A DNA stretch of 64,000 nucleotides from Hyphomicrobiaceae bacterium (GTDB lineage: Bacteria > Pseudomonadota > Alphaproteobacteria > Rhizobiales > Xanthobacteraceae), in contig CANJBX010000016.1 in NCBI GenBank assembly GCA_947472885.1, positions 1 through 64,000 on the forward strand, read 5' to 3'. The position numbers and the translations under genes are program-made. Below the pieces are notes generated by a model. It searched no databases, was not told where the DNA came from, and was given only the letters and a program-made list of their open reading frames with translations. Below are positions 1 to 64,000 of the stretch, one piece after another (position 1 is the stretch's first letter; each line of letters opens with the position of its first letter).

Positions 1-62
1 ACGTCGCTGGGATAGCGAAGTTTGCTTCGGTCATAGCGCCCGCGATTTTCCTTCGTCCACAT
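1..62 (-). CDS. IS5-family transposase, N-terminal 20 residues only
   Basis: The ATG is at 62-60 on the minus strand and the frame is open to the window edge. It encodes MWTKENRGRYDRSKLRYPSD. This is the usual opening of IS5-family (IS427-like) transposase OrfA or DUF4096 proteins, where a W-T-x-E-N-R start is followed by Y-P-S-D-L-T-D-x-E-W. Only this conserved start is visible, so it is unknown whether the transposase is intact, frameshifted or in two frames. It lies inside the element that breaks the neighbouring integrase. Confidence 0.65.
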   Translation of the reverse strand, partial: MWTKENRGRYDRSKLRYPSD

Positions 63-142
63 CGGCGATCTCCAAAAGAATCGGACCGCCTCCCTTGAAT
101 CATAAACGATTCAAGAGATTCAAGTTTTCTCCGGACAGGCTC
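1..142 (-). mobile_element. IS5-family insertion sequence, left part cut by window edge
   Basis: An IS end lies inside a tyrosine recombinase gene. Read on the minus strand, the recombinase frame runs cleanly to the TTA Leu codon at 143-145. It then changes to non-homologous sequence beginning GAGCCTGTCCGG (131-142), which I take as the terminal inverted repeat. About 80 bases further in, a transposase start appears in the same orientation. The second end, and therefore any target duplication, lies outside the window. The family is inferred from the transposase N-terminus. Confidence 0.7.
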
Positions 143-871
143 TAAGCGAATGACGTCCGCATGACCGTCTGGAAATGCCAGATCGTCTAGCGCAACCCAC
201 AAGTGCCTTATCTCATCATCAGACAAGATACGGTCCCTCGACGCTCCTGTGCCGTATGTAAGGAGACCTTGGGTTGGGTCCGTCTCGATGATGTCTTGGC
301 TGACGGCCCATCGAAACATCGTCCCCACTACTTGCCGTCGTCGTTCGGCTTCTCGCATCAAGCCTTGTTCTGCCACGGCGTCCAAAAGTTCCCGGACCTC
401 CCGTCGCCTTAGCTCGTCGGCAGGCTTACTCAGCTTTGAATTTAGCGCGCGCTTCAACCGGCTCTCTGTTTCTTTTGCCGTACGCAGACGGCCTATTACG
501 CGACGTTTCACATAAAGCGAGACCAGTTGCTCAACTGACATGCGGTCACGCTTCCGGTCTTCGATTTCCTTTTCTTCGGCTATCAGGTCGCGCCCAAGTC
601 GCGCTGCGGACGTCAGTTGAGTTGCCCGGTGCCGTGCCTGATCGAGCGTGACGTCAGTTACGGAACCTAAGGAGAGGCGTCTGGTTTGAGAACCCCCCTT
701 TATTCGATAGGCCAAATCCCATGTTTTACCGCCATTGGCGGCCACACGGATTGCAAGACCTTTGCTTCGAGTGTCGGGCACCCGATAAGGCGCTCCCGCA
801 TTCTGTAGCGCCTCGATTGCGCGTGCAGTGAGAAGCCTTGCATCCTTCGTCGCTCCTGAACCACCTGACAT
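143..871 (-). pseudogene. P4-type tyrosine recombinase (integrase), N-terminal 243 codons, interrupted by an IS
   Basis: From ATG at 871 the minus strand encodes a phage-P4-like integrase. Residues about 10-90 match the DUF4102 arm-binding domain (DTRSKGLAIRV, then KTWDLAYRIKG and RRLSLGSVTDVTL). Residues about 105-195 are the helical core-binding domain. The catalytic domain begins with DRILSDDEIRHLW near residue 212. Homology stops at HADVIRL, just where the first catalytic Arg segment would follow, because an IS5-type element begins at 142. Without the Arg-His-Arg-Tyr residues the product cannot recombine DNA. Such integrases mark genomic islands, so this is probably the edge of an old island. 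The rest of the gene may lie beyond the IS. Confidence 0.8.
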
Positions 872-914
872 CGCGTTGTCTTTCCTCTGTTGTCGCAACA
901 CCATCGCAACAACA

Positions 915-932
915 TTCGCGGCAATCCGCGAA
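915..932. repeat. perfect 7-bp inverted repeat upstream of the integrase start
   Basis: TTCGCGG-CAAT-CCGCGAA lies 44 bases upstream of the integrase ATG. Just before it are two TCGCAACA direct repeats (about 892-912). Short repeats like these in front of an integrase can be operators or arm-type binding sites. That role is inference, since no core attachment sequence can be recognised. Confidence 0.4.
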
Positions 933-1006
933 CGGCACCGATCCACGACGATATGTAAGTGCTAGATTATCCAACACAAACTGCTCGCCGGTGAACGACT
1001 GCGATC

Positions 1007-1486
1007 ATGCGCGAACAGATATACAAAGGCTGGATACAAACATGGGTCGTGCACATGCGCGCGCCCCGCGAAGCCTACCGGCAGCTGGGTTTTAACGGCT
1101 TCATGGTATTCCAGCTTGTGGTCGGCGGCACGGTACTGACGGCCCTGGTGCATCCGCTTTTTGCGTGTGCGTTGATCTACAATATCGTGAACGCCGCGCC
1201 GGATAGTGCGCAGCATCAACTGGTGCAAACGGTGCTTGCGACGCTACACAGCACGACATTCATCGCAGGCTATCTGGCGTCCATCGTGCTGGCGCTCCTC
1301 GGTCTTGCGCGGCGTAACCTGCTGCGCCACGCGTCGATACTGGTGCTGATGCCGATACTATGGGGATTGTTGTCGCTCGCGGCGTGGCGCGGGCTGATTC
1401 AGCTGTTGCGCGATCCCTATCGCTGGGAAAAGACCGAACACGGTCTGGCGCGCACGTCGCGGCAGGCGGAGAAGTACCAGCGCTAG
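1007..1486 (+). pseudogene. C-terminal remnant of a family 2 glycosyltransferase
   Basis: The 159 residues match only the last third of large membrane GT2 (cellulose-synthase-like or N-acetylglucosaminyltransferase-like) proteins. They begin at the post-catalytic REQIYKGWIQTWVVHMR segment, which corresponds to the QxxRW region. Three hydrophobic segments follow (about 28-60, 80-100 and 110-132), then the family C-terminal signature WEKTEHG. The in-frame sequence is closed by TGA at 992-994, so the D-x-D and T-E-D catalytic parts are missing. The break lies about 120 bases from the integrase gene, consistent with a deletion or island insertion that removed the 5' part. Its stop overlaps the convergent SCO1 stop. 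It is probably not functional. Confidence 0.7.
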
Positions 1487-2082
1487 AAATACTTTTTCAA
1501 ATCCGCCGCGGATTCTTCCGGCTTGCGCCGCAGGTTGAACGGCGTGACGAACTGGCCGTTCTTGTCCATCAGGTAAACGATGGCGGTGTGGTCCATCGTG
1601 TAGTCGCCACCTTCGGTCGGGATTTTTTTGTAATAGACGCGATAGGCCTTCGCGACCGCCGTGAGCGCCTCGGGATTGCCGGTCGCTGCCGAAAGGTGCG
1701 GATCGAAGCTCGACAGGTATTCTTTCATCTTTTCCGGCGTATCGCGCTCGGGATCGACCGTGACGAACAGGGCGGCGGTCTTGTCGGCGTCGGGGCCGAG
1801 ACGCCGCATCACTTCGGAGACTTCAAACAGCGTCGTCGGGCAAACGTCCGGGCAATGGGTGAAGCCAAAGAACACCAGGAACGGCTTGCCGCGGAAAGTT
1901 TCGTTGCTGATCGGCTTGCCGTTCTGGTCGATGAGACTGAATGGCCCGCCGACCGTGCTTTGTGTGGCCACGACCGGCGCGCCGCCGCGGCCGGTGAACC
2001 ACAGGATGCTGCCGAGGCACAGCACGAGCCCGCCAAGGAACGCGGCGAGCACCAGCAGCATACGCATTGTTCGTTGATTCAT
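1483..2082 (-). CDS. SCO1/SenC family copper chaperone
   Basis: This is a 199-residue membrane-anchored thioredoxin-fold protein of the SCO1/SenC family, which delivers copper to the CuA site of cytochrome c oxidase or keeps it reduced. An uncleaved N-terminal membrane segment spans about residues 7-29. The copper motif CPDVC lies at residues 77-81, and the third ligand is His165 in MDHTAIVYL. Length and motifs are complete. It lies 31 bases downstream of a small membrane protein on the same strand and is probably co-transcribed with it. Its stop codon overlaps that of the glycosyltransferase remnant. No oxidase subunit genes are in view. Confidence 0.92.
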   Translation of the reverse strand: MNQRTMRMLLVLAAFLGGLVLCLGSILWFTGRGGAPVVATQSTVGGPFSLIDQNGKPISNETFRGKPFLVFFGFTHCPDVCPTTLFEVSEVMRRLGPDADKTAALFVTVDPERDTPEKMKEYLSSFDPHLSAATGNPEALTAVAKAYRVYYKKIPTEGGDYTMDHTAIVYLMDKNGQFVTPFNLRRKPEESAADLKKYF

Positions 2083-2113
2083 CGCTGCGGTTTCCGGTGC
2101 ATGCAGGCGGGTT

Positions 2114-2293
2114 TTACAGGCAGGTGGCGATTCCGGCGACGATCATCTCGTAGAAGACCGCCGTGCCGAAATGCACCCACATGGCTGCGGTGCCCGCCAG
2201 CAGAATGCCGACGACCGCCGCAACAATCATCCGCGTGCGCTGGCTGGTGTCGCCCTGCGCCGGTGAGGGTTGCTGTGAAAGCGTCGTGGTCAT
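2114..2293 (-). CDS. small single-pass membrane protein upstream of SCO1
   Basis: A 59-residue reading frame starts at ATG 2293 and ends with TAA at 2114. Its sequence runs from MTTTLSQQPSPAQGDT through one hydrophobic segment at about residues 22-40. The C-terminus, rich in aromatic and small residues, contains HFGTAVFYEMI and ends IATCL. It precedes the SCO1 gene by 31 bases on the same strand. Short membrane proteins of this kind are often found beside cytochrome oxidase assembly genes in rhizobia. A respiratory role is therefore suggested by position only. Competing frames across the same DNA have no hydrophobic or family signature. Confidence 0.6.
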   Translation of the reverse strand: MTTTLSQQPSPAQGDTSQRTRMIVAAVVGILLAGTAAMWVHFGTAVFYEMIVAGIATCL

Positions 2294-2469
2294 GTCGGTA
2301 CAACAGGTGTTTTGCGGTCGGTTTGAGGGCTACGTTGTCCCGCACCTTCCAGATAAGACCGATTCAAGCCCGCTACAACTGGCGCGTAGTCTGGCGGACC
2401 ATCAAATTTATACTACAGTGTGATGGCTTATTTCAGAAGCGCATAACAATAATCGATCGGGAGAATGAA

Positions 2470-3468
2470 ATGCCGACAGGCCGCAGGGCTATATTCCGCA
2501 TCGGTACAGGGCTCCTTTTCGGCCTGTTCGCAGCCGCACCTTTCACAAATCCCGCTTTGGCGCAGGCCTATCCCGAACGTCCGGTGACGTTTCTTGTGCC
2601 TTACGCCCCCGGTGGCGGCACTGACGTCTACTCGCGCATGCTGGCCGATGAGCTGCGCGACAAGCTCAAGCAAACTTTCGTGATCGAGAACAAGGCTGGC
2701 GCCGCGACACAGATTGCAGCGTCGGCAGTCGTGAATGCGCCGGCGGATGGTTACACGCTCATGATGGGTTCTAGCACGACGCTTGCGATGAACCCGGCGC
2801 TTTACAACAAGCTGTCCTATAGCCCGGACGATTTCGCGCCGGTCGCGCTGGTCGGCTCGGCCTATTTCGTATTGCTGGCCAATCCCGCGGTGCCAGCCAA
2901 GACGCTTCCCGAACTGATTGCCTATATCAAGTCGCAGCCGCCGGGTTCGCTGAGCTTCGGCTCGTCGGGCGCCGGCACGCCGCATCATCTGTTCATGGAA
3001 ATGTTTCTCTCCATGATCGGCGCCAAGATGACCCACGTCGCCTATCGCGGCAGCGTGCCGGCACTCACCGACGTACTCACCGGAAATATTCCGATGATGA
3101 TCGTGGACCTGACGCCGGCGCAGCAACTCATCGAAGAGGGCAAGATCCGCGCCTTCGGCATCACCTCACCGGCGCGCGCCAAGTCGATGCCGAACCTTCC
3201 GACCATTGCGGAGGCCGGCCTGCCGGGCTACGCGGGCGAGGGCTGGTTCGGCGTCATCGCCAAGAAGGGTACGCCCAAGCCGATTGTCGATACGCTCAAC
3301 AAGGTCATTTCCGACTACATCAAGCGGCCGGAAATCGCCGAGAAGGTCTTTGCCACCGGCATCCAGCCCCGGACCGGCACGGTGGAAGAGTTCGCGCAGT
3401 TCATTCCAGCCGAGCAGAAAAAGTGGGCGAAGGTCGTGGCCGATGCCGCCATTCCCAGGATGAATTGA
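2470..3468 (+). CDS. Bug/TctC-type tripartite tricarboxylate transporter binding protein
   Basis: This is a 332-residue periplasmic binding protein of the Bug/TctC family, which captures organic acids for tripartite tricarboxylate transporters. A signal peptide ends near residue 33 (ALAQA). The mature protein opens with the hallmark YPERPVTFLVPYAPGGGTDVYSR, and family blocks such as GTPHHLFMEM and MTHVAYRGSVPAL follow. The start at 2470 is chosen because GGGAGAA lies just upstream and the signal peptide begins there, although the frame stays open far upstream. No TctA/TctB membrane genes are nearby, so it is an orphan. A strong hairpin follows at 3509-3539. Confidence 0.9.
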   Translation: MPTGRRAIFRIGTGLLFGLFAAAPFTNPALAQAYPERPVTFLVPYAPGGGTDVYSRMLADELRDKLKQTFVIENKAGAATQIAASAVVNAPADGYTLMMGSSTTLAMNPALYNKLSYSPDDFAPVALVGSAYFVLLANPAVPAKTLPELIAYIKSQPPGSLSFGSSGAGTPHHLFMEMFLSMIGAKMTHVAYRGSVPALTDVLTGNIPMMIVDLTPAQQLIEEGKIRAFGITSPARAKSMPNLPTIAEAGLPGYAGEGWFGVIAKKGTPKPIVDTLNKVISDYIKRPEIAEKVFATGIQPRTGTVEEFAQFIPAEQKKWAKVVADAAIPRMN

Positions 3469-3508
3469 TTGTGCGGACAGGCGGCGAGCGCCGCAAATGA
3501 GGTACCAT

Positions 3509-3539
3509 CAGGCCCGGTCAAATTTTTTGGCCGGGCCTG
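3509..3539 (+). terminator. hairpin terminator after the TctC gene
   Basis: CAGGCCCGG (3509-3517) pairs with CCGGGCCTG (3531-3539) around a loop containing TTTTTT. It is a stable GC stem 40 bases downstream of the binding-protein stop. There is no T-run after the stem, so termination is likely but not certain. Confidence 0.5.
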
Positions 3540-3607
3540 TCGATTTCAGGGCCCGCCCTTCGACTGAAGGGTGACGGCAAGGTGCCGGACAGCGAGAGGA
3601 ACCAGTC

Positions 3608-3952
3608 ATGCAGTATTTGTTGCTGATCTATCAGAATGAAGCGCAATCCCCGACCGGGGCAGATCGCGAAAAGATGTTTCAGGAATACGGTGTTTTTACA
3701 CAAAGCATTATCCAGGGCGGCCAGTTCAAGGCGGGCGATGCCTTGCAGGGAACATCCGCCGCGACGACGGTGCGCGTGCGCGACGGCAAGCCGGTCGTGA
3801 CCGATGGCCCGTTCGCGGAAACCCGCGAGGCGCTGATCGGCTACTACCTGGTGGACGCCAAGGATCTCGATGAGGCGACGGCGATTGCCGCACGCATTCC
3901 ATCGGCGCGCATCGGCTCGATCGAAGTGAGGCCGGTGCTGGTCTACAAGTAA
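3608..3952 (+). CDS. DGPF-domain (YCII-related) protein
   Basis: This is a 114-residue protein of the YCII-related DGPF family, with a ferredoxin-like alpha/beta fold. The start MQYLLLIY and the central signature VVTDGPFAETRE (about residues 61-72) are diagnostic. A good ribosome site (GAGAGGAA) precedes the ATG. DGPF proteins are almost always encoded next to ECF42 sigma factors, and an ECF42 gene starts 36 bases downstream here. They are thought to be targets or accessory proteins of that sigma factor. Their biochemical activity is unknown. Confidence 0.88.
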   Translation: MQYLLLIYQNEAQSPTGADREKMFQEYGVFTQSIIQGGQFKAGDALQGTSAATTVRVRDGKPVVTDGPFAETREALIGYYLVDAKDLDEATAIAARIPSARIGSIEVRPVLVYK

Positions 3953-3988
3953 CGGTACTCCTGCGAACCCAACAGCAAGTCGATCAAA

Positions 3989-5233
3989 GTGGCGAACCCG
4001 GTCGAACGTGTGTTTCGCGACGAAGGTGGCCGGGTGCTTGCCACTTTGATCCGGCTTGTCGGCGATTTCGAACTTGCCGAAGACGCCATGCAAGACGCGT
4101 TCGTGGCCGCGGCGGTGCAGTGGCCGGGCGAGGGCGTGCCGCATAATCCGCGCGCCTGGCTCGTCAATGTCGGGCGGCACAAGGCGATTGATCGCGTGCG
4201 TCGGCAGGTGTCGTTCAGGGCCAGGCAGCAGCAGCTGGAAATCGAGGTTGCGTCGGAGCAGGCGGCGCAGGTTTTCCCCGGTGATGCTGCGGAAGATGCC
4301 GGTGTGGAAGATGATATCCTCCGGCTGATCTTTACCTGCTGCCATCCGGCGCTGGCGCGCGAGGCGCAGATCGCGCTGACCTTGCGTACGATCTGCGGCC
4401 TGACCACGCAGGAAATCTCGCGCGCTTTCATTGTGCCGGAAAAGACCATGGCGCAGCGGCTGGTGCGCGCCAAATCGAAAATCCGCGACGCCGGCATTCC
4501 CTATGCGGTGCCGTCGCGGGATGTGCTGGCCGAGCGGCTTGAGGGTGTGTTGTCGGTGGTTTATCTCATTTTCACCGAAGGCTATGCGGCGACGGCTGGC
4601 AGTGAACTCGTGCGTGGCGCGCTGTGCAAAGAGGCAATCCGCCTCGCGCGCCTGCTGGTTGCCTTGATGCCGGCGCGGCCCGAGATCAATGCGCTGCTGG
4701 CGCTGATGCTGTTGCATGACGCACGGCGGGATACGCGCGCGCTGCCGGATGGCGGCATTATCCTCCTTGAGCAACAAGACCGTTCACGCTGGGACAAGGC
4801 GCAGATCGCCGATGGCCTGGCGCGGGTCGATGCGGTCTTGCGCGCGCCGGGGCGGCCAAGCTCCTATGCGGTACAGGCGGCGATTGCCGCGCTGCACATG
4901 CGTGCGCAACACTATGAGGACACGGACTGGTCGCAGATCGCAGGTCTCTATCAGGTGTTGCTGCGCATTCATCCCTCGCCGGTGGTCGAACTCAATCACG
5001 CGGCGGCGGTTTCGATGGTCGATGGGCCGGAGGCGGCGCTAAGGCTGGTGGAATCGCTTACGGCGCGCGGCGAACTGGCGGGTTATCATCTGCTGCCGGC
5101 GTTGCGGGCGGACCTGCTGCGCCGGCTGGACCGCAAGGCGGAGGCTGCCGTGGCCTATCGCGCGGCGCTTGTCCTCGTTACGCTTGAGCCGGAACGGCGT
5201 TTTCTGGAGCGTCGGCTGGCGGAATTGAGCTGA
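3989..5233 (+). CDS. RNA polymerase sigma factor, ECF42 (SigJ-like) subfamily
   Basis: A 414-residue extracytoplasmic-function sigma factor that begins with GTG. Region 2 spans about residues 5-75 (LIRLVGDFELAEDAMQDAFVAA, then NPRAWLVNVGRHKAIDRVRR). Region 4 follows at about 110-165 (ALTLRTICGLTTQEISRAFIVPEKTMAQRLVRAK). The long C-terminal extension of roughly 230 residues, helical and TPR-like in ECF42 proteins, is present (LEGVLSVVYLIFTEGY, then ALLALMLLHDARRDTR). ECF42 factors have no classical anti-sigma factor, and the extension is thought to control activity. The linked DGPF gene fits this group. Confidence 0.9.
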   Translation: MANPVERVFRDEGGRVLATLIRLVGDFELAEDAMQDAFVAAAVQWPGEGVPHNPRAWLVNVGRHKAIDRVRRQVSFRARQQQLEIEVASEQAAQVFPGDAAEDAGVEDDILRLIFTCCHPALAREAQIALTLRTICGLTTQEISRAFIVPEKTMAQRLVRAKSKIRDAGIPYAVPSRDVLAERLEGVLSVVYLIFTEGYAATAGSELVRGALCKEAIRLARLLVALMPARPEINALLALMLLHDARRDTRALPDGGIILLEQQDRSRWDKAQIADGLARVDAVLRAPGRPSSYAVQAAIAALHMRAQHYEDTDWSQIAGLYQVLLRIHPSPVVELNHAAAVSMVDGPEAALRLVESLTARGELAGYHLLPALRADLLRRLDRKAEAAVAYRAALVLVTLEPERRFLERRLAELS

Positions 5234-5333
5234 AATAATTTTTTGAAAACCTGTCCCCGCCTGTCGATTTCGCGGTTCTCCGTTCGACTGGGTGTACCGG
5301 CGCCTTTGACCGGGAAAAGCATGGGGAGTTGTC

Positions 5334-5738
5334 ATGACATTTCCACTTACGACCGCGATTTACGCCGCCGTTCTCGGCCTGCTCGCCGCCATCCTGACCG
5401 TCAACGTGATCCTCAACCGTACGCGCACCCGGGTGCTGTATGGCGACGGCGGCGATGCCTCGCTGATGCAGGCAATCCGCGCGCACTGCAATTTCACTGA
5501 ACAGGCGCCGCTGGCGATCATCCTGATCGGACTGGTAGAAGCCTTCGCTTACCGGCAAATGTTCGTTCACGCGCTCGGCGCCGTGCTGGTGCTGGGGCGG
5601 CTCTTGAGCGCATGGGGCCTTGCGACCACGCCGACGCTGTCGTTTGGCCGTCAGGCCGGTGCCGGTTTGACGATTGTTGTAATGGTGCTGGCCTCGGCGC
5701 TGGTGCTTTACGCAGGCGCCGGCACGTTCATGCGCTAG
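5334..5738 (+). CDS. MAPEG family membrane protein
   Basis: The 134-residue membrane protein has four predicted transmembrane segments (about 7-27, 57-75, 80-98 and 110-130). The MAPEG signature appears as RAHCNFTEQAPLAIILIGLVE. Eukaryotic MAPEG proteins are microsomal glutathione transferases and eicosanoid enzymes. Bacterial members are mostly uncharacterised and may conjugate glutathione or reduce lipid peroxides. It lies 100 bases after the sigma-factor gene on the same strand and could belong to the same stress-response unit, but this is not shown. Confidence 0.85.
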   Translation: MTFPLTTAIYAAVLGLLAAILTVNVILNRTRTRVLYGDGGDASLMQAIRAHCNFTEQAPLAIILIGLVEAFAYRQMFVHALGAVLVLGRLLSAWGLATTPTLSFGRQAGAGLTIVVMVLASALVLYAGAGTFMR

Positions 5739-5741
5739 GAC

Positions 5742-6758
5742 CTACTTGTAAATCTCGGCTGCCAGCGCGTTCATGCGCGTCTGGTCGTCGGGGTTGCTCG
5801 ATCCCCACAGCTTCGCGCGCAGCAACGCCTGCACGTCCGGCGGCGCGTCCGGCGCAACGACGCCGGTCGTGCCAAGCGAACCAAGACTCGTGATGGCACG
5901 CTGGGCTTCTTCCTCGAGCAGGAAATTGAGAAACAGCCTGGCCGCGTTGGGGTGTGGCGCGCCCTTGACGATGCTGGCGTTCAACGTCGAGTAGAGCGCG
6001 CCTTCTTGCGGAATGACCACGCGCAACGGCAGGCCTTTCAGCCCGCGCCAGTCCTGAAAGCTGAAGCCCACATAGAGCGGAAATTCGCCCTGCGCGACGC
6101 GGCGGTTGGCGAGCGGAGCGTCCGGCACAATCACCGGCTTCTGCGCCGCGAATGCTTCCTGGTAGGCGCGGCCGAGTTTCTCGTAGGTCACTGCGAAGAA
6201 CACATAGCCGACGCCGCCGACACGCGGCTCATCGAGCAGCGCCTTGCCCTTCCATTTGGGATCGTTGAGATCGTTCCAGCTCTTGGGGTCGTCCTCGGGC
6301 TTGACGAGATTGGAATTGACGACCAGCGCCAGCACGTTCGCCGTAAAGGGCACCAGCGTGCCGTCGTCCTTGAACGGCGCAACGATCTTGCCGAGTGCGG
6401 GAAGGGGCCCGTGTTCGTCGAAACGGCCTTCGCGCATCATGTTGGTGCTGGTTACTGCACCATTCGAGGTGACGTCGGCATTGACGCGGCCCGATGTCTG
6501 CTCGGTGCGGATGCGCTCGCGGATTTCGGTGGTGCGGCCTTCAAGGAGTTGTGTGGCGATGCCGGTGGTTGCCTGGAACTTGCCGATCACGGCCTTGATG
6601 ACAACACCCGTGCCATAGACGGTGAGCTTGCCTTCCTTCTTTGCGGCAGCGGTGATGGCGGCCCAGTCTGAAGGTGCCTGCGCCTGCGCGGAAGGAACAA
6701 CGAACCACGAAAGGGCGGCAACGCACGCCACGGTTCTGCAGATGCGTTCAACCCGCAT
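5742..6758 (-). CDS. ABC transporter substrate-binding protein (family 1, Fe(III)-type)
   Basis: This is a 338-residue periplasmic binding protein with a signal peptide ending near residue 26 (PSAQAQA). The mature start DWAAITAAAKKEGKLTVYGTG is typical of family 1 binding proteins related to iron(III), thiamine and polyamine binders, and the N-terminal lobe continues through FQATTGI. Ferric-binding proteins use two adjacent tyrosines; none is obvious at the expected place, so the ligand may not be iron. No permease or ATPase gene is adjacent, which makes this another orphan binder. AGGGAG lies before the ATG. It converges with the MAPEG gene, 3 bases away. Confidence 0.82.
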   Translation of the reverse strand: MRVERICRTVACVAALSWFVVPSAQAQAPSDWAAITAAAKKEGKLTVYGTGVVIKAVIGKFQATTGIATQLLEGRTTEIRERIRTEQTSGRVNADVTSNGAVTSTNMMREGRFDEHGPLPALGKIVAPFKDDGTLVPFTANVLALVVNSNLVKPEDDPKSWNDLNDPKWKGKALLDEPRVGGVGYVFFAVTYEKLGRAYQEAFAAQKPVIVPDAPLANRRVAQGEFPLYVGFSFQDWRGLKGLPLRVVIPQEGALYSTLNASIVKGAPHPNAARLFLNFLLEEEAQRAITSLGSLGTTGVVAPDAPPDVQALLRAKLWGSSNPDDQTRMNALAAEIYK

Positions 6759-6931
6759 GGCATTTACTCCCTGTCCGCTTTATCTGTGCTCAGCAGGCCA
6801 GCGGAGGCAGCGCGCGTCAAGCGCGCGAGCGTCAGATCAGATGCGGCATTTTTGGAACGGGAGGAGTGGTGGCAAGTAATCAGTATGTTTTTGCAGCTTC
6901 GCTGCCCACTTACGACAAAGCTTTAACAGGT

Positions 6932-7005
6932 TGGAGCGGGCGAAGGGAATCGAACCCTCGTATGCAGCTTGGGAAGCTGCCGTTCTACCATTGAACTACG
7001 CCCGC
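6932..7005 (-). tRNA. tRNA-Gly (anticodon CCC)
   Basis: The minus strand forms a full 74-base cloverleaf. The acceptor arms GCGGGCG (7005-6999) and CGCCCGC (6942-6936) pair, followed by T and encoded CCA. The D-arm contains GTTCAATGGTAGAAC, the anticodon stem GCAGC/GCTGC encloses loop TTCCCAA, and the T-arm contains GGTTCGATTCC. The anticodon CCC reads glycine GGG codons. It is single and not next to an integrase. Confidence 0.95.
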
Positions 7006-7047
7006 GTGCGCCGACAATACGAATGCCGCGCGCGGGGAGCAAGCGGG

Positions 7048-8163
7048 TCAGTGTATCCCCGCAGGCTTTTTGTCCGCGAAAAGCGACTTCAGGTGCGACG
7101 GTTGCGACCGCCAATATTGCGGTGGAGCATTCACCGATGCGCCGAGTTCTGCCGCCGCGTGCCACGGCCAGCGCGCGTCATAGAGTACGCCCCGCGCCAG
7201 CGCGACGAGATCGGCCTTGCCGCTGGCGAGAATTTCCTCTGCCTGTCTGGCTTCCGTAATCAGTCCCACTGCCATAGTGGTGGCGCCGGTTGCCTGCTTG
7301 ATGCCGTCCGCAAATGGCACCTGATAGCCGGGGCCAATGGCGATCTTCTGCCCGGACGAAAGACCGCCCGACGAGGCATCGATCCAGTCGATGCCGCGCT
7401 TCTTCAGTTCGGCCACGAAGGCGATCGTCTGCGGCAAATCCCAGCCGCCATCGACCCAATCGGTCGCGGAGACGCGCACGCCAACTGGCCGGTCGTCCGG
7501 GAAAGCCGCGCGCACCGCGTCGTAGACCTCAAGCGGGAACCGCATCCGGTTTTCCAGCGACCCGCCGTATGAATCCGTGCGGTGGTTGGACAATGGCGAA
7601 AGGAACTGATGCAGCAGGTAGCCGTGTGCCGCATGAATTTCGATGGCGTCGATGCCAAGCCGCGCGGCGCGCTTCGCCGATTCCGCAAAGGCGTTGCGCA
7701 CCCGCGCGAGGCCCGCGCCATCGAGCGCATGGGGAGCGATATCCTTGTCGCTGTAGGGCAGCGGTGACGGCGCATAAGGCACCCAGCCGCTTTGCGATGC
7801 CGGGACTTGCCCGCTTCCTTCCCACGGCGCGTGGGTCGAGGCCTTGCGTCCGGCATGGGCGAGCTGCACGCCGATCTTGATGTCGGAGTAGCGGCGGACC
7901 GCGGTCAGTACGCGCTTGAGCGCGGCTTCGGTGGCATCATTGTAGAGGCCAAGATCGGTTGGTGAAATCCGCCCGTCGGGTTCGACGCCCGTGGCCTCAA
8001 GGCACAGCAGGGCCGCGCCGGACATCGCAAGGTGGCCGAGATGCATCATGTGCCAGTCGGTGGCTTCGCCGTTGACGGCGGAATACTGGCACATCGGCGA
8101 GATCACGATGCGATTGGGAAGCGTGACGCCGCGTAGCGCAAGCGGGGAGAACAGAACGCTCAT
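7048..8163 (-). CDS. Old Yellow Enzyme family NADH:flavin oxidoreductase (YqjM-like)
   Basis: This FMN-dependent ene-reductase has 371 residues from the chosen ATG at 8163 (MSVLFSPLALRG). It is of the YqjM-like class: the cysteine that tunes FMN is in SPMCQYS (residue 25), and the His pair that binds the substrate carbonyl is in EIHAAHGYLLHQFLSP (residues 177 and 180). SYGGSLENRMRFPLEV is the usual family block. The frame also reads upstream to a TTG at 8250, but that part does not resemble the family. It reduces activated C=C bonds. It is the last gene of a minus-strand run after two MetE-like genes and a TctC gene, so it may act on a compound they import or modify. Confidence 0.9.
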   Translation of the reverse strand: MSVLFSPLALRGVTLPNRIVISPMCQYSAVNGEATDWHMMHLGHLAMSGAALLCLEATGVEPDGRISPTDLGLYNDATEAALKRVLTAVRRYSDIKIGVQLAHAGRKASTHAPWEGSGQVPASQSGWVPYAPSPLPYSDKDIAPHALDGAGLARVRNAFAESAKRAARLGIDAIEIHAAHGYLLHQFLSPLSNHRTDSYGGSLENRMRFPLEVYDAVRAAFPDDRPVGVRVSATDWVDGGWDLPQTIAFVAELKKRGIDWIDASSGGLSSGQKIAIGPGYQVPFADGIKQATGATTMAVGLITEARQAEEILASGKADLVALARGVLYDARWPWHAAAELGASVNAPPQYWRSQPSHLKSLFADKKPAGIH

Positions 8164-8337
8164 GATGAGGGCTTTCAGACTGGATTTTCGGGAGGGTTTT
8201 GGTTGGCGGCGGAAGGTGCCTTGAGGACTTAAGGGTAGCGGGTCAGTCAATAGACCGCATTCAAACTAACCCACTACCAAATATAGCGGCGGGTTCGCGA
8301 TTTTCAGGACGGATAGCGATTCCATTCATCGAAGTGC

Positions 8338-9327
8338 CTATTCCTTCTGGATCTTCGCCGCCTCGACGATGCCGCGCCATTTTTCGTATTCGGCGCTGAT
8401 GGTCTGCGCCATGTCCTCCGGCGACTTCGACAGCCGTACGTCCGATCCGACGTCGAACAGGAATTTCCTGGTCTCTGGCCTGCTGCCGATTTCGGTCAGC
8501 CAGGTGAACATCTGCTTGACGATTGGGTCGGGCGTGCCCTTGGGAAACCAGGCTGCCCAGATCACCGAATAGTCGAAACTCGGCACGCCGGCTTCGGCCA
8601 TGGTCTTGAGGTTCGGCGCTGCCGACACCTTGCGCGCCGGCGTCGAGGCCAGCATGCGGACGCGGCCTTGCACATTCTGAGCCATTGCCAGTGTGATGTC
8701 GGGAAAGAAGAAGTCGATCAGGCCGGCAGTCGTGTCGGCGGCTGCATCGCCCGCGCTCTTGTAGTTTACGCGGGTTGCCTCGGCCTTGATCGCCTGCAAA
8801 TACATGTTGCTGGCGACAAGGCCGCTCGAGGTTTGCGAACCGTATAGCGCCTTGCCGTTCTTGGCTTTGATATAGGCGGTGAGGTCGGCGACCGAGTGAA
8901 TGTCGAGCTTTGGATTGACCACAAGGCCAAGCCCGAGTTCGTTCAATGTCGTGATTGGCTGGAGTGCGGTCTTGGGGTCGTAGTCGGCGCCTTTCATCAG
9001 CAGCGGATTGCCGACCCATGCCGATGCGCCGGTGATCATGAACGTGTAACCGTCGGGTTTGGCGTCCATCGCCGCCTGATTGCCAAGATGGCCGTTGGCG
9101 CCGACCTTGTTCTCCACCACGACCGGCTGGCCGATGAGTTCGCTCAGCGCGCGGGCATAGAAGCGCACCATCAGGTCGCCGCCGCCACCTGCGACGTAGG
9201 TGCAGATGATCTTGATCGGGCGATCAGGGTATGCGGCTTGTGCGGGCGATGCGAGCGCAAAGCCAAGCGCCAGTGTGGCGCAGATCAAGGCTGCGAAGTT
9301 CCGGATTTCTGCCGCGTACTTGCTCAT
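8338..9327 (-). CDS. Bug/TctC-type binding protein
   Basis: The 329-residue periplasmic protein has a signal peptide ending around residue 31 (SPAQAA), then YPDRPIKIICTYVAGGGGDLMVRFYAR, the family opening with four glycines. Other family blocks are NQAAMDAKPDGYTFMITG and LVVNPKLDIHSVADLTAYIKAKNG. GAGAGAG precedes the ATG. It lies 88 bases downstream of a MetE-like gene and upstream of an Old Yellow Enzyme, all on the minus strand, which suggests one operon. The cognate membrane subunits are not in the window. The ligand is probably a carboxylate. Confidence 0.9.
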   Translation of the reverse strand: MSKYAAEIRNFAALICATLALGFALASPAQAAYPDRPIKIICTYVAGGGGDLMVRFYARALSELIGQPVVVENKVGANGHLGNQAAMDAKPDGYTFMITGASAWVGNPLLMKGADYDPKTALQPITTLNELGLGLVVNPKLDIHSVADLTAYIKAKNGKALYGSQTSSGLVASNMYLQAIKAEATRVNYKSAGDAAADTTAGLIDFFFPDITLAMAQNVQGRVRMLASTPARKVSAAPNLKTMAEAGVPSFDYSVIWAAWFPKGTPDPIVKQMFTWLTEIGSRPETRKFLFDVGSDVRLSKSPEDMAQTISAEYEKWRGIVEAAKIQKE

Positions 9328-9415
9328 GGCTCTCTCCCCGCGATGGCCCGATACGTGCCCGACCTGTATTTGTCGTTCGAGTAGAAACGCGGGAGGTGCG
9401 ATGCGCGGCCCCGCG

Positions 9416-10519
9416 CTAGTGCCACACCTTGCGCGCGGTATCGACGATCAACTCCAGTTTCCGTTTCTGCTGATCGCTCGTCATGTGCGCGCCGTCACGG
9501 CTCGCCGAACCCTGGAAACCGCACTGGGTGGAAATCGCGAGTTGCTCGACGGGACAGAATTTACTAGCCTGCTCGATGCGGCGCAGCAGGTCGTCCTGCT
9601 TCTCCAATATCGGACTGGTGCTGCTCACGAGGCCCAGCACGGCAATCTTGCCTTTCGGCATGAAACGCAGCGGCTCGAATCCGCCGACCTTGTCGCTGTC
9701 GTATTCGAGCAGGAAGCGATCGACATGTAGCTTGTGAAACAGATGCTCGGCGAGGAAATCGTAACTGCCGCGGCCACGATTGAAGCTGGCGCGGCTGCCG
9801 CGGCAAAGGTGCATCGCGAGCGTCAGGCCTTCGCGGCGCACGGCGTCGTAACAGGCGTTCTCCAGCGCGACATCTTCGTCCATCGCGGTTTCGGGATTGG
9901 CATCGGGACCCAGTGCCTTGAGGCGGTCGGGATCGGCGTAAGCCGTGAAACCCTCGTCGAGCTGCAGATAGGATGCGCCATCGGCGACCAGTGCTTTCAT
10001 CTCGCCCTGCACGATGGCGCCGACATCGCGGCGAAGCTCCGCCGTGTCGGGATAGGCCTTGTCGGTAACGCCGACCTTGTAGCTGTTGCGGGAGATCACC
10101 GCCGGGCTTGGCATGGTGATCTTGAACGGGCCGGGCGAATGCTTGCGCAGAAAATCCGCATCGATCTGCGCCAGCCGCCGTGCCTGTTGCAGCTTGCCAC
10201 GGATCGCCTTGGTGTGCATTTGCAGCCGGACGTGGCGGCCGTCCTCGCGGATCATTTCGCGAATGGGATAAGTGTCTTCGAAGCCATCAACGGCCTCGCT
10301 GAAATTGGTTTGCCAGGCGTCGCGCCGCATCTCGCCATCGCTGAAGATTGGCAGGCCGAGGTCATTCTGCATCTTCAGAACGTCAAGCACGGCCTCGTCT
10401 TCGACAAGGCGCAGTGCGGCGAGGGTTATCTTGCCAGTCTTGCGCTCTTCGCGCGCGTCGAGGAGTTTCGCCGGCCGCACGAGGCTGCCGATCTGATCGA
10501 CGCGATAGGTCTTCGTCAT
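9416..10519 (-). CDS. MetE-C-like zinc protein, subfamily A (MHLCRG type)
   Basis: This 367-residue protein matches the C-terminal zinc half of cobalamin-independent methionine synthase and lacks the N-terminal folate half. The start at MTKTYRVDQIGSLVRP fits the family core. Zinc-site residues equivalent to MetE His-x-Cys, Glu and Cys are present: MHLCRG, FLLEYD and STQCGF. The fold binds a thiolate on zinc for alkyl transfer, as in MetE and epoxyalkane:CoM transferase. The methyl donor and acceptor cannot be told from sequence. It lies 72 bases behind a second MetE-like gene and ahead of a TctC gene, probably in one operon. It closely resembles the protein at 60996-62126. Confidence 0.82.
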   Translation of the reverse strand: MTKTYRVDQIGSLVRPAKLLDAREERKTGKITLAALRLVEDEAVLDVLKMQNDLGLPIFSDGEMRRDAWQTNFSEAVDGFEDTYPIREMIREDGRHVRLQMHTKAIRGKLQQARRLAQIDADFLRKHSPGPFKITMPSPAVISRNSYKVGVTDKAYPDTAELRRDVGAIVQGEMKALVADGASYLQLDEGFTAYADPDRLKALGPDANPETAMDEDVALENACYDAVRREGLTLAMHLCRGSRASFNRGRGSYDFLAEHLFHKLHVDRFLLEYDSDKVGGFEPLRFMPKGKIAVLGLVSSTSPILEKQDDLLRRIEQASKFCPVEQLAISTQCGFQGSASRDGAHMTSDQQKRKLELIVDTARKVWH

Positions 10520-10591
10520 GCGTGTGCCCCATTTACGCAGCAATAAATTTTAGTGAAACGCTCGAAACAGGCTGGTTCGTAATTTAAAATT

Positions 10592-11743
10592 TCAGCCCCA
10601 CAATTCCTTGCTCGCCAGCCTTGCGCCTTCTGCGAGGCTTTCGAACTTCGCCCACATCACCTGCGGGTGCACACGCTGCACGCCTTCCGATTGCGCAAAG
10701 CCGCAGTCGGTTGAGGCGATGACGTTCTCGCGTCCGACCAGCTTGGCAAAGCGCGCGATGCGTTCGGCGACAAGGCGCGGGTGCTCGACGGTCGTGGTGT
10801 GGTGGGTGACGACGCCGGGGATCAGGATTTTTCCGGCGGGCAGCTTGGTTTTTTCCCAGACGTGCCATTCATGCTCGTGGCGCACGTTGGCGGCCTCGAT
10901 GGAATAGGCGCCGGCGTTCACCTTCAGCATCAGATCCACGATCTCTTCCAGCGGCGCATCCGATGTGTGCGGCACATGCCAACTGCCGAAACAGATGTGA
11001 TAACGAACGCGGTCCTGTGGAATACCCTCGAGCGCCTTGTTGAGCGCGGCGACGCGCAGCTCCGCCCAGTCGCGGTATTTCTTCGGGCTCTGCTCGGTGA
11101 GATAGTCGTACATGTTGGCGAGTACGGCATCATCCACTTGCAGGACGAAGCCGGCGTCAACGATCGCCTTGTATTCCTCCGCCAGCGCATTGGCGATGGC
11201 GAATACATAGTCTTCGTCGTTCTTGTAATGCTCCTGACTGGCATCGTAGCCGACACTGGCCGGTGCAACTGCGGTGTAGAAGATTTCGTCCGGGTTCGCG
11301 CCCTTCAGGCCTTCCTTGAAGGCTGCGAGTGCTTCCTTGAGGCTTTGCTGTCCGGTGTATTTGATCGGGCCGATGCAGGCGTCCGTCGGTGAGCCGATGG
11401 CGCCGCGCGGAAATTCCTTGGCCATGAACTCGGCGAACTTGAAGCGCTCGCGCCCTAGCCATACCGCGGGGCGCATTTCGTTCGGACGATGCTCGAAGCC
11501 GCTCATGCGGGTGAGCGCGTAGTTTGCCCAGCTCGATTTGCCGTGTTCGCCGTCGTTGATGATGTCGATGCCGGAGGCGATCTGCTTTTTCACCACCTCG
11601 GCGATGGAACTGCGCGTTGCTTCCTCGAAGGCGTGCTGATCCGCCGCACTATTTTTCGCCTTTGCCGCCGCATCAAGCAACGCCTGCGGGCGGATGATGC
11701 TGCCGACATGGGTCGTGCGAATGCGGGTGTCGCTACGTTTCAT
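10592..11743 (-). CDS. MetE-C-like zinc protein, subfamily B (HICFGS / RHEHEW type)
   Basis: A 383-residue MetE C-terminal-like protein. The start at 11743 (MKRSDTRIRTTHVGSIIRP) has GAGGAAG just upstream. Candidate zinc residues are in YHICFGSWHVPH (His-x-Cys), in IEAANVRHEHEW (Glu followed by a distinctive His-Glu-His), and in STDCGFAQ (Cys). The RHEHEW motif and the aspartate in VLQVDDAVLA separate it from the neighbouring subfamily A protein, so the two are not simple duplicates. The product at 48254-49489 shares this subfamily. It is the first gene of the MetE-B, MetE-A, TctC, OYE run. Confidence 0.8.
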   Translation of the reverse strand: MKRSDTRIRTTHVGSIIRPQALLDAAAKAKNSAADQHAFEEATRSSIAEVVKKQIASGIDIINDGEHGKSSWANYALTRMSGFEHRPNEMRPAVWLGRERFKFAEFMAKEFPRGAIGSPTDACIGPIKYTGQQSLKEALAAFKEGLKGANPDEIFYTAVAPASVGYDASQEHYKNDEDYVFAIANALAEEYKAIVDAGFVLQVDDAVLANMYDYLTEQSPKKYRDWAELRVAALNKALEGIPQDRVRYHICFGSWHVPHTSDAPLEEIVDLMLKVNAGAYSIEAANVRHEHEWHVWEKTKLPAGKILIPGVVTHHTTTVEHPRLVAERIARFAKLVGRENVIASTDCGFAQSEGVQRVHPQVMWAKFESLAEGARLASKELWG

Positions 11744-11875
11744 GGGCGCTTCCTCAGGGATACGTTGATCGCGGGTGTCGTTCTGGCTGAGGTTATTCTC
11801 GGATGTCCCCCGGATACAATCAACTTGCAAAGCTATGGGACTTCGCGGCGTCGCGCCGCAGCCATGCACGCAAAG

Positions 11876-11905
11876 CAGAACCCCGGGCTTTCGCCCGGGG
11901 TTCTG
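11876..11905 (-). terminator. strong hairpin terminator after the outer-membrane protein gene
   Basis: A perfect 13-bp stem runs from 11876-11888 (ends GGGC) to 11893-11905 with a TTTC loop. It stands 22 bases beyond the stop of the outer-membrane protein gene. On the minus strand a weak T-rich stretch (CTTTGC) follows. Confidence 0.7.
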
Positions 11906-11926
11906 CAATTGAAGTCTGGCGTTGGC

Positions 11927-12571
11927 TTAGAACTTGTAGTTCAGGCCGAGGCGGAACAGGTTGTTGGTGAGCGAGACGTTGCGGGCGAAAGCCGAACCCG
12001 AAAAGTAGTTCTCATCCATGTAATCGACGTACAGATACTCGCCCTTGACGGTCCAGCGCGGCAGAACAGCGTATTCCAGGCCGAGGCCGAGGGTGTAGCC
12101 GTTGCGGAACTGCTCTTCCGAGAGGGCCGGAATGGCAGCCTTGACGTTCGCGCCGGCGTAGCCGCCCGTGCCGTAGATCATCAAACGCTCAGTCCAGGCG
12201 TAGCCGAGACGGCCACGGATGGTGAGGGCGTAGTCTTCCGAGGTCTGAACGGTCCCGATGCTGCCCTTGTTGGTCGAGTAGGACAGGTCGCCTTCGATGC
12301 CGTAGACCCACCTGCCGTTCTGCCAGTTGTAGCCGACCGTGCCGCCGATCTGGTAGCCGTCGGTCGAGAACGAAGCTGCGCCAGGGGTGTGCCCGCTGTC
12401 GCCCCAGACGCCGCCACCGACGATGCCGATGTAGAGACCGGCCCAGCTGTAGATCGGAGCGTGGGAGGGCTGAGCCTTGTAGGCCGGACGCTGAAGATCA
12501 GCGGCGCTGGCGAACGAGGTTGCCGCGACGATGGTCGCAAACGTTAAAGCGGTGTGAACGAGCTTACGCAT
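11927..12571 (-). CDS. Omp25/Omp31-type outer-membrane beta-barrel protein
   Basis: The 214-residue porin-like protein has a signal peptide cleaved after ASAAD. It then shows the rhizobial signature YSWAGLYIGIVGGGVWGDS and ends with FRLGLNYKF, a C-terminal phenylalanine typical of BamA substrates. Alternating hydrophobic strands (GTVGYNWQNGRWVYGIEGDLSYS, then LTIRGRLGYAW) give an eight-stranded barrel of the Omp25/Omp31 or OmpA-like group. Such proteins are abundant structural components that help stabilise the envelope. It is followed by a strong terminator and has a 300-base upstream region of its own, so it is likely transcribed alone at a high level. Confidence 0.9.
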   Translation of the reverse strand: MRKLVHTALTFATIVAATSFASAADLQRPAYKAQPSHAPIYSWAGLYIGIVGGGVWGDSGHTPGAASFSTDGYQIGGTVGYNWQNGRWVYGIEGDLSYSTNKGSIGTVQTSEDYALTIRGRLGYAWTERLMIYGTGGYAGANVKAAIPALSEEQFRNGYTLGLGLEYAVLPRWTVKGEYLYVDYMDENYFSGSAFARNVSLTNNLFRLGLNYKF

Positions 12572-12874
12572 GAACTTGATCCCCAGAATGTGGAATTGGG
12601 CCAGACGCCTGCCACTTTCCGGGCCACGCGCCAGCGGATGGGTTTTTCAGATCGTTCGATGATTACTCGCGGCGATTTTTTTGCCGGGTAAAGAAATTTA
12701 ACCACCGCACGAAGCCCATCTGCCTGAAGGAGACTTTATGGGCGGTGGGATAATGTCCGGTTAATGCAGACCATGCGCTGCAATACTTGACCCGCCAGGA
12801 GTCAATCTGTCGCCAAATTACAACAGAGTTCCATTGGCATTTAACGAAACGTGAATGCCGCGTTATGCTGCACG
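12572..12874. other. intergenic region between dcd and the outer-membrane protein gene
   Basis: About 300 bases without a supported gene. It must carry the promoter and leader of the outer-membrane protein gene on the minus strand. A GCCCAT/ATGGGC inverted repeat (12714-12719 and 12738-12743) could end dcd transcription. The AT content is higher than in the flanks. No RNA gene is recognised. Confidence 0.4.
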
Positions 12875-14008
12875 TCAGCGAAAATGTTTCGACAGTTTCA
12901 AATTTTGCGCTTGGTAATTCGAGCCGATGTTTTGTCCGTAGAGTGTATCGGGCCGCGCGAGCATGCGCTCATACACCAATCGCCCGACAAGCTGGCCATG
13001 TTCGAGAATGAACGGCACTTCGCGCGAACGCACTTCAAGAACAGCGCGCGCGCCGCGCCCTCCGGCGCCCGCATAACCAAAGCCGGGATCGAAGAAACCC
13101 GCGTAGTGCACGCGAAACTCGCCGACGAGTGGATCGAACGGCACCATCTCCGCGGCGTAATCCGGCGGCACTTGAACCGCTTCTTTTGAGGCGAGAATAT
13201 AAAACTCGTCGGGATCGAGAATGAGACTCTCGTCGCGGCGCGCGGCAATCGGTTCCCAGAATTCGCCGACGTCGTAGCTGGCGCGGCGATCGACATCGAT
13301 CAGGCCGGTATGACGCTTGGCGCGATAGCCAACCAGTCCGTCAGGACCGAAGCCTGACAGATCGACACCGACGCCGATGCCTTCGTTCATGTCTGCATCG
13401 GTATCGTCGACCAGACGTTCTGCTGCGTGCAGATCGGCGAGTGCTTCGCTGTCGAGTACGGCGTGGCCGTGGCGAAAACGGATTTGAGAAAGCCGCGAGC
13501 CCTCGCGCACCAGCACGGGAAACGTGCGTGGTGAGATTTCAGCGTAGAGCGGTCCATGATAGCCGGCTTCGATGCGGTCGAAGCCGCGCATGTTGTCGGC
13601 GATCACGCGTGTGAAGACATCGAGGCGGCCGGTTGAGCTTTTCGGGTTTGCGGCTGCGGCGACGTTGTATGGCAACGCCAGCGTCTCCATCACCGGCACG
13701 ATATAGACGCAGCCGGTTTCCAGCACTGCGCCATCGCTCAGTGAAATTTCATGCAGCTTGAGGTCTTCGATGCGGTCGGCGACCGTGGTGCGGGGGCCGG
13801 GCAGGAAGCTCGCGCGCACGCGATAGGCGATGTCGCCCAGCCGCAGGTCGAGGCTCGCCGGCTGGATCTGCCCAGGCAGGAAGTCCTGCGACGGCAGGAT
13901 CGCGCCCGCTTCCGCGAGCGCGTGGATCATGGCATCCGGCAGGATGCCTTTTTCTTCCGGGTCGAAGACGAGGTCCAAAATGTGGCTTCCGGTGAGAGGT
14001 GCGAACAC
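12875..14008 (-). CDS. dcd: 2'-deoxycytidine 5'-triphosphate deaminase, long two-domain form
   Basis: At 377 residues this is about twice the length of the E. coli enzyme and matches the long alphaproteobacterial dCTP deaminase, two dUTPase-like barrels in tandem. It converts dCTP to dUTP, the precursor of dTMP. The N-terminal half contains GILPDAMIHALAEAG, QIQPASLDLRLG and PKSSTGRLDVFTR. A second barrel at about residues 240-370 contains EFRVHYAGFFDPGFGYAG and REVPFILEHGQLVGRLVYE. It stands alone upstream of the SAM-II/metZ unit, transcribed divergently. The first 20 residues are less conserved, so the true start could be slightly downstream. Confidence 0.9.
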   Translation of the reverse strand: MFAPLTGSHILDLVFDPEEKGILPDAMIHALAEAGAILPSQDFLPGQIQPASLDLRLGDIAYRVRASFLPGPRTTVADRIEDLKLHEISLSDGAVLETGCVYIVPVMETLALPYNVAAAANPKSSTGRLDVFTRVIADNMRGFDRIEAGYHGPLYAEISPRTFPVLVREGSRLSQIRFRHGHAVLDSEALADLHAAERLVDDTDADMNEGIGVGVDLSGFGPDGLVGYRAKRHTGLIDVDRRASYDVGEFWEPIAARRDESLILDPDEFYILASKEAVQVPPDYAAEMVPFDPLVGEFRVHYAGFFDPGFGYAGAGGRGARAVLEVRSREVPFILEHGQLVGRLVYERMLARPDTLYGQNIGSNYQAQNLKLSKHFR

Positions 14009-14178
14009 CAGTAATATCAGCCTATGCGTCGCCTACCAGCCTGCGCAGCCGGTGGGCGAGGGGGCTGGGGATATGTCGCGCCCGGTGGGTGTAGCCCATT
14101 GCGCATGGGAGGCCGGGTGATATCGCGGGGCGGGGCTACCTTGACGCATGCGGGGGCCGCGCGTAGTTTTTTGCTACT

Positions 14179-14236
14179 TCGTGGTCATTTGAGCCGGCTG
14201 GCTTGCACGCCACGTTAAACAAGCTGCTAAAAGGCC
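14179..14236 (+). promoter_or_regulatory. SAM-II riboswitch aptamer upstream of metZ
   Basis: The sequence follows the SAM-II consensus closely. CGTGGTCATTTG (14180-14191) is followed by CCGGCT, the P1 partner GCCACG and then TTAAAC (ending 14220), and finally GCTAAAAGG, which forms the H-type pseudoknot. SAM-II aptamers bind S-adenosylmethionine and occur in alphaproteobacteria ahead of methionine genes. Here the aptamer is followed by an intrinsic terminator and metZ, so SAM should lower metZ expression, probably by transcription termination. Confidence 0.93.
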
Positions 14237-14255
14237 GTGGGACATGAGCCATGTA

Positions 14256-14291
14256 ACCCGGCCGAGATCATTATCTCCGGTCGGGTTTTTT
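14256..14291 (+). terminator. riboswitch-linked intrinsic terminator
   Basis: ACCCGGCC-GAGAT pairs with ATCTC-CGGTCGGGT around a CATT loop (about 14256-14286), followed by six T (14286-14291). It sits 20 bases after the SAM-II pseudoknot and 22 bases before the metZ start. This is the expected expression platform for SAM-dependent premature termination. Confidence 0.85.
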
Positions 14292-14313
14292 GTTGGCTGT
14301 GAAGGAGCCTGCC

Positions 14314-15513
14314 ATGTCCGCTGCATCGAGCAATCCGCCGCCCGCATTCCATCCCGAAACCGAGCTGGTGCACGGCGGAACGATGCGTTCGCAGTTCGGC
14401 GAGACGTCCGAGGCGCTCTTCCTCACGCAGGGCTTTGTCTATGACAGCGCCGAACAATGCGAGGCGCGATTCAAGGGCGAGGACCCGGGCTATCTCTATT
14501 CGCGCTTTTCCAATCCGACTGTCGCGATGTTCGAGAAGCGCATGTGCCTTCTCGAAGGCGCGGAAGCGGCGCGGGCGACCGCGTCCGGCATGGCGGCGGT
14601 GACGGCGTCGCTGGTCAGCCAGCTCAAGGCCGGGGATCACGTTGTGGCGGCGAAGGCGCTGTTCGGCTCGTGCCGTTACGTGGTGGAAGACCTGCTGCCG
14701 CGCTTCGGCGTGCCGTCCACCCTGGTCGATGGCGCCGACCTCGATCAATGGCGCAAGGCGATGAAACCCAATACCAAGGCAGTGTTCCTCGAAAGCCCGA
14801 CCAATCCGACGCTCGATGTCTATGACATCGGCGAGATTTCAAAGATCGCGCATTCGGTCGGCGCCACTGTCATCGTCGATAACGTGTTCGCGACGCCGTT
14901 GTTTCAGAGTCCGCTCAAGCTCGGTGCCGACGTCGTCGTCTATTCGGCAACCAAGCACATCGATGGCCAGGGCCGTGTGCTGGGCGGCATCATCCTGTCG
15001 TCGGAAAAGTTCATTCAGGAAAACGTCCATCAGTTCCTGCGGCAGACCGGGCCTTCGATGTCGCCGTTCAATGCATGGGTGCTGCTGAAGGGGCTTGAGA
15101 CATTACACATTCGCGTCGCGCGGCAGACCGAAAGCGCCGCCAAGGTCGCGGACGTGCTGGCCAGGCATTCGAACATCACGCGGCTGATTTATCCCGGCCG
15201 TGCGGACCATCCGCACGCCGCAATCATCAAGAAGCAGATGAGCGGCGGTTCTAACATTATCGCGTTCGATGTAGCCGGCGGGAAACCCGCTGCATTCAAG
15301 TTCCTGAATGCGCTCCGGCTCGCCAAGATCAGCAACAACCTCGGCGACGCCAAGAGCATTGTGACGCATCCCGCGACCACGACGCACCAGCGCCTCAAGC
15401 CCGAGGACCGCGCCGAGCTTGGCATCACCGACGGAACTGTGCGGCTTTCGGTCGGGCTTGAATATGCTGACGACATCGCTGGCGATCTTGTCAGCGCGCT
15501 CGATAAAATCTGA
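14314..15513 (+). CDS. metZ: O-succinylhomoserine sulfhydrylase
   Basis: The 399-residue Cys/Met metabolism PLP enzyme makes homocysteine from O-succinyl- or O-acetylhomoserine and sulfide, directly upstream of methionine. The PLP lysine is in YSATKHIDGQGRVLGG (about residue 213). The phosphate-binding and active-site Tyr region is YLYSRFSNPTV, and the C-terminal block NLGDAKSIVTHPATTTHQRL is typical of MetZ. The start is set at ATG 14314 because GAAGGAG precedes it by seven bases. An upstream TTG start would fall inside the terminator T-run. Control by SAM is expected from the riboswitch. Confidence 0.93.
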   Translation: MSAASSNPPPAFHPETELVHGGTMRSQFGETSEALFLTQGFVYDSAEQCEARFKGEDPGYLYSRFSNPTVAMFEKRMCLLEGAEAARATASGMAAVTASLVSQLKAGDHVVAAKALFGSCRYVVEDLLPRFGVPSTLVDGADLDQWRKAMKPNTKAVFLESPTNPTLDVYDIGEISKIAHSVGATVIVDNVFATPLFQSPLKLGADVVVYSATKHIDGQGRVLGGIILSSEKFIQENVHQFLRQTGPSMSPFNAWVLLKGLETLHIRVARQTESAAKVADVLARHSNITRLIYPGRADHPHAAIIKKQMSGGSNIIAFDVAGGKPAAFKFLNALRLAKISNNLGDAKSIVTHPATTTHQRLKPEDRAELGITDGTVRLSVGLEYADDIAGDLVSALDKI

Positions 15514-15542
15514 AAGAGATAATGCAGAATGCCGATGCGCGA

Positions 15543-16385
15543 CTATCGTGTCGGCGCGGCCGTGGCGTGCTGGACGGCTGGCGCAAGCGGCGACACAGTA
15601 GCCGACGTGATTGCGCGCGGCGCGGGCCGGGTCGCGGCTTCGGCGATGGCGCCGCCGAGCAGCTTCGCCCAGCAGTCATAGCCCCAGTCGTTCATGTGCA
15701 GCCCGTCGGACGTCACGAACGTCTCGAACGGCAGGTCACGTTCCTTGTGCCAGAACCGCATGATCGAGAAGCGGCGGAACAAGGCAACGCCGGTTTCCTT
15801 CGCCGTTGTCTCGATGAGATTGATCATGCCTTCGGCGTTGTGCTTGGCGAGAATCTTCGGCGCGAACTGCGGATCGATCAGAATCACGTCGATGCCTGCG
15901 GCTTTCAGAATCTTGATGCCTTCGCGCATCGTGTCGCCAGCCGGTCCGAGCGGATGGTCGCGCAGCACGGAGTTGGCGCCGACCTGCCATAATACGAGGT
16001 CCGGCTTGGCGTCGATCACGTCCTGCTGGAAGCGCGCCAGCATGTCGTTGCCGACTTCGCCGTTGATGCCACGGTTAAGCACGGTGATTTTTTCGTCGGG
16101 GAAGCGCAGCCGGAGTTCGGCTTCGAGACGCGCCGGGTAGGATGCAGCCGGGCTGCTCGCGCCCGCGCCGGCCGTCGATGATGAACCAATGGCGACGATG
16201 GTCAGCGGCTGGTGCGCGCGCAGATGTTCGGCGGTGCGCACAAGCGCGCGTTCAAGTTTCGATTGCGTCGAAGGTCCTGTGCACGGCGCCTTTTCGTCCG
16301 ACGCGCGCGCGCTGGAAGATGCGATGCACAGCATCGCTGCAGCGGCGAAGCTGATGCCCGCCAATGTGCATGAGAGTTTTCGCAT
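15543..16385 (-). CDS. SGNH-hydrolase family secreted protein with catalytic residues present
   Basis: This 280-residue secreted protein has a signal peptide ending near residue 29 (SSARASD). SGNH blocks are visible: serine in IVAIGSSSTAGAG (GSSS in place of GDSx), glycine in NRGINGEVGND, asparagine in LWQVGANSVLRD, and Asp-x-x-His in TSDGLHMNDWG. It should therefore be an active esterase or acyltransferase in the periplasm. A low-complexity Ala/Thr/Pro tail follows residue 255. It lies 5 bases after a second, degenerate SGNH protein and the OpgC gene on the minus strand. The context suggests trimming or transfer of acyl groups on glucans or other surface glycans. Confidence 0.85.
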   Translation of the reverse strand: MRKLSCTLAGISFAAAAMLCIASSSARASDEKAPCTGPSTQSKLERALVRTAEHLRAHQPLTIVAIGSSSTAGAGASSPAASYPARLEAELRLRFPDEKITVLNRGINGEVGNDMLARFQQDVIDAKPDLVLWQVGANSVLRDHPLGPAGDTMREGIKILKAAGIDVILIDPQFAPKILAKHNAEGMINLIETTAKETGVALFRRFSIMRFWHKERDLPFETFVTSDGLHMNDWGYDCWAKLLGGAIAEAATRPAPRAITSATVSPLAPAVQHATAAPTR

Positions 16386-16390
16386 CGCCG

Positions 16391-17149
16391 CTATTTGATA
16401 CCGTTCTCCGACGATGCGGGAAGCTTTGCAGCTTCCAGGATCAGATCACCGAGAAGATGGCCTATACAGTCGTGGACCCGGTTGGCTGTATCCATCTCCT
16501 TCGTGACTTCATTAAGATCGAACGTCCCAAGTTCGCCCCAACGTCGCATGATGGCAAGACGGTCGAACAAAAGAATTTCATGCTGCAGCGCAATAATTCG
16601 TATCGCATCTGCGTAAGGAGGCATCGCAATCATCAGCTCGGTTCGGGGGCTGTATTGCATGTTCATCAGGATGATACCGCTACGGGCTTCCTGCGCCGCC
16701 TCGATGCCGTCCTCGAGCGTGCTGCGGAAAGTATCCGGGTCTATCCCCCGCATCGCTTCGACGGTGCCGGTCTGCCAGATGACGATTGAGGGCTTCTCGA
16801 CCGCCATCAGCTTGCGCAATTCGGGCATGGACTCGCGGGCTGATTCGCGCGCCTTGACCCGTGCGACAACCTTCACCGCGACGCCCGGCAACTTGCTGAT
16901 GAGCATCTCTTCAAGCCGCGCCGGATAAGCCTTTTTCGCATCCGGCAGGGTGGACGAGGCGGAGCCGATCACGGCGATGGTGAGCTGCTTGTTCTTGATG
17001 GCGGTTGCGGCCTGCGACAGCTTGAAGTCGGCGCTGACAAGACTGGATGCGGTGGCGCAAGCGGGGTCGGTGTCCGCAGCCAAAGCGTTGCCCGCGCCTG
17101 CAAATGCGGCGGTCAGCGAAAGTAAAAGCGCTATGGAAATCGCTTTCAT
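16391..17149 (-). CDS. degenerate SGNH-like secreted protein
   Basis: The 252-residue protein has a signal peptide (cleavage near NALAAD) and the same overall layout as the downstream SGNH protein. Block I is kept as AVIGSASSTLPDAKKAYPARLEEML with the serine in place. The block III asparagine is missing (IWQTGTVEAMRG), and the Asp-x-x-His block is not recognisable (residues around FDLNEVTKEMD, then VHDCIGHLLG). It is probably a catalytically dead or altered partner. Its start overlaps the OpgC stop by 4 bases (17146-17149), so the three genes are co-translated. An assisting role in polysaccharide acylation is inference. Confidence 0.75.
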   Translation of the reverse strand: MKAISIALLLSLTAAFAGAGNALAADTDPACATASSLVSADFKLSQAATAIKNKQLTIAVIGSASSTLPDAKKAYPARLEEMLISKLPGVAVKVVARVKARESARESMPELRKLMAVEKPSIVIWQTGTVEAMRGIDPDTFRSTLEDGIEAAQEARSGIILMNMQYSPRTELMIAMPPYADAIRIIALQHEILLFDRLAIMRRWGELGTFDLNEVTKEMDTANRVHDCIGHLLGDLILEAAKLPASSENGIK

Positions 17150-18405
17150 GCCTCGCCTCCTGCGAGGTCCGCATCCCTCGGCGGACGCGATCCGGGACTT
17201 CTTCCTTCAACCTGTTTATACCACGCCATCAGGGCTGCCGAGGCAATCATAATCAGGATACCCAGCGCACTGAGGGCGATCTGTACTGCCACCCGTGACG
17301 ACACCTGCTGCAGCATGAAGTGTGCGGCAAACGCCAGAAACACGCCCAGACAGAAAATTTCCAGCGAATGCTGGCCGCAAATGATCGCCGGCTTGAACCA
17401 CGGGCTTTTCAGCGCCGGCCAGTTCTGCGGAATAAACCTGACCGTCACGACGGCCAGCGCGAGAAAGTGAGCAAACCGGAGAACATCGAGGTTGGTCTTG
17501 TCGATTGGATACATCCAGTCCGACAGGATACGCGGCACGAAAGAAGCGTAACGCGGGAAATACCACGTCATCACGATGCAAAGTGCGAACAGCAGATAGG
17601 TAAAGGCAAGCCCGACCGCAATGTTGGATCGCATCAGGCCGCCAAGTTTTTGTGCGCCGCCCAGCGCACACCAGGCGCCAAAGCCGAACAGCAATTGCCA
17701 GGCGAACGGGTTAAAAAGCCAGGTGCCTTCGGGATAAGACGGCAGGTTCCAGTTGAAGTGCCAGCTCACCGCATAGACGACCGCGGATGCCAGCAGCGCA
17801 AACGTCGGCGCGCGCAACAACAACCAGACGAACGGCGCAAAGCCTGCGAGCAGCATGATGTAAAGCGGCAGCACGTCCATATTGGCGGGCTTGAACTTCA
17901 AGAGCAGCGCCTGCACCAGCGTGACGTCTGGCTGCTTGAGAAAATCGAAGATGCCCATTTCTTCGTTGAACAGCGGGTTCTCGAAGCTCGCCGAGACGTA
18001 GGCGATTTCCGCCATGTAGATGACGAACAGAAAAATATGCGCGACATAAACCTGCCACGCGCGTTTGAGCATGCGCGCGCTGGCAACGACCGGCCCGCGC
18101 TCGCGCATTGCGCGGCCATAGACGAACGCCGCGGTATAGCCGGAAATGAAAACGAAGATTTCGGTAGCGTCGCTGAATCCGTAATTGCGGATCGTGATCC
18201 AGCTCACGATGTTCGAAGGGATGTGATCGAGAAAGATCAGCCACAGCGCGAGGCCGCGAAACAGGTCGAGGCGCAAGTCGCGTTCGGGTGACGGCGCCTT
18301 GACCGCGGGCCTTGCCGCCGCAGGCGGCAAGGCAGCGTTACCCGCCGGCATCGCGCCAGGCGCTGCCCGGTTGAAGGTTGAATCTGCCTTGGGGGGTATA
18401 TCCAC
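17146..18405 (-). CDS. opgC: OpgC-family membrane acyltransferase
   Basis: At 419 residues with about ten hydrophobic segments, this matches the OpgC protein family. These membrane acyltransferases succinylate osmoregulated periplasmic or cyclic glucans. The signature start is RDLRLDLFRGLALWLIFLDHIPSNIVSWITIRNYGFSDATEIFVFISGY, given here in part, with arginine and histidine in the first segments. A Pro/Ala-rich cytoplasmic N-terminus of about 40 residues precedes it. It is the first gene of a three-gene operon with two SGNH proteins, 4 bases overlapping. The substrate is inferred from the family. Other OpgC-like proteins acylate different glycans. Confidence 0.88.
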   Translation of the reverse strand: MDIPPKADSTFNRAAPGAMPAGNAALPPAAARPAVKAPSPERDLRLDLFRGLALWLIFLDHIPSNIVSWITIRNYGFSDATEIFVFISGYTAAFVYGRAMRERGPVVASARMLKRAWQVYVAHIFLFVIYMAEIAYVSASFENPLFNEEMGIFDFLKQPDVTLVQALLLKFKPANMDVLPLYIMLLAGFAPFVWLLLRAPTFALLASAVVYAVSWHFNWNLPSYPEGTWLFNPFAWQLLFGFGAWCALGGAQKLGGLMRSNIAVGLAFTYLLFALCIVMTWYFPRYASFVPRILSDWMYPIDKTNLDVLRFAHFLALAVVTVRFIPQNWPALKSPWFKPAIICGQHSLEIFCLGVFLAFAAHFMLQQVSSRVAVQIALSALGILIMIASAALMAWYKQVEGRSPGSRPPRDADLAGGEA

Positions 18406-18545
18406 CGTGTACCAATGCCTGTCATTCGTAGGTGGGAACCAAGCCGACAGGGAGTGCTTTCCGGGTTATTGTATCCCCGGTCAAGATGAGATTCACTGCC
18501 GTTCAACACGAAATCTGGAGCCGCTTGGCCCCTGAGGTTACGTCA

Positions 18546-18938
18546 ATGTATCAGACCGAAACCCGCAGAATTGCCGTCAGCGTGACCCCCAGGTTCATGC
18601 CGGAGCGGTCGTCGGTCGAGAAAAGCTATTTCTTCTGGAGCTACACGATCGAGATCACCAACCGGGGTGAGCAGACCGTGCAGCTCAAGACCCGGCACTG
18701 GAAGATCACCGATGCTTTCGGCCGGGTGCAGGAAGTGAAGGGCGCGGGCGTGGTCGGCGAGGAGCCGGTGCTGGAGCCGGGCGCTTCATACGAATATACC
18801 AGCGGCGTGCCATTGCCGACGCCGTCGGGCATCATGATGGGCAGCTATGGCATGGTGACGCCGGGCGGCGAGCGTTTCGACATCGACATTCCGCCGTTTT
18901 CGCTCGACGGCCCGGAAACGCGGCGGACGGTGAACTAG
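18546..18938 (+). CDS. apaG: ApaG protein
   Basis: This 130-residue protein has the fibronectin type III-like ApaG fold. The family pattern is clear: VSVTPRFMPERS, YFFWSYTIEITNRGEQTVQL, RHWKITDAFGRVQEVKGAGVVGE and the C-terminal SGVPLPTPSGIMMGSYGMV. ApaG has been linked to Co2+/Mg2+ tolerance in enterobacteria, and the fold is shared with some F-box proteins, but the molecular function is unresolved. ATG 18546 is chosen over upstream in-frame starts because the family begins here and TGAGG lies upstream. Its stop is 3 bases from the convergent hslO stop. Confidence 0.93.
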   Translation: MYQTETRRIAVSVTPRFMPERSSVEKSYFFWSYTIEITNRGEQTVQLKTRHWKITDAFGRVQEVKGAGVVGEEPVLEPGASYEYTSGVPLPTPSGIMMGSYGMVTPGGERFDIDIPPFSLDGPETRRTVN

Positions 18939-18941
18939 CGC

Positions 18942-19954
18942 TTATTCGCTGTTTTGCGCTTCGTCGCTGGCGCCGACTTCATCGGGCGCGAACTCATACT
19001 TCGAACTGCAGAACTCACACGTCACGGCGATCTTGCCGTTCTCGACCATGTGATCGCGGTCATCCTGCGAAAAACTTTTCAGCATGGCTTCGACGCTGTC
19101 GCGCGAGCAGGTGCATTTCGCCTCCACCTGCTGCGCTTCGAATACCCGCACGCCGGGTTCGTGGAACAGGCGATAGAGCAGGATTTCGCTCGACAGGTCC
19201 GGATCGATCAGTTCGATATCGGTCACGGTGTCCATGATCGCGCGGCCCTGCACCCAGGCGTCGTCTTCCTGAACTTCGTCCTGCTCCATGCCTTCCGGCG
19301 CATCGCCCGGATCGAGGTCGGTCTGGCGCATGCGCTCCTGCTGCTTCGGCAGGAACTGCAGCAGGATGCCGCCGGCACGCCAGCGATGGCGCGGACCGCC
19401 ATCACCCGCGATCAATTCTTCCGCTACGGCAAGCCGTACGCGCGTCGGGATCTGTTCGGAGCGCAGGAAATATTCGTGGGCGGCGTCCTCAAGCGTGCCG
19501 CCGTCGAGCGCGACAAGGCCCTGATAGCGGCTCATGTCCGGGCCCTGGTCGATGGTCATCGCGAGATGGCCCTTGCCGAGCATTTCGCCGGGCGCTGTCT
19601 TGCCAGCCTTGATGGCTTCCGCAACGCGCTCGGCATTGAAGCGTGCGCAGGCGCGCAGGCTGTTGGGTGCGATGAAATCCACCACCAGCATATCGACAGG
19701 ACCGTCGCTCTGGGTCTGCAAAATGAAGCGGCCATCGAACTTCAGCGACGAGCCGAGCATGACCGCAAGCACAGCGACTTCGCCCAGCAGCTTGGCGACC
19801 GGCAGCGGATAATCGTGTGCTGCGAGAATTTCATCGAGCGTGACGCTCAGGCGCACCACGCGGCCGCGCTGGTCGAGCGCCTCGACCGCAAACGGCAGAA
19901 TGGCGTCGTTCTCGGCGAGGGCGGATGGCAGGCGGGTTGGAATGTCGCCCGCGC

Positions 19955-19958
<4 letters not shown>
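18942..19958 (-). CDS. hslO: redox-regulated chaperone Hsp33
   Basis: A 338-residue Hsp33, the holding chaperone activated when oxidants release zinc from its C-terminal switch. The switch cysteines are in [14 protein letters not shown] (Cys-x-Cys) and [12 protein letters not shown] (Cys-x-x-Cys). The N-terminal substrate domain contains [31 protein letters not shown]. An acidic insert ([24 protein letters not shown]) lies near residue 225, as in alphaproteobacterial homologues. The ATG overlaps the argF stop by 4 bases, so hslO is translationally coupled to argD-argF, an arrangement often seen in this class. Confidence 0.94.
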
Positions 19959-20880
<922 letters not shown>

Positions 20881-20884
<4 letters not shown>

Positions 20885-22095
20885 TTCGTGGCTCCCTTCT
20901 GGTGCTGCTCCAGCGCTGCCGCCGCGCGGTCGATCCGCGCAATGGCTTCGCCGACATCCGCGTCGGAAATATTCAGCGGTGGCAAGAGCCGCACGACATT
21001 GTCGCCGGCTGCAACCACGAGCATCTTTTCCGCGCGCAGTGCATCGACCATCTCGCCGTTCGGCACATTCATGCGGATGCCGAGCAACAGGCCCTCGCCG
21101 CGGATTTCCGCGATGATGGACAGGTGGCTGTCCTTCAATTCCGCAAGGCGCTGCTTGAACAGCAAAGAGGTCTGCTTCACGCGCTCGAAGAAGCCGGGCT
21201 CAAGCACCACATCGAGTACGGCATTGCCGACGGCGGTCGCCAGCGGGTTGCCGCCGAAAGTGGAGCCGTGTGTGCCGGGCGTCATGCCCTTGCCGGCTTC
21301 GGCCGTGGTGAGGAACGCGCCGACCGGGAAGCCGCCGCCAAGACCCTTGGCAACCGCCATCACGTCCGGCGTCACGCCGGTCTGCTGATAGGCGAACAGT
21401 GCGCCGGTGCGGCCCATGCCTGACTGCACTTCGTCGAACAGCAACAGCAGGCCGTGCTGGTCGCACAGCGCGCGCAGTTCGCGCAGGAACGCATGCGGGA
21501 CCACGCGCACGCCGCCTTCGCCCATGATCGGTTCGATCAGGATGGCGCAGGTGTTGGGGCCGATGGCTTGCTTGGTGGCTTCAAGATCGCCGAACGCGAC
21601 CTGATCGAAGCCTTCGACCGGCGGGCCGAAGCCTTCGAGGTATTTCTTGTTGCCGCCGGCGGCGAGCGTCGCCAGCGTCCGGCCGTGGAACGCACCTTCA
21701 TAGGTGATGATGCGATACTTGTCGGGATGCCCGTTGACGGCGTGGTGCTTGCGCGCAGTCTTGATGGTGCCTTCAAGTGCTTCCGCGCCGGAATTGCAAA
21801 AGAATACGAGGTCGGCGAACGTCGCCGCGCACAGCCGGTCGGCCAGCACCTCGGCATTGGTGACGCGAAACAGGTTCGATGAGTGCCAGAGCTTGCCGGC
21901 CTGCTCGGTCAGCGCGGCAACGAGGCGCGGATGCGCGTGGCCCAGCACGTTGACGGCAACGCCGCCGGTAAAGTCCAGGTAGCGCTCCTCGGTGGTGGTC
22001 GTTACCCACGCGCCTTCGCCCCGCTCGAAGGCGAGGTCAACACGGGCGTAGGTCGGCATTACATGCGACGTCACGGTATTGCTCTTCAGGTTCAT
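20881..22095 (-). CDS. argD: acetylornithine aminotransferase
   Basis: This 404-residue class III PLP aminotransferase makes N-acetylornithine from the semialdehyde in arginine biosynthesis, and may also serve succinyldiaminopimelate in lysine synthesis. PLP-binding features are [36 protein letters not shown] and the lysine in [30 protein letters not shown] follows. The start [28 protein letters not shown] fits the family better than the upstream in-frame extension. It heads the argD-argF-hslO operon. Confidence 0.95.
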
Positions 22096-22475
22096 GAAAC
22101 GCGCGCGATCAGGGTGCAAAAACCGCGACCGGACGCTCAAAATGCAATGTGCCGCCTTTGCAGGCGGCACGTTTGGGCATTCTAGGACAGGTCTGTGACC
22201 TGTCAACTACAGGCCAGAGCGCCAAAAGAGCCACATTGCGTAGGTTATCTGCGGATAACGTTGTCGAACATGTGGACGTAGCGGTGCCGGACTCTTGCAC
22301 GCGAGTCACGACTTATTGTAGTTTTGCCAGCGTCAGGCACGAGATGTCGTGTTGAAGACAAAAACTCTGAGTTCGTAGGCGTCTAGCGTCACGACGGTCA
22401 GCTCCAATGCTGGCCGACGTTGGGAGATGGATTCCGAGATTTGAATGCGGCGGCGGTAATTAAGGGCAAAAATCG
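22096..22475. other. 380-base regulatory region between argD and gcrA
   Basis: This divergent spacer holds the promoters of argD (minus) and gcrA (plus). I see no gene. Three GANTC sites, the CcrM adenine methylation target, lie on the gcrA side: GACTC at 22290-22294, GAGTC at 22303-22307 and GATTC at 22430-22434. GGACAGGTCTGTGACCTGTC around 22184-22203 forms a short hairpin. It could be part of the argD promoter or an operator. Confidence 0.5.
22290..22307. promoter_or_regulatory. pair of GANTC (CcrM) methylation sites upstream of gcrA
   Basis: GACTC at 22290-22294 and GAGTC at 22303-22307 lie about 170-185 bases before the gcrA start, and a third site (GATTC) lies 42 bases before it. GcrA works with sigma-70 at promoters containing GANTC whose methylation changes through the cell cycle. 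Autoregulation of gcrA through these sites is plausible. The sites are seen; the role is inferred. Confidence 0.4.
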
Positions 22476-22970
22476 ATGTCTTGGACCGATGAGCGCGTCG
22501 AAACGCTGAAAAAGCTTTGGTCTGACGGGCTTTCTGCAAGCCAGATCGCCAATGAGCTTGGCAGCGTGACCCGCAATGCCGTGATCGGCAAGGTTCACCG
22601 CCTGGGCCTGTCTGGCCGGGCAAAGTCTCCATCATCCTCGGCACCGCGCCAGCGCAAGCCACGTACCCATTCGCACATGATGCGGGTGCGGCCGCAGATG
22701 CGGGGCAATACCGCGCTCGCCTACCAGCACGACCTTGAGGTCGAAGCCGAACCGGAGATGGTTGAGAACATCATCCCGATGGGGCAGCGCTGCACCTTGC
22801 TGGAACTCAGCGAAGACAAGTGCCGCTGGCCGATTGGCGATCCGGGTTCGACGGAATTCCTCTTCTGCGGCGGCAAGCCGGTCGAAAGCGCGCCGTATTG
22901 CAGCTTCCACTCGCGCGTAGCCTATCAGCCGGCCGTGGACCGGCGCCGCACCAACCGGCCGATACGCTAG
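22476..22970 (+). CDS. gcrA: GcrA cell-cycle regulator
   Basis: The 164-residue alphaproteobacterial cell-cycle transcription factor acts with sigma-70 at methylated GANTC promoters. The N-terminal helix-turn-helix is MSWTDERVETLKKLW...SASQIANELG with VTRNAVIGKVHRLGLSGR (residues 1-49). A basic, low-complexity linker follows. The C-terminal sigma-70-interacting domain is RCTLLELSEDKCRWPIGDPG with FLFCGGKP and PYCSFHSRVAY, with paired cysteines (about residues 109-155). It ends in a bidirectional terminator shared with phoB. The start is certain because the family begins MSWTDE. Confidence 0.95.
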   Translation: MSWTDERVETLKKLWSDGLSASQIANELGSVTRNAVIGKVHRLGLSGRAKSPSSSAPRQRKPRTHSHMMRVRPQMRGNTALAYQHDLEVEAEPEMVENIIPMGQRCTLLELSEDKCRWPIGDPGSTEFLFCGGKPVESAPYCSFHSRVAYQPAVDRRRTNRPIR

Positions 22971-23008
22971 TAGGATAGGCGCCAAGGCGCTTCAAAGTTT
23001 CAGAATAA

Positions 23009-23038
23009 AAAACGCCGGGCAATCAGCCCGGCGTTTTT
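23009..23038. terminator. bidirectional terminator between gcrA and phoB
   Basis: AAAACGCCGGGC (23009-23020) pairs with GCCCGGCGTTTT (23026-23037) around ATCA-type loop sequence. There is a T-run on the plus side and a T-run complement (AAAAAA) on the other, so it serves both converging genes. Confidence 0.85.
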
Positions 23039-23062
23039 GTTTGGTGTTGAGGTAACTGGCGC

Positions 23063-23764
23063 TTACGCGATCTTGCCGAAGCGGTCGTTGAAGGCATAAC
23101 CCGCGCCGCGCACGGTACGGATCGGGTCCGGCACGCGGCCGCGGTTGAGGCCCTTGCGCAGCCGGCCGACATGCACATCGACCGTGCGTTCGTCGATATA
23201 GATGTCGCGGCCCCACACGCCATTCAAAAGCTGTTCGCGGGTGAAGACGCGGCCGGGTGACTGCATCAGGAATTCCAGCAGGCGGAATTCGGTCGGGCCG
23301 AGCGCGACCTCGCGGCCGGAGCGCGACACGCGCTTCTTCTCGCGGTCGAGTTCGATGTCGCCGGCCGCCAGCACTTCGGCGACGTGTTCCGGTTTGGCGC
23401 GGCGCAGCAGCGCGCGAATGCGTGCCAGCAGTTCCGGCACCGAAAACGGCTTTACGATGTAATCGTCGGCGCCGGTGGCAAGCCCGCGCACGCGCTCGCC
23501 CTCCTCGCCGCGTGCGGTCAGCATGATGACCGGCAGCTTCTGGCTTTCAGGACGGGTACGCAGGCGGCGGATCAGTTCGATGCCTGAAAGGCCGGGCAGC
23601 ATCCAGTCGATGACTGCGAGATCCGGCGGCTGTTCCTTCAGGCGCAGATCGCCTTCGTCGCCGCGTGCAACGGTTTCAACCTCATAGCCTTCGGCTTCGA
23701 GGTTGTACCGCAGCAGCAGGGTCAACGGTTCTTCGTCTTCGATAATCAGGATGCGGGCCGACAT
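23063..23764 (-). CDS. phoB: phosphate response regulator PhoB
   Basis: A 233-residue OmpR/PhoB-type response regulator. The receiver domain has its acidic pocket at EDEE (residues 10-13), the phospho-acceptor Asp53 in AVIDWMLPG, and the lysine in IVKPFSVPELLARIRALLRR. The winged-helix DNA-binding domain spans about residues 130-228 (ALGPTEFRLLEFLMQSPGRVFTREQLLNGVWG, then RTVDVHVGRLRKGL). Phosphorylated by PhoR, it binds Pho boxes such as the one ahead of pstS. It is the last gene of pstSCAB-phoU-phoB, 21 bases after phoU. Confidence 0.96.
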   Translation of the reverse strand: MSARILIIEDEEPLTLLLRYNLEAEGYEVETVARGDEGDLRLKEQPPDLAVIDWMLPGLSGIELIRRLRTRPESQKLPVIMLTARGEEGERVRGLATGADDYIVKPFSVPELLARIRALLRRAKPEHVAEVLAAGDIELDREKKRVSRSGREVALGPTEFRLLEFLMQSPGRVFTREQLLNGVWGRDIYIDERTVDVHVGRLRKGLNRGRVPDPIRTVRGAGYAFNDRFGKIA

Positions 23765-23785
23765 GCGGCGCGATCTCCTTTGATG

Positions 23786-24493
23786 TTACTGGCGGAACGC
23801 AACGGTGGCTGTCGTATCGCCCTTCGGCCGCTCGTCCGCCAAAGGGCGGCCTTCGACCATGTAATAGACCGTCTCGGCGATATTGGTTGCATGGTCGCCC
23901 ATACGTTCGATGTTCTTGGCGCAGAACAACAGATGGGTGCACAGCGAGATGTTGCGCGGGTCTTCCATCATGTAGGTCAGCAGTTCGCGAAACAGGGAAT
24001 TGTTGACGGCGTCGATTTCCTCGTCGCCACGCCACACGCCCATTGCCTTGTTGACGTCGCGGCGCGCGTAGGCGTCCAGCACGTCCTTGATCTGGGTCAG
24101 CACCAGGTTGGCCATGTGTTCGACGCCGCGCATGACCTTCTGCAACTGGATGTCGCGGTCAATCACCGGGGTGCGCTTGGCGATGTTCTTGGCGAGATCG
24201 CCGATCCGCTCGAGGTCGTTGGCAACACGCAGCGCGCCGACAACGTCGCGAAGGTCAATCGCCATCGGCTGGCGTTTGGCAATGGTCAGGATGGCGCGTT
24301 CCTCGATCTCGCGCTGGAGCATGTCGATCTTAATGTCGAGTGCGACAACGCGAACGGCAAGCGCCTCGTCCTGGCGGCTCAAGGCGTCGATGGAATCGCC
24401 GATCTGCTTTTCGGCAAGTCCGCCCATCTCCGACACAAGCCGGGTGAGATCTTGCAGGTCAACATCGAAAGCTTTTGCGGTGTGGTCGGTCAT
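23786..24493 (-). CDS. phoU: phosphate signalling protein PhoU
   Basis: At 235 residues it has two three-helix bundles, each with the PhoU metal-binding pattern: DVVGALRVANDLERIGDLAKNIAKR and LLFCAKNIERMGDHATNIAETVYYMVEG. PhoU couples the Pst transporter to PhoR and is needed to keep the Pho regulon off when phosphate is plentiful. The start MTDHTAKAFDVDLQDLTRLVSEMGGLAE is chosen by homology. It sits 35 bases after pstB and 21 before phoB. Confidence 0.95.
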   Translation of the reverse strand: MTDHTAKAFDVDLQDLTRLVSEMGGLAEKQIGDSIDALSRQDEALAVRVVALDIKIDMLQREIEERAILTIAKRQPMAIDLRDVVGALRVANDLERIGDLAKNIAKRTPVIDRDIQLQKVMRGVEHMANLVLTQIKDVLDAYARRDVNKAMGVWRGDEEIDAVNNSLFRELLTYMMEDPRNISLCTHLLFCAKNIERMGDHATNIAETVYYMVEGRPLADERPKGDTTATVAFRQ

Positions 24494-24528
24494 AAGTGCG
24501 ATCCTTGCGCGATTCGGTACGTGCCGGC

Positions 24529-25365
24529 TCAGCCGAAGCGGCCGGTGATGTAATCCTGGGTCCGGCGATCGGACGGAGTGGTGAAAATCTTGTCGGTGCC
24601 GTCGAACTCGATCAGTTCGCCGAGATACATGAAGGCGGTGAAGTTCGAGACGCGGGCCGCCTGCTGCATGTTGTGGGTGACGATGGCGATTGTGTAGTCC
24701 GACTTGAGTTCGTCGATCAGCTCCTCGATCTTGGCGGTCGAGATCGGATCGAGCGCCGAGCACGGCTCGTCGAGCAGGATCACTTCCGGCTTCACGGCGA
24801 CGGTGCGGGCGATGCACAGGCGCTGCTGCTGACCGCCCGACAGGCCGAGGCCCGAGGTGTTCAGCTTGTCCTTCACTTCTTCCCACAGCGCGGCGCGGCG
24901 CAGCGAGGACTCGACGCGGCCGTCGAGTTCGGACTTTGACAGCGATTCATAAAGGCGGATGCCGAACGCGATGTTTTCATAGATCGTCATCGGGAATGGC
25001 GTCGGCTTCTGGAACACCATGCCGACGCGGGCGCGCAACAGGTTGATGTCAACACCGGGGGCCAGGATGTTCTTGCCGTCGAGCAGCACTTCACCGGCGG
25101 CACGCTGGTTCGGATAAAGATCGTAGATGCGGTTGAGGATGCGCAGCAAGGTGGACTTGCCGCAGCCCGACGGGCCGATGAAGGCAGTGACCATGCCTTC
25201 ATAGAGCGGCACGTTGATGTTCTTCAGCGCGCGGTTGGTGCCGTAAAAAAAGTTCAGTCCGCGGACCGAAACCTTTTCCTTTTTGCCAACTGCGGATTCT
25301 CCCACATGGCCAACGGTCATGTTCGGGATATGCGTAACGGGGTTTTCCATACTCTGGATGCTCAT
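24529..25365 (-). CDS. pstB: phosphate ABC transporter ATPase PstB
   Basis: The 278-residue ATPase powers high-affinity phosphate uptake. Walker A is GPSGCGKST, the Q-loop is VFQKPTPFP, the ABC signature is LSGGQQQR, Walker B is [13 protein letters not shown], and the H-loop is [12 protein letters not shown]. The N-terminal 35 residues before the core are a little longer than in E. coli. The ATG is at 25365, two bases after the pstA stop, with AAGGAAAT upstream. Confidence 0.96.
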
Positions 25366-25367
25366 GA

Positions 25368-26225
25368 CTATTTCCTTGAACCAGAAAGTGCGCGCGCCAG
25401 GATGCTGAGCGCCAGCACTGCGAAGGTGATGATCATTGCGCCGACCCAGGCGAGCCGCTGCCAGTCCGCATAGGGGCTGAGCGCGAACTGGAAGATGACG
25501 GCCGGAAGGCTGGCCATCGGTGCATTGAGGTTCCACGAGAAGAACTGGTTGTTGAGCGCGGTGAACAGCAGCGGCGCGGTTTCGCCGCTGATGCGCGCAA
25601 TGGCGAGCAGGACGCCGGTAATCATGCCGGCGCGCGCTGCACGGTAGGAGATGTGCGCGATCATGCTGGCGCGCGGCATGCCGAGCGCGCTTGATGCTTC
25701 GCGCAATTCCTTCGGCACCAGGTTCATCATGTCCTCGGTGGTGCGAACGACAACCGGGATGACCAGCACGGCCAGCGCCAGCGCGCCCGCAAAGCCGGAG
25801 AAGTGTCCCATCGGTGCGACGACCAGCTCGTAAATGAACAGGCCGATGATGATCGACGGCGCCGAGAGCAGGATGTCGTTGATGAAGCGGATGACGTGGG
25901 TGATTTTGTTGAAGCGGCCGTACTCGGCCATGTAGGTGCCGGCGAGAATGCCGATGGGGGTGCCCATGATGACGCCAAGCACGGTCATGATGAGGCTGCC
26001 CATGATCGGGTTGAGCAGGCCGCCATCCGCGCCCGGCGGCGGCGTCATTTCGGTAAAGACCTTCATCGACAGGCCGCGGAAAGATTCCACGACCAGCGTG
26101 CCAAGGATGAGGACGAGGATGCCGAGGCCGACAGCGGTGGCGGCGAACGACAGGGTCAGGACAACGCCGTTGCGGCGGCGCCGCCGTGCGTAAAGGCCGT
26201 TTGCGGCGCTCATGGTCTGGCTCAT
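25368..26225 (-). CDS. pstA: phosphate ABC transporter permease PstA
   Basis: A 285-residue inner-membrane permease with six hydrophobic segments. The permease EAA-like loop is [24 protein letters not shown]. It forms the channel with PstC. I place the start at ATG 26225 because this gives an ATGA overlap with the pstC stop; other ATG codons at 26231 and 26213 are possible. The C-terminus runs to SGSRK. Confidence 0.94.
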
Positions 26226-27244
26226 GCACATCCCTGCCTCCGCTCGATCTTCATGAGCATGAAGCGGGCGGCCGCCAGCACGGTGAAGGTGATGACGAAC
26301 AGCAGCAGGCCCAGTGCGATCAGCGAGGAGGTGTAGATGTCGCCGACCGCTTCGGTGAATTCATTGGCGATGGTGGAGGCAATGGTGGTGCCCGGCGCGA
26401 GCAGCGAGGAGGACACCTTGTGCGCGTTGCCGATGACGAACGTGACCGCCATGGTCTCGCCGAGTGCACGGCCGAGGCCGAGCATGACACCGCCGATCAC
26501 GCCGACGCGGGCATAGGGCAGCACGACGTAGCGCACGACTTCCCAGGTGGTGAAGCCGAGGCCATAGGCCGCTTCCTTGAGCATCGGGGGCACAGCTTCA
26601 AACACGTCGCGCGAGATCGAGGTGATGAACGGCAGCACCATGATCGCGAGAATGAGGCTCGAGGTCAGAATGCCGATGCCATAGGGCGGGCCGGCGAACA
26701 GCGTCGAGAGGACCGGGACGTTGCCGAACAGGTCGATCAGGAACGGCTGCACGTGCGCCTGCAGGAATGGCGCGAGCACGAACAGGCCCCAGATGCCGTA
26801 GATGATTGAGGGAATGCCGGCGAGCAGTTCGATGGCGATGCCAATCGGGCGGCGCAGCCACATCGGGCAGAGTTCGGTGAGAAACAGCGTGATCAGCAGG
26901 CCAATCGGCACCGCGATGACCATGGCGATAAGCGAGGTGATAATCGTGCCGTAGATTGGCGCAAATGCGCCGAAGTTTTCCGTAACCGGGTTCCAGCGTT
27001 CCGAGGTCAGGAAGCCGAAGCCGAATTTCTGAAGCGCCGGCGCTGCGCCGATAATCAGCGAAACGACGATCGCGCTCAGCAGGAACAGCACAAAGAAGGC
27101 TGCGGCGCGGGTAATCGAATGAAAGACCTTGTCGTTGATCCGCAGACGCCGAAGCGCCTTTGCGAGAGATGCCGACACGGGCTGCGCGACGCTGGCATTC
27201 GATATGGCGAAATCAGACACGGAACGCTTCTCCATCGGCTCCAT
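26222..27244 (-). CDS. pstC: phosphate ABC transporter permease PstC
   Basis: This inner-membrane permease of about 340 residues has six or more hydrophobic segments. The loop [28 protein letters not shown] is the typical permease coupling helix, and [17 protein letters not shown] is the PstC block. Three in-frame ATG codons lie within 20 bases (27253, 27244 and 27235). I prefer 27244 because GGGAGA is then at a proper distance. It follows pstS after a hairpin that may reduce read-through. Confidence 0.94.
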
Positions 27245-27341
27245 GCAGCGCATCTCCCATCAGGAAACTTTGAGGAAGAACGCACTCAAGCGACATTAAC
27301 GTCGCCGCACAAGTCACCGCTCAGGGGGAATTTGGAAGTGT

Positions 27342-27379
27342 GGAAAAGGCGCCCAAAGCGGGTTTGAGACGCCTTTTCC
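27342..27379 (-). terminator. attenuating hairpin between pstS and pstC
   Basis: GGAAAAGGCG (27342-27351) pairs exactly with CGCCTTTTCC (27370-27379), and CCC/GGG can pair inside the loop. It is 13 bases after the pstS stop. In pst operons such hairpins stabilise or partially terminate the message so that the binding protein is made in excess over the permease. Confidence 0.65.
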
Positions 27380-27391
27380 GTTGTCGGTGGA

Positions 27392-28438
27392 TTAGTGCGT
27401 GGCGGCGAACAGCGGCTTGCCGCTCGCGTCCTTGATTTCCTTCGCCCACGTGGTCTTCACGCTGGCGGCGACGTTCGCCGGCATCGGGATGTAGTCGAGT
27501 TCGTTGGCCATCTTCGCGCCCTTCTCGTAAGCCCACGAGAAGAACTTGAGCGCTTCCGACGCAGCTCCGGCATCCTTCGGCTGCTTGTGGATGAGGATCC
27601 ACGTCGCGGCGGTCATCGGCCAGGATTCTGCACCCGGCTGATTGGCGAGAATGACGCCATAGCCCGGCTGCGAGTCCCACTTGGCATTCGCGGCAGCGGC
27701 CTGGAAGGTCGCGGCGACCGGCGAAACCGTCTTGCCGTCCTTGTTGATCATCTTGGTGTGGATGAGCTTGTTCTGCTTGGCGTAGGCGTACTCGACGTAG
27801 CCAATCGAACCCTTGGTGTTGGCGACGTTCTGGGCGACGCCTTCGTTGCCCTTCGCGCCGACGCCGACCGGCCATTCAACGGCGGTGTTCGCGCCGACCT
27901 TCGTCTTCCAGTCCGCGCTCATTTCAGCGAGGTAGGTTGCGAAGTTGAAGGTGGTGCCCGATCCGTCCGAACGATGCACGACCACGATGGCCTGCGAGGT
28001 CAGCTTGGCCGAGGGGTTGAGCTTCACGATCGCGGGATCGTTCCAGGTCTTGACTTCGCCAAGGAATATCCTGGCGAGGAGCGGGCCGTCGATGACGAGT
28101 TCGCCAGGTGCCACGCCTTCCAGATTGACGACCGGCACGATGCCGCCCATCACCATCGGGAACTGCACGAGGCCGGCCTTCTCGAGTTCTTCACCCTTGA
28201 GCGGTGCATCCGAGGCGCCGAACGTCACGGTCTTGGCCTGGATCTGCTTGATGCCGCCGCCCGAGCCAATCGACTGGTAGTTCAGGCCGACGCCGGTTTC
28301 CTTTTTGTAGGCATCAGCCCACTTGGCGTAGATCGGGTAGGGGAACGTCGCGCCGGCACCCGAGATGTCGGCGGCGGAGGCGGGAAGCGTTGCGGCGGCG
28401 AGCGCGCCGGCAACAAAAGCCGTTTTCAGCAAATTCAT
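27392..28438 (-). CDS. pstS: phosphate-binding protein PstS
   Basis: The 348-residue periplasmic phosphate receptor has a signal peptide ending near residue 22 (PASAAD). The phosphate site is recognisable: [14 protein letters not shown], the SIGSGGG loop, DAPLKGEEL, and [15 protein letters not shown] with Arg, Asp, Ser and Gly contacts. The [13 protein letters not shown] block is also typical. It is the first gene of the pstSCAB-phoU-phoB unit and lies about 210 bases downstream of a Pho box, so induction by PhoB during phosphate starvation is expected. Confidence 0.96.
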
Positions 28439-28648
28439 GGATTTCTCCTGTTATCCGACCCAACACCCAGCCATCGCGGACAGGACATCCACGGCTGCGG
28501 GTTCAGGTGCGGTTTTTCGGTTTGGGAGCTTTTTTTACGCACATGCACTGACTTCGATCCGGTGACGGCGCGATGTGTTTTCGCGAGGCGGAGGATCGAA
28601 AGACACGGCGTATCTAGGCTGCCCATTTCATCGTTCTATGTCACATCG

Positions 28649-28666
28649 GTGACAGCCAGATGACAG
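28649..28666 (-). promoter_or_regulatory. Pho box (PhoB operator) upstream of pstS
   Basis: The minus strand reads CTGTCATCTGGCTGTCAC, two 7-base CTGTCA(T/C) repeats with a 4-base spacer, matching the PhoB consensus. It lies between phoR (whose stop is only 6 bases away) and pstS. A half-site-like TGTGACA follows on the same strand. It would drive the pstSCAB-phoU-phoB unit but not phoR, which is transcribed from further upstream. Confidence 0.9.
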
Positions 28667-28671
28667 TTCAA

Positions 28672-29988
28672 TTAATTGATTTTGCTGCCATTTTCGTCGG
28701 CTACCAGCGGCATCCGGGCGGTAAAAGTCGCGCCCTGGCCGGGAATACTGTCAATTGTTAATCGCCCCCGGTGGCGATTGAAGACGTGCTTGGCGAGCGC
28801 CAGGCCAAGGCCGGTGCCGCCCTGGGCGCGGCTTTCGCCGACATCGACGCGATAGAATCGCTCAGTTAATCGCGGCAGGTGTTCCGGGGCAATGCCAGGG
28901 CCAAAATCGCGCACCGATATGATCGCCTCCGCGCCGCCATCCGGCGCTTGCTCGCGGCGGCCGGTGACTTCGATGCGCTTACCGGACGAGCCATACTTGA
29001 GTGCATTCTCGACGAGGTTTTCGAAAGCGCGGATCAGTTCGTCGCGGTCGCCGCGGATGGTCAGGGCGGTTGCCGGCATGTCGATCCTGATCTCGACGCC
29101 GCGGTCGCGCGCCAGCACCTGCAGGCCGTCGGCGACGTGACGCACGATGGCGACGAGATCGACCTGGGTTTGCGGCTGTAAGTGCGCGCGCAGTTCGATG
29201 CGCGATAGCGACAGCAGATCGTCGATCAGCCGCGCCATTCGCGTCGCCTGCGCCTTCATGATGTCGAGGAAACGCGCGCGCGCGTTGACGTCGTCCTTGG
29301 CGGAACCTTGCAGCGTGTCGATGAAACCGGCGAGCGAGGCCAAGGGCGTGCGCAGTTCGTGGCTGGCGTTGGCGACGAAATCCGCGCGCATTTCCTCGAC
29401 GCGGCGCATTGGCGTGAGGTCATGCAGCGTCACGAAGAAAAGCTCGCGGCCGGGCACGCCTTCAGCCGGCAATGTGACCGGATTGACGAAAGCTTCGGAC
29501 CAGCGATCGGCCGGTATACGATCGAAGAATTCGACCTGCTGGCCCTGGCCGGTCGCGACGGTGCGGCGAATGGCGTCGATCAGGTCCGGGACGCGCAACG
29601 CCAGCGACACTGGCAGCCCCGTCACGATTGCGGGCGAAATGGTCTGTGCCTTGTCGTTGAAGGCGACCACGACCATCTGCCGGTCGACGACGATCACGGC
29701 GTCAGGCAGTCCCGAAACCGCCGCGCCGATGACGCGGTCTGCCGCCGCTGTCGTCATGTTGTTGCGCGCGCCGCCAGCCGCAATGGCCTCGTCGATGTTG
29801 ACGCGATTGATAAGCGCAGCGGCGCCGATGACTGCAAATGCGATGATGCCCTGCAGCGGCGACAGCGTGCCGGCCAGGACCAGCACGGCGAAAATCAGCG
29901 CAGCGGCGATTAGCACGGCGCGGCCACGGCTTAGCCGCCCGGCGAGGGAGCCTTGCTGAACGCTGCGCGGATCGGCTTCAGTCGCCAT
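28672..29988 (-). CDS. phoR: phosphate-regulon sensor histidine kinase PhoR
   Basis: The 438-residue membrane kinase has two N-terminal transmembrane segments (about residues 25-62), then a PAS domain at about 88-195 (VIGAAVSGLPDAVIVVDRQMVVVAFN). The dimerisation/phospho-acceptor domain has its histidine in FVANASHELRTPLASLAGFI. The ATPase domain has the N box ENLVENALKYG, G1 VRDFGPGIAP and G2 GGTGLGLALAKHV. It phosphorylates PhoB and is controlled through Pst/PhoU. It lies upstream of pstS in the same direction but outside the Pho-box transcript. Confidence 0.95.
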   Translation of the reverse strand: MATEADPRSVQQGSLAGRLSRGRAVLIAAALIFAVLVLAGTLSPLQGIIAFAVIGAAALINRVNIDEAIAAGGARNNMTTAAADRVIGAAVSGLPDAVIVVDRQMVVVAFNDKAQTISPAIVTGLPVSLALRVPDLIDAIRRTVATGQGQQVEFFDRIPADRWSEAFVNPVTLPAEGVPGRELFFVTLHDLTPMRRVEEMRADFVANASHELRTPLASLAGFIDTLQGSAKDDVNARARFLDIMKAQATRMARLIDDLLSLSRIELRAHLQPQTQVDLVAIVRHVADGLQVLARDRGVEIRIDMPATALTIRGDRDELIRAFENLVENALKYGSSGKRIEVTGRREQAPDGGAEAIISVRDFGPGIAPEHLPRLTERFYRVDVGESRAQGGTGLGLALAKHVFNRHRGRLTIDSIPGQGATFTARMPLVADENGSKIN

Positions 29989-30144
29989 CCTGGGTTTCCG
30001 TGTGACGGCCTCGTTTGTGACCGACGTGGATATGATACGTCAGGCGCGGCTCAATCATGATTGAGACTGCAAGCCAGCGTGGACCAATTGCGAAAGCGAA
30101 TCCAGTTTGCAGCAGCGGCAGTCGGCATGCCGCAGATTTCACGG

Positions 30145-31185
30145 CTATGACACCTTGCCGTCATGCTTGATGTTTTCCGGCCTGTCCGTGGGAAGCTCGA
30201 CAATCCGGCGGCGCTGCTTGGTCAGGCTCAGCCAGAGTTCACGCACGCCAAGGATCGTCAGCGCCAGCGCAAACGGGGCGATGTAGTAAAGGAGCCGGAA
30301 CAGCAGCAGGCCGGCGACAAGGCTTTCCTGGTTGTATTGCCAGAGCGCGAACAGCATCGCGGCATCGAAAACGCCAAGCCCGCCGGGCGAATGGCTGGCA
30401 AAGCCGAGCAGCGTTGCCGCAACGAAAATGATGCTGAGGTCGATAAAACCCATGTGGGGCTCTGCCGGCGCCAGCATATACATGGCCGCGGCGCAGCAGC
30501 CGAGGTCGATAATGCCGATGCCGATCTGGAGCAGCGTCAGCGGCCCGTTCGGCAGCGTCACTTCCCAGTTCTTCCGGCCGATCCGGCGCGGCACGCGCCA
30601 CACCCACGCGATATAGGCGGTCAGCACGCCGAGCGCGACAATCGCGAGGGCGCGGTTCACCCACTCCGGCAGCTGGTCGATCATGGTTGCCGCATGCGGC
30701 GTGTAGAGAATGCCGAGGCTCAATACCGTGGCATTGCCGAGCCAGAACGTCAGTCCCGCAATGAAGCAAATCTTTGCGACGTCCACCGCCGACAGCCCGT
30801 GCAGCGAATAGACGCGGTAGCGCACCGCGCCGCCGGTGAAGACGCTGGCGCCGATGTTGTGGCCGATGGAATAGCTGGTGAAGCCGGCGAGTGCGGCCAC
30901 GCGATAGGGTACGTTCTTCCTGCCAATCGTGCGCAGCGCGAACAGGTCGTAGAACGTCAGCGTGACGTAGCCTGCCGCGACGAACAGCGCGGCGATGATG
31001 ATGTCGCGATGGGTGAACGCGGTGAGCGCTACGTAGACCTTATCGAAATTCAGGTTGTGCAGCATGCGATAAAGCACGACGCATGCAGTGCCGATGATCG
31101 ACAGGCTCAGCAAGACGCTGAGCCAGCTCCACCCGATTTTGTCGCCGACGAATTTCGTGGCGGTCTTCAAACGACCGAGCATCAA
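30145..31185 (-). CDS. UPF0104 / lysylphosphatidylglycerol-synthase-type transmembrane protein
   Basis: This is a 346-residue multi-pass membrane protein with about eight hydrophobic segments. It matches the flippase-like transmembrane domain of UPF0104 and MprF proteins: YDLFALRTIGRKNVPYRVAALAGFTSYSIGHNIG and ASHSPGGLGVFDAAMLFAL are the conserved loops. There is no C-terminal aminoacyl-transferase domain, so it is not a full lysylphosphatidylglycerol synthase. Homologues have been linked to lipid or hopanoid transport. It is alone on this strand, divergent from an FAD monooxygenase gene. Start may be the second ATG (31182). Confidence 0.82.
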   Translation of the reverse strand: MMLGRLKTATKFVGDKIGWSWLSVLLSLSIIGTACVVLYRMLHNLNFDKVYVALTAFTHRDIIIAALFVAAGYVTLTFYDLFALRTIGRKNVPYRVAALAGFTSYSIGHNIGASVFTGGAVRYRVYSLHGLSAVDVAKICFIAGLTFWLGNATVLSLGILYTPHAATMIDQLPEWVNRALAIVALGVLTAYIAWVWRVPRRIGRKNWEVTLPNGPLTLLQIGIGIIDLGCCAAAMYMLAPAEPHMGFIDLSIIFVAATLLGFASHSPGGLGVFDAAMLFALWQYNQESLVAGLLLFRLLYYIAPFALALTILGVRELWLSLTKQRRRIVELPTDRPENIKHDGKVS

Positions 31186-31430
31186 GGTTCCTAATAATAG
31201 ATCCGGCGGTCGTGAAGGCCGAAGGTGGTGCCGCGATACAATCTAACCCGCGTCCTCCTACCAAAACTACAGCCGGAACGCGAGTGCGACACGGAAGGCC
31301 AGGGAAAGGCGCGGCAAGAACCCCGGAATTTGCCAGTCGATAAAGGCACCGCAGGGGCGCAAAAACCGCTTTTGACCCCCGTTGGCGCGCGCGATACGTT
31401 CCCGGCCAGCCGGATCAAAAAGGGTGGGCA

Positions 31431-32660
31431 ATGAATATTGCAATCGTCGGGGGAGGTATCTGCGGTCTGTCGCTGGCCATGAACCTGCATGGCCATGGCA
31501 TCGCGTGCCGGGTCTATGAGCGGGCCCCCGAGATCAAGGAGCTTGGCGTTGGCATCACGGTTTTGCCCCATGCCATGCGGGAATTCGAGGCGCTGGGCGT
31601 CGGCGCGGAAGTGCTCAAGACCGGCATCGAGAACGTCGAAAGCTGCTTCTTCAATCGCTTCGGCCAGCTCATCTACAAGGAGCCGCGTGGCAAGCTCGCG
31701 GGCTACAAATATCCCGAAGCCGGCATCCATCGCGGCCGGCTGCACCTCATTCTCTACAAGGCTGCGCTGGCGCGGCTTGGCGCCGACAGCGTGGCGACCG
31801 ACCATGAATGCGTCGGCTACGAGGAGGATGAGAACGGCGTCACCCTCCAGTTCAAGGATTCTACCGGCAAGATGCGCGAGCCGGTGCGCGCCGACGCCGT
31901 GATCGCCTGCGACGGCATCAATTCCACCATCCGCAAGAAGCTCTATCCGAACGACGCCATCGCCTTCGCCGGCATCAACACCTGGCGCGGCGTCACGAAA
32001 AGGAAGCCGATCCTCACCGGCCGCAGCTACATGCGCGTCGGCTCGATCCTGACCGGCAAGATGGTGATCTATCCGATCATCGACAACGTCGATGGCGAGG
32101 GCAACCAGCTCATCAACTGGATGGCCGAGATCAAGCAGGACACGTTCGAGAAGAACGACTGGAACAAGAAGGGCGACCTCAAGGATTTCCATGCGATCTA
32201 TGCGAGCTGGAAGTTCGACTGGCTCGATGTCGCCGACATGATCGAGAAGTCGGAGTTCATTCTCGAATATCCGATGGTGGACAAGGACCCCGTCGACCAG
32301 TGGACCTTTGGGCGCGCGACGCTTGCGGGCGATGCCGCGCATCCGATGTATCCGCGTGGCTCGAACGGTGCGGCGCAGGCCGCCATCGACGCCCGCACGC
32401 TCGCCGATTGTCTCGCCGCCGAGAAAGACCCGCGCAAGGCGCTTAAGGATTACGAGGCGAAGCGCGCGCCGGTCGCCGCCAAGATCGTGCGGACCAACCG
32501 CGAGCATCCGCCGGATTTCATCAATATCAAGGTCGAGGAACTGGTCGGCGACAAGCCCTTCAAGAATCTCGACGACCACATCACGCAGGATGAATTGCGC
32601 AAGCTGTCGGACGACTACAAGAAGGCTGCGGGCTTCGCGCTGGCGGATGTGGCGCGCTAG
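31431..32660 (+). CDS. FAD-dependent monooxygenase (group A, salicylate-hydroxylase-like)
   Basis: A 409-residue single-component flavin hydroxylase. The FAD Rossmann motif is IVGGGICGLSLAMNL at the N-terminus, the arginine-containing motif is GIHRGRLHLILY, and the second FAD/NADPH motif is VIACDGINSTIRK. The C-terminal FAD motif is TLAGDAAHPMYPRGSNGAAQAAIDARTLA. Such enzymes add one oxygen to aromatic or heteroaromatic acids using NAD(P)H. No oxygenase partner is needed. It converges with a TctC gene through a shared hairpin terminator, so a joint role in uptake and hydroxylation of one acid is possible. Confidence 0.88.
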   Translation: MNIAIVGGGICGLSLAMNLHGHGIACRVYERAPEIKELGVGITVLPHAMREFEALGVGAEVLKTGIENVESCFFNRFGQLIYKEPRGKLAGYKYPEAGIHRGRLHLILYKAALARLGADSVATDHECVGYEEDENGVTLQFKDSTGKMREPVRADAVIACDGINSTIRKKLYPNDAIAFAGINTWRGVTKRKPILTGRSYMRVGSILTGKMVIYPIIDNVDGEGNQLINWMAEIKQDTFEKNDWNKKGDLKDFHAIYASWKFDWLDVADMIEKSEFILEYPMVDKDPVDQWTFGRATLAGDAAHPMYPRGSNGAAQAAIDARTLADCLAAEKDPRKALKDYEAKRAPVAAKIVRTNREHPPDFINIKVEELVGDKPFKNLDDHITQDELRKLSDDYKKAAGFALADVAR

Positions 32661-32690
32661 AAATCCCGGGTTTCAATCTGACGCAAAAAT

Positions 32691-32719
32691 AAAACGGGGC
32701 GCTAAAAGCGCCTCGTTTT
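32691..32719. terminator. bidirectional terminator between FAD monooxygenase and TctC genes
   Basis: AAAACGGGGCGC (32691-32702) pairs with GCGCCTCGTTTT (32708-32719) with one G-T type mismatch and a TAAAA loop. A/T-rich ends on both sides allow it to serve both converging genes. Confidence 0.8.
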
Positions 32720-32740
32720 GCTGGTTGGTTCGTAAATGAA

Positions 32741-33724
32741 TTATTCGACAGTGACGCCGCTCGCCTTGATCGGCGCCGCCCATTTCTCGATTTCTGCCTT
32801 GAGAAATCCCTCGAGATAAGCCGGCGTCATGCGGTCATCCGACACGATCTGCGCGCCAAGACCTTGGAGCCGCTCGCGCACCGCGGGCGTTTTGATGGCC
32901 TCGGTCGAAATCGCATTGAGCTTCTTCACGATTGGCTCCGGCGTGCCCTTCGGCAGCAAAAATGCGTTCCAGGTGTAGGCTTCGAGGTTTGGCGTGCCCT
33001 GCTCAAGCGCAGTCGGCAGGTCAGGCATTGCCGGCGAGCGCTTCTTGTCGAAGATCGCGAGCCCGCGCGCGTTGCCGCCGTCGATCTGCGGCTTTGCCGT
33101 CGTGATGATCTCGCACAGGTAGTCGATGCGTCCGCCAGCGAGGTCCGTCATCGCCGGTCCCGTGCCGCGATAGGGCACATGCGTGATGTTGACACCGATG
33201 ACGTAGTTGAGCAGCACGCAGCCGAGATGGGTTGCGGAGCCTGCACCGGCGGAACCGAACTGCATCTTGGACGCGTTGGCCTTGGCGTAGGCGACGAATT
33301 CCTTGAAGTCCTTGACCGGCAAGTCTTTGCGGACTGTGAGCAGGATCGGCACTTCGGCCAGCAATGCCACCGGGACGAAATCGGTCGTCGAGTTGTAAAG
33401 CGGCTTCTTGTAGAGCGTCTGGCCTTGCGCGTGGGTGCCGACGGTGCCGAGAACCACCGAGTAACCGTCCGGCGCGGCAGTGGCGACACGAACCGAACCC
33501 GTCATGCCGCCTGCGCCGCCGACGTTTTCGATCACCATCTGCTGGCCGGCGATCTCGCCCATGCGCTGGCCGACGATGCGGCCCAGTACGTCGGTCGGTC
33601 CGCCGGCTGCGAACGGGATGACCATGTTGATGGGCCGGTCGGGATAGTTCTGCGCCTGCGCGGCGCTGCCGATGGCGGCCAAGGGAGCGGCAAGGGCCGC
33701 GAGCAGGATGATGTGTTTTTTCAT
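32741..33724 (-). CDS. Bug/TctC-type binding protein
   Basis: The 327-residue periplasmic binder has a signal peptide (ending AAQAQ) and the family start NYPDRPINMVIPFAAGGPTDVLGRIVGQRM. It also has VENVGGAGGMTGSVRVATAAPDGY, GSAGAGSATHLGCVLLNY and MTDLAGGRIDYLCE. The ATG at 33724 lies just inside the readable frame and is followed by a typical KK-hydrophobic signal sequence. No TctAB membrane subunits are adjacent. It faces an FAD monooxygenase gene tail to tail and is divergent from aspartate dehydrogenase. Confidence 0.9.
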   Translation of the reverse strand: MKKHIILLAALAAPLAAIGSAAQAQNYPDRPINMVIPFAAGGPTDVLGRIVGQRMGEIAGQQMVIENVGGAGGMTGSVRVATAAPDGYSVVLGTVGTHAQGQTLYKKPLYNSTTDFVPVALLAEVPILLTVRKDLPVKDFKEFVAYAKANASKMQFGSAGAGSATHLGCVLLNYVIGVNITHVPYRGTGPAMTDLAGGRIDYLCEIITTAKPQIDGGNARGLAIFDKKRSPAMPDLPTALEQGTPNLEAYTWNAFLLPKGTPEPIVKKLNAISTEAIKTPAVRERLQGLGAQIVSDDRMTPAYLEGFLKAEIEKWAAPIKASGVTVE

Positions 33725-33843
33725 GATGTCCTCCCAGACGTTTCGACTAGCTTGGAGCGGGTGCGGGACCGCGGTCAAGCCGGTTGTGCTGCGGGGGCTT
33801 GTTTGCGACCCTGCAGGGCACAGGGGTGCACCGGGGAATAAAA

Positions 33844-34647
33844 ATGCCGATCAAGGTTGCCATTGCTGGCCTCGGTGCGGTCGGGCGAGTGCTGGCGCGA
33901 AAACTGGCGGACGGCATGCCGGGGCTGGAACTGGCCTGCGTGGCGGCGCGGGACCGCGCCAAGGCGGAAGCCTGGCTCAAGGCGCAGGGCATCCGGTGCC
34001 CCGTGGTGGAAATCGATGCACTGCCGCTGCATGCGGACCTTGCGGTCGAATGCGCGCCGCCGGAAATCATCGAGCAGATCTGCCGCCCGATGCTGATGGC
34101 CGGCAAGAAGGTCATGGTGCTGAGCGCAGGGGCGCTGCTGCCGCGGCCAGAACTCATCGAACTCGCCAAGGCCAATGGCGGCCAGATCATCGTGCCGACC
34201 GGCGCGCTGCTGGCGCTCGATGCAGTGACAGCCGCTGCGGAAGGCAGCATCAGTTCCGTGCGCATGGTGACACGCAAACCGCCGAAGGGTCTTTCCGGCG
34301 CGCGTTATCTCGTGGCGAACAACATCGACGTGGACGGCATCACCGAGCCGAAGCGGGTGTTCGCCGGCACCGCGCGCGAAGCGGCGGCGGGCTTTCCAGA
34401 GAACGTCAATGTGGTGGCAGCACTGGCGCTTGCCGGCATCGGCGCAGATCGCACCATGATCGAGATCTGGGCCGATCCGGCGCTCTCGCGCAATTGCCAC
34501 ACCATCGACGTGGAGGCGGATTCCGCGCGGTTCTCGTTTTCAATCGAGAACGTGCCGTCGGAAAATCCGAAGACCGGCAAGATCACGGCGCTGTCGGTGG
34601 TCGCGGCGCTGCGCAAGATGGCAGCGCCGATCAGGGTGGGGACTTGA
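33844..34647 (+). CDS. nadX: L-aspartate dehydrogenase
   Basis: At 267 residues it matches the aspartate dehydrogenase/NadX family. The NAD-binding glycine motif is VAIAGLGAVGRVLARKLADG. The catalytic domain has VPTGALLALDAVTAAAEGSISSVRMVTRKPP and NVNVVAALALAGIGADRTMIEIWADP. The enzyme interconverts L-aspartate and iminoaspartate or oxaloacetate plus ammonia. In some bacteria it replaces NadB in NAD synthesis, in others it degrades aspartate. No nadA or nadC is nearby, so the pathway is open. Its stop abuts the efp stop with no spacer. Confidence 0.88.
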   Translation: MPIKVAIAGLGAVGRVLARKLADGMPGLELACVAARDRAKAEAWLKAQGIRCPVVEIDALPLHADLAVECAPPEIIEQICRPMLMAGKKVMVLSAGALLPRPELIELAKANGGQIIVPTGALLALDAVTAAAEGSISSVRMVTRKPPKGLSGARYLVANNIDVDGITEPKRVFAGTAREAAAGFPENVNVVAALALAGIGADRTMIEIWADPALSRNCHTIDVEADSARFSFSIENVPSENPKTGKITALSVVAALRKMAAPIRVGT

Positions 34648-35214
34648 TTAGTCCTTCGCGCGTTCGACGTAGGCACCGTCTTCGGTCGTCACCACGATGC
34701 GCGTGCCGACCACGATGTGGGTCGGCACCATGGTCTTGATGCCGTTGGCGAGCAGCGCGGGCTTGAACGAACCCGACGCAGTCTGGCCCTTCATGGCCGG
34801 CTCGGTCTCGACGACTTCCGAGATCGCATGCTTCGGCAAATCGATGGAAATCGGCACGCCCTCGTGAACCGAAAGCATCACCTTCATTTCCGGCTGCAGG
34901 TAAGGGGCCTGGTCGCCGATGATGTCGGTTTGAATCTGAACCTGGTCGTAGTTCGCCATGTTCATGAAGTGGAAGCCGTCGCCGTCATGATAGAGGTACT
35001 GGAATTCAAGTTCCTCGACGTGGGCGCGCTCGACCTGATCGGTAGTCTTGTAGCGCTGCACGGTTTTCACGCCATCCGAGATGCGGCGCATGTCGATCTG
35101 GGTCGTCGGTGTGCCCTTGCCGGGATGGAAGCTCTCGGCGTTGAGGACGAGGAAGAGCTTGCTGTCGATATCGAGGATATTGCCTTTGCGGACCGAACTG
35201 GCGATGACTTTCAC
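34648..35214 (-). CDS. efp: elongation factor P
   Basis: The 188-residue factor rescues ribosomes stalled at polyproline stretches. The start is GTG at 35214, giving [17 protein letters not shown]; an upstream in-frame extension is not conserved. The KOW-like domain carries the modified lysine, Lys33, in [10 protein letters not shown]. The two OB domains follow, with the C-terminal block [31 protein letters not shown]. The E. coli-type modification by EpmA and EpmB is expected, since both genes are encoded a few hundred bases away. It diverges from epmA. Confidence 0.95.
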
Positions 35215-35338
35215 GGGATTTTTCCTTGAATGGCTGCGCGGCAGGGTTGGCAGGCCGCGCCTGAATCTCGGGCCGCAACATACTGATCCTGAGCGCATTC
35301 GCCAGTAATTTCCGCAGGATCGGGGGCATAAGGGGTAA

Positions 35339-36382
35339 ATGACGGCAGATCGCTCGCCCTGGTGGGACCCCCGCGTACATGCGGATCGCAGGCCGCTTTT
35401 GGCCGCGCGGGGCCGTATTGCGGCCGGTCTGCGGGGCTATTTCGCCGGGCGCGATTTTACCGAGGTCGAGGCCGCCATTCTGCAGGTGTCCCCCGGCAAT
35501 GAGGCCCATCTCCACGCTTTTGCGACCGATCTCAAGACGCCTGCCGGGGGCACCGCGCGGCGCTATCTGCATACGTCGCCGGAGTTCGCCTGCAAGAAAT
35601 TGCTGGCGGCAGGTGAAGAACGGATCTTCGATTTCGCCCGCGTGTTCCGCAACCGCGAACGCGGTGCGCTGCACCATCCCGAATTCACCATGCTGGAATG
35701 GTATCGCGCCAACGAATCTTACGATGTGCTGATCGACGATTGCGCGGCCATGGTTGCGATTGCGGCGAAGGTGACGGGCGCGCGCGAGCTGGTGTTTCGC
35801 GGCCGCGGGGCCGATCCGTTTGCGCAAGTCGAGCGCATCACGGTGGCGCAGGCGTTTACGCAATATGCCGGGGTCGATCTGTTGGCGACGCTGACACCCG
35901 GCAGCGGCGACCGCGACGCGCTGGCGCGGCAGGCGGTGGCTAGCGGCATCAATGTAGCTGGCGACGATGCATGGGCGGATATTTTCAGCCGCGTGCTGGT
36001 GGCGAAGGTCGAGCCGCAGCTTGGCATCGGGCAGATCACGGTGCTGGACGAATATCCGGCGATTGAAGCAGCACTTGCGCGCCGCAAGCCGTCAGACCCG
36101 CGCGTCGCGGAACGCTTCGAGCTTTATGCCTGCGGCGTCGAACTCGCCAATGCGTTTGGCGAACTCACCGACGCAAAGGAACAGCGCCGCCGCTTTGAAC
36201 TGGAAATGGCGGAGAAGCAGCGCGTGCATGGCGAGCGCTATCCGATTGACGAGGATTTTCTGGCCGCGCTCGCGCTGATGCCACCTGCGAGCGGCATTGC
36301 GCTTGGCTTTGATCGCCTCGTCATGCTGGCGACTGGCGCGCCGCATATCGAACAGGTGATGTGGACGCCGCTGGCGGAATAA
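35339..36382 (+). CDS. epmA: EF-P lysine aminoacylase EpmA (PoxA/GenX)
   Basis: A 347-residue class II lysyl-tRNA-synthetase-like enzyme without the N-terminal anticodon-binding domain. It attaches (R)-beta-lysine to EF-P. Motif 2 is [28 protein letters not shown]. Motif 3 is [19 protein letters not shown]. The lysine-binding region includes [11 protein letters not shown]. The truncated synthetase core and EF-P linkage identify EpmA rather than LysS. It is divergent from efp by 124 bases. epmB lies 1.1 kb downstream on the same strand, separated by a repeat and an alpha/beta hydrolase on the opposite strand. Confidence 0.94.
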
Positions 36383-36422
36383 TCCTGCGGCTATTCCGGT
36401 GATGATCGCGAAGCGCCCGGAT

Positions 36423-36561
36423 ACCCTCTCCCCTTGAGGGAGAGGGTCGCGAGCTTTAGCGAGCGGGGTGAGGGGTAATGGTGAGTTGTGAGAGCGTAAC
36501 CCCTCACCCGGTCATTCTCGCTTCGCTCGAATGCCCACCCTCTCCCTCAAGGGGAGAGGGT
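36423..36561. repeat. nested palindromic intergenic repeat (copy 1)
   Basis: Two exact 25-base inverted arms, 36423-36447 and 36537-36561, each begin ACCCTCTCCC. An inner pair, CGGGGTGAGGGGT (about 36462-36474) and ACCCCTCACCCG (36499-36510), is nested inside. Each outer arm is itself nearly palindromic. A related element is at 43357-43465. Such elements are dispersed in rhizobial intergenic DNA. In RNA it would form a long branched hairpin that could separate epmA from the convergent hydrolase gene. Confidence 0.85.
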
Positions 36562-36602
36562 TACACCGCCGATGCGGCGCTTGATCGGCGCATACTGCAA
36601 TC

Positions 36603-37379
36603 TCAGGCCACCGCCGTCTCGCCGAAATTCACGATGTAGGACTCGCCGCGCTCAAGGAATGCCTTGACGATGCGCAGCGTGCGCTCCGGCTGATCGACTT
36701 CAATCGCGTGCGCGGCGTCGTAGATGTAGGCAAGATGCGACGAGCGGATTTTTTCCTTCAGGACCTGACCTGTTTTGGCCGGGATCATCTTCTCCTTCGA
36801 TCCCATCAGGATCAGCGTGCGCGCCTTGATCTCCGGCAGCCGCGCCAGCAGGTCTTCATCGACCAGAATGCCGTTGTTGTAGCGCCCGAACATTTTTCCG
36901 TTGGCGCTCGCAACCTCTGGCGTCTTGAACAGGTCCCTGGCCTTGTCGGGATAGGCGTAGAGAATTTTGCGCGCCTCGGCGGGATCGAGCGGCGGCGACG
37001 GCTTGGCGCCGAAGCGTAATCCGCCCGGCGCTTCCGGCACGATCTGCTCGACGCTGTCCGGGTGATTGACCGCGAGCCACAGGGCAGTCCAGCCGCCGAA
37101 CGAGTGTCCCATGGCGTCGCAGCGTTCCTTGATGACGGTCTTCGCAAACTCGGCATAAAGGTCCGCCAATGCGCGGATGCTGGCGACCTTGTCGTGGGCG
37201 GGCGTGCCCTCGAAGCCCGGTGCCGTTGGCGCATAGATGCGGTGCGTCTTCGCGAGTTCGGCGAGGAAGGGCGATATCTGCGGGCCGCCGGCGGCGTGCA
37301 GATAAAGGAGCGGGAGGCCTTCGCCCAGCACCGTGTAGGTCAACGGTCCCGAAGAAAGCGTAACAGTCTTGCGTTCCAT
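36603..37379 (-). CDS. alpha/beta hydrolase
   Basis: This 258-residue alpha/beta-fold hydrolase has the nucleophile elbow GHSFGGWTALWLA (serine near residue 93), an oxyanion-type LLYLHAAGG motif near residue 28, and a late His in YIYDAAHAIEVDQPERT. The acid is probably the aspartate/glutamate in LILMGSKEKMIPA. No lid or lipid motif points to a substrate. It probably hydrolyses an ester or C-C bond. It is alone on the minus strand between epmA and epmB. Confidence 0.82.
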   Translation of the reverse strand: MERKTVTLSSGPLTYTVLGEGLPLLYLHAAGGPQISPFLAELAKTHRIYAPTAPGFEGTPAHDKVASIRALADLYAEFAKTVIKERCDAMGHSFGGWTALWLAVNHPDSVEQIVPEAPGGLRFGAKPSPPLDPAEARKILYAYPDKARDLFKTPEVASANGKMFGRYNNGILVDEDLLARLPEIKARTLILMGSKEKMIPAKTGQVLKEKIRSSHLAYIYDAAHAIEVDQPERTLRIVKAFLERGESYIVNFGETAVA

Positions 37380-37477
37380 GGCCCCGTTTCCTTCCCAATT
37401 CGCGGCTCGACAATCAGGCGTCGCCGTCGCATGAATTGCGCCGATAGTTGCGCCGTAGTCTAGCGATCACGGCGGCA

Positions 37478-38581
37478 ATGACCAACGGGAATGATGCCGG
37501 GAAACCTGTCATGAGACAAAGCGCAAAGACCTTGCGTTCCGCATCCGATCTGATCGCCGCGGGCCTCGCGCCGGAACGCGAACGCGCATCGCTCGATGCG
37601 GTCGCTGCGCGTTACGCGGTGGCGATCAGCCCGGCGCTGGCGGCGATGATCGACGCCAGCGATCCGCACGATCCGATTGCGCGGCAGTTCATCCCCGACG
37701 CCGCCGAACTTGTAACGATGCCGGAAGAACGCGCCGATCCGATTGGCGACGACGCGCATTCGCCGGTCGCCGGCATCGTGCATCGCTATCCGGATCGTCT
37801 GCTGCTCAAGCTCGTGCATGTCTGCCCGGTCTATTGCCGCTATTGTTTCCGCCGCGAGATGGTCGGGCCGAACGGGCGCGGGACGCTGACTGCAAAGGAA
37901 ATTGCGAAGGCGCTGGACTATATCCGCGAGCATACCGAAGTCTGGGAAGTCATCCTCACCGGCGGCGAGCCGTTGTTGCTTTCAACGCGGCGGTTGCGTG
38001 GTGTGATGAAGGCGCTGGCTGAAATTCCGCATGTGAAGATCGTGCGCGTGCATAGTCGCACGCCGGTGGTTGCGCCGGAACGCATCACCGGCGAACTCGT
38101 CCGCGCGCTGAAGGCGAGCGGCAAGGCAACCTACGTCGTCGCCCACATCAATCACGCGCGTGAAATGTCGGATGCCGCGCGCGCCGCCTGCGCGCGGATT
38201 GTCGATGCCGGCATTCCGATGCTGTCCCAGTCGGTGCTGCTGCGCGGCGTCAACGATAATGCACAGGCGCTGGAAGACTTGCTGCGTACACTCGTCGAAT
38301 GCCGCATCAAGCCGTACTATCTGCATCACGGCGACCTCGCGCCGGGCACGTCGCATCTGCGCACCGGCATCGACGAGGGTCAGCAACTGATGCGCGGTCT
38401 GCGCGGCAAGCTCTCCGGCATCGCACAGCCGACCTATGTGCTGGATATTCCGGGTGGCGCGGGCAAGGTGCCGATTGGGCCTGCGTATTTGCAGCAGACT
38501 TGCGCTGCGGATTCAAAGTCCGATTATCAGGTCGAGGACCCGTCAGGCCGTGTCCACGCCTATCCGCCGCGCACAGCGTAA
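37478..38581 (+). CDS. epmB: EF-P beta-lysylation protein EpmB (lysine 2,3-aminomutase family)
   Basis: The radical-SAM, PLP-dependent aminomutase has 367 residues from ATG 37478 (ATG 37511 is also possible). The cluster-binding motif is VCPVYCRYCFRREMVG. The SAM-binding GGE motif is ILTGGEPLLLS. PYYLHHGDLAPGTSHLR is the PLP/substrate region. EpmB converts L-lysine to (R)-beta-lysine, which EpmA attaches to EF-P. Its short length, lacking the long C-terminal extension of clostridial KamA, and the efp-epmA neighbourhood support EpmB over catabolic KamA. Confidence 0.9.
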   Translation: MTNGNDAGKPVMRQSAKTLRSASDLIAAGLAPERERASLDAVAARYAVAISPALAAMIDASDPHDPIARQFIPDAAELVTMPEERADPIGDDAHSPVAGIVHRYPDRLLLKLVHVCPVYCRYCFRREMVGPNGRGTLTAKEIAKALDYIREHTEVWEVILTGGEPLLLSTRRLRGVMKALAEIPHVKIVRVHSRTPVVAPERITGELVRALKASGKATYVVAHINHAREMSDAARAACARIVDAGIPMLSQSVLLRGVNDNAQALEDLLRTLVECRIKPYYLHHGDLAPGTSHLRTGIDEGQQLMRGLRGKLSGIAQPTYVLDIPGGAGKVPIGPAYLQQTCAADSKSDYQVEDPSGRVHAYPPRTA

Positions 38582-38601
38582 CGCGTCAAAATAAAAAGCC
38601 G

Positions 38602-39144
38602 CTAGCGTTTCGCGCCGCCGATCGCGGCCATCACCTGCGGCACCAGTGCGGCAGCCATCTTGTTATGGCCGTCGGTGTTGATGTGGATGCGGTCCCATTG
38701 GTAGTCCTCCGGCGGAAACACCGGATCGTAGACAATCACCTTGATATTGCGCGCGCGCAGCTTCGCCACCATGGCGTTGATGTTGCTGGTGCGGCGTTCC
38801 TTGGTGCCGAAAAACCGCAGATCGTTGCCGCCGGGCTGGAGGATGACAATGCTGGTGCCGTCCGGCACGGCGCTGTCGATGCGGCCCAGCATGCCATTGG
38901 TGGTTTCCGCAGGGATGCCGGAATTCTTTACTTCGGCGTCGATGCCCTTGGCGCGCAGCATCGCCTGCAGGCGTTCGGGATAGGCGCTGCCGGAACCGAC
39001 ACCCCAGCCTGACGTATTGCTCGCGCCGATGGCGACGATCCTGAGCGGCGCGGCCTGCGCGGCGGCTTGCGCACCCGCCAGCAGCAGCAACACCAGCACA
39101 AGCCGCCGTGCAAAAATCACCGTCGAGGAAAATGCCGATGCCAT
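38602..39144 (-). CDS. SGNH/GDSL hydrolase (TesA-like)
   Basis: A 180-residue secreted esterase whose signal peptide ends near AQAAP. The blocks are serine in IVAIGASNTSGWGV, glycine in NSGIPAETTNGM, asparagine in ILQPGGNDLRFF, and Asp-x-x-His in WDRIHINTDGHNKMA, where the catalytic pair is D-G-H in NTDGHN. The size is that of TesA/arylesterase lysophospholipases. It lies 46 bases downstream of a TctC gene on the same strand. A link between them is not evident beyond position. It is the third SGNH protein in the window. Confidence 0.86.
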   Translation of the reverse strand: MASAFSSTVIFARRLVLVLLLLAGAQAAAQAAPLRIVAIGASNTSGWGVGSGSAYPERLQAMLRAKGIDAEVKNSGIPAETTNGMLGRIDSAVPDGTSIVILQPGGNDLRFFGTKERRTSNINAMVAKLRARNIKVIVYDPVFPPEDYQWDRIHINTDGHNKMAAALVPQVMAAIGGAKR

Positions 39145-39190
39145 GATGCCCCCGCTGCCGATCAGCTTAGCCGGGCATCCATGCAGCGAT

Positions 39191-40171
39191 TCACTCCGTT
39201 CCTGCAAGGCCCGCCTGTTTGACGATTTTTGTCCAGCGCACGGTTTCGGCTTCGGCGAACTTGCGCAGTTCTGCTTCGCCGGGACTGTTGGAATTGCCGA
39301 CCAGGCCGACGTTGAGCAATTGCTGCTTCACTTCAGGCATTCCGATGACGGTGTTGAATTCGCTGCGCAGCTTGGCGACGATGGCTTCAGGCGTGCCCTT
39401 TGGCGCGACAATCATGTGCCATGACGCCGCATCGAAGCCGGGCAGGCCGGATTCCGCAATGGTCGGTACATCGGGCAGCACCGGGAAGCGGTCCTTCGAC
39501 GACACCGCGAGCGCGCGCAATTGTCCGCCCTTGACCAGTTCGACGACGGTACCGGGATCGGAGAAGATCATATCGACGTGGCCGGCGATGATGTCGGTCA
39601 CGGCGAGCGCGGGTCCCTTGTAGGGAATGTGCGTCATCTGGATGCCGGCCTCGGTCTTGAACAGTTCGCCGGTGAGATGGATCGAGGTGCCGGCGCCGCT
39701 CGATGCGAAGGTCAGCGAGCCGGGCTTGTCCTTGGCGGTCTTGATGAGGTCCGCCACGGTCCTGATCGGGCTTTTGGGATTGACCACGAGGATCAGCGGA
39801 AAATTCGCGGTCTGCGCGATGAAGGCGAAATCCTTGAGCGGATCGTAGGGCAGGTTTTTATAGAGCGCCGGGTTGATCGCGATGGTGCCGCTCGGCGCGA
39901 CGAGGATGGTGTGGCCGTCCGGGGTTGCGCGCGCCACGGTCTGCGCCGCGATGATGCTGCCGGCGCCGGGCCTGTTCTCGATGATAAACGGTTTGCCGAG
40001 ACGCTCGCCGATCCGCGCGCCAAGATTGCGCGCCACGATGTCGGACGATGAGCCCGGCGGGAACCCGACGACGAAGGTGATCGGTCTCGTCGGATAGTCC
40101 TGCGCGCGCGACGGCGCATTTGTGGTGATGGCAAGCAGGGCAACAGCAAATAACAATGGTCGAGCGATCAT
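39191..40171 (-). CDS. Bug/TctC-type binding protein
   Basis: This 326-residue protein has a signal peptide ending near residue 23 (APSRAQD). It continues with YPTRPITFVVGFPPGSSSDIVARNLGARIGERLGKPFIIENRPGAGSIIAAQTV, which is the full family opening (quoted in part elsewhere), then GTSIHLTGELF and VTDIIAGHVDMIFSD. It has no partner membrane genes. It is followed by an SGNH hydrolase, and upstream lies a luciferase-like monooxygenase gene in the same direction, 125 bases away. Confidence 0.9.
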   Translation of the reverse strand: MIARPLLFAVALLAITTNAPSRAQDYPTRPITFVVGFPPGSSSDIVARNLGARIGERLGKPFIIENRPGAGSIIAAQTVARATPDGHTILVAPSGTIAINPALYKNLPYDPLKDFAFIAQTANFPLILVVNPKSPIRTVADLIKTAKDKPGSLTFASSGAGTSIHLTGELFKTEAGIQMTHIPYKGPALAVTDIIAGHVDMIFSDPGTVVELVKGGQLRALAVSSKDRFPVLPDVPTIAESGLPGFDAASWHMIVAPKGTPEAIVAKLRSEFNTVIGMPEVKQQLLNVGLVGNSNSPGEAELRKFAEAETVRWTKIVKQAGLAGTE

Positions 40172-40296
40172 GGCGTTCCCTCGTGGATGGCGTTTCCATT
40201 TCGCTGCTCGTCACGGCCCACATGAAATGAAACCGGCGGCAGCGTTATGCCGTCAGGGTATCGCTTTTCTGGAACTCCGAAAGGGGGAGTGCGGTA

Positions 40297-41475
40297 TTAT
40301 CGCCCGTTGCCGGAAATCGTCAGATCGCCGAATTCCTGCTGCAGCCGTGGATAGACATGGCGCGCGAAGCTGCGGATGCCGCGCACGGTTTCGTCATGCT
40401 CCAGGAATCCCGCCTGGCCCATGATGAGCAGGTGTCCGAAGCCGCCGACGTGTTCGTAAAATTTCCTGAATTGCGCATAAACCTGATCGGGCGTGCCGGC
40501 GAACATCAGGCCGGTCTCGATGACCTTCTCGACGGTCAGGGGGCCGCCGCGATTGCCGCCGAGCGGATCGGCTGCGGTGCTGCGCAGCATTTTCGCCTGC
40601 ACCGCAGGCGGCAGATAACCGGGCGGGTTGCGGTAATGCGCCGGCACCTTGTTGCCGGTCATGTACCACAGCAGTTTTTCCGCGCCCGCGCGGGCGTCGG
40701 ATTCATTGTCGGCGGTGTAGACCAGCGCCGCGTAAGCCAGCCGGTTGATCGGCACGTCATTGCCGCGCCCGGCTGCACGCCATCCGGCGCGATACGAGTC
40801 GAACACTGCGCCAGTGTTCTGATAGCCGGTGAGAAACGTCGCCTGCACATAGCCGTGTTCGCCGACACGCCTTGCGCCGCCGGGGCTGGTACTCGACACC
40901 CACACTGGCGGATGTGGCTGCTGCCACGGCCGTGGCCAGATGTTGACATTGCGGTGATGGAAGAAGCGTCCTTCGTGGCTGAACGGGCCATCGTGGCGCG
41001 TCCATGCCTTCACGATCAGGTCCATTGCTTCCCACTGGCGCTCGTTCATGCGCACCGGGTTGCTGTTCGCAGGCAACACTTCAAATGGCACACCACGTAC
41101 GAAGCCGCATTCGAGCCGGCCCTTCGATAAAATATCCAGCAATGCCATTTCTTCGGCGATGCGCACCGGCTGGCGGCGGTTGGCGACCGGATTGCCTAAG
41201 ATGAGCAGCCGGGCTTTCTTGGTCAGGCGCGCCAGCGCGCCGAGCACGATGGGGGCTGCGGGATCGACACAGGTCGCGGTCTGGTGATGCTCGTTGAGCA
41301 TGATATCCAGACCTTCATCCTCCGCGATGCACCACTCGTCGAGAAAGCGGTCGTAGAGCGCCGCGCCCTTGGCTGGATCGTAGTGGTGGTTCGGCAGGTT
41401 GACGCGGATCGACTCGTATTCCTCCGCGGGCGGCAGATATGGATAGGCGTTCTCGGAAAAGTGCCACGCCTTCAT
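40297..41475 (-). CDS. LLM-class flavin-dependent oxidoreductase (bacterial luciferase-like)
   Basis: The 392-residue TIM-barrel flavin monooxygenase is related to bacterial luciferase alpha and alkanal monooxygenases. Characteristic parts are WHFSENAYPYLP, DIMLNEHHQTATCVDPAAPIVLGAL, GRLECGFVRGVPFEV and HPPVWVSSTSPGGARRVGEHGY. Such enzymes use FMNH2 supplied by a separate reductase and oxidise aldehydes, ketones or organosulfur compounds. The ATG overlaps the upstream alpha/beta hydrolase stop by 4 bases, giving a two-gene unit. Baeyer-Villiger-like oxidation followed by ester hydrolysis would suit this pair but is not proven. Confidence 0.87.
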   Translation of the reverse strand: MKAWHFSENAYPYLPPAEEYESIRVNLPNHHYDPAKGAALYDRFLDEWCIAEDEGLDIMLNEHHQTATCVDPAAPIVLGALARLTKKARLLILGNPVANRRQPVRIAEEMALLDILSKGRLECGFVRGVPFEVLPANSNPVRMNERQWEAMDLIVKAWTRHDGPFSHEGRFFHHRNVNIWPRPWQQPHPPVWVSSTSPGGARRVGEHGYVQATFLTGYQNTGAVFDSYRAGWRAAGRGNDVPINRLAYAALVYTADNESDARAGAEKLLWYMTGNKVPAHYRNPPGYLPPAVQAKMLRSTAADPLGGNRGGPLTVEKVIETGLMFAGTPDQVYAQFRKFYEHVGGFGHLLIMGQAGFLEHDETVRGIRSFARHVYPRLQQEFGDLTISGNGR

Positions 41476-42263
41476 TGCAGAAACTCCAGAATGGCTTTCG
41501 CAGTCGCCTGCGGCTGCTCGATCTGCGCGGCGTGACCGGCCTCGGCAATCGTCTTGATGCTGACGTTTGGAAACAGCCTGGCGTAGCGCGCGAGATAGTC
41601 CGCCGACACGATGCCGTCGCTGACGCCGCGCAGCAGCAAGACCGGCGCGGTGACGCGGTGCAGCCGATGCTTGAGCTTGGGATCGTGCATGAACGGCTCC
41701 CATGTCAGCAGGGCCAGCGTCTCGTTGTTGCGGGTCATGACGATGAGCTGCTCGTCGGTCATCTGGTTGATGTCGGCTTTCTGCTTTTCCGGATCGTGGA
41801 AGCGCAGCTTTTCAACCGCCGCTTCCGGCATGGCGAAAATGTCGGGGATATCGAGCTTGTCGGATGGGCCTGTTTTCACGCCAATCGGCCCGATCAGCGC
41901 GACGCGCGGAAACCGCTCCGGGTTCTTGCTTGCCATGTCGGCCGCGATCCAGCCGCCGAGCGACATGCCGACGAGATCGACCGTTGCAACACCGAGCCTG
42001 TCCAGCAGCGCGAGGTGGATGTGCGCGATATCTTCCACCGTATCGAGCCAGTCCGGCAGCGACGACGTGCCGAAGCCCGGATGGCTGGGTGCGATCACGC
42101 GGCGGTGCTGCGCCAGCAAGTCGATAAAGGCATGGTCGCCGGCAATGCCCGCACCGCCATGGAGATAGAGAAGCGGTGCGCCTTGTCCACGCTCGATGAC
42201 ATCGAGTTCCACATCGGCGATGGCGACGCGTCTGCTGTCCGGATTATTTGCCGCGCCGCTCAT
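41472..42263 (-). CDS. alpha/beta hydrolase coupled to the LLM monooxygenase
   Basis: At 263 residues from ATG 42263 (MSGAANNPDSRRVAI), this is an alpha/beta hydrolase with the nucleophile elbow VGMSLGGWIAADMA, oxyanion-type LLYLHGGAGIAGDHAF, acid in LLLRGVSDGIVSADYL, and catalytic histidine in AEAGHAAQIEQP. It is similar in layout to the hydrolase at 36603-37379. The 4-base overlap with the LLM gene indicates coupled translation and a shared pathway. It is divergent from an MBL hydrolase gene. Confidence 0.86.
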   Translation of the reverse strand: MSGAANNPDSRRVAIADVELDVIERGQGAPLLYLHGGAGIAGDHAFIDLLAQHRRVIAPSHPGFGTSSLPDWLDTVEDIAHIHLALLDRLGVATVDLVGMSLGGWIAADMASKNPERFPRVALIGPIGVKTGPSDKLDIPDIFAMPEAAVEKLRFHDPEKQKADINQMTDEQLIVMTRNNETLALLTWEPFMHDPKLKHRLHRVTAPVLLLRGVSDGIVSADYLARYARLFPNVSIKTIAEAGHAAQIEQPQATAKAILEFLQ

Positions 42264-42441
42264 CCCGTGGGTCCGCTCCCTGATGTTGCGGCGGGATGAT
42301 GAAGCGTCGCGGCGCATCCGGCAACGTGGAAATCAACATGCCGCGCCGCCGAACCTGCATCGCTCGCGGGCGCGCCTGTTTGCGGGGAGATTGACGCGAG
42401 CGGCGCGCGGATGTGGAATGAATGAAAATGGAGCGGGGACG

Positions 42442-43320
42442 ATGCGCGAGATCACGGTGGGTGACGTCAGGATTGCCAGCATCGTCGAGCGCGATGGGCC
42501 GTGGCGCAAGATCGCCAACATGTTTCCCAATGCCGATGTCGAGCTGGCCCGCCGCCATCTCGCGACCATGGACCCGTTTCTCTATGACCCGGGGAGCGAC
42601 AAGCTGGTGCTGCCCTACCAGACCTTCGTGGTACGCACGCCGCGCCACACGATCCTGATCGACACCTGCACCGGCGACCACAAGGGCCATCCCGCGCCAT
42701 GGGATTTTCCGGTGCAGCCGTGGCTCACGAACTTTCACGCACTTGGCCTGAAATACGAGGACATCGACTACGTGTTCTGCACGCACCTGCATATCGACCA
42801 CACCGGCTGGAACACGCGGCTGGTCAATGGGCGCTGGGTGCCGACGTTTCCGAATGCGAAATACATTTTTCACAGACAAGAATATGCGTTCTGGGAAGAC
42901 GACGCGCTCTCCGGCGCGAATTCGCACGGCGACAATGGTTCGGTATGGCGGATGAACTGCCTGCCGATTGTCGAAGCCGGGCAGGCGCTGCTGATCGACG
43001 AGAGCTATTCGCTGGACGACACGTTCTTCCTGTCGGTGACGCCGGGGCATTCGCCGTTTCACTGCTGCGTGCATATCAGGTCCAGGGGCAAGGAAGCCAT
43101 CGTGACCGGCGACCTGATGCACCACGCGCTGCAATGTATCGAGCCGGACTGGTCGAGTGGCTTCGACACCGACCCGATCGAGTCGGCAAAAACGCGGTGG
43201 AAATTCTTTGGACAATACGCCGACAGCAATATCCTGATGCTGCCGATTCATTTTCCAAGCCCGACCATGGGCCGCATCGCTTCGAACGGCGACCGCTTCA
43301 GGTATGTGTTTTCGGCTTAG
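42442..43320 (+). CDS. MBL-fold metallo-hydrolase
   Basis: The 292-residue metallo-beta-lactamase-fold enzyme has the metal motif FCTHLHIDHTGWN (H-x-H-x-D-H). Further ligands are in TPGHSPFHCCVH, VTGDLMHHALQ and the late LPIHFPSP. The overall arrangement resembles quorum-quenching lactonases and AttM-like proteins, but the substrate is not determined. ATG 42442 is preferred because GGAGCGGGG lies upstream; an in-frame ATG at 42418 is possible. It diverges from the hydrolase-LLM pair. Confidence 0.84.
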   Translation: MREITVGDVRIASIVERDGPWRKIANMFPNADVELARRHLATMDPFLYDPGSDKLVLPYQTFVVRTPRHTILIDTCTGDHKGHPAPWDFPVQPWLTNFHALGLKYEDIDYVFCTHLHIDHTGWNTRLVNGRWVPTFPNAKYIFHRQEYAFWEDDALSGANSHGDNGSVWRMNCLPIVEAGQALLIDESYSLDDTFFLSVTPGHSPFHCCVHIRSRGKEAIVTGDLMHHALQCIEPDWSSGFDTDPIESAKTRWKFFGQYADSNILMLPIHFPSPTMGRIASNGDRFRYVFSA

Positions 43321-43356
43321 CGTCCGAGCTTGTGGTTGCAACATCGGTGGTGCGCT

Positions 43357-43465
43357 CCCTCTCCCCAGCGGGGAGAGGGTTGGGGTGAGGGGGGTCTAAA
43401 TCTCGATAGACTGTAACCCCTCACCCGGATTGCTTCGCAATCCGACCTCTCCCTATGGGAGAGGT
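43357..43465. repeat. palindromic intergenic repeat (copy 2)
   Basis: The CCCTCTCC-type stem at 43357-43379, GGGGTGAGGGG near 43382-43392, ACCCCTCACCC near 43416-43426 and an ACCTCTCCC-type stem at 43445-43465 repeat the order of parts seen at 36423-36561. The outer stems here have diverged from each other. It lies between convergent genes. Confidence 0.75.
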
Positions 43466-43506
43466 GGAACGAATACGCCGTGATAGCGGCGATTAAACTC
43501 ATAGCT

Positions 43507-44208
43507 TCAGGACTTGCGGAACAGCGCGAGCAGCGCGTTGATGTCAGGCGGGCCTTCCAGCTTTTCAACCATCGCAATGGCCGCATCAGTTTTCGCGCAC
43601 AGTCCGGCATAAGCCATATCGTCGCGAAATTGGTCACGCACCTGATCGGGCGTCATCTCGTTGTTCTCGCTGCCGAGGCTGACGGTGACGACGCACTCGA
43701 CCGGCTTGCCGCGAACGCGGTTGACGGTCACGCGACTTTCGTCTTCCGGCAGGGCTGGATCTACGGCGCAGGAAACCTTCTTCGCCAATGTGAGAATGCG
43801 TGGATTGCTAATGGCTTCCGGCGTGAATGCGTTGCGGTTGATCTTGTTGAGGATCAATGACGCAGCGACGCACCAGGGCAGGCTGTTCTTGGCCTCGCGG
43901 GCCGTTCGCGGATCGATATGCGTTGCGTGTTTGCCGAGGTCGGCCAGCGTCTGGCCGGATACCGTGCAGAGGATGCTGACCACCTCGTCGTCATGCAGCG
44001 CGGTTTCTTCGCGCAGCATATAGACCGCTTCGATATAGCCGTGCGTGGCACGGGTGCTGGGGAATGGCAGGATTGGCCCGCTGGAATCGCCTTGCAGAAC
44101 AGCGGTGAGGTTGATTTCCGAGCCGGTTTCTGCGGCGTCGGCGCATGCCGCTCCCAGAGCGTGTAGCGTAAGAAGCCGCACCCGTTCGAGGTCGCCGGAC
44201 GAGGTCAC
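43507..44208 (-). CDS. short MmgE/PrpD-like protein (C-terminal domain only)
   Basis: The 233 residues align with the C-terminal domain of MmgE/PrpD 2-methylcitrate dehydratase-like proteins. AREAKNSLPWCVAASLILNKI matches the QFSLPY region. VTVNRVRGKPVECVVTVSLG and NNEMTPDQVRDQFR match the late blocks. The N-terminal helical domain of about 250 residues found in full proteins is missing. The frame has a normal start and stop with no obvious frameshift, so this may be a stand-alone half subunit or a decayed gene. It overlaps no neighbour. The next gene upstream encodes an EthD protein, 33 bases away. Confidence 0.65.
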   Translation of the reverse strand: MTSSGDLERVRLLTLHALGAACADAAETGSEINLTAVLQGDSSGPILPFPSTRATHGYIEAVYMLREETALHDDEVVSILCTVSGQTLADLGKHATHIDPRTAREAKNSLPWCVAASLILNKINRNAFTPEAISNPRILTLAKKVSCAVDPALPEDESRVTVNRVRGKPVECVVTVSLGSENNEMTPDQVRDQFRDDMAYAGLCAKTDAAIAMVEKLEGPPDINALLALFRKS

Positions 44209-44241
44209 GGGCGTGCGCTCACTTTAATATGATCCGCAGAC

Positions 44242-44547
44242 TCAGCCCTGCACTTCGTAGTGCACGATGGTTGGCGGCACGGTGACGTAGTTCGGCACAT
44301 CCGCGCCGAGTGCTTGCCCCTCCGGCGATTGCATCGCCTTGCCCATCGTCGCGACATCGGGGAAGTCTGCTTCGAACAAGCAGTAATAGGGGGATTCTGC
44401 GCCGCGCACGCCTTCAATGGCGAAACTGTAGCGATAGGCCAGCAAGCCCGGCAGTTTCGCCGCCAGCGGCAGATGTTTCGATTCGTAGTGGCCGCGAAAC
44501 TTCGCGTCGTCCTGACCCTTGGGATAAAGCACGAGCATCTTGTGCAT
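44242..44547 (-). CDS. EthD family protein
   Basis: A 101-residue ferredoxin-like dimeric alpha/beta barrel protein of the EthD family. MHKMLVLYPKGQDDAKFRGHYESKHLPLAAKLPGL is the family opening and ESPYYCLFEADFPDVATMGKAM is the middle block. EthD proteins accompany oxygenase or degradation clusters, such as the ethyl tert-butyl ether cluster where EthD was first found. Some are dehydratases or act on ring-cleavage intermediates. The small size fits. It follows a LuxR-type regulator gene by 116 bases on the same strand. Confidence 0.82.
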   Translation of the reverse strand: MHKMLVLYPKGQDDAKFRGHYESKHLPLAAKLPGLLAYRYSFAIEGVRGAESPYYCLFEADFPDVATMGKAMQSPEGQALGADVPNYVTVPPTIVHYEVQG

Positions 44548-44663
44548 CGGATTTCCTCTGCTTCGATTGATCTTCTGGCTTCGCTGCAAGCGGGATCCCG
44601 CCGCCGCGTGAAATTCGGCAGCAATGTTGCAGGCAGACGGAAGTTTGTCGAGAGAACCCGCCG

Positions 44664-45449
44664 TTACGACAGGATCAGCCGCATCAGCTCGTTCTGGCAG
44701 GAGATGCGCAGGCGGCCATAGGCGCGCTTGCGATAGGTCAGCACCGTGTTGACGCTGATGCCGAGCTTGAGGCCGATGGCCTCGGAAGTCATGCCGAGCA
44801 TGATGGCGGTGCAGACTTCCGCTTCGCGCGCCGGAATGCTCGGCGCGACCGCGCGCAGGCGGCCGATCAATGCCTGCGGCGTCCAGCTTTCGGAACGCTG
44901 CGCGCTCCGGGCGTCGTTCTTGATGAGGAGGGACATCAGCAGGTCGCCCGAACTTGCCATGCGGTCGATTTCGTATTCGGCAAACCGGCCAAAACCGCCG
45001 CCGGAATAGAAGCTGAGGCGGTACACGTCCGAACCGTGGCGCTGCAGGATCGTGAAGCGGTCCATGATACGCAGGTTGGTGTAGCAGTCCTTGCGGTAGA
45101 GTTCGTCGTGGATATCCGCGTCCGGCACGATGCGCAGCGCGACGCTCGAACCTTCGTGCAGTTCTTCGGCGCGGTTGATAGGATCGAGGTTCCAGTATTG
45201 CGCGATGTATTTGTCGGCGAGCGGGCGCGCGATGTTTGCGGCGCCGGCATTGGCGGCGAGCAGCACGCGCGGCACGGCATTTTCGCCAATCGCAAACGCC
45301 GTCACACATTCGCACTTCACGGCTTCGCGTGAAATCGAGAAAAGTTCGGATTCAAATTTAGGCGTCGCGACGGCGTCGATCAGCAGGCCGACGTTGGCAC
45401 GCCAGGGATCGGTGAAGCTGCTCGTTTCCGGGAGACTGATAACTTCCAT
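44664..45449 (-). CDS. LuxR-type helix-turn-helix transcriptional regulator
   Basis: This 261-residue regulator has a C-terminal LuxR/GerE domain, REAEVCTAIMLGMTSEAIGLKLGISVNTVLTYRKRAYGRLRI, whose third helix, SVNTVLTYRKRAY, includes the conserved threonine and basic residues. The N-terminal 190 residues show no clear autoinducer or receiver domain, so it may be a PAS/GAF-like sensor of unknown signal. It is followed on the same strand by EthD and PrpD-like genes, which it may control. Confidence 0.82.
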   Translation of the reverse strand: MEVISLPETSSFTDPWRANVGLLIDAVATPKFESELFSISREAVKCECVTAFAIGENAVPRVLLAANAGAANIARPLADKYIAQYWNLDPINRAEELHEGSSVALRIVPDADIHDELYRKDCYTNLRIMDRFTILQRHGSDVYRLSFYSGGGFGRFAEYEIDRMASSGDLLMSLLIKNDARSAQRSESWTPQALIGRLRAVAPSIPAREAEVCTAIMLGMTSEAIGLKLGISVNTVLTYRKRAYGRLRISCQNELMRLILS

Positions 45450-45885
45450 CCCGCTCTCCTTGAGCCCGGCCGGCTACGCATGCGGTGGCAAACTAGCACC
45501 AACGGGTTGAGCAATGAAAGGATGCCGACAAATCGGCACGGCATCAATACGAGTCATCGATGTCGCAGGCCTCCATTTCATTATGTTGTATGCCAGAGGC
45601 CGCCGGATTGTTGATCAGTATACTGTGCTTTCGGCTCCTGCCTTTGTTATGAAACATAGCATTTGGGCCCACAGGGTCTTTCCGGGCTGGTTATGGGTTT
45701 CCTGCACGGTATTTGCCGTCTGAAATCGCTTTTTGCCCTGCTTGCGAGCGCCAGCGCCGGACCTTACCCTTGGCTTTGGCGCCAGCGCCTTGCTTGTCCC
45801 AGCGTGGGCAGGGCGGCGGGCAGCGATAAAAACAATACACTGCCGCGGCGTCAGGTTTCGGGAAGTTGATAAGGAGAGAGACGTC
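45450..45885. other. 436-base region between LuxR-type and PhyH genes
   Basis: This region contains the divergent promoters of the LuxR-type regulator (minus) and a PhyH dioxygenase (plus). I find no gene with a recognisable product. A 69-codon frame at 45514-45723 has no family resemblance and no obvious ribosome site. AAGGAGAGAG at 45871-45880 is the ribosome site of the PhyH gene. The stretch has lower GC than its flanks in the middle. Confidence 0.45.
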
Positions 45886-46707
45886 ATGCGGCTTACCCCC
45901 CAACAGCTCGCGGATTTTGACGACAAGGGATATATTTTCCTGCCGTCCTGCTTTTCGGAGGAGGAAGTCGCGCTGATGCGCGACGAGGGCGAGGCCATCC
46001 TCAAGAGCACCCGGCAGGAAGTCTGGCGCGAAAAGACCGGCGCGCCGCGTACGGCGTTTGCGGCCCACACATTTAACGAGGTGTTCCGCCTGCTTGGCAG
46101 CCATCCCCGGCTGGTGAAACCGCTCCAGCAATATTTCGGCGAGGACGTCTACGTTCATCAGTTCAAGCTGAACGCCAAGGCGGCGTTCGAGGGCGATGTC
46201 TGGCAGTGGCATCAGGACTACGGCACCTGGCAGCGCGACGACGGCATGCTAGCGCCGCGCGCCATGAACATCGCGGTGTTCCTCGACGAGGTGATGCCGA
46301 TCAACGGCCCGCTGATGCTGATCCCCAAGAGCCACAAGCAGGGCGTGTTCAACGCCGGCCACGATCTTGCGACAACGTCCTACCCGCTGTGGACGCTCGA
46401 TCAGGAAACCGTGACGCGGCTTGCGGCGGAGGCCGAACCGCCCGGCGGCGGGCCGGGCATCGTTGCGCCTGTCGGCAAGCCCGGTTCGGTACTGATGTTC
46501 CACGGCAACCTGGTGCATGCCTCGGCGCCGAACATCACGCCCTATCCGCGCAAGATCGTGTACCTGACGCTGTGCGCCTGCTCGAACCACATCACCAAAT
46601 TCACCCGCGCCGAATGGATCGCGCATCGTGATTTTGCGCCGATTGTGCCGGTCGATGACGGCGCGCTCGCGGAATACGCGCGGGCGCGGAAGGTGGCGGC
46701 GGAGTAG
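45886..46707 (+). CDS. PhyH-family Fe(II)/2-oxoglutarate dioxygenase (1)
   Basis: The 273-residue cupin-fold dioxygenase is of the phytanoyl-CoA/ectoine hydroxylase family. The iron ligands are His109 and Asp111 in WQWHQDYGTW and His211 in FHGNLVHASAPN. The 2-oxoglutarate arginine is near residue 222 (YPRKIVYL). It hydroxylates an aliphatic substrate while decarboxylating 2-oxoglutarate. AAGGAGAGAG precedes the ATG at 45886. A SAF-domain oxidoreductase gene follows after 83 bases on the same strand. It is one of three divergent PhyH members within 9 kb. Confidence 0.9.
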   Translation: MRLTPQQLADFDDKGYIFLPSCFSEEEVALMRDEGEAILKSTRQEVWREKTGAPRTAFAAHTFNEVFRLLGSHPRLVKPLQQYFGEDVYVHQFKLNAKAAFEGDVWQWHQDYGTWQRDDGMLAPRAMNIAVFLDEVMPINGPLMLIPKSHKQGVFNAGHDLATTSYPLWTLDQETVTRLAAEAEPPGGGPGIVAPVGKPGSVLMFHGNLVHASAPNITPYPRKIVYLTLCACSNHITKFTRAEWIAHRDFAPIVPVDDGALAEYARARKVAAE

Positions 46708-46715
46708 TTCCTTTC

Positions 46716-46747
46716 ACCTCTCCCCGCTTGCGGGGAGAGGGCCCCAC
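46716..46747. repeat. short CTCTCCCC palindrome (possible partial copy of the intergenic repeat)
   Basis: CCTCTCCCCGC-TTG-CGGGGAGAGGG (about 46717-46741) is a strong hairpin between the PhyH and SAF-domain genes. It shares the CCTCTCCCC core of the longer palindromic repeats. It is too short to be a full copy. Confidence 0.6.
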
Positions 46748-46790
46748 CTGAGTTTGCCTGTCGAATAGCAATCATAACAAACGGAATCCC

Positions 46791-48101
46791 ATGAACCTCC
46801 AGTCCAAGCTCGCTGCCCGCGTTGCTGCCGTCAAGCCCGTCCGTGTCGGCCTTGTCGGCGCCGGAAAATTCGGCTCGATGTTTCTCGCCCAGGTGCCGCA
46901 TATCCCCGGCCTTGAGGTCGCGGTGATTTCCGAAGTCGATATCGAGAAGGGCAAGCAAGCCTGCCGCAACGTCGGCTGGGACGAGGCGCGCATCGCCCGC
47001 ACGAAATTCTCCGACCGCGGCCGCGATGCCTGTCTCGATGAATCCGTCGAGGTTGTCGTGGAGGCCACCGGCCGGCCGGACGCCGGCATTGCGCACGCCA
47101 TGCGCTCCATCGACGCCGGCAAGCATATCGTGATGGTCAATGTGGAAGCCGACAGCATGGTTGGCTGGCTGCTCGCCGAAAAGGCGCGCGCCAAGGGCGT
47201 CGTTTATTCGATGGCCTATGGCGACCAGCCCGCGCTGGTCGCCGAGATGGTGGACTGGGCGCGTTCGGCGGGCTTTGCGGTCGCCGCCGCCGGCAAGGGC
47301 ACCAAGTACCTGCCGCTTTATCACACGGTCACACCCGACGATGTGTGGAGGCACTACGGTCTGACGCCGGAAGAGGCGAAAGCCGGCGGCATGAATCCGC
47401 AGATGTTCAATTCGTTTCTTGACGGCACCAAGTCGGCGATTGAGATGGCGGCGATTGCCAATGCCTGCGGACTGGACGTGCCGCAGGACGGGCTGAAATT
47501 TCCGCCCTGCGGCGTTGACGATCTGGCGCGCGTGCTGCGGCCGAAGTCCGCTGGCGGCGAACTTGAGCGTGACGGCATAGTGGAAGTGATTTCCTCGCTC
47601 CAGCGCGACGAAAAGCCGGTCTATCGCGACCTCCGCTGGGGCGTCTATGTCGTGCTGAAGGCGCCGAACGATTATGCCGCGCGCTCGTTCAAGGAATACG
47701 GTCTGCCGACGGATTCCACCGGGCGCTATGCAGCGATGTACAAGCCGTTTCATCTCATTGGGCTGGAGCTTTCGATTTCGGTGCTGAATGCGGCGCTGCG
47801 TGGCGAGGCGACTGGCTCGGCGCGCGAATGGCGCGGCGATGTGGCGACGGTTGCCAAGCGTGCGCTGAAAATGGGCGAGACGCTCGACGGCGAGGGCGGC
47901 TACACGGTGTATGGCAAACTCATTCCCGCCGCGCGCAGCCTGAAGGAAAATGCGCTGCCGCTTGGTCTCGCCAACAAGATCAAGGTGAAGAGCGATATTG
48001 CTGCGGGTGCCATCGTGAAGTGGAGCGATGTCGAGATCGACGGCGAAGTGCAGGCGGTGAAGATTCGCCGCGAGGCCGAGGCAATGGGGGCGGCGAAGTA
48101 G
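46791..48101 (+). CDS. NAD(P)-dependent oxidoreductase with C-terminal SAF domain (homoserine-dehydrogenase-like)
   Basis: At 436 residues it begins with a Rossmann domain, VRVGLVGAGKFGSMFLAQ near residue 17, followed by VVVEATGRPDAGIAHAMRSIDAGKHIVMVNVEAD, as in homoserine-dehydrogenase-like proteins. The C-terminus has a SAF domain (LPLGLANKIKVKSDIAAGAIVKWSDVEID), as in antifreeze-like and FlgA proteins. The same architecture is annotated as SAF-domain NAD(P)-binding proteins in sugar-acid and organic acid pathways. The substrate is unknown. The PhyH gene 83 bases upstream may supply a hydroxylated compound, which this enzyme could oxidise. Confidence 0.78.
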   Translation: MNLQSKLAARVAAVKPVRVGLVGAGKFGSMFLAQVPHIPGLEVAVISEVDIEKGKQACRNVGWDEARIARTKFSDRGRDACLDESVEVVVEATGRPDAGIAHAMRSIDAGKHIVMVNVEADSMVGWLLAEKARAKGVVYSMAYGDQPALVAEMVDWARSAGFAVAAAGKGTKYLPLYHTVTPDDVWRHYGLTPEEAKAGGMNPQMFNSFLDGTKSAIEMAAIANACGLDVPQDGLKFPPCGVDDLARVLRPKSAGGELERDGIVEVISSLQRDEKPVYRDLRWGVYVVLKAPNDYAARSFKEYGLPTDSTGRYAAMYKPFHLIGLELSISVLNAALRGEATGSAREWRGDVATVAKRALKMGETLDGEGGYTVYGKLIPAARSLKENALPLGLANKIKVKSDIAAGAIVKWSDVEIDGEVQAVKIRREAEAMGAAK

Positions 48102-48155
48102 TTTCTGTTATTCAGGACGGCCTCAATACGGCGCGCTGAAACCGACAATCCCTCC

Positions 48156-48241
48156 GTCATGGCCGGGCTTGTCCCGGCCATCTCGCTTAGGTGAGCACAA
48201 TGCGCCCTTATCGGGATCGCCGGGACAAGCCCGGCGATGAC
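48156..48241. repeat. inverted pair of GTCATGGCCGGGCTTGTCCCGGCCA-type repeats
   Basis: Two related 25-base palindromic units face each other: 48156-48180 (core GGCCGGGCTTGTCCCGGCC) and 48217-48241 (core CGCCGGGACAAGCCCGGCG, read on the other strand as the same kind of unit). The layout is a dispersed rhizobial intergenic repeat. It separates two convergent genes and may end transcription. Confidence 0.8.
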
Positions 48242-48253
48242 GAGGAGAGAGCG

Positions 48254-49489
48254 TCAGCTCCGCTTCTTGGCTTTCTTGGCTGGTACTTTCTTTGCGGCTT
48301 TCGCCGGTTTAGTTGCCGCTTTCTTTTTTACAGTGGCTTTTTTCGCAGCAGGCTTTCTCGCGGGCGCTTTCTTCGCCACCTTTTTCTTCGCCCACAATTC
48401 CCTGCTCGCAATCCGCGCGCCTTCGACCATCGCCTCCAGCTTCGCCCAGGTCAGCTCGGCGTGCGGCAGGCGCGTCGCCAGTCCGCAATCGGTGCCGGCG
48501 ATCACATTGTCGCGCCCGACAATGTTGGCAAACGTGATGAGCCGGTCGGCGACGATGCGCGGATGCTCGATGATGTCGCTGGCGTGACCCACCACGCCGG
48601 GCATCAATGTGACGCCGTCGCGCAGCTTGCGGCCCTGCCAGACGCGCCATTCGTGTTCATGGCGTACATTGGCGAATTCAAACGATATGCTCTGCGCTTT
48701 CACCTTCAGCACGATGTCGATGATGGCCTCAAACGGAATGTCGTTCTTGTGCGGGCCATGGTTCGAGCCCCAGCAGATATGCAGCCGGACTTTATCCGGT
48801 GAAATTCCGCGCAAGGCATGATTGAGCGCCTCGACGCGCAGGCTGGCGTAGCGGCGATAATCCTTCACCGACATTTCGGGGAACATCTGCCAGCCGTCCG
48901 GCAGGTCCGGGTCGTCGATCTGCACCAGAAAGCCTGCGTCGGTGATCGCCTTGTATTCGTGGTGCATGGCGTCGGCGATGGCGTAGAGGAATTTTTCCTC
49001 GTTGTGATAGTGGCCGTCCTGCAACCAGTGTTCGATGGTGCCGGGTGCAATCGACGGCAGGTAGGCCTGCGCATCGACGCCGGTCATCGCGCTGTTGAGG
49101 TTGCGGATGTCCGTCTGCGTGATGTCCTGACCGAGATAGGTCAGCGGCCCGTCGCACAGCGCGAGATTGGTGCCCCAGTTCTTGAACTTGGCGGCGACGA
49201 AGCCCGGAAAGTCGATGGCGTCGCGGCCCATGACGCTGAGCCGCTTGCGGGTGCCGTCAGTTGCCGAAATGCCGCCGATGCGGTCGCGGACATATTCCGA
49301 AAAGCCGCGCACCTTGGAATATTCGCCGTCGTTGACGATATCGATGCCCATGTTGGCCTGACGGCGCACGACATTGGCGACGGCGGCGGAGAGCGTTTCC
49401 TGTGCGCCCGATGCGTTGGTTTGCAATGCCTCTTTCAGACCGTCGGGACGCGGCAGCGTGCCGGCGTGCGACACCAGAATGCGATCCAT
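48254..49489 (-). CDS. MetE-C-like zinc protein, subfamily B, with histone-H1-like tail
   Basis: A 411-residue MetE C-terminal-like protein, subfamily B: LHICWGSNHGPH (His-x-Cys), FEFANVRHEHEW (Glu plus His-Glu-His) and GTDCGLAT (Cys) form the likely zinc site. VQIDDPDLPDGW matches the acidic loop of the other B protein. The last 44 residues (368-411) are a low-complexity Lys/Ala/Pro tail with 19 lysines, starting KKVAKKAPARKPAAKK. This kind of tail occurs in H1-like DNA-binding proteins and AlgP. It is seen here in frame with no change of reading. The gene follows a PhyH dioxygenase gene by 41 bases. Confidence 0.8.
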   Translation of the reverse strand: MDRILVSHAGTLPRPDGLKEALQTNASGAQETLSAAVANVVRRQANMGIDIVNDGEYSKVRGFSEYVRDRIGGISATDGTRKRLSVMGRDAIDFPGFVAAKFKNWGTNLALCDGPLTYLGQDITQTDIRNLNSAMTGVDAQAYLPSIAPGTIEHWLQDGHYHNEEKFLYAIADAMHHEYKAITDAGFLVQIDDPDLPDGWQMFPEMSVKDYRRYASLRVEALNHALRGISPDKVRLHICWGSNHGPHKNDIPFEAIIDIVLKVKAQSISFEFANVRHEHEWRVWQGRKLRDGVTLMPGVVGHASDIIEHPRIVADRLITFANIVGRDNVIAGTDCGLATRLPHAELTWAKLEAMVEGARIASRELWAKKKVAKKAPARKPAAKKATVKKKAATKPAKAAKKVPAKKAKKRS

Positions 49490-49530
49490 CTGTGGCTTCC
49501 CATAACGTCGTGTGAGATATGGCAGCGCCG

Positions 49531-50361
49531 CTATTTCGCCGCTGCGGGTTCAGCGTCCTGCTTGTGGTTCTTGTCACGGTAGTGACTGTTGGCCTTGTGC
49601 ATCAGGTCCATGATGACCGGATCGCGGTCGCGCGTCGGCAGCGGGTCGTGGTCCCAGTGGCCGAAGCGATCCTGCCCGCTGATGAGCGTCGCCGAGCGCC
49701 GGCCGATGGCGGACTCGACGCTCGCCGGAATGAACATCATCGCAAAGCCGATGCGGCGGTCGTCGGATGTGTTGGGCTCGGACGAATGCAGCACATGGCC
49801 GTGGTGGATCGAGAATTCGCCGGGCTTCAATACGCAGTCGAACGCGCCGGTGTCGTCTACGTCCGCGACCTCCTGGCCGCGCGACAGGAGGTTGTCCGCA
49901 TTGTGCGTTTCGATGTGCTTGTGGGTGCCGCTTTTGTGCGAGCCGGGAATGACGCGCATACAGCCGTTGTCGCGCGTCACTTCGTTGAGCGCGAGCCAGG
50001 CCGTGATGATGGTCGGCGGCTTCAGCCCGAAGTAGGCGTGGTCCTGATGCCAGCTCACGTATTTGCGGTCCTGCGCGTCCTTGATCCAGAACCGCGATGC
50101 CATGATGAACAGGTCTTCGCCGACCAGGTCCGAGATCGCGCCGACGAGCCGCGGGTTGCGCGCCAGCTGATACGCCCAGTCGAAATACAGATGGCCCTTG
50201 ATGTGGATCGTATCGACGGCGGGCTTGCCGGTCTCGGCCTCATAGGCTTCGAGCTTGCTGCGGCAGTCCGAGGCTTCCTGTTCGGACACAGCCATCACCG
50301 GCGACAGGATTCCGGTTTCGTGGAACTGGCGGACCTGTGCCTCGGTCAGAACTTTTCCCAT
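49531..50361 (-). CDS. PhyH-family Fe(II)/2-oxoglutarate dioxygenase (2)
   Basis: The 276-residue dioxygenase has iron ligands His105 and Asp107 in VSWHQDHAYFG and His192 in HGHVLHSSEPN. The 2-oxoglutarate arginine is in DDRRIGFAMMF. It starts MGKVLTEAQVRQFHETGILSPV. The nearest relatives by motif are PhyH proteins that act on small secondary metabolites. It lies between the IorB gene and MetE-B on the minus strand, probably in the same transcript. Confidence 0.88.
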   Translation of the reverse strand: MGKVLTEAQVRQFHETGILSPVMAVSEQEASDCRSKLEAYEAETGKPAVDTIHIKGHLYFDWAYQLARNPRLVGAISDLVGEDLFIMASRFWIKDAQDRKYVSWHQDHAYFGLKPPTIITAWLALNEVTRDNGCMRVIPGSHKSGTHKHIETHNADNLLSRGQEVADVDDTGAFDCVLKPGEFSIHHGHVLHSSEPNTSDDRRIGFAMMFIPASVESAIGRRSATLISGQDRFGHWDHDPLPTRDRDPVIMDLMHKANSHYRDKNHKQDAEPAAAK

Positions 50362-50479
50362 GGGAGCCTCCCGCGTGTGTGCAGACTTGTGACGATCATA
50401 CACTGACGCAACAGCCGCTCCACAACGGGAGCGGCTGCGCATGGGTCGTCTGCAATTTAGCGTGCTGTAGCTATCGTGG

Positions 50480-52675
50480 TCAGACCAGCTTTTCGTTCTT
50501 GATCGGCAGGTTGCGTACCGGCTTGCCGGTAGCGGCGTAGATGGCGTTCATCATAGCGGGCGCAACTACGCAGATAGTTGGTTCGCCGACACCGCCCCAG
50601 AAATCGCCGGTTGAAACGATGACGGTTTCGACCTTGGGCATTTCCGCGAGCCGCAGGATCTCGTAGCTGTCGAAGTTGAGTTCCTGGATGCGGCCCTTGT
50701 CCACGGTCGACTCGCCGTAGAGCGTGGCGGTGAGGCCATAGGCGACCGATCCTTCAACCTGTGCGGCGATCTGGTCCGGGTTGAGCGCGTGGCCGCAGTT
50801 CAACGCCAATACCATGCGGTGGACTTTTACCTCGCCCTTCGCGCTGACCGATACTTCGGCGGTCGCCGCCGAGTAGCTGCCATAGCCCATGAACTGCGCG
50901 ATGCCGCGATGGACGCCGGCGGGCAGGGGCTTGCCCCAGTCGCCTTTCTCCGCCGCCGCATTGAGTACCGCAAGATGCTTGGGATGCTTGCTCATCAGGG
51001 CGCGGCGGAACGCGAGCGGGTCCTTGCCGGCCGCCTTCGCCACCTCGTCCATGAAGCATTCGAGGTAGACGCCGTTCTGGTTGGTGTTGACGCCGCGCCA
51101 GGTGCCGACCGGGACGTGCGTGTTGCGCATCACGTAGTCGATCAGCAGGTTTGGCACGGTGTAGCCCATCTGCGCGTCGCCGGGCTGTTCGTAGTAGCCC
51201 TGAAGCTGGCGCATGTCCTTGCCGTCCACGATGGCCGAGGGTGCAAGGAACGCGTTGATGGACTGGCCCGACACGCGCATGTGCATGCCGACGAGGTTGC
51301 CGTCGGCGTCGAGACCGGCGGTGCCCTTGAACATCGAGATCGGGCGATAGAAACAGTGCGCCTGATCTTCCTCGCGGCTCCAGATCATCTTCACGGCAGT
51401 GCCGGGGAACTGCTTGGCAATCGCCGCCGCCTGATAGACGACGTCCTGCCGCCCGCGCCGGCCGAAGCCGCCGCCGGGGTCGGTCATATAGACCTCGCAT
51501 TTTTCGAGCGGCATGCCGGTGGCTTCCGCCAGTGCAGCGAGCGCGCCTTCGGCATTCTGCGTCGGCAGCCACACCTCGGCCTTGTCGGCGGTGAGTTTCA
51601 CCGTGCAGTTCATCGGCTCCATCGTGGCGTGCGCGAGGAACGGCGTAGAGTAAACCGCCTCGACCTTCCGGGTGGCTTCCGCGATGGCCTTCATGGCATC
51701 GCCGTTCTGGCGCGCGCCGTTGGTCTGGGTTGCCGTCAGGCCTTCCTTGAGACGTGCGGCAATGGTTGCGCTCGACTGCTTGGCGTTCTCACCTTCGTCC
51801 CAAACGATGGGTAAGGCTTCGAGCGCGGTCTTGGCGTTCCACCATTTGTCGGCAACGACAGCGACGGTGTTGTCGCTCACCTTCACCACCTTGCGGAAGC
51901 CCGGCATCTTGGCAATCGCGGCTTCGTCAAAGCTCTTGAGCTTGCCGCCGAACACCGGGCATTCCTTGATCGCCGCGCACAGCATGTTCGGCAACTTGAG
52001 ATCGACGCCGAACACCTTGCTGCCGTTGAGTTTGTCGGCGGTGTCGATGCGCTTGGTCGGCTTGCCGGCGATCTTCCAGTCCTTGGCATCCTTGAGCGTG
52101 ATGCTCTTGGGGTCGGGCGCGGTGAGTTTCGCTGCGGCCGCCGCGACCTTGCCGTAGCTGATGGTGCGCTTCGATGAGGCGTGCGTGATGATGCCTTCGC
52201 TCACGGTGAGTTCGCCGACCGGCACTTTCCACTGATCGGCCGCGGCCTGCATCAGCATCATGCGCGCCGCTGCGCCGCCACGCCGGACGTAGTCGTGCGA
52301 GGTGCGGATGCCGCGGCTGCCGCCGGTGCCCATTTCGCCCCACACGCGCTTGCGTGCGAGGTTGGTGTGAGCCGTGACCTGCTCAGCCGCGATCTTCTTC
52401 CAGCTGCACTCAAGTTCCTCGGCGACCAGCATCGCGAGGCCGGTGCGCGTGCCCTGGCCCATTTCGGTGCGGGCAATACGGATGACGCAGGTGTCGTCCG
52501 GCTTGATGACGACCCAGGCGTTGACTTCGGCGCCGGCTGCTTGCGCTGCCGCCTCGTCCATGCCGAACGGCAGGTTGAATCCGAGTGCAAGTCCGCCGCC
52601 GGCGACGGCCGCAGAGCCTACGACGAAAGCGCGGCGCGAAAGCTGCGGTGCGCTGATGCTCATGGTTTTTGTCAT
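50480..52675 (-). CDS. molybdopterin-binding aldehyde/xanthine oxidoreductase large subunit (IorB-like)
   Basis: This 731-residue subunit belongs to the isoquinoline 1-oxidoreductase/CO-dehydrogenase-like molybdenum family. A twin-arginine signal (LSRRAFVVGSAAVAGG) shows folded export to the periplasm. Molybdopterin regions include TEMGQGTRTGLAMLVAEEL, GTGGSRGIRTSHDYVRRGG and PGGGFGRRGRQDVVYQAA. The fused ID and catalytic halves, without a separate FAD subunit, match IorB. It hydroxylates an N-heterocycle or aldehyde with water as oxygen source. It pairs with the [2Fe-2S] gene directly upstream, 11 bases away. Confidence 0.9.
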   Translation of the reverse strand: MTKTMSISAPQLSRRAFVVGSAAVAGGGLALGFNLPFGMDEAAAQAAGAEVNAWVVIKPDDTCVIRIARTEMGQGTRTGLAMLVAEELECSWKKIAAEQVTAHTNLARKRVWGEMGTGGSRGIRTSHDYVRRGGAAARMMLMQAAADQWKVPVGELTVSEGIITHASSKRTISYGKVAAAAAKLTAPDPKSITLKDAKDWKIAGKPTKRIDTADKLNGSKVFGVDLKLPNMLCAAIKECPVFGGKLKSFDEAAIAKMPGFRKVVKVSDNTVAVVADKWWNAKTALEALPIVWDEGENAKQSSATIAARLKEGLTATQTNGARQNGDAMKAIAEATRKVEAVYSTPFLAHATMEPMNCTVKLTADKAEVWLPTQNAEGALAALAEATGMPLEKCEVYMTDPGGGFGRRGRQDVVYQAAAIAKQFPGTAVKMIWSREEDQAHCFYRPISMFKGTAGLDADGNLVGMHMRVSGQSINAFLAPSAIVDGKDMRQLQGYYEQPGDAQMGYTVPNLLIDYVMRNTHVPVGTWRGVNTNQNGVYLECFMDEVAKAAGKDPLAFRRALMSKHPKHLAVLNAAAEKGDWGKPLPAGVHRGIAQFMGYGSYSAATAEVSVSAKGEVKVHRMVLALNCGHALNPDQIAAQVEGSVAYGLTATLYGESTVDKGRIQELNFDSYEILRLAEMPKVETVIVSTGDFWGGVGEPTICVVAPAMMNAIYAATGKPVRNLPIKNEKLV

Positions 52676-52686
52676 GGTGCTTCTCC

Positions 52687-53181
52687 TCAAACTTTCTTGC
52701 CGTTGGAGGGAAGGGCGGAACTGCCGGCGGGTGCACCGCCTGCGGCCATGTGCACGGCCGTGCGGACGCGCTGGTAGGTGCCGCAGCGGCAGATGTTGGT
52801 CATCGCGCCGTCGATGTCGGCGTCGGAGGGCTTGGGGTTTTTCTTGAGCAGCGCCGCCGCGGCCATGATCTGGCCGGACTGGCAGTAGCCGCATTGCGGA
52901 ACATCGACCACGGCCCACGCCTTCTGCACCGGATGCGAACTGTTGGCCGACAGGCCCTCGATGGTCACGATCTTGTCGGTCGCCTTCACTTCGCTCAACG
53001 GGATCGAGCAGGAGCGCCGCACTTCGTCATTGATGTGGACTGAACACGCGCCGCATTGCGCGATGCCGCAGCCGTATTTCGTGCCGGTGAGACCGACCCA
53101 TTCGCGCAACACCCACAGCAGCGGCGTCGATGCCTCCGCCTGCACGTCGCGCATTTTTCCATTGATATTGAGTCTCGCCAT
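52687..53181 (-). CDS. [2Fe-2S] small subunit of molybdenum hydroxylase (IorA-like)
   Basis: The 164-residue iron-sulfur subunit has a plant-ferredoxin cluster at Cys38, Cys43, Cys46 and Cys58 (GCGIAQCGACSVH with SC). The second cluster is at Cys97, Cys100, Cys131 and Cys133 (QCGYCQSG and NICRCGTY). It passes electrons from the molybdenum subunit, probably to a cytochrome, as in IorAB. There is no third FAD-binding subunit nearby. The tail SSALPSNGKKV is extra. It is the first gene after a MarR-type regulator gene on the same strand. Confidence 0.93.
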   Translation of the reverse strand: MARLNINGKMRDVQAEASTPLLWVLREWVGLTGTKYGCGIAQCGACSVHINDEVRRSCSIPLSEVKATDKIVTIEGLSANSSHPVQKAWAVVDVPQCGYCQSGQIMAAAALLKKNPKPSDADIDGAMTNICRCGTYQRVRTAVHMAAGGAPAGSSALPSNGKKV

Positions 53182-53383
53182 GAACGCTCTCTCCCGGGGT
53201 TGTCACGACCGCGTGGTTTCGTTTTTATTTTTTGGTGCGCGCCAAGTCATCACGAGGCGCGCCAAAATAGCCACTTCGCCGCCAAGGCTAGCGCAACCGG
53301 GAGTCGCCGCCTACGGCCCTCAGCGGTCAATCTGGCGTGATGGCTGTTTCGCAGTGCAGCAGGCGTTGCCGCCGCAGGCCGCG

Positions 53384-53857
53384 CTATGTGGTGTTGCGCT
53401 TGACGCCACCGAGCGGTGCGCGGCTGAACTTGTTGTTCACGTCCACCAGCAAACCGAGCAATTCCAGGAGCTGCTTGCGGTGCTTTAGCGGAATCGGGGC
53501 GATAATCCGCACGTCCGCCCGGCGTACCGCCGGTTCGAGCTTGCGCAGCAGGGTCTCGCCCTGCGGCGTGATGCGCAACAGCTTGGCGCGCTTGTCTTCC
53601 GGTGAGGCCTTGCGCTGGATCAGGTGCTTGGCCTGCAGGCGCGCCAGCACGTTGCCAAGGGTCGAGCGGTCGAAGGCGACGAGGTGGGAAAGCTGCGTTG
53701 CGTCAACGCCGGGGTTTTCGCGCAGCGCCATCAGGATCGCGTATTGGACCGGAGTGATGTTGAAGCTCGCCGTCTCTTCCATGAAAATGGCGACGGCAAT
53801 CTGCTCAAAACGCCGGGCGAGATGTCCCGGCTTGGTGTAGAGAAGGTTCGGCGGCAT
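53384..53857 (-). CDS. MarR-family transcriptional regulator
   Basis: A 157-residue winged-helix regulator. The helix-turn-helix is VDATQLSHLVAFDRSTLGNVLARLQAKHLI. The wing is KASPEDKRAKLLRITPQGETLL. MarR proteins usually bind small aromatic or phenolic ligands and repress nearby genes. It lies 202 bases upstream of IorAB on the same strand and diverges from a PhyH gene. A palindrome at 53953-53971 lies between them and is a candidate operator. Confidence 0.88.
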   Translation of the reverse strand: MPPNLLYTKPGHLARRFEQIAVAIFMEETASFNITPVQYAILMALRENPGVDATQLSHLVAFDRSTLGNVLARLQAKHLIQRKASPEDKRAKLLRITPQGETLLRKLEPAVRRADVRIIAPIPLKHRKQLLELLGLLVDVNNKFSRAPLGGVKRNTT

Positions 53858-53952
53858 CAGCTCCGGATATCAGAGCTGGTTTTCGCTGACCAGCCCACGT
53901 GGGGACAGGCCCTGCTGGCATTTGTGTAGGCGCAGTCGCGCCTTGTTGTGAC

Positions 53953-53971
53953 ATGTCCGCCCTGCGGACAT
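53953..53971. promoter_or_regulatory. 19-base palindrome between marR-type and PhyH genes
   Basis: ATGTCCGC-CCT-GCGGACAT is a perfect 8-bp inverted repeat with a 3-base centre. A second small hairpin, CCCC-GTAACA-GGGG, follows at 53972-53985. It is in the divergent spacer, about 95 bases from the marR start. Its size suits a MarR-type dimer site, but a simple hairpin is possible. Confidence 0.45.
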
Positions 53972-54053
53972 CCCCGTAACAGGGGTTGCCTCCCTCCGGC
54001 ACGGCGCTCAGCTTTCACGCCAGCGGAATAAAAAATCCGCGTGGAGGAACGCT

Positions 54054-54872
54054 ATGAACAGGCACCCTTTACGGCCTGTCACCGGGGAAGACGTTGCGCG
54101 CTTCAAGGAAGACGGCGCGATCTGCATTCGCGAAGTATTCGACAAGGAATGGGTCGCGCGCATGAATGCCGCGGTTGAGCGGCTGCTCGCCGCTCCCGGC
54201 AAGCGCGCCCGCGAAGCCACCAAGAGCGGCGATCCGGGCCGTTTCCACATGAACGTCTTTATGTGGCGCTGGGACCCGGACTTCCGCGACTTCGCCCTGC
54301 ATTCGCCGCTTGGCGAACTCGGCGCGAGCCTGCTCGAAGCCGACAAGGTCTCGCTGTTCTACGATCAGGCCTTCGTCAAGGAGCCGGGGACTCGCGAAGT
54401 CACGCAATGGCATCAGGACATGCCGTTCTGGCCCGCGCTCGGCAACGACATCATTTCGCTGTGGGTCGCGCTGACGCCGGTCACGCTCGAAGGCTCAGGC
54501 GTCGAATATGTCGCGGGCTCGCACAAGTGGGGCAAATTCTATCAGGCGCAGACGCCGGACAAGGACGGCAACTTCACCGACAAGTCGCTGGAGCCGTGCC
54601 CGAACTTCTCCGAGATGAAGAACGACCCGAAATATCGCTTCATCTCGTGGGATTGCCAGCCGGGCGATGTCATCTGCCACCATCCGCTGACCATTCACGG
54701 CGCCGGCGCAAATCCTTTGACCAGCCGCCGCGCCGCGATCTCGGTGCGTTACGCCGGCAAGGATGCGCGCTGGGACCCGCGTGCCAACGTCATGCGGTGC
54801 GACGGCGAACCGGAAACCAAACTCAAGGCCGGCGATCCGCTGGTACTCGACGGCGTGTTCCCGATCACCTAG
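54054..54872 (+). CDS. PhyH-family Fe(II)/2-oxoglutarate dioxygenase (3)
   Basis: The 272-residue dioxygenase has iron ligands His120 and Asp122 in TQWHQDMPFWPA and His215 in LTIHGAGANPL. The 2-oxoglutarate arginine lies in the SRRAAISVRY block. A TRAP transporter operon starts 51 bases later on the same strand, which suggests that the dioxygenase acts on the imported acid. Motif spacing differs from the other two PhyH proteins, so they are unlikely to be recent copies. Confidence 0.88.
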   Translation: MNRHPLRPVTGEDVARFKEDGAICIREVFDKEWVARMNAAVERLLAAPGKRAREATKSGDPGRFHMNVFMWRWDPDFRDFALHSPLGELGASLLEADKVSLFYDQAFVKEPGTREVTQWHQDMPFWPALGNDIISLWVALTPVTLEGSGVEYVAGSHKWGKFYQAQTPDKDGNFTDKSLEPCPNFSEMKNDPKYRFISWDCQPGDVICHHPLTIHGAGANPLTSRRAAISVRYAGKDARWDPRANVMRCDGEPETKLKAGDPLVLDGVFPIT

Positions 54873-54923
54873 GAACGCGAACGCGCAAACGCTTAGAAAA
54901 TTCCATCTGGGAGGAAATCCAAA

Positions 54924-55928
54924 ATGCGCAAGCTCATGTTGGCGGCCGCCGCGATTGCAGCGGCGGGAATGACCTCAGGCGCGCAGGCGCAGGAGAAACT
55001 CAAGTTCGCGGTGTTCACGCCTGACGCGGAGATGACCCATCAGGTCATCATGAAACCGTGGGCGGAGAAGGTGAACAAGGATTCCGGCGGTACGCTGGAT
55101 ATCCAGACTTTCCCGAACGGTGCGCTCGGCCGCAATCCCGGCCTGCAAACCAAGATGCTGCAGGACGGCGTCGCCGATATCGCGTGGGTGATCCCGTCCT
55201 ACACGCCGGGCGTCTATCTCGACGACGACGTGTTCGAATTGCCGAACGTCATTCAGAATTCGATTGAAGGTTCGGTGGCGGCGTGGCGGCTCCTCAAGAA
55301 AGGCATGCTGCGCGGCTACGAGCAGTATTACATGATCGGCCTGTTCGCGACGTCGCCCTACACCATTCACACCAATTTCGTTGCCAGGAAACCCGAAGAC
55401 CTGCAGGGCAAGAAAATCCGTACGGTCGGCACGATTTCCACCGAGACGATCAAGGCCGTCGGCGCGGTGCCGGAAGGCATGCCGGTCACGCAGGTTGTCG
55501 AAGCCATGTCGCGCGGCGTGATCGACGGCACCACCGGGCATCCGATTGCGATCTTCGATTTTGGCATCTCGCGGGTGGCGAGCAGCCACTTCCTCGGCAA
55601 GGTCGGCACCGTGACGCTCGGCATCTTCATGAGCAAGGCGAAGTTCGACAGCCTGCCGGCAAAGGCCAAGGAAGCCATCGAAAAGAACAGCGGCGAAGTG
55701 CTGTCGCGCCAGTTCGGCAAGATGTCGGAAGATCGCAACAATGAGCTGATCGCCGAATGGAAGAAGGATCCCAAGCGCACCGTCACCGAGCCGACAGCCG
55801 AGCAGAACGCGCAATGGGACAAGACGCTCTTGCCGGTCGTCGCAGGCTGGGAAGCCAAGGACGCGCGCAACAAGGCGCTCTCCGAAGCCCTGCGCAAGGA
55901 ACTGGCCACCGCACGCGCGGGCAACTGA
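54924..55928 (+). CDS. dctP: TRAP transporter binding protein (DctP family)
   Basis: A 334-residue periplasmic solute receptor. The signal peptide ends near GAQAQ. The mature part has the DctP pattern: KLKFAVFTPDAEMTHQVIMKPWAEKVNKDSGGTLDIQTFPNGALGRNPGLQTKMLQDGVADIAWVIPSY (seen in part), with the arginine of the carboxylate clamp in LQGKKIRTVGTISTETIKAVGA. It delivers an organic acid to the DctQM permease encoded next. AGGAAATCC precedes the ATG. Confidence 0.93.
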   Translation: MRKLMLAAAAIAAAGMTSGAQAQEKLKFAVFTPDAEMTHQVIMKPWAEKVNKDSGGTLDIQTFPNGALGRNPGLQTKMLQDGVADIAWVIPSYTPGVYLDDDVFELPNVIQNSIEGSVAAWRLLKKGMLRGYEQYYMIGLFATSPYTIHTNFVARKPEDLQGKKIRTVGTISTETIKAVGAVPEGMPVTQVVEAMSRGVIDGTTGHPIAIFDFGISRVASSHFLGKVGTVTLGIFMSKAKFDSLPAKAKEAIEKNSGEVLSRQFGKMSEDRNNELIAEWKKDPKRTVTEPTAEQNAQWDKTLLPVVAGWEAKDARNKALSEALRKELATARAGN

Positions 55929-55938
55929 TCGAAACCAG

Positions 55939-55972
55939 CGGGCGGAGAATGGCTGGCGCCGTTTCCCGCCCG
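55939..55972 (+). terminator. attenuating hairpin between dctP and dctQ
   Basis: CGGGCGG (55939-55945) pairs with CCGCCCG (55966-55972), and further partial pairing is possible on either side. The hairpin is 11 bases after the dctP stop. As in many binding-protein operons, it may keep dctP mRNA in excess. Confidence 0.4.
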
Positions 55973-56023
55973 TTGTATTGTTGGGCACGGTCAAAGCTGG
56001 GCTGAGGAGCGGACACCGTCCCT

Positions 56024-56563
56024 ATGACGCAAGCGCAATCCGTCGGAAAACTGGCGCGGCTGGAGCGCGTGGCGCTTGTCGGCACCCGCGGGCTGTCGGT
56101 ACTTGGGTTGTTCGCGCTGATGGTGCTGGCGTTCATCACCTTGGCGAACGGCCTGCTGCGCTGGCTCGCCAATCAGCCGATTGCCGGCGTCGTCGATGTC
56201 GGTGCGCTGGCGATTGCGATTGCGGTGAGCTGCTGCATTCCGGTGTCGATGATGGAGCGCAGCCACATCACGTTCCGGCTGGTGTCGTCCACCAGTCCCG
56301 CGCTTGGCCGTCTGCTTGATGTGCTGGCGGATATTGCGGTGGCCGTGGTGCTGGCTTTGATGGCGTGGCAGTTCTGGGTCTATGCCGGTGAACTCGTCGC
56401 CACCGGCGAGCGGACCTATGTTCTTAAAATTCCCGCCGCGCCGTTCTGGTACGCATCGGATGTCATTTTCTGGATCGCCACGGCCGTACAGTGCGTCGTC
56501 GTCACGCTGGATATCGGCTATCTCTTTGGCGCAGCGCCGCCGCCGCAGAGGACAGAACATTGA
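56024..56563 (+). CDS. dctQ: TRAP transporter small permease (DctQ family)
   Basis: This 179-residue protein has four hydrophobic segments (about 28-50, 58-76, 98-118 and 140-162). The DctQ motif VSCCIPVSMMERSHITFRLV, with conserved glutamate-arginine, lies between segments two and three. It pairs with DctM to form the Na+-driven TRAP permease. Its stop overlaps the TTG start of dctM by 4 bases. Confidence 0.88.
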   Translation: MTQAQSVGKLARLERVALVGTRGLSVLGLFALMVLAFITLANGLLRWLANQPIAGVVDVGALAIAIAVSCCIPVSMMERSHITFRLVSSTSPALGRLLDVLADIAVAVVLALMAWQFWVYAGELVATGERTYVLKIPAAPFWYASDVIFWIATAVQCVVVTLDIGYLFGAAPPPQRTEH

Positions 56564-57894
56564 GCCCCCTCGAGATCGGCGGACTGGGCATCGGCGCGCT
56601 GTTCGCGCTGATGTTCCTGCAGGTGCCCATCGGCTTTGCCATGATTATCGTCGGCGTCGTCGGCTTTGCCTTGCAGTCGGGATGGGGACCGGCGGTGACG
56701 CTGCTGGTCAACGAACCGACCGGCGTGCTGTCCAGCGCGGACCTCGCGACCGTACCGCTGTTCCTGCTGATGGGGACGTTCGCCAGCGTCGCCGGTTTCT
56801 CGACCGACATCTATAACGCCGCCGCCGCCTGTCTCGGCCACCGCCGCGGCGGACTGGCTTACGCGACCGTCGGCGGCAGCGCCGCCTTCGGCGTCGTGTG
56901 CGGCTCCTCGACCGCGACCGCCGCGATGTTCGCGCGCGCCGCGCTGCCGGAAATGCTCAAGCGCGGTTACTCGCCGGCGTTCTCGACCGGCACGATTGCG
57001 GCGGGCGGCACGCTCAAGTCGCTGATCCCGCCGTCCATCGTGATGATCCTCTACTGCATCGTGTCCAAGGCGTTCATTCTCGACCTGTTCCGGGCCGCGA
57101 TCATCCCGGCGATCATCGCCATCGCCGTCAACCTGCTGGCCATCGCGCTGATGGTGCGGTTCGATCCCAGGTCCGCGCCCGTCGGCGAGCGGATGCCGTG
57201 GCCGGAACGCTGGATCGCGATCAGGCGCGCCGCGCCGGTGCTTCTGCTGATGGTCGCGGTGTTTGGCGGGCTTTACAGCGGCGTCTTCACGGTGACGGAA
57301 GCGGCGTCGGTTGCCGCCGTGCTGTCGCTGCTGTTTGCGCTGGCGCGCGGAAAACTCAACTGGGCCACGCTGTTTCAGGGCCTGCGCGAATCCGCCGCCG
57401 CCACCGGCATGATCTACGTCATGATCATGGGCGCATTGATCTTCACCTATTTCCTCAATCTCGGCCGTGTGCCGGAAGCCTTCGTCGGCTGGATCTCGCA
57501 TCTCAACATGACGCCGCTGGCGATCATCGCGGCGCTGCTGGTCGCCTATCTCATCCTCGGTGCAGTGTTCGACGAGATTTCCGCCATGCTCATCACGCTG
57601 CCGCTGGTCCTGCCGGTGGTGCAGAAGCTGGCGCAGACCATGATGCCCGGCGTCTCCGCCGAGATGGTTGCGGTGTGGTGGGGCATCATCAACGTCGTCA
57701 TCATCGAACTGGGCATGATTATCCCGCCCATCGGGATCATCGTGTTCATCCTGCACGGCCTCGCGCCGCAGGTTCCGATCCGCACGATCTATCGCGGCGT
57801 GATGCCGTTCATCGTTGCGGACCTCGTGCTGCTCGCGCTGCTGACCCTGTTTCCAATTATCTCGCTGTGGCTGCCGCAAGTCTGGCCGGGCTGA
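56560..57894 (+). CDS. dctM: TRAP transporter large permease (DctM family)
   Basis: A 444-residue permease with about 12 hydrophobic segments. The DctM blocks are PLFLLMGTFASVAGFSTDIYNAA, GSSTATAAMFARAALPEMLKRGYSP, GTIAAGGTLKSLIPPSIVMILY and the C-terminal LGMIIPPIGIIVFILHGLA. I place the start at TTG 56560, which gives a TTGA overlap with dctQ and has AGAGGA upstream; no ATG lies nearby in frame. The last 38 bases overlap the convergent IclR-type gene. Confidence 0.92.
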   Translation: MSPLEIGGLGIGALFALMFLQVPIGFAMIIVGVVGFALQSGWGPAVTLLVNEPTGVLSSADLATVPLFLLMGTFASVAGFSTDIYNAAAACLGHRRGGLAYATVGGSAAFGVVCGSSTATAAMFARAALPEMLKRGYSPAFSTGTIAAGGTLKSLIPPSIVMILYCIVSKAFILDLFRAAIIPAIIAIAVNLLAIALMVRFDPRSAPVGERMPWPERWIAIRRAAPVLLLMVAVFGGLYSGVFTVTEAASVAAVLSLLFALARGKLNWATLFQGLRESAAATGMIYVMIMGALIFTYFLNLGRVPEAFVGWISHLNMTPLAIIAALLVAYLILGAVFDEISAMLITLPLVLPVVQKLAQTMMPGVSAEMVAVWWGIINVVIIELGMIIPPIGIIVFILHGLAPQVPIRTIYRGVMPFIVADLVLLALLTLFPIISLWLPQVWPG

Positions 57895-58714
57895 CGTCAT
57901 CCGCCTGCAAGGCACGGGCGAGCTTCACCGTCATCGCCTGCAGCGGCGGCAGCAGTTTCTTCTCCACCTCGCTCATGGTCATCGCCGACGCAATGAAAAT
58001 CAGTGACATGCAGCCATGGACCTGCCGGCCGACCGTGATCGGCACGGAAATGCTGGCGGCCTTGGGGTTGATGACGCGCTCCTGCGTCGCATAGCCCTTG
58101 GCGCGGATCGACGTGAATAACCCGCTGAGCATGTGCGCCTCGCGCGCCTGCTGGTCGTCCGGCTCATCGGATTGCGCCAGCAGATCGAGGATCACCTTGC
58201 GTTCGTTGTCCGGGCAGAACGCAAGATAGACGAGGCCGCCGGCGGTGCGCAGCATCCCCATGCGCTTGCCGACCATGCCATAGTCGATCGACAGCGAACT
58301 CAGGCGGTGCGTGGTGTCGCGCACCAGCATCTTGCCGGCCTCGAAGGTGAACAGGCTGACCGGCCAGACATGCTCGCGCGTGAACTCGGCCATCATCGGC
58401 GTGGCGATTTCCGTAATCCATTCGTCGTCGAGAAAACCGTCGCTCAAGGCGCGTACGCCATGGGTCGGCCGGTAGCGGTCGGTCGCGCTTTCGCGGCGCA
58501 CGAAGCCCGCTTCGGAAAGCGTATCGAGCAGCCGGTAGACGGTCGGCCGGGGCAGGCGGGTGTCCTTGGCGAGGTCCGACACGGAAGCCAGTTTGCGCCG
58601 GTTCATGGCGACGAGCAGCGCCAGTCCGCGCTCCAGCGAACGCACGCCGCCGGCACGCACGGCGCTTTTTCCCGCCGGGATTTTCGCTGGCGGGCCCTTG
58701 GCTTTTTTCGCCAT
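57857..58714 (-). CDS. IclR-family transcriptional regulator
   Basis: The 285-residue regulator has an N-terminal winged helix (SVSDLAKDTRLPRPTVYRLLDTLSEAGFVRR, about residues 42-72) and a C-terminal IclR effector domain (PVSLFTFEAGKMLVRDTTHRL, then ASISVPITVGRQVHGCMSLIF). A Lys/Ala/Pro-rich N-terminal arm (KKAKGPPAKIPAGKSAVRAGG) precedes the helix. IclR proteins typically sense aromatic or short organic acids. It diverges from the VOC-MhpA-MetE-P450 operon by 122 bases and converges with the TRAP genes, so it may control either. Confidence 0.9.
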   Translation of the reverse strand: MAKKAKGPPAKIPAGKSAVRAGGVRSLERGLALLVAMNRRKLASVSDLAKDTRLPRPTVYRLLDTLSEAGFVRRESATDRYRPTHGVRALSDGFLDDEWITEIATPMMAEFTREHVWPVSLFTFEAGKMLVRDTTHRLSSLSIDYGMVGKRMGMLRTAGGLVYLAFCPDNERKVILDLLAQSDEPDDQQAREAHMLSGLFTSIRAKGYATQERVINPKAASISVPITVGRQVHGCMSLIFIASAMTMSEVEKKLLPPLQAMTVKLARALQADDVSPARLAAATAR

Positions 58715-58745
58715 TTTTCCTCCCGGAATTCTTGGTTGGGCTGAT

Positions 58746-58762
58746 TGTTCACTGTGCGGACA
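58746..58762. promoter_or_regulatory. candidate IclR operator (imperfect palindrome)
   Basis: TGTTCACTGTGCGGACA, with TGT(T/C)C and GGACA half-sites, lies in the 122-base divergent spacer, 32 bases upstream of the IclR start. IclR-type operators are short imperfect palindromes near their own promoter, so this is a reasonable candidate. It is unconfirmed. Confidence 0.35.
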
Positions 58763-58836
58763 GCGGGGTCAAGCGCACTGGCCGCGTGGAAAGTCCGGGT
58801 CTAGCGTTCGTTCAAAGTTTTTCAGGGAGAAGCGTC

Positions 58837-59415
58837 ATGGCGCAGGCAGCCGCAGCTCAGACCACGGAAGACCGGCGCGTTCCGCTCAGCATGAGTCATA
58901 TCGGCATCTACGTTCACGACGTGCCGAAGATGGAGGATTTCTACACCCGCGTCCTCGGCTTCACGGTGACGGATCGCGGCAAGGTGCGCGGCGCCGACAT
59001 CGTGTTCACCAGCTGGGATTCGAAGGACCACCATCAGGTCATCCTGGTCGCGGGCCGTCCCAAGGAACTTGCATACAACCACATCAACCAGATGTCGTTT
59101 CGCGTTGCCTCGGTCGAGGATCTGCAGGCCGTCTGGCGCCACGTCAAGGACGAGCCGGAAGTCACCGACATGCGCGGCATGGACCACGGCAACGCGTGGT
59201 CGCTGTATTTCCGCGATCCCGAAGGCAACCGGCTCGAAATTTTCTGCGACACCCAATGGTACATCGAGCAGCCGTGCCTCGAAGACCTCGATCTCTCGAT
59301 GTCTGCTGACGCCATCCGCGCCAAGTCCGACGCGTTCTGCCGCACCGCCAAGGGCTTCCGGCCGATTGCCGATTACCAGGCGGAAGTTGCCAAGAAGATC
59401 GCGCGCGGCCGTTAG
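58837..59415 (+). CDS. VOC-family protein (extradiol-dioxygenase/glyoxalase-like)
   Basis: A 192-residue vicinal-oxygen-chelate protein. Metal-ligand candidates are the histidine in MSHIGIYVHDV (residue 20), the histidine in YNHINQMSFRV and the glutamate in NRLEIFCDTQW, an extradiol-type His-His-Glu set. It has one VOC module pair and is shorter than classical two-domain catechol 2,3-dioxygenases, in the range of small type I extradiol enzymes. An active ring-cleavage role fits the MhpA-like hydroxylase next to it. AGGGAGA precedes ATG 58837. It is the first gene of the plus-strand operon. Confidence 0.82.
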   Translation: MAQAAAAQTTEDRRVPLSMSHIGIYVHDVPKMEDFYTRVLGFTVTDRGKVRGADIVFTSWDSKDHHQVILVAGRPKELAYNHINQMSFRVASVEDLQAVWRHVKDEPEVTDMRGMDHGNAWSLYFRDPEGNRLEIFCDTQWYIEQPCLEDLDLSMSADAIRAKSDAFCRTAKGFRPIADYQAEVAKKIARGR

Positions 59416-59430
59416 GCGAGCGCGCCCGTC

Positions 59431-60978
59431 ATGACCACGCCCGACTATGATGTCGCCATCATCGGCTATGGGCCGGTCGGCGCAGCATTGGCAAACTTGT
59501 TAGGGCTGAGCGGCCTGAAGGTCGCGGTGCTGGAGCGCGAGCCGTCGCTCTATCACATGCCACGCGCGGTTTCGCTCGATGGTGAAGGAATGCGCTTGTT
59601 ACAGACCATCGGGCTTGCGGAAAAGCTGCTGCCGAAACTCAACGTCAGCCGCAACATTCGCCACGTCAACACCGAGGGCAAGCTGCTGGTGCTGATCGCG
59701 CGCGGCGGCATTGGCCCCGACGGCTGGAACAACGCCTATCGTTTCTTTCAGCCCGAACTCGAAGGCGTGCTGCGCGAAGGCGTTGCAAGGTTTGCCGGCG
59801 TCGATGTGAAACTGCGCAGCGATGTATTCGCGCTCGATGAGGGCGACGATCATGTGCAGCTGCGCTACGAGAACCTCGGCAACGGCGAACTCAGTTCGCT
59901 GACCGCGCGTTATGTCGTCGGCTGCGACGGCGCGCGCTCGACGGTGCGGCGCTTCATGGGCGCAGCCTTGCAGGATCTGCGCTCGCATGAACGCTGGATC
60001 GTGCTGGATATGGTTCTCGATACGCCGCCCGCCGGTGTGCCGGAAGCGGCTGATGAGAGCGGCAAAATCATCGATGCGATTCAATATTGCGATCCGGCGC
60101 GGCCGACGACATTCATTCCGATGCCCGGCAAGCGCCACCGCTGGGAATTCATGCTGATGCCCGGCGACGATCCGGTGAAGATCGTGCTGTCGGACACGAT
60201 CTATAACTTGCTGAAGCCATGGAAGATCGATCCGGCAAAATCGCAGATCGAACGCGCGGTGGTCTACACGTTCCATTCCTCGCTGGCGACCAGCTGGCGG
60301 CGCGGCCGCCTGCTGCTCGCGGGTGACTCGGCGCACCAGATGCCGCCGTTTCTTGGCCAGGGCATGGGTTCGGGCCTGCGCGATACCATCAACCTGGCGT
60401 GGAAACTGCGCGATGTGGTGCAGGGCCGGGCAGTGGATACGCTGCTCGACAGTTACGAGACCGAGCGCATGGAGCATGTGCGCGCCTATATCGAACTGGC
60501 GGTTGAACTCGGCGGTGTCATCCAGGCGACGGACCCTGAGAAGGCGCGCCAGCGTGACATCGAGCTGCTTGCCAACCCGACGATGCTGAAACCGCTGGCG
60601 CCGCGCCTTGGCCCCGGCCTTCACGGCTCGGCGGCGGCGCCCGCCGGTACGCGCGCCGAACAACCCAGGCTCGCCAATGGCGAACGCATCGACGACCGCG
60701 CGGGATATCGCTTCGCCGTGCTGGCCGCGCCGGACTTCGCCGCGGCGTTGCCGCCGGACACGCTTGCCGCGCTCAACGATCTCGATGCGATGGTCGTCGC
60801 AGCGGATGGCGATTCAAGCGGCTATCTCGCGCGCCTCAATGCGCGCGCCATCGTCATCCGCCCCGACCGGCATAATCTCGGCGTGGCATCAACCGCCGTC
60901 GAACTCGATCTCATCCTCGCGCATGTGCCGCTGCTCGCTACCTCGACGCCGCCGCCGCGCGCGGTCGCGAATTTCTAG
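59431..60978 (+). CDS. FAD-dependent aromatic hydroxylase, MhpA-like
   Basis: The 515-residue group A flavin hydroxylase resembles 3-(3-hydroxyphenyl)propionate hydroxylase. The FAD motif is AIIGYGPVGAALANLLGLSGLKVAVLERE, the DG motif is VVGCDGARSTVRRFMG, and the GD motif is LLAGDSAHQMPPFLGQGMGSGLRDTINLAWKL. The C-terminal thioredoxin-like domain of this family is present (about residues 400-515). It ortho-hydroxylates a phenolic acid to give a catechol, which a VOC dioxygenase such as the upstream gene could cleave. The gap to it is 15 bases. Confidence 0.88.
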   Translation: MTTPDYDVAIIGYGPVGAALANLLGLSGLKVAVLEREPSLYHMPRAVSLDGEGMRLLQTIGLAEKLLPKLNVSRNIRHVNTEGKLLVLIARGGIGPDGWNNAYRFFQPELEGVLREGVARFAGVDVKLRSDVFALDEGDDHVQLRYENLGNGELSSLTARYVVGCDGARSTVRRFMGAALQDLRSHERWIVLDMVLDTPPAGVPEAADESGKIIDAIQYCDPARPTTFIPMPGKRHRWEFMLMPGDDPVKIVLSDTIYNLLKPWKIDPAKSQIERAVVYTFHSSLATSWRRGRLLLAGDSAHQMPPFLGQGMGSGLRDTINLAWKLRDVVQGRAVDTLLDSYETERMEHVRAYIELAVELGGVIQATDPEKARQRDIELLANPTMLKPLAPRLGPGLHGSAAAPAGTRAEQPRLANGERIDDRAGYRFAVLAAPDFAAALPPDTLAALNDLDAMVVAADGDSSGYLARLNARAIVIRPDRHNLGVASTAVELDLILAHVPLLATSTPPPRAVANF

Positions 60979-60995
60979 GAACGGAAGGAAACGCC

Positions 60996-62126
60996 ATGGT
61001 TGCTTCTCGCGTCCCGCAGAACTCCGTCGATCACGTCGGCAGCCTCAAGCGGCCGCCGGAACTGGTGCAGGCGTGGCGCGACTGGGAGGCCGGCAAGCTG
61101 CCGTTCGAGGCGCTGCACGAAATCCAGAACAGCATGATTACGCAGGCCGTCGCGATGCAGGAGCGGCTTGGCCTTCCCATCGTCAGCGATGGCGAATTCC
61201 GGCGCGGCGGTTGGTCGCGCGGCTTTCTCAATGCGGTCGACGGTTTCGAGTTTCGCGCCTCGAAGCTGACGTTCCGTAACGATCAGGGCGTCTCAACGGC
61301 GTCGCCCGCGCCGGTGGCGTCGGCGAAGATCAGGCGCAAGCAACCCATCGTCACTGGCGATTTCAAATTTCTCAAATCCGTCGCGCATAATCGCATCAAG
61401 GTGACGATGCCGACGCCGTCGCACATGCACTTCGGCCAGTTCAAGGAGGCGGTGGACCGCAAGGTCTATCCGGGCGACGACGCTTACTGGGACGACATGA
61501 TTGCGGTGTTCCAGCAGGAGATGAAGGAAGTCTATACTGCCGGCTGCCGCTACCTGCAGCTCGATGAAGTGCCGCTGGCGCTGCTTTGCGACAAGAACAT
61601 CCGCGAGCTTGCAAGGAGCGAAGACGACGATCCCGACAAGCTCGTGAACCTCTATATCGACGTGCTCAACCGTGCGATTGCGGGCCGCCCTGCGGACCTC
61701 ACCGTCGGCATGCACCTGTGCCGCGGCAACATGGAAGGCCTGTGGATGGGCGACGGCGGCTACGCGCCGATTGCGGACGCCTTGTTCAACCGCAGCGACG
61801 TCGATGCGTTCCTCCTCGAATACGACACGCCGCGCGCGGGCGACTTTGCGCCGCTGAAATATGTCCCCGCCGGCAAGCGGGCCTATCTCGGCTTCGTCAG
61901 CACGAAAAATCCTGAAATCGAATCCATGGATTCGCTGATGCGCCGCATCGAAGAAGCGCAGAAATACGCGCCGATGGATCGCCTCGGCATCTGCCCGCAG
62001 TGCGGCTTCTCCAGCGCGGCGATGTCGAAGTTCGCCATCCTGCCGAGCAAGGTCACGGTCGATATCCAGACGCTCAAGATCGAGCGGCTGGTCGAAGCCG
62101 GCACCAAAGCATGGGGCCACGCATGA
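60996..62126 (+). CDS. MetE-C-like zinc protein, subfamily A (MHLCRG type)
   Basis: This 376-residue MetE C-terminal-like protein belongs to the same subfamily as 9416-10519. Zinc-site residues are in VGMHLCRGN (His-x-Cys), FLLEYDTPR (Glu) and ICPQCGFSS (Cys). The N-terminal folate half is absent. It starts MVASRVPQNSVDHVGSLKRPPELV, which matches the MetE core opening. A Zn-dependent methyl or alkyl transfer to a thiol is the family chemistry. An O-demethylation role is only a hypothesis. Its TGA overlaps the P450 start (ATGA, 62123-62126). Confidence 0.82.
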   Translation: MVASRVPQNSVDHVGSLKRPPELVQAWRDWEAGKLPFEALHEIQNSMITQAVAMQERLGLPIVSDGEFRRGGWSRGFLNAVDGFEFRASKLTFRNDQGVSTASPAPVASAKIRRKQPIVTGDFKFLKSVAHNRIKVTMPTPSHMHFGQFKEAVDRKVYPGDDAYWDDMIAVFQQEMKEVYTAGCRYLQLDEVPLALLCDKNIRELARSEDDDPDKLVNLYIDVLNRAIAGRPADLTVGMHLCRGNMEGLWMGDGGYAPIADALFNRSDVDAFLLEYDTPRAGDFAPLKYVPAGKRAYLGFVSTKNPEIESMDSLMRRIEEAQKYAPMDRLGICPQCGFSSAAMSKFAILPSKVTVDIQTLKIERLVEAGTKAWGHA

Positions 62127-63364
62127 GCAAACCAGCAGTCAGTGACGCGGGTGCAGACAGCTACGGCCTGTTCACCGCCCCAGCGGTCCAGGACCCTTAC
62201 CCCTATTACAAGGAGTTGCGCGAGCGCGATCCGGTCCACTGGTCCGAGATCGCGCAGGCCTGGTACTTCACGCGCTACAACGATGTATTCGAGTTGCAGG
62301 ATCGCCCGGACCTCAGCGTTGACCGGATCGAGACGATCTATTCCTATTTGCCCAGCGTGAATGCCGGGCGCTTCAGCGAAATCGTCGAGCATTACAATCG
62401 CTGGCTCCTTTATCGTGACGACGCCTATCACGACCGCCTGAAGGCGCTGTTCATCAAGGCCATGACGCCGCGCGCGGTCGAACGGTTGCGCCCGATGATC
62501 CAGCAGCGGGTGGACAGCCTGCTCGATGTGCTGGCGCAAAAACCCGCATTCGACGCCTATCTCGATTTCGCGGCGCGCATTCCGACGCAGGTCATGCTCG
62601 ATCTCCTCGGCCTGCCGGACGAGGACGAAGCGCTGATGCGGCACTGGAGCGACCGCTGCTCCAGTTTCCTGTTTCAGCCGGTCGCGCCCGACAAGGAAGC
62701 GCTGGCGCAGGAGCAGCGCGACATTCTCGATGCGCAGCAGGAATATTTCATGCCGGTCATCGAAGCCCGCCGCGCCAAGCCAGGCCCCGACATGATCAGC
62801 GCCATGGTGACGGCGAACGCCAGCGGCGACCGGCTGAGCGATCTTGAAATTCTTGCGACCTGCAACATGATGGCGACGGCGGGCGGCGGCACCTCGCGCA
62901 GCGCCATCGCCATGGCGCTGTGGCGGCTGCATCAGTTTCCGGCCGAACTTGCGAAGCTGAAAGCAAATCCCGGCCTGATCGACCTCGCCGCAGAAGAGTT
63001 CCTGCGCTTTGAGGCGCCAACCCAGCGCGGCATCCGCACCGCACACGAGGATTTCGAGGTCGATGGCCGTAAAATTCAAAAGGGCCAGTTGCTTCACATC
63101 ATGATCGGCGCCGCCAACCGCGATCCCGCGCAGTTCGACCGGCCCGACGCCATCGACGTTGCGCGCAATCCGAACCGCCATGTCTCGCTCGGCCACGGCG
63201 TCCACTATTGCCTCGGCGCGGCGCTGGCCCGGCTGGAGCTGCGCGTGGCGGTCAAAGGCTTCCTGGCGCGCTTCCCGGACTATCGTCTGGTCTCGGACAA
63301 CATCACCTTCATGGACCGCACCGCCAGCCGCCGACCGACCGCCGTGCCGGTCCTGACCCACTGA
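62123..63364 (+). CDS. cytochrome P450
   Basis: At 413 residues it is a soluble class I bacterial P450. The ExxR pair is Glu292 and Arg295 in EEFLRF. The heme cysteine is Cys363 in GHGVHYCLGAALARLE. The I-helix region is ATAGGGTSRSA (residues 251-260), in which the usual acid-threonine pair of AGxD/ETT is changed to GGTS. That could alter oxygen activation or be a family feature. The start overlaps the MetE-like stop by 4 bases. No ferredoxin or reductase gene is in view. Confidence 0.92.
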   Translation: MSKPAVSDAGADSYGLFTAPAVQDPYPYYKELRERDPVHWSEIAQAWYFTRYNDVFELQDRPDLSVDRIETIYSYLPSVNAGRFSEIVEHYNRWLLYRDDAYHDRLKALFIKAMTPRAVERLRPMIQQRVDSLLDVLAQKPAFDAYLDFAARIPTQVMLDLLGLPDEDEALMRHWSDRCSSFLFQPVAPDKEALAQEQRDILDAQQEYFMPVIEARRAKPGPDMISAMVTANASGDRLSDLEILATCNMMATAGGGTSRSAIAMALWRLHQFPAELAKLKANPGLIDLAAEEFLRFEAPTQRGIRTAHEDFEVDGRKIQKGQLLHIMIGAANRDPAQFDRPDAIDVARNPNRHVSLGHGVHYCLGAALARLELRVAVKGFLARFPDYRLVSDNITFMDRTASRRPTAVPVLTH

Positions 63365-63382
63365 GCGTTTCGGAGAACGGAT

Positions 63383-64000
63383 ATGAGCGGCAAAGTCTAT
63401 ATCACCGGCATCGGCTCGACCGCGCTGGGCCGTCATCCTGACAAGTCGGTGAAGGACCTGACGCGGGAGGCCGTCGATCTCGCGCTCAAGGACGCCTGCG
63501 CGAAAATGTCGGACGTCGAGGCCGCGTGGTTCTCCAACACCCGGCAGGGCCTGATGGAAAACCAGAACACCATTCGCGGCCAGTGTGCGCTGCGCTCGAT
63601 GGGATTCGAGACGATTCCGATTGTGAATGTCGAGAACGCCTGCGCGTCGAGTTCAACGGGACTCAACCAGGCGTTCGCGCAGATCAAGGCCGGCCTGTGC
63701 GAGGTCGCGCTCGTCGTCGGCGCGGAAAAGATGTTCTATCCCGAGAAGAAAGACCTGATGTACCAGGCCTTCCTCGGCGGCTGGGACGTTCACGACATGG
63801 TGCGCAGCAAGCAGGTGCTGCTCAGCCTCGGCGAAGGGCTGCCGCTGCCGCCCGAAGCGCACGAGGACACCGGCCAGCATTCCGTGTTCATGGATATCTA
63901 TGCCTCGCTGGCGCGCCAGCACATGCGCATGCACGGCACCACCGCGCGGCAGATCGCGGCGGCGGCGTCCAAGAGCCACTTTCACGCCACGATGAATCCG
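63383..64000 (+). CDS. thiolase / SCP2-thiolase-like protein, N-terminal part
   Basis: The first 206 codons of a thiolase-superfamily protein, open to the window edge. The catalytic cysteine is Cys87 in VNVENACASSSTGLNQAF, the family nucleophile. The start MSGKVYITGIGSTALGRHPDKS and later TGQHSVFMDIYASLARQHMRMHG resemble lipid-transfer/acetyl-CoA acetyltransferase-like proteins (SCP2-thiolase type). It would cleave a beta-ketoacyl-CoA or close a side-chain shortening cycle after the P450. It follows P450 by 18 bases. The C-terminal His and Cys are beyond the window. Confidence 0.85.
   Translation, partial: MSGKVYITGIGSTALGRHPDKSVKDLTREAVDLALKDACAKMSDVEAAWFSNTRQGLMENQNTIRGQCALRSMGFETIPIVNVENACASSSTGLNQAFAQIKAGLCEVALVVGAEKMFYPEKKDLMYQAFLGGWDVHDMVRSKQVLLSLGEGLPLPPEAHEDTGQHSVFMDIYASLARQHMRMHGTTARQIAAAASKSHFHATMNP

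Follow-up and report, generated by a model that had tools for sequence, protein, structure and literature searches.

MetE-like proteins lacking the folate half form two multiplied clades in a Hyphomicrobiaceae genome and are candidate zinc-dependent homocysteine S-methyltransferases

Proteins corresponding to the catalytic half of the methionine synthase MetE are present in many copies in the genome of a Hyphomicrobiaceae bacterium, and fall into two clades, A and B. We read them tentatively, and with somewhat less than even confidence, as zinc-dependent homocysteine S-methyltransferases that are fed by non-folate donors, perhaps methoxyaromatics, and placed in catabolic clusters. One member of each clade lies in a run of four genes in the window, that is, the whole 64,000-nucleotide stretch of DNA analysed. 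The run described in the first-pass annotation is confirmed: all four genes lie on the minus strand in the order B, A, TctC and Old Yellow Enzyme (OYE), separated by 72, 88 and 174 bases. The last and longest spacer precedes the OYE gene, whose membership in a functional unit is doubtful.

10592..11743, minus strand: subfamily B MetE-C-like protein, 383 aa (PF01717, 56.5 bits; B clade)
9416..10519, minus strand: subfamily A MetE-C-like protein, 367 aa (PF01717, 41.1 bits; A clade)
8338..9327, minus strand: TctC-type solute receptor, 329 aa (PF03401, 134 bits)
7048..8163, minus strand: Old Yellow Enzyme family oxidoreductase, 371 aa from an ATG start (PF00724, 218.9 bits); the longest frame extends to 8250, with a TTG start

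Pfam recognises PF01717 alone in the A and B proteins of the run, and the folate half of MetE is missing from both, as had been noted. The reference positions, in E. coli MetE numbering, are H641, C643, E665 and C726 for zinc, and S433, E484 and D599 for the triad that holds the amino and carboxyl groups of homocysteine. Window A carries H237, C239, E272 and C333 with S12, E63 and D188; window B carries H249, C251, E283 and C347 with S15, E66 and D204. The retention of zinc-site residues claimed for the pair extends across the genome: alignment places H, C, E and C in 12 of 12 A and 11 of 11 B copies. The triad is intact in 21 of these 23, the exceptions being conservative (D replaces E in one A copy, and T replaces S in one B copy). 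In B a motif N-x-R-H-E-H-E follows the third zinc ligand. AF2 models of window A (pLDDT 91.4) and window B (pLDDT 88.4) show a predicted fold that matches those of known relatives, namely MetE and 1ypx for A (E 7e-47 for the match of window A to 1ypx in a separate search), and MesD (3rpd), the best PDB match, for B. Ligands and predicted fold lend support to the zinc-thiolate chemistry proposed in the first pass, and both proteins presumably bind zinc.

The division into two subfamilies is borne out by phylogeny, with A and B forming separate clades, with one label change each in 100% of 200 bootstrap trees. Of MesA-MesD and the epoxyalkane:CoM transferases (EaCoMT), the reference sequences covered MesD and one EaCoMT, EtnE; both fall outside the two clades, EtnE as a single reference on a long branch. 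The available part of PMC7857596 describes MesD, with MesX, as a folate-independent methionine synthase which, like A and B, is a stand-alone catalytic half with the zinc ligands and the homocysteine triad; unlike them, it belongs to another clade and is partnered with MesX. Identity with MesD is rejected on the separate clade, the absence of MesX from the genome, and low scores against the PRK09121 equivalog (63.1 bits for window A and 64.3 for window B, cut-off 392), for which a MesD encoded beside MesX scores 687. EtnE of Nocardioides JS614 shares the zinc ligands, the stand-alone domain and a catabolic use. At positions 433 and 484 it carries N and K instead of the S and E of A and B; with two of three triad residues lost and a placement in another clade, EaCoMT-like identity is likewise rejected.

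The closest named group is that of YxjG and YxjH (PRK06520, PRK06233; 1ypx), which resembles A in length, zinc ligands and triad. We take the NCBIfam models PRK06520 and PRK06233 to represent these names, and the comparison was made through the models rather than with a YxjG sequence. Two proteins passing PRK06520 fall in the A clade, while B does not group with them; the window A and B proteins score 231 and 93.5 bits, both below the subfamily cut-off of 313. The profile and clade comparison proposed in the first pass leaves A beside PRK06520 members, B apart from them, and neither identical to MesD or EtnE.

The 3.88-Mb draft genome holds at least 26 PF01717 genes: 12 A, 11 B, two on the MesD side and one full MetE of 780 aa. 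Gene calls come from a home-made script based on codon usage, and match counts per genome are lower bounds in part of the searches. The genome yielded no PF02574 (MetH/BHMT/MmuM-type) domain, no LigM/GcvT-type protein apart from one weak partial GCV_T match, and no MesX (PF08908), the same search finding MesX in a positive-control record. Besides the pair in the run, the window contains a second B and a second A gene, on which the first-pass annotation is silent. The second B gene begins 41 bases downstream of a PhyH-family oxygenase gene, and the second A gene, which passes PRK06520/NF005085 (317.6 bits, cut-off 313), follows an FAD monooxygenase gene after 17 bases and overlaps a cytochrome P450 gene by 4 bases. 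These genes, and two further features that bear on methionine synthesis, are as follows.

49531..50361, minus strand: PhyH-family (Fe/2-oxoglutarate type) oxygenase (PF05721, 102.8 bits)
48254..49489, minus strand: second subfamily B protein, 411 aa, ending in a basic tail rich in Lys and Ala (B clade; alignment)
59431..60978, plus strand: FAD monooxygenase (home-made family profile and by eye)
60996..62126, plus strand: second subfamily A protein, 376 aa (A clade; NF005085, 317.6 bits)
62123..63364, plus strand: cytochrome P450 (home-made family profile and by eye)
14171..14250, plus strand: SAM-alpha riboswitch preceding metZ (RF00521, 69.8 bits against a gathering score of 36)
14314..15513, plus strand: metZ, O-succinylhomoserine sulfhydrylase of the usual pathway to homocysteine (NF005696 equivalog, 726 bits, cut-off 675)

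An ordinary methionine route, which had been suspected from metZ, exists separately: metZ passes its equivalog model under the SAM-alpha riboswitch, and the full MetE gene follows a gene named MetF-like by eye. Control of the A and B genes by methionine-regulon riboswitches was considered and rejected, no such element reaching its gathering score upstream of any of the 25 core genes; this absence says little, because the genome's own MetE also has none. Some YxjG/YxjH-type members do carry such elements, unlike the A genes of this genome, several of which lie in catabolic clusters. Within the A clade, a YxjG-like gene of Priestia has a SAM riboswitch upstream and one of Rhodovulum a cobalamin riboswitch, and the available text of PMC6004538 places yxjH of L. 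paracasei under T-box control. Since both subfamilies keep the triad and A includes these riboswitch-controlled YxjG-like members, homocysteine is likely the acceptor and methionine the product. The earlier suggestion of catabolic alkyl transfer rather than methionine synthesis is not supported on this point.

The four-gene run is not conserved where it was looked for. The closest relative of window A (62% identical, locus L068) is followed by a TctC gene whose product, 58% identical to the window receptor, is also the best match to it among 61 relatives compared. At that locus OYE is absent among the called genes beside A, and no trace of B is seen in the 266 bases upstream of A, where the contig begins. 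Relatives of window B (67-73%) occur in seven other genomes, and as far as their surroundings were read, only one genome (G124) has A close by. OYE has one other relative among all called genes, adjoining neither A nor B. The idea that TctC and OYE belong with A and B in a conserved unit is rejected. These neighbours name no substrate: the receptor points to import of some solute, not to its chemistry. Across phyla, 7 of 13 B genes lie within 1.5 kb of an A gene, in 6 of 76 loci (80 genome-contig loci, with the A gene uncalled in 4).

A genes form arrays of two to five, some overlapping by 1-4 bases, and a three-gene array in this genome lies beside ligAB-type genes. Protocatechuate-type ring-cleavage genes accompany 8 of 17 array-type A loci (pcaGH in 5, ligB-type in 3) and none of 40 control regions; in a blind count without the three loci that raised the idea the figure is 5 of 14 (p 0.0006). 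The array-type loci are not independent, their genomes being related, and 9 of the 17 show no ring-cleavage gene in the part seen. Several A genes, and both genes on the MesD side, have catabolic neighbours. Taken over 86 of 87 operonic partners of A in genome-contig loci, the Pfam tally is diffuse, spread over 108 families of which the commonest occur in 5 members; several neighbourhood families are home-made profiles and many neighbours were named by eye. The catabolic setting put forward in the first pass is partly supported, by array-type loci with ring-cleavage genes; in the run itself, OYE was not seen to be a conserved partner.

Of the 23 core genes of this genome, 6 have an oxygenase as operonic neighbour, compared with 4 of 346 genes taken at random, the oxygenase families having been picked after these loci were seen. 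Other loci did not confirm the link, either within four genes (4/20 against 5/60, p 0.15) or by adjacency (8/100 against 19/422, p 0.12; 1/27 against 2/356, p 0.20), and B loci show no excess within four genes (1/11 against 2/38).

The proposed reading treats A and B as core methionine synthases, in which zinc would keep homocysteine as a thiolate and the thiolate would take a methyl group from a donor other than 5-methyl-tetrahydrofolate, giving methionine. Their multiplication in this genome and its relatives, and their placement in catabolic clusters, would let demethylation feed methionine and SAM. Among single classes of donor, the likeliest may be methoxylated aromatic acids, as such or oxygenated, an assignment that is a guess. 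A stronger version, which we regard as unlikely, makes A, and perhaps B, a new class of aerobic O-demethylases needing neither folate nor cobalamin, in which the zinc-homocysteine thiolate demethylates methoxylated aromatic acids or an oxygenated intermediate supplied by the adjacent oxygenase. Such an intermediate would parallel the oxygen-dependent methyl supply proposed for MesX and MesD. We know of no precedent for zinc-thiolate attack on an aryl methyl ether. The idea of catabolic demethylation tied to homocysteine methylation is shared with glycine betaine demethylation by MtgC and MtgD, which, unlike A and B, are cobalamin-dependent and of other families, as the available part of PMC12478193 has it.

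The aryl O-demethylases LigM and DesA, which would serve the same step, are THF-dependent members of the GcvT family (PF01571) with folate as acceptor, unlike A and B. They share clusters with A in four of the loci read: true LigM equivalogs occur in 3 of the 17 array-type loci (L063, L180, L184), and a DesA-type equivalog lies two genes away from A in L099. A neighbouring LigM might just as well indicate folate as the methyl carrier, which counts against the proposed reading. A and B would then be a methyl sink, using 5-methyl-THF made by LigM/DesA-type enzymes and regenerating THF without the N-terminal half. The cobalamin riboswitch before an A member, expected of a substitute for MetH, fits this account, which is nonetheless improbable: A and B have no folate half, the three-gene array beside ligAB-type genes sits in a genome where LigM/GcvT-type proteins were not found beyond the weak partial match, and one synthase would suffice where arrays hold up to five.

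Methyl transfer from onium donors to zinc-bound homocysteine is known chemistry, and A and B might demethylate betaine, sulfonium compounds or S-methylmethionine delivered by TctC, TRAP or branched-chain-amino-acid-type importers, replacing the BHMT/MmuM fold. The absence of PF02574 proteins from the genome is consistent with this, as are genes annotated urtABC after a Klebsiella A-clade gene. Association with receptors is mixed across tests. Of 10 A loci, 6 have a solute receptor within four genes, against 6 of 38, and receptors are operonic neighbours of 3 of 23 core genes in this genome (against 7/346, p 0.02; only 2 separate loci) and of 6 of 27 in relatives (against 13/356, p 0.001; only 4 separate loci), some genes in the adjacency counts sharing one receptor. 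The excess was not confirmed in other loci within four genes (8/20 against 15/60, p 0.16), nor for adjacency in genome-contig loci (3/100 against 6/422, p 0.24). A non-exhaustive neighbour scan recognised no betaine or DMSP gene beside A or B, and onium donors appear a poor prospect.

The copies might also be surplus methionine synthases of the ordinary kind, in a genome that has many catabolic genes, with neighbours met by chance and a run that is no functional unit. The run's lack of conservation, the oxygenase link unconfirmed beyond this genome and the riboswitch-controlled members of A all agree with that, but the presence of two dozen diverged copies alongside a normal MetE, their tandem arrays and their repeated clustering with ring-cleavage genes make it improbable. 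Use as EaCoMT-like transferases, which would join a thiol to an epoxide, a quinone or enoyl-CoA made by neighbouring oxygenases, is very improbable, for although EtnE is of the same superfamily and epoxide-making neighbours such as BoxB with BoxC are found, along with P450, EtnE (the sole EaCoMT compared) lies outside A and B with N and K in place of S and E, and homocysteine would be a costly thiol for such a purpose.

Folate-free methionine synthases are already known, and the available part of PMC7857596 leaves open what donates the methyl group to the aerobic MesD/MesX system. In the literature searched, as far as its text was available, nothing was found that connects MetE-like proteins with demethylation or catabolism. 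A single genome here carries 23 A and B genes and two MesD-side copies without MesX, some of them in operons with oxygenases, so that gene context may point to the donors and allow each to be tested separately. If the donors are methoxyaromatics, these proteins would supply a missing route for lignin methyl groups. If they are O-demethylases in their own right, lignin methoxyl groups would pass to methionine in one step, and the many paralogues and their tandem arrays would represent variants, each specific to its substrate.

All four genes of the run described in the first-pass annotation are present in that order on the minus strand, separated by gaps of 72, 88 and 174 bases:

10592-11743 (-), B, MetE-C-like protein of subfamily B, PF01717 as sole Pfam domain
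9416-10519 (-), A, MetE-C-like protein of subfamily A, PF01717 as sole Pfam domain
8338-9327 (-), TctC solute receptor, PF03401
7048-8163 (-), Old Yellow Enzyme, PF00724

AlphaFold2 models were built of B and A (pLDDT 88.4 and 91.4, pTM 0.91 for each). The B model matches MesD (3rpd) as well as MetE structures; the A model also matches MetE structures, together with 1ypx, a Listeria protein.

The genome search returned 35 domain matches to PF01717. Gene calling on the fetched loci reduced 27 hits to 26 genes, one hit being a cut copy from an overlapping locus; by tree position these are one full MetE (780 aa), two MesD-side proteins, 12 A and 11 B, with two A and two B in the window. In a sample of 41 genomes, the 16 from the order's other families carry 0-3 PF01717 matches each, and genomes of the same family, counting the one that the window comes from, carry from 0 to at least 39, the top counts being lower bounds. 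Of 119 family genomes sampled, 83 contain a relative of A (E 1e-30 or better) and 43 contain one of B (E 1e-60 or better). The expansion is therefore patchy and, within the sample, restricted to the family. Among the listings of our literature search, largely of non-subscription papers, none dealt with the expansion of A or B or with a catabolic role.

B forms one clade in a tree of 59 proteins, and A another, which includes a Klebsiella plasmid protein and two YxjG-like proteins, both passing PRK06520. Neither clade takes in MesD, EtnE (the reference epoxyalkane:CoM transferase, EaCoMT), the two MesD-side proteins or MetE; the branches of MetE and EtnE are long and their exact placement is unsure. 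By sequence, A is best described as the YxjG/YxjH group, widened, and B as a separate clade of the same MetE catalytic-half superfamily, for which we found no named member. Basic, Lys/Ala/Pro-rich, histone-H1-like C-terminal tails occur on 3 of the 11 B paralogues (window 48254-49489, L020:5821-7137 and L027:5091-6440); the tail of the first of these is matched even by a valine-tRNA ligase model.

The active site was read in E. coli numbering after Price et al. (PMC7857596); in the genome's MetE all seven positions checked carry the expected residue. Zinc ligands are intact in all 23 A and B proteins of the genome and the homocysteine triad S433/E484/D599 in 21 of the 23, the exceptions being D for E in one A and T for S in one B. 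An alignment of 74 A proteins shows no variation at S12, at D188 or at the zinc ligands H237, C239, E272 and C333, and very little at E63. In an alignment of 15 B proteins the zinc ligands, E66 and D204 do not vary, and among 13 B from other genomes the serine position is a gap in three and a different residue in two. In EtnE of Nocardioides JS614, whose gene was found by alkene monooxygenase genes, the first two residues of the triad are replaced by N and K. Retention of the triad in A and B, set against its replacement in this one EaCoMT, points to an amino-acid thiol as the probable acceptor in preference to coenzyme M. A and B may function as zinc-homocysteine methyltransferases that draw on a non-folate donor, a reading that we favour tentatively, at a little under even likelihood. 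The same coupling, of demethylation to methionine synthesis, is described in PMC12478193 for cobalamin enzymes; PMC10418091 reports on diversified clusters with methyltransferases of another family. The motif N-x-R-H-E-H-E is nearly invariant in B (residues 286-292 of the window B, right after zinc ligand E283) and absent from the A, MetE and MesD sequences set beside it; it may provide a second site for metal or for acid-base chemistry.

Some members of A are part of the methionine regulon, since a SAM riboswitch lies directly upstream of the Priestia YxjG-like gene, a cobalamin riboswitch directly upstream of that of Rhodovulum, and L. paracasei yxjH is controlled by a methionine T-box (PMC6004538). 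In this genome no methionine-regulon riboswitch was found upstream of the 25 core genes (its PF01717 genes without the full MetE). None was found upstream of MetE itself, so that this absence fails to separate A and B from an ordinary synthase. The window does carry one SAM-alpha riboswitch:

14171-14250, SAM-alpha riboswitch upstream of metZ (14314-15513, +), 69.8 bits

One further SAM-alpha match in the genome (C20:44084, 31.2 bits) is under the cut-off. A cobalamin riboswitch at L019:13209-13426 (120 bits) is followed at 13717 by a gene that is TonB-receptor-like by eye.

MetE adjoins a MetF-like gene, named by eye. The genome has no PF02574 protein, and the same search matched 9 of 14 control genomes. 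MesX was found neither here nor in the control genomes, and a separate positive-control record was matched. GCV_T gave a single weak, partial match in the genome, and thus no LigM-type demethylase was found by this search; VanA_C gave three matches, one near a MesD-side gene.

In 6 of 76 genome-contig loci a B gene is no more than 1.5 kb from an A gene, which accounts for 7 of the 13 B genes in that set, with hosts in Chloroflexota, Beijerinckiaceae, Pseudonocardiaceae (where the A partner is a 238-aa fragment) and Hyphomonadaceae; the same holds for 2 of 20 loci of relatives. The pairing seen in the window therefore recurs, yet most A genes have no adjoining B. Of the window run, A with TctC alone was met elsewhere, at one locus (L068). 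At L085:6186-8003, 7 bases past an A-type fragment, lies a B-type gene of 605 aa that may be a fusion or may result from a miscalled frame.

Solute receptors are operonic neighbours of 3/23 genes in this genome against 7/346 (p 0.02; two separate loci), of 6/27 against 13/356 in relatives (p 0.001; four separate loci) and of 3/100 against 6/422 in genome-contig loci (p 0.24), some counted genes sharing one receptor. An adjacent receptor, as in the window, thus recurs with variable type: TctC in the window, mostly branched-chain-type in relatives.

Oxygenases also adjoin these genes:

60996-62126 (+), second A of the window: FAD monooxygenase and P450 as operonic neighbours
48254-49489 (-), second B of the window: PhyH as operonic neighbour
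One further core gene: BoxB as operonic neighbour, passing its equivalog
Another core gene: luciferase-like protein as operonic neighbour
One MesD-side gene: adjoining intradiol dioxygenase
The other MesD-side gene: adjoining FAD monooxygenase

An oxygenase lies within four genes of 5/10 A and 1/11 B loci against 2/38 random anchors (A p 0.0025), and is an operonic neighbour of 6/23 core genes, three tandem L016 genes taken as one, against 4/346 random genes (p 5e-6), both tests being partly circular because the families were chosen after inspection of the same loci. The association was unconfirmed in genome-contig loci (8/100 A/B genes against 19/422 distal genes, p 0.12), as a neighbour in relatives (1/27 against 2/356, p 0.20) and within four genes in other loci (4/20 against 5/60, p 0.15). 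The MesD-side gene L010:8835-9881 is 28 bases from its dioxygenase gene, in this genome without MesX; the other (L011:8966-9991) starts 2 bases past its monooxygenase gene, and its product passes the PRK09121 (MesD) equivalog. At L014:1515-5882, an A gene comes after boxC and boxB, two confirmed equivalogs that give an epoxide as product. A molybdopterin-binding subunit of xanthine-dehydrogenase type is near A in 4/20 loci (L175, L177, L181, L193) against 0/60 controls, p 0.003 for one among some two dozen families tested.

In relatives, up to five A genes stand in a row within the stretches read, and some of these genes overlap by 1-4 bases; the 23-base overlap seen in L069 probably reflects a single broken frame. 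Many array clusters carry a branched-chain-type importer (assigned by eye and home-made profiles), and many an SDR, an MFE2-type hydratase (recurring in 12 loci), an acyl-CoA dehydrogenase and a family III CoA-transferase, with Pfam run on one example of each of these four enzymes. Seventeen loci are array-type, having a tandem array or the same cluster (L016, L056-L067, L106, L109, L180, L184); they are related and hence not independent samples, and a protocatechuate-type ring-cleavage enzyme is in view in 8/17 against 0/40 control regions (Fisher p 1.5e-5), or in 5/14 (p 0.0006) without L016, L065 and L066, whose genes were known before the search. The enzyme is pcaGH in L065, L106, L109, L180 and L184 (equivalogs confirmed for L065, L106 and L184); in L016, L063 and L066 it is a class III extradiol enzyme of ligB type, accompanied in L016 and L066 by a ligA gene. 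LigM equivalogs occur in L063, L180 and L184 (3/17 against 0/40, p 0.02), and a DesA equivalog lies two genes from A in L099. That two unrelated ring-cleavage enzymes turn up at arrays of the same kind is our strongest hint of function, one that leads to methoxylated phenylpropanoid or benzoic acids.
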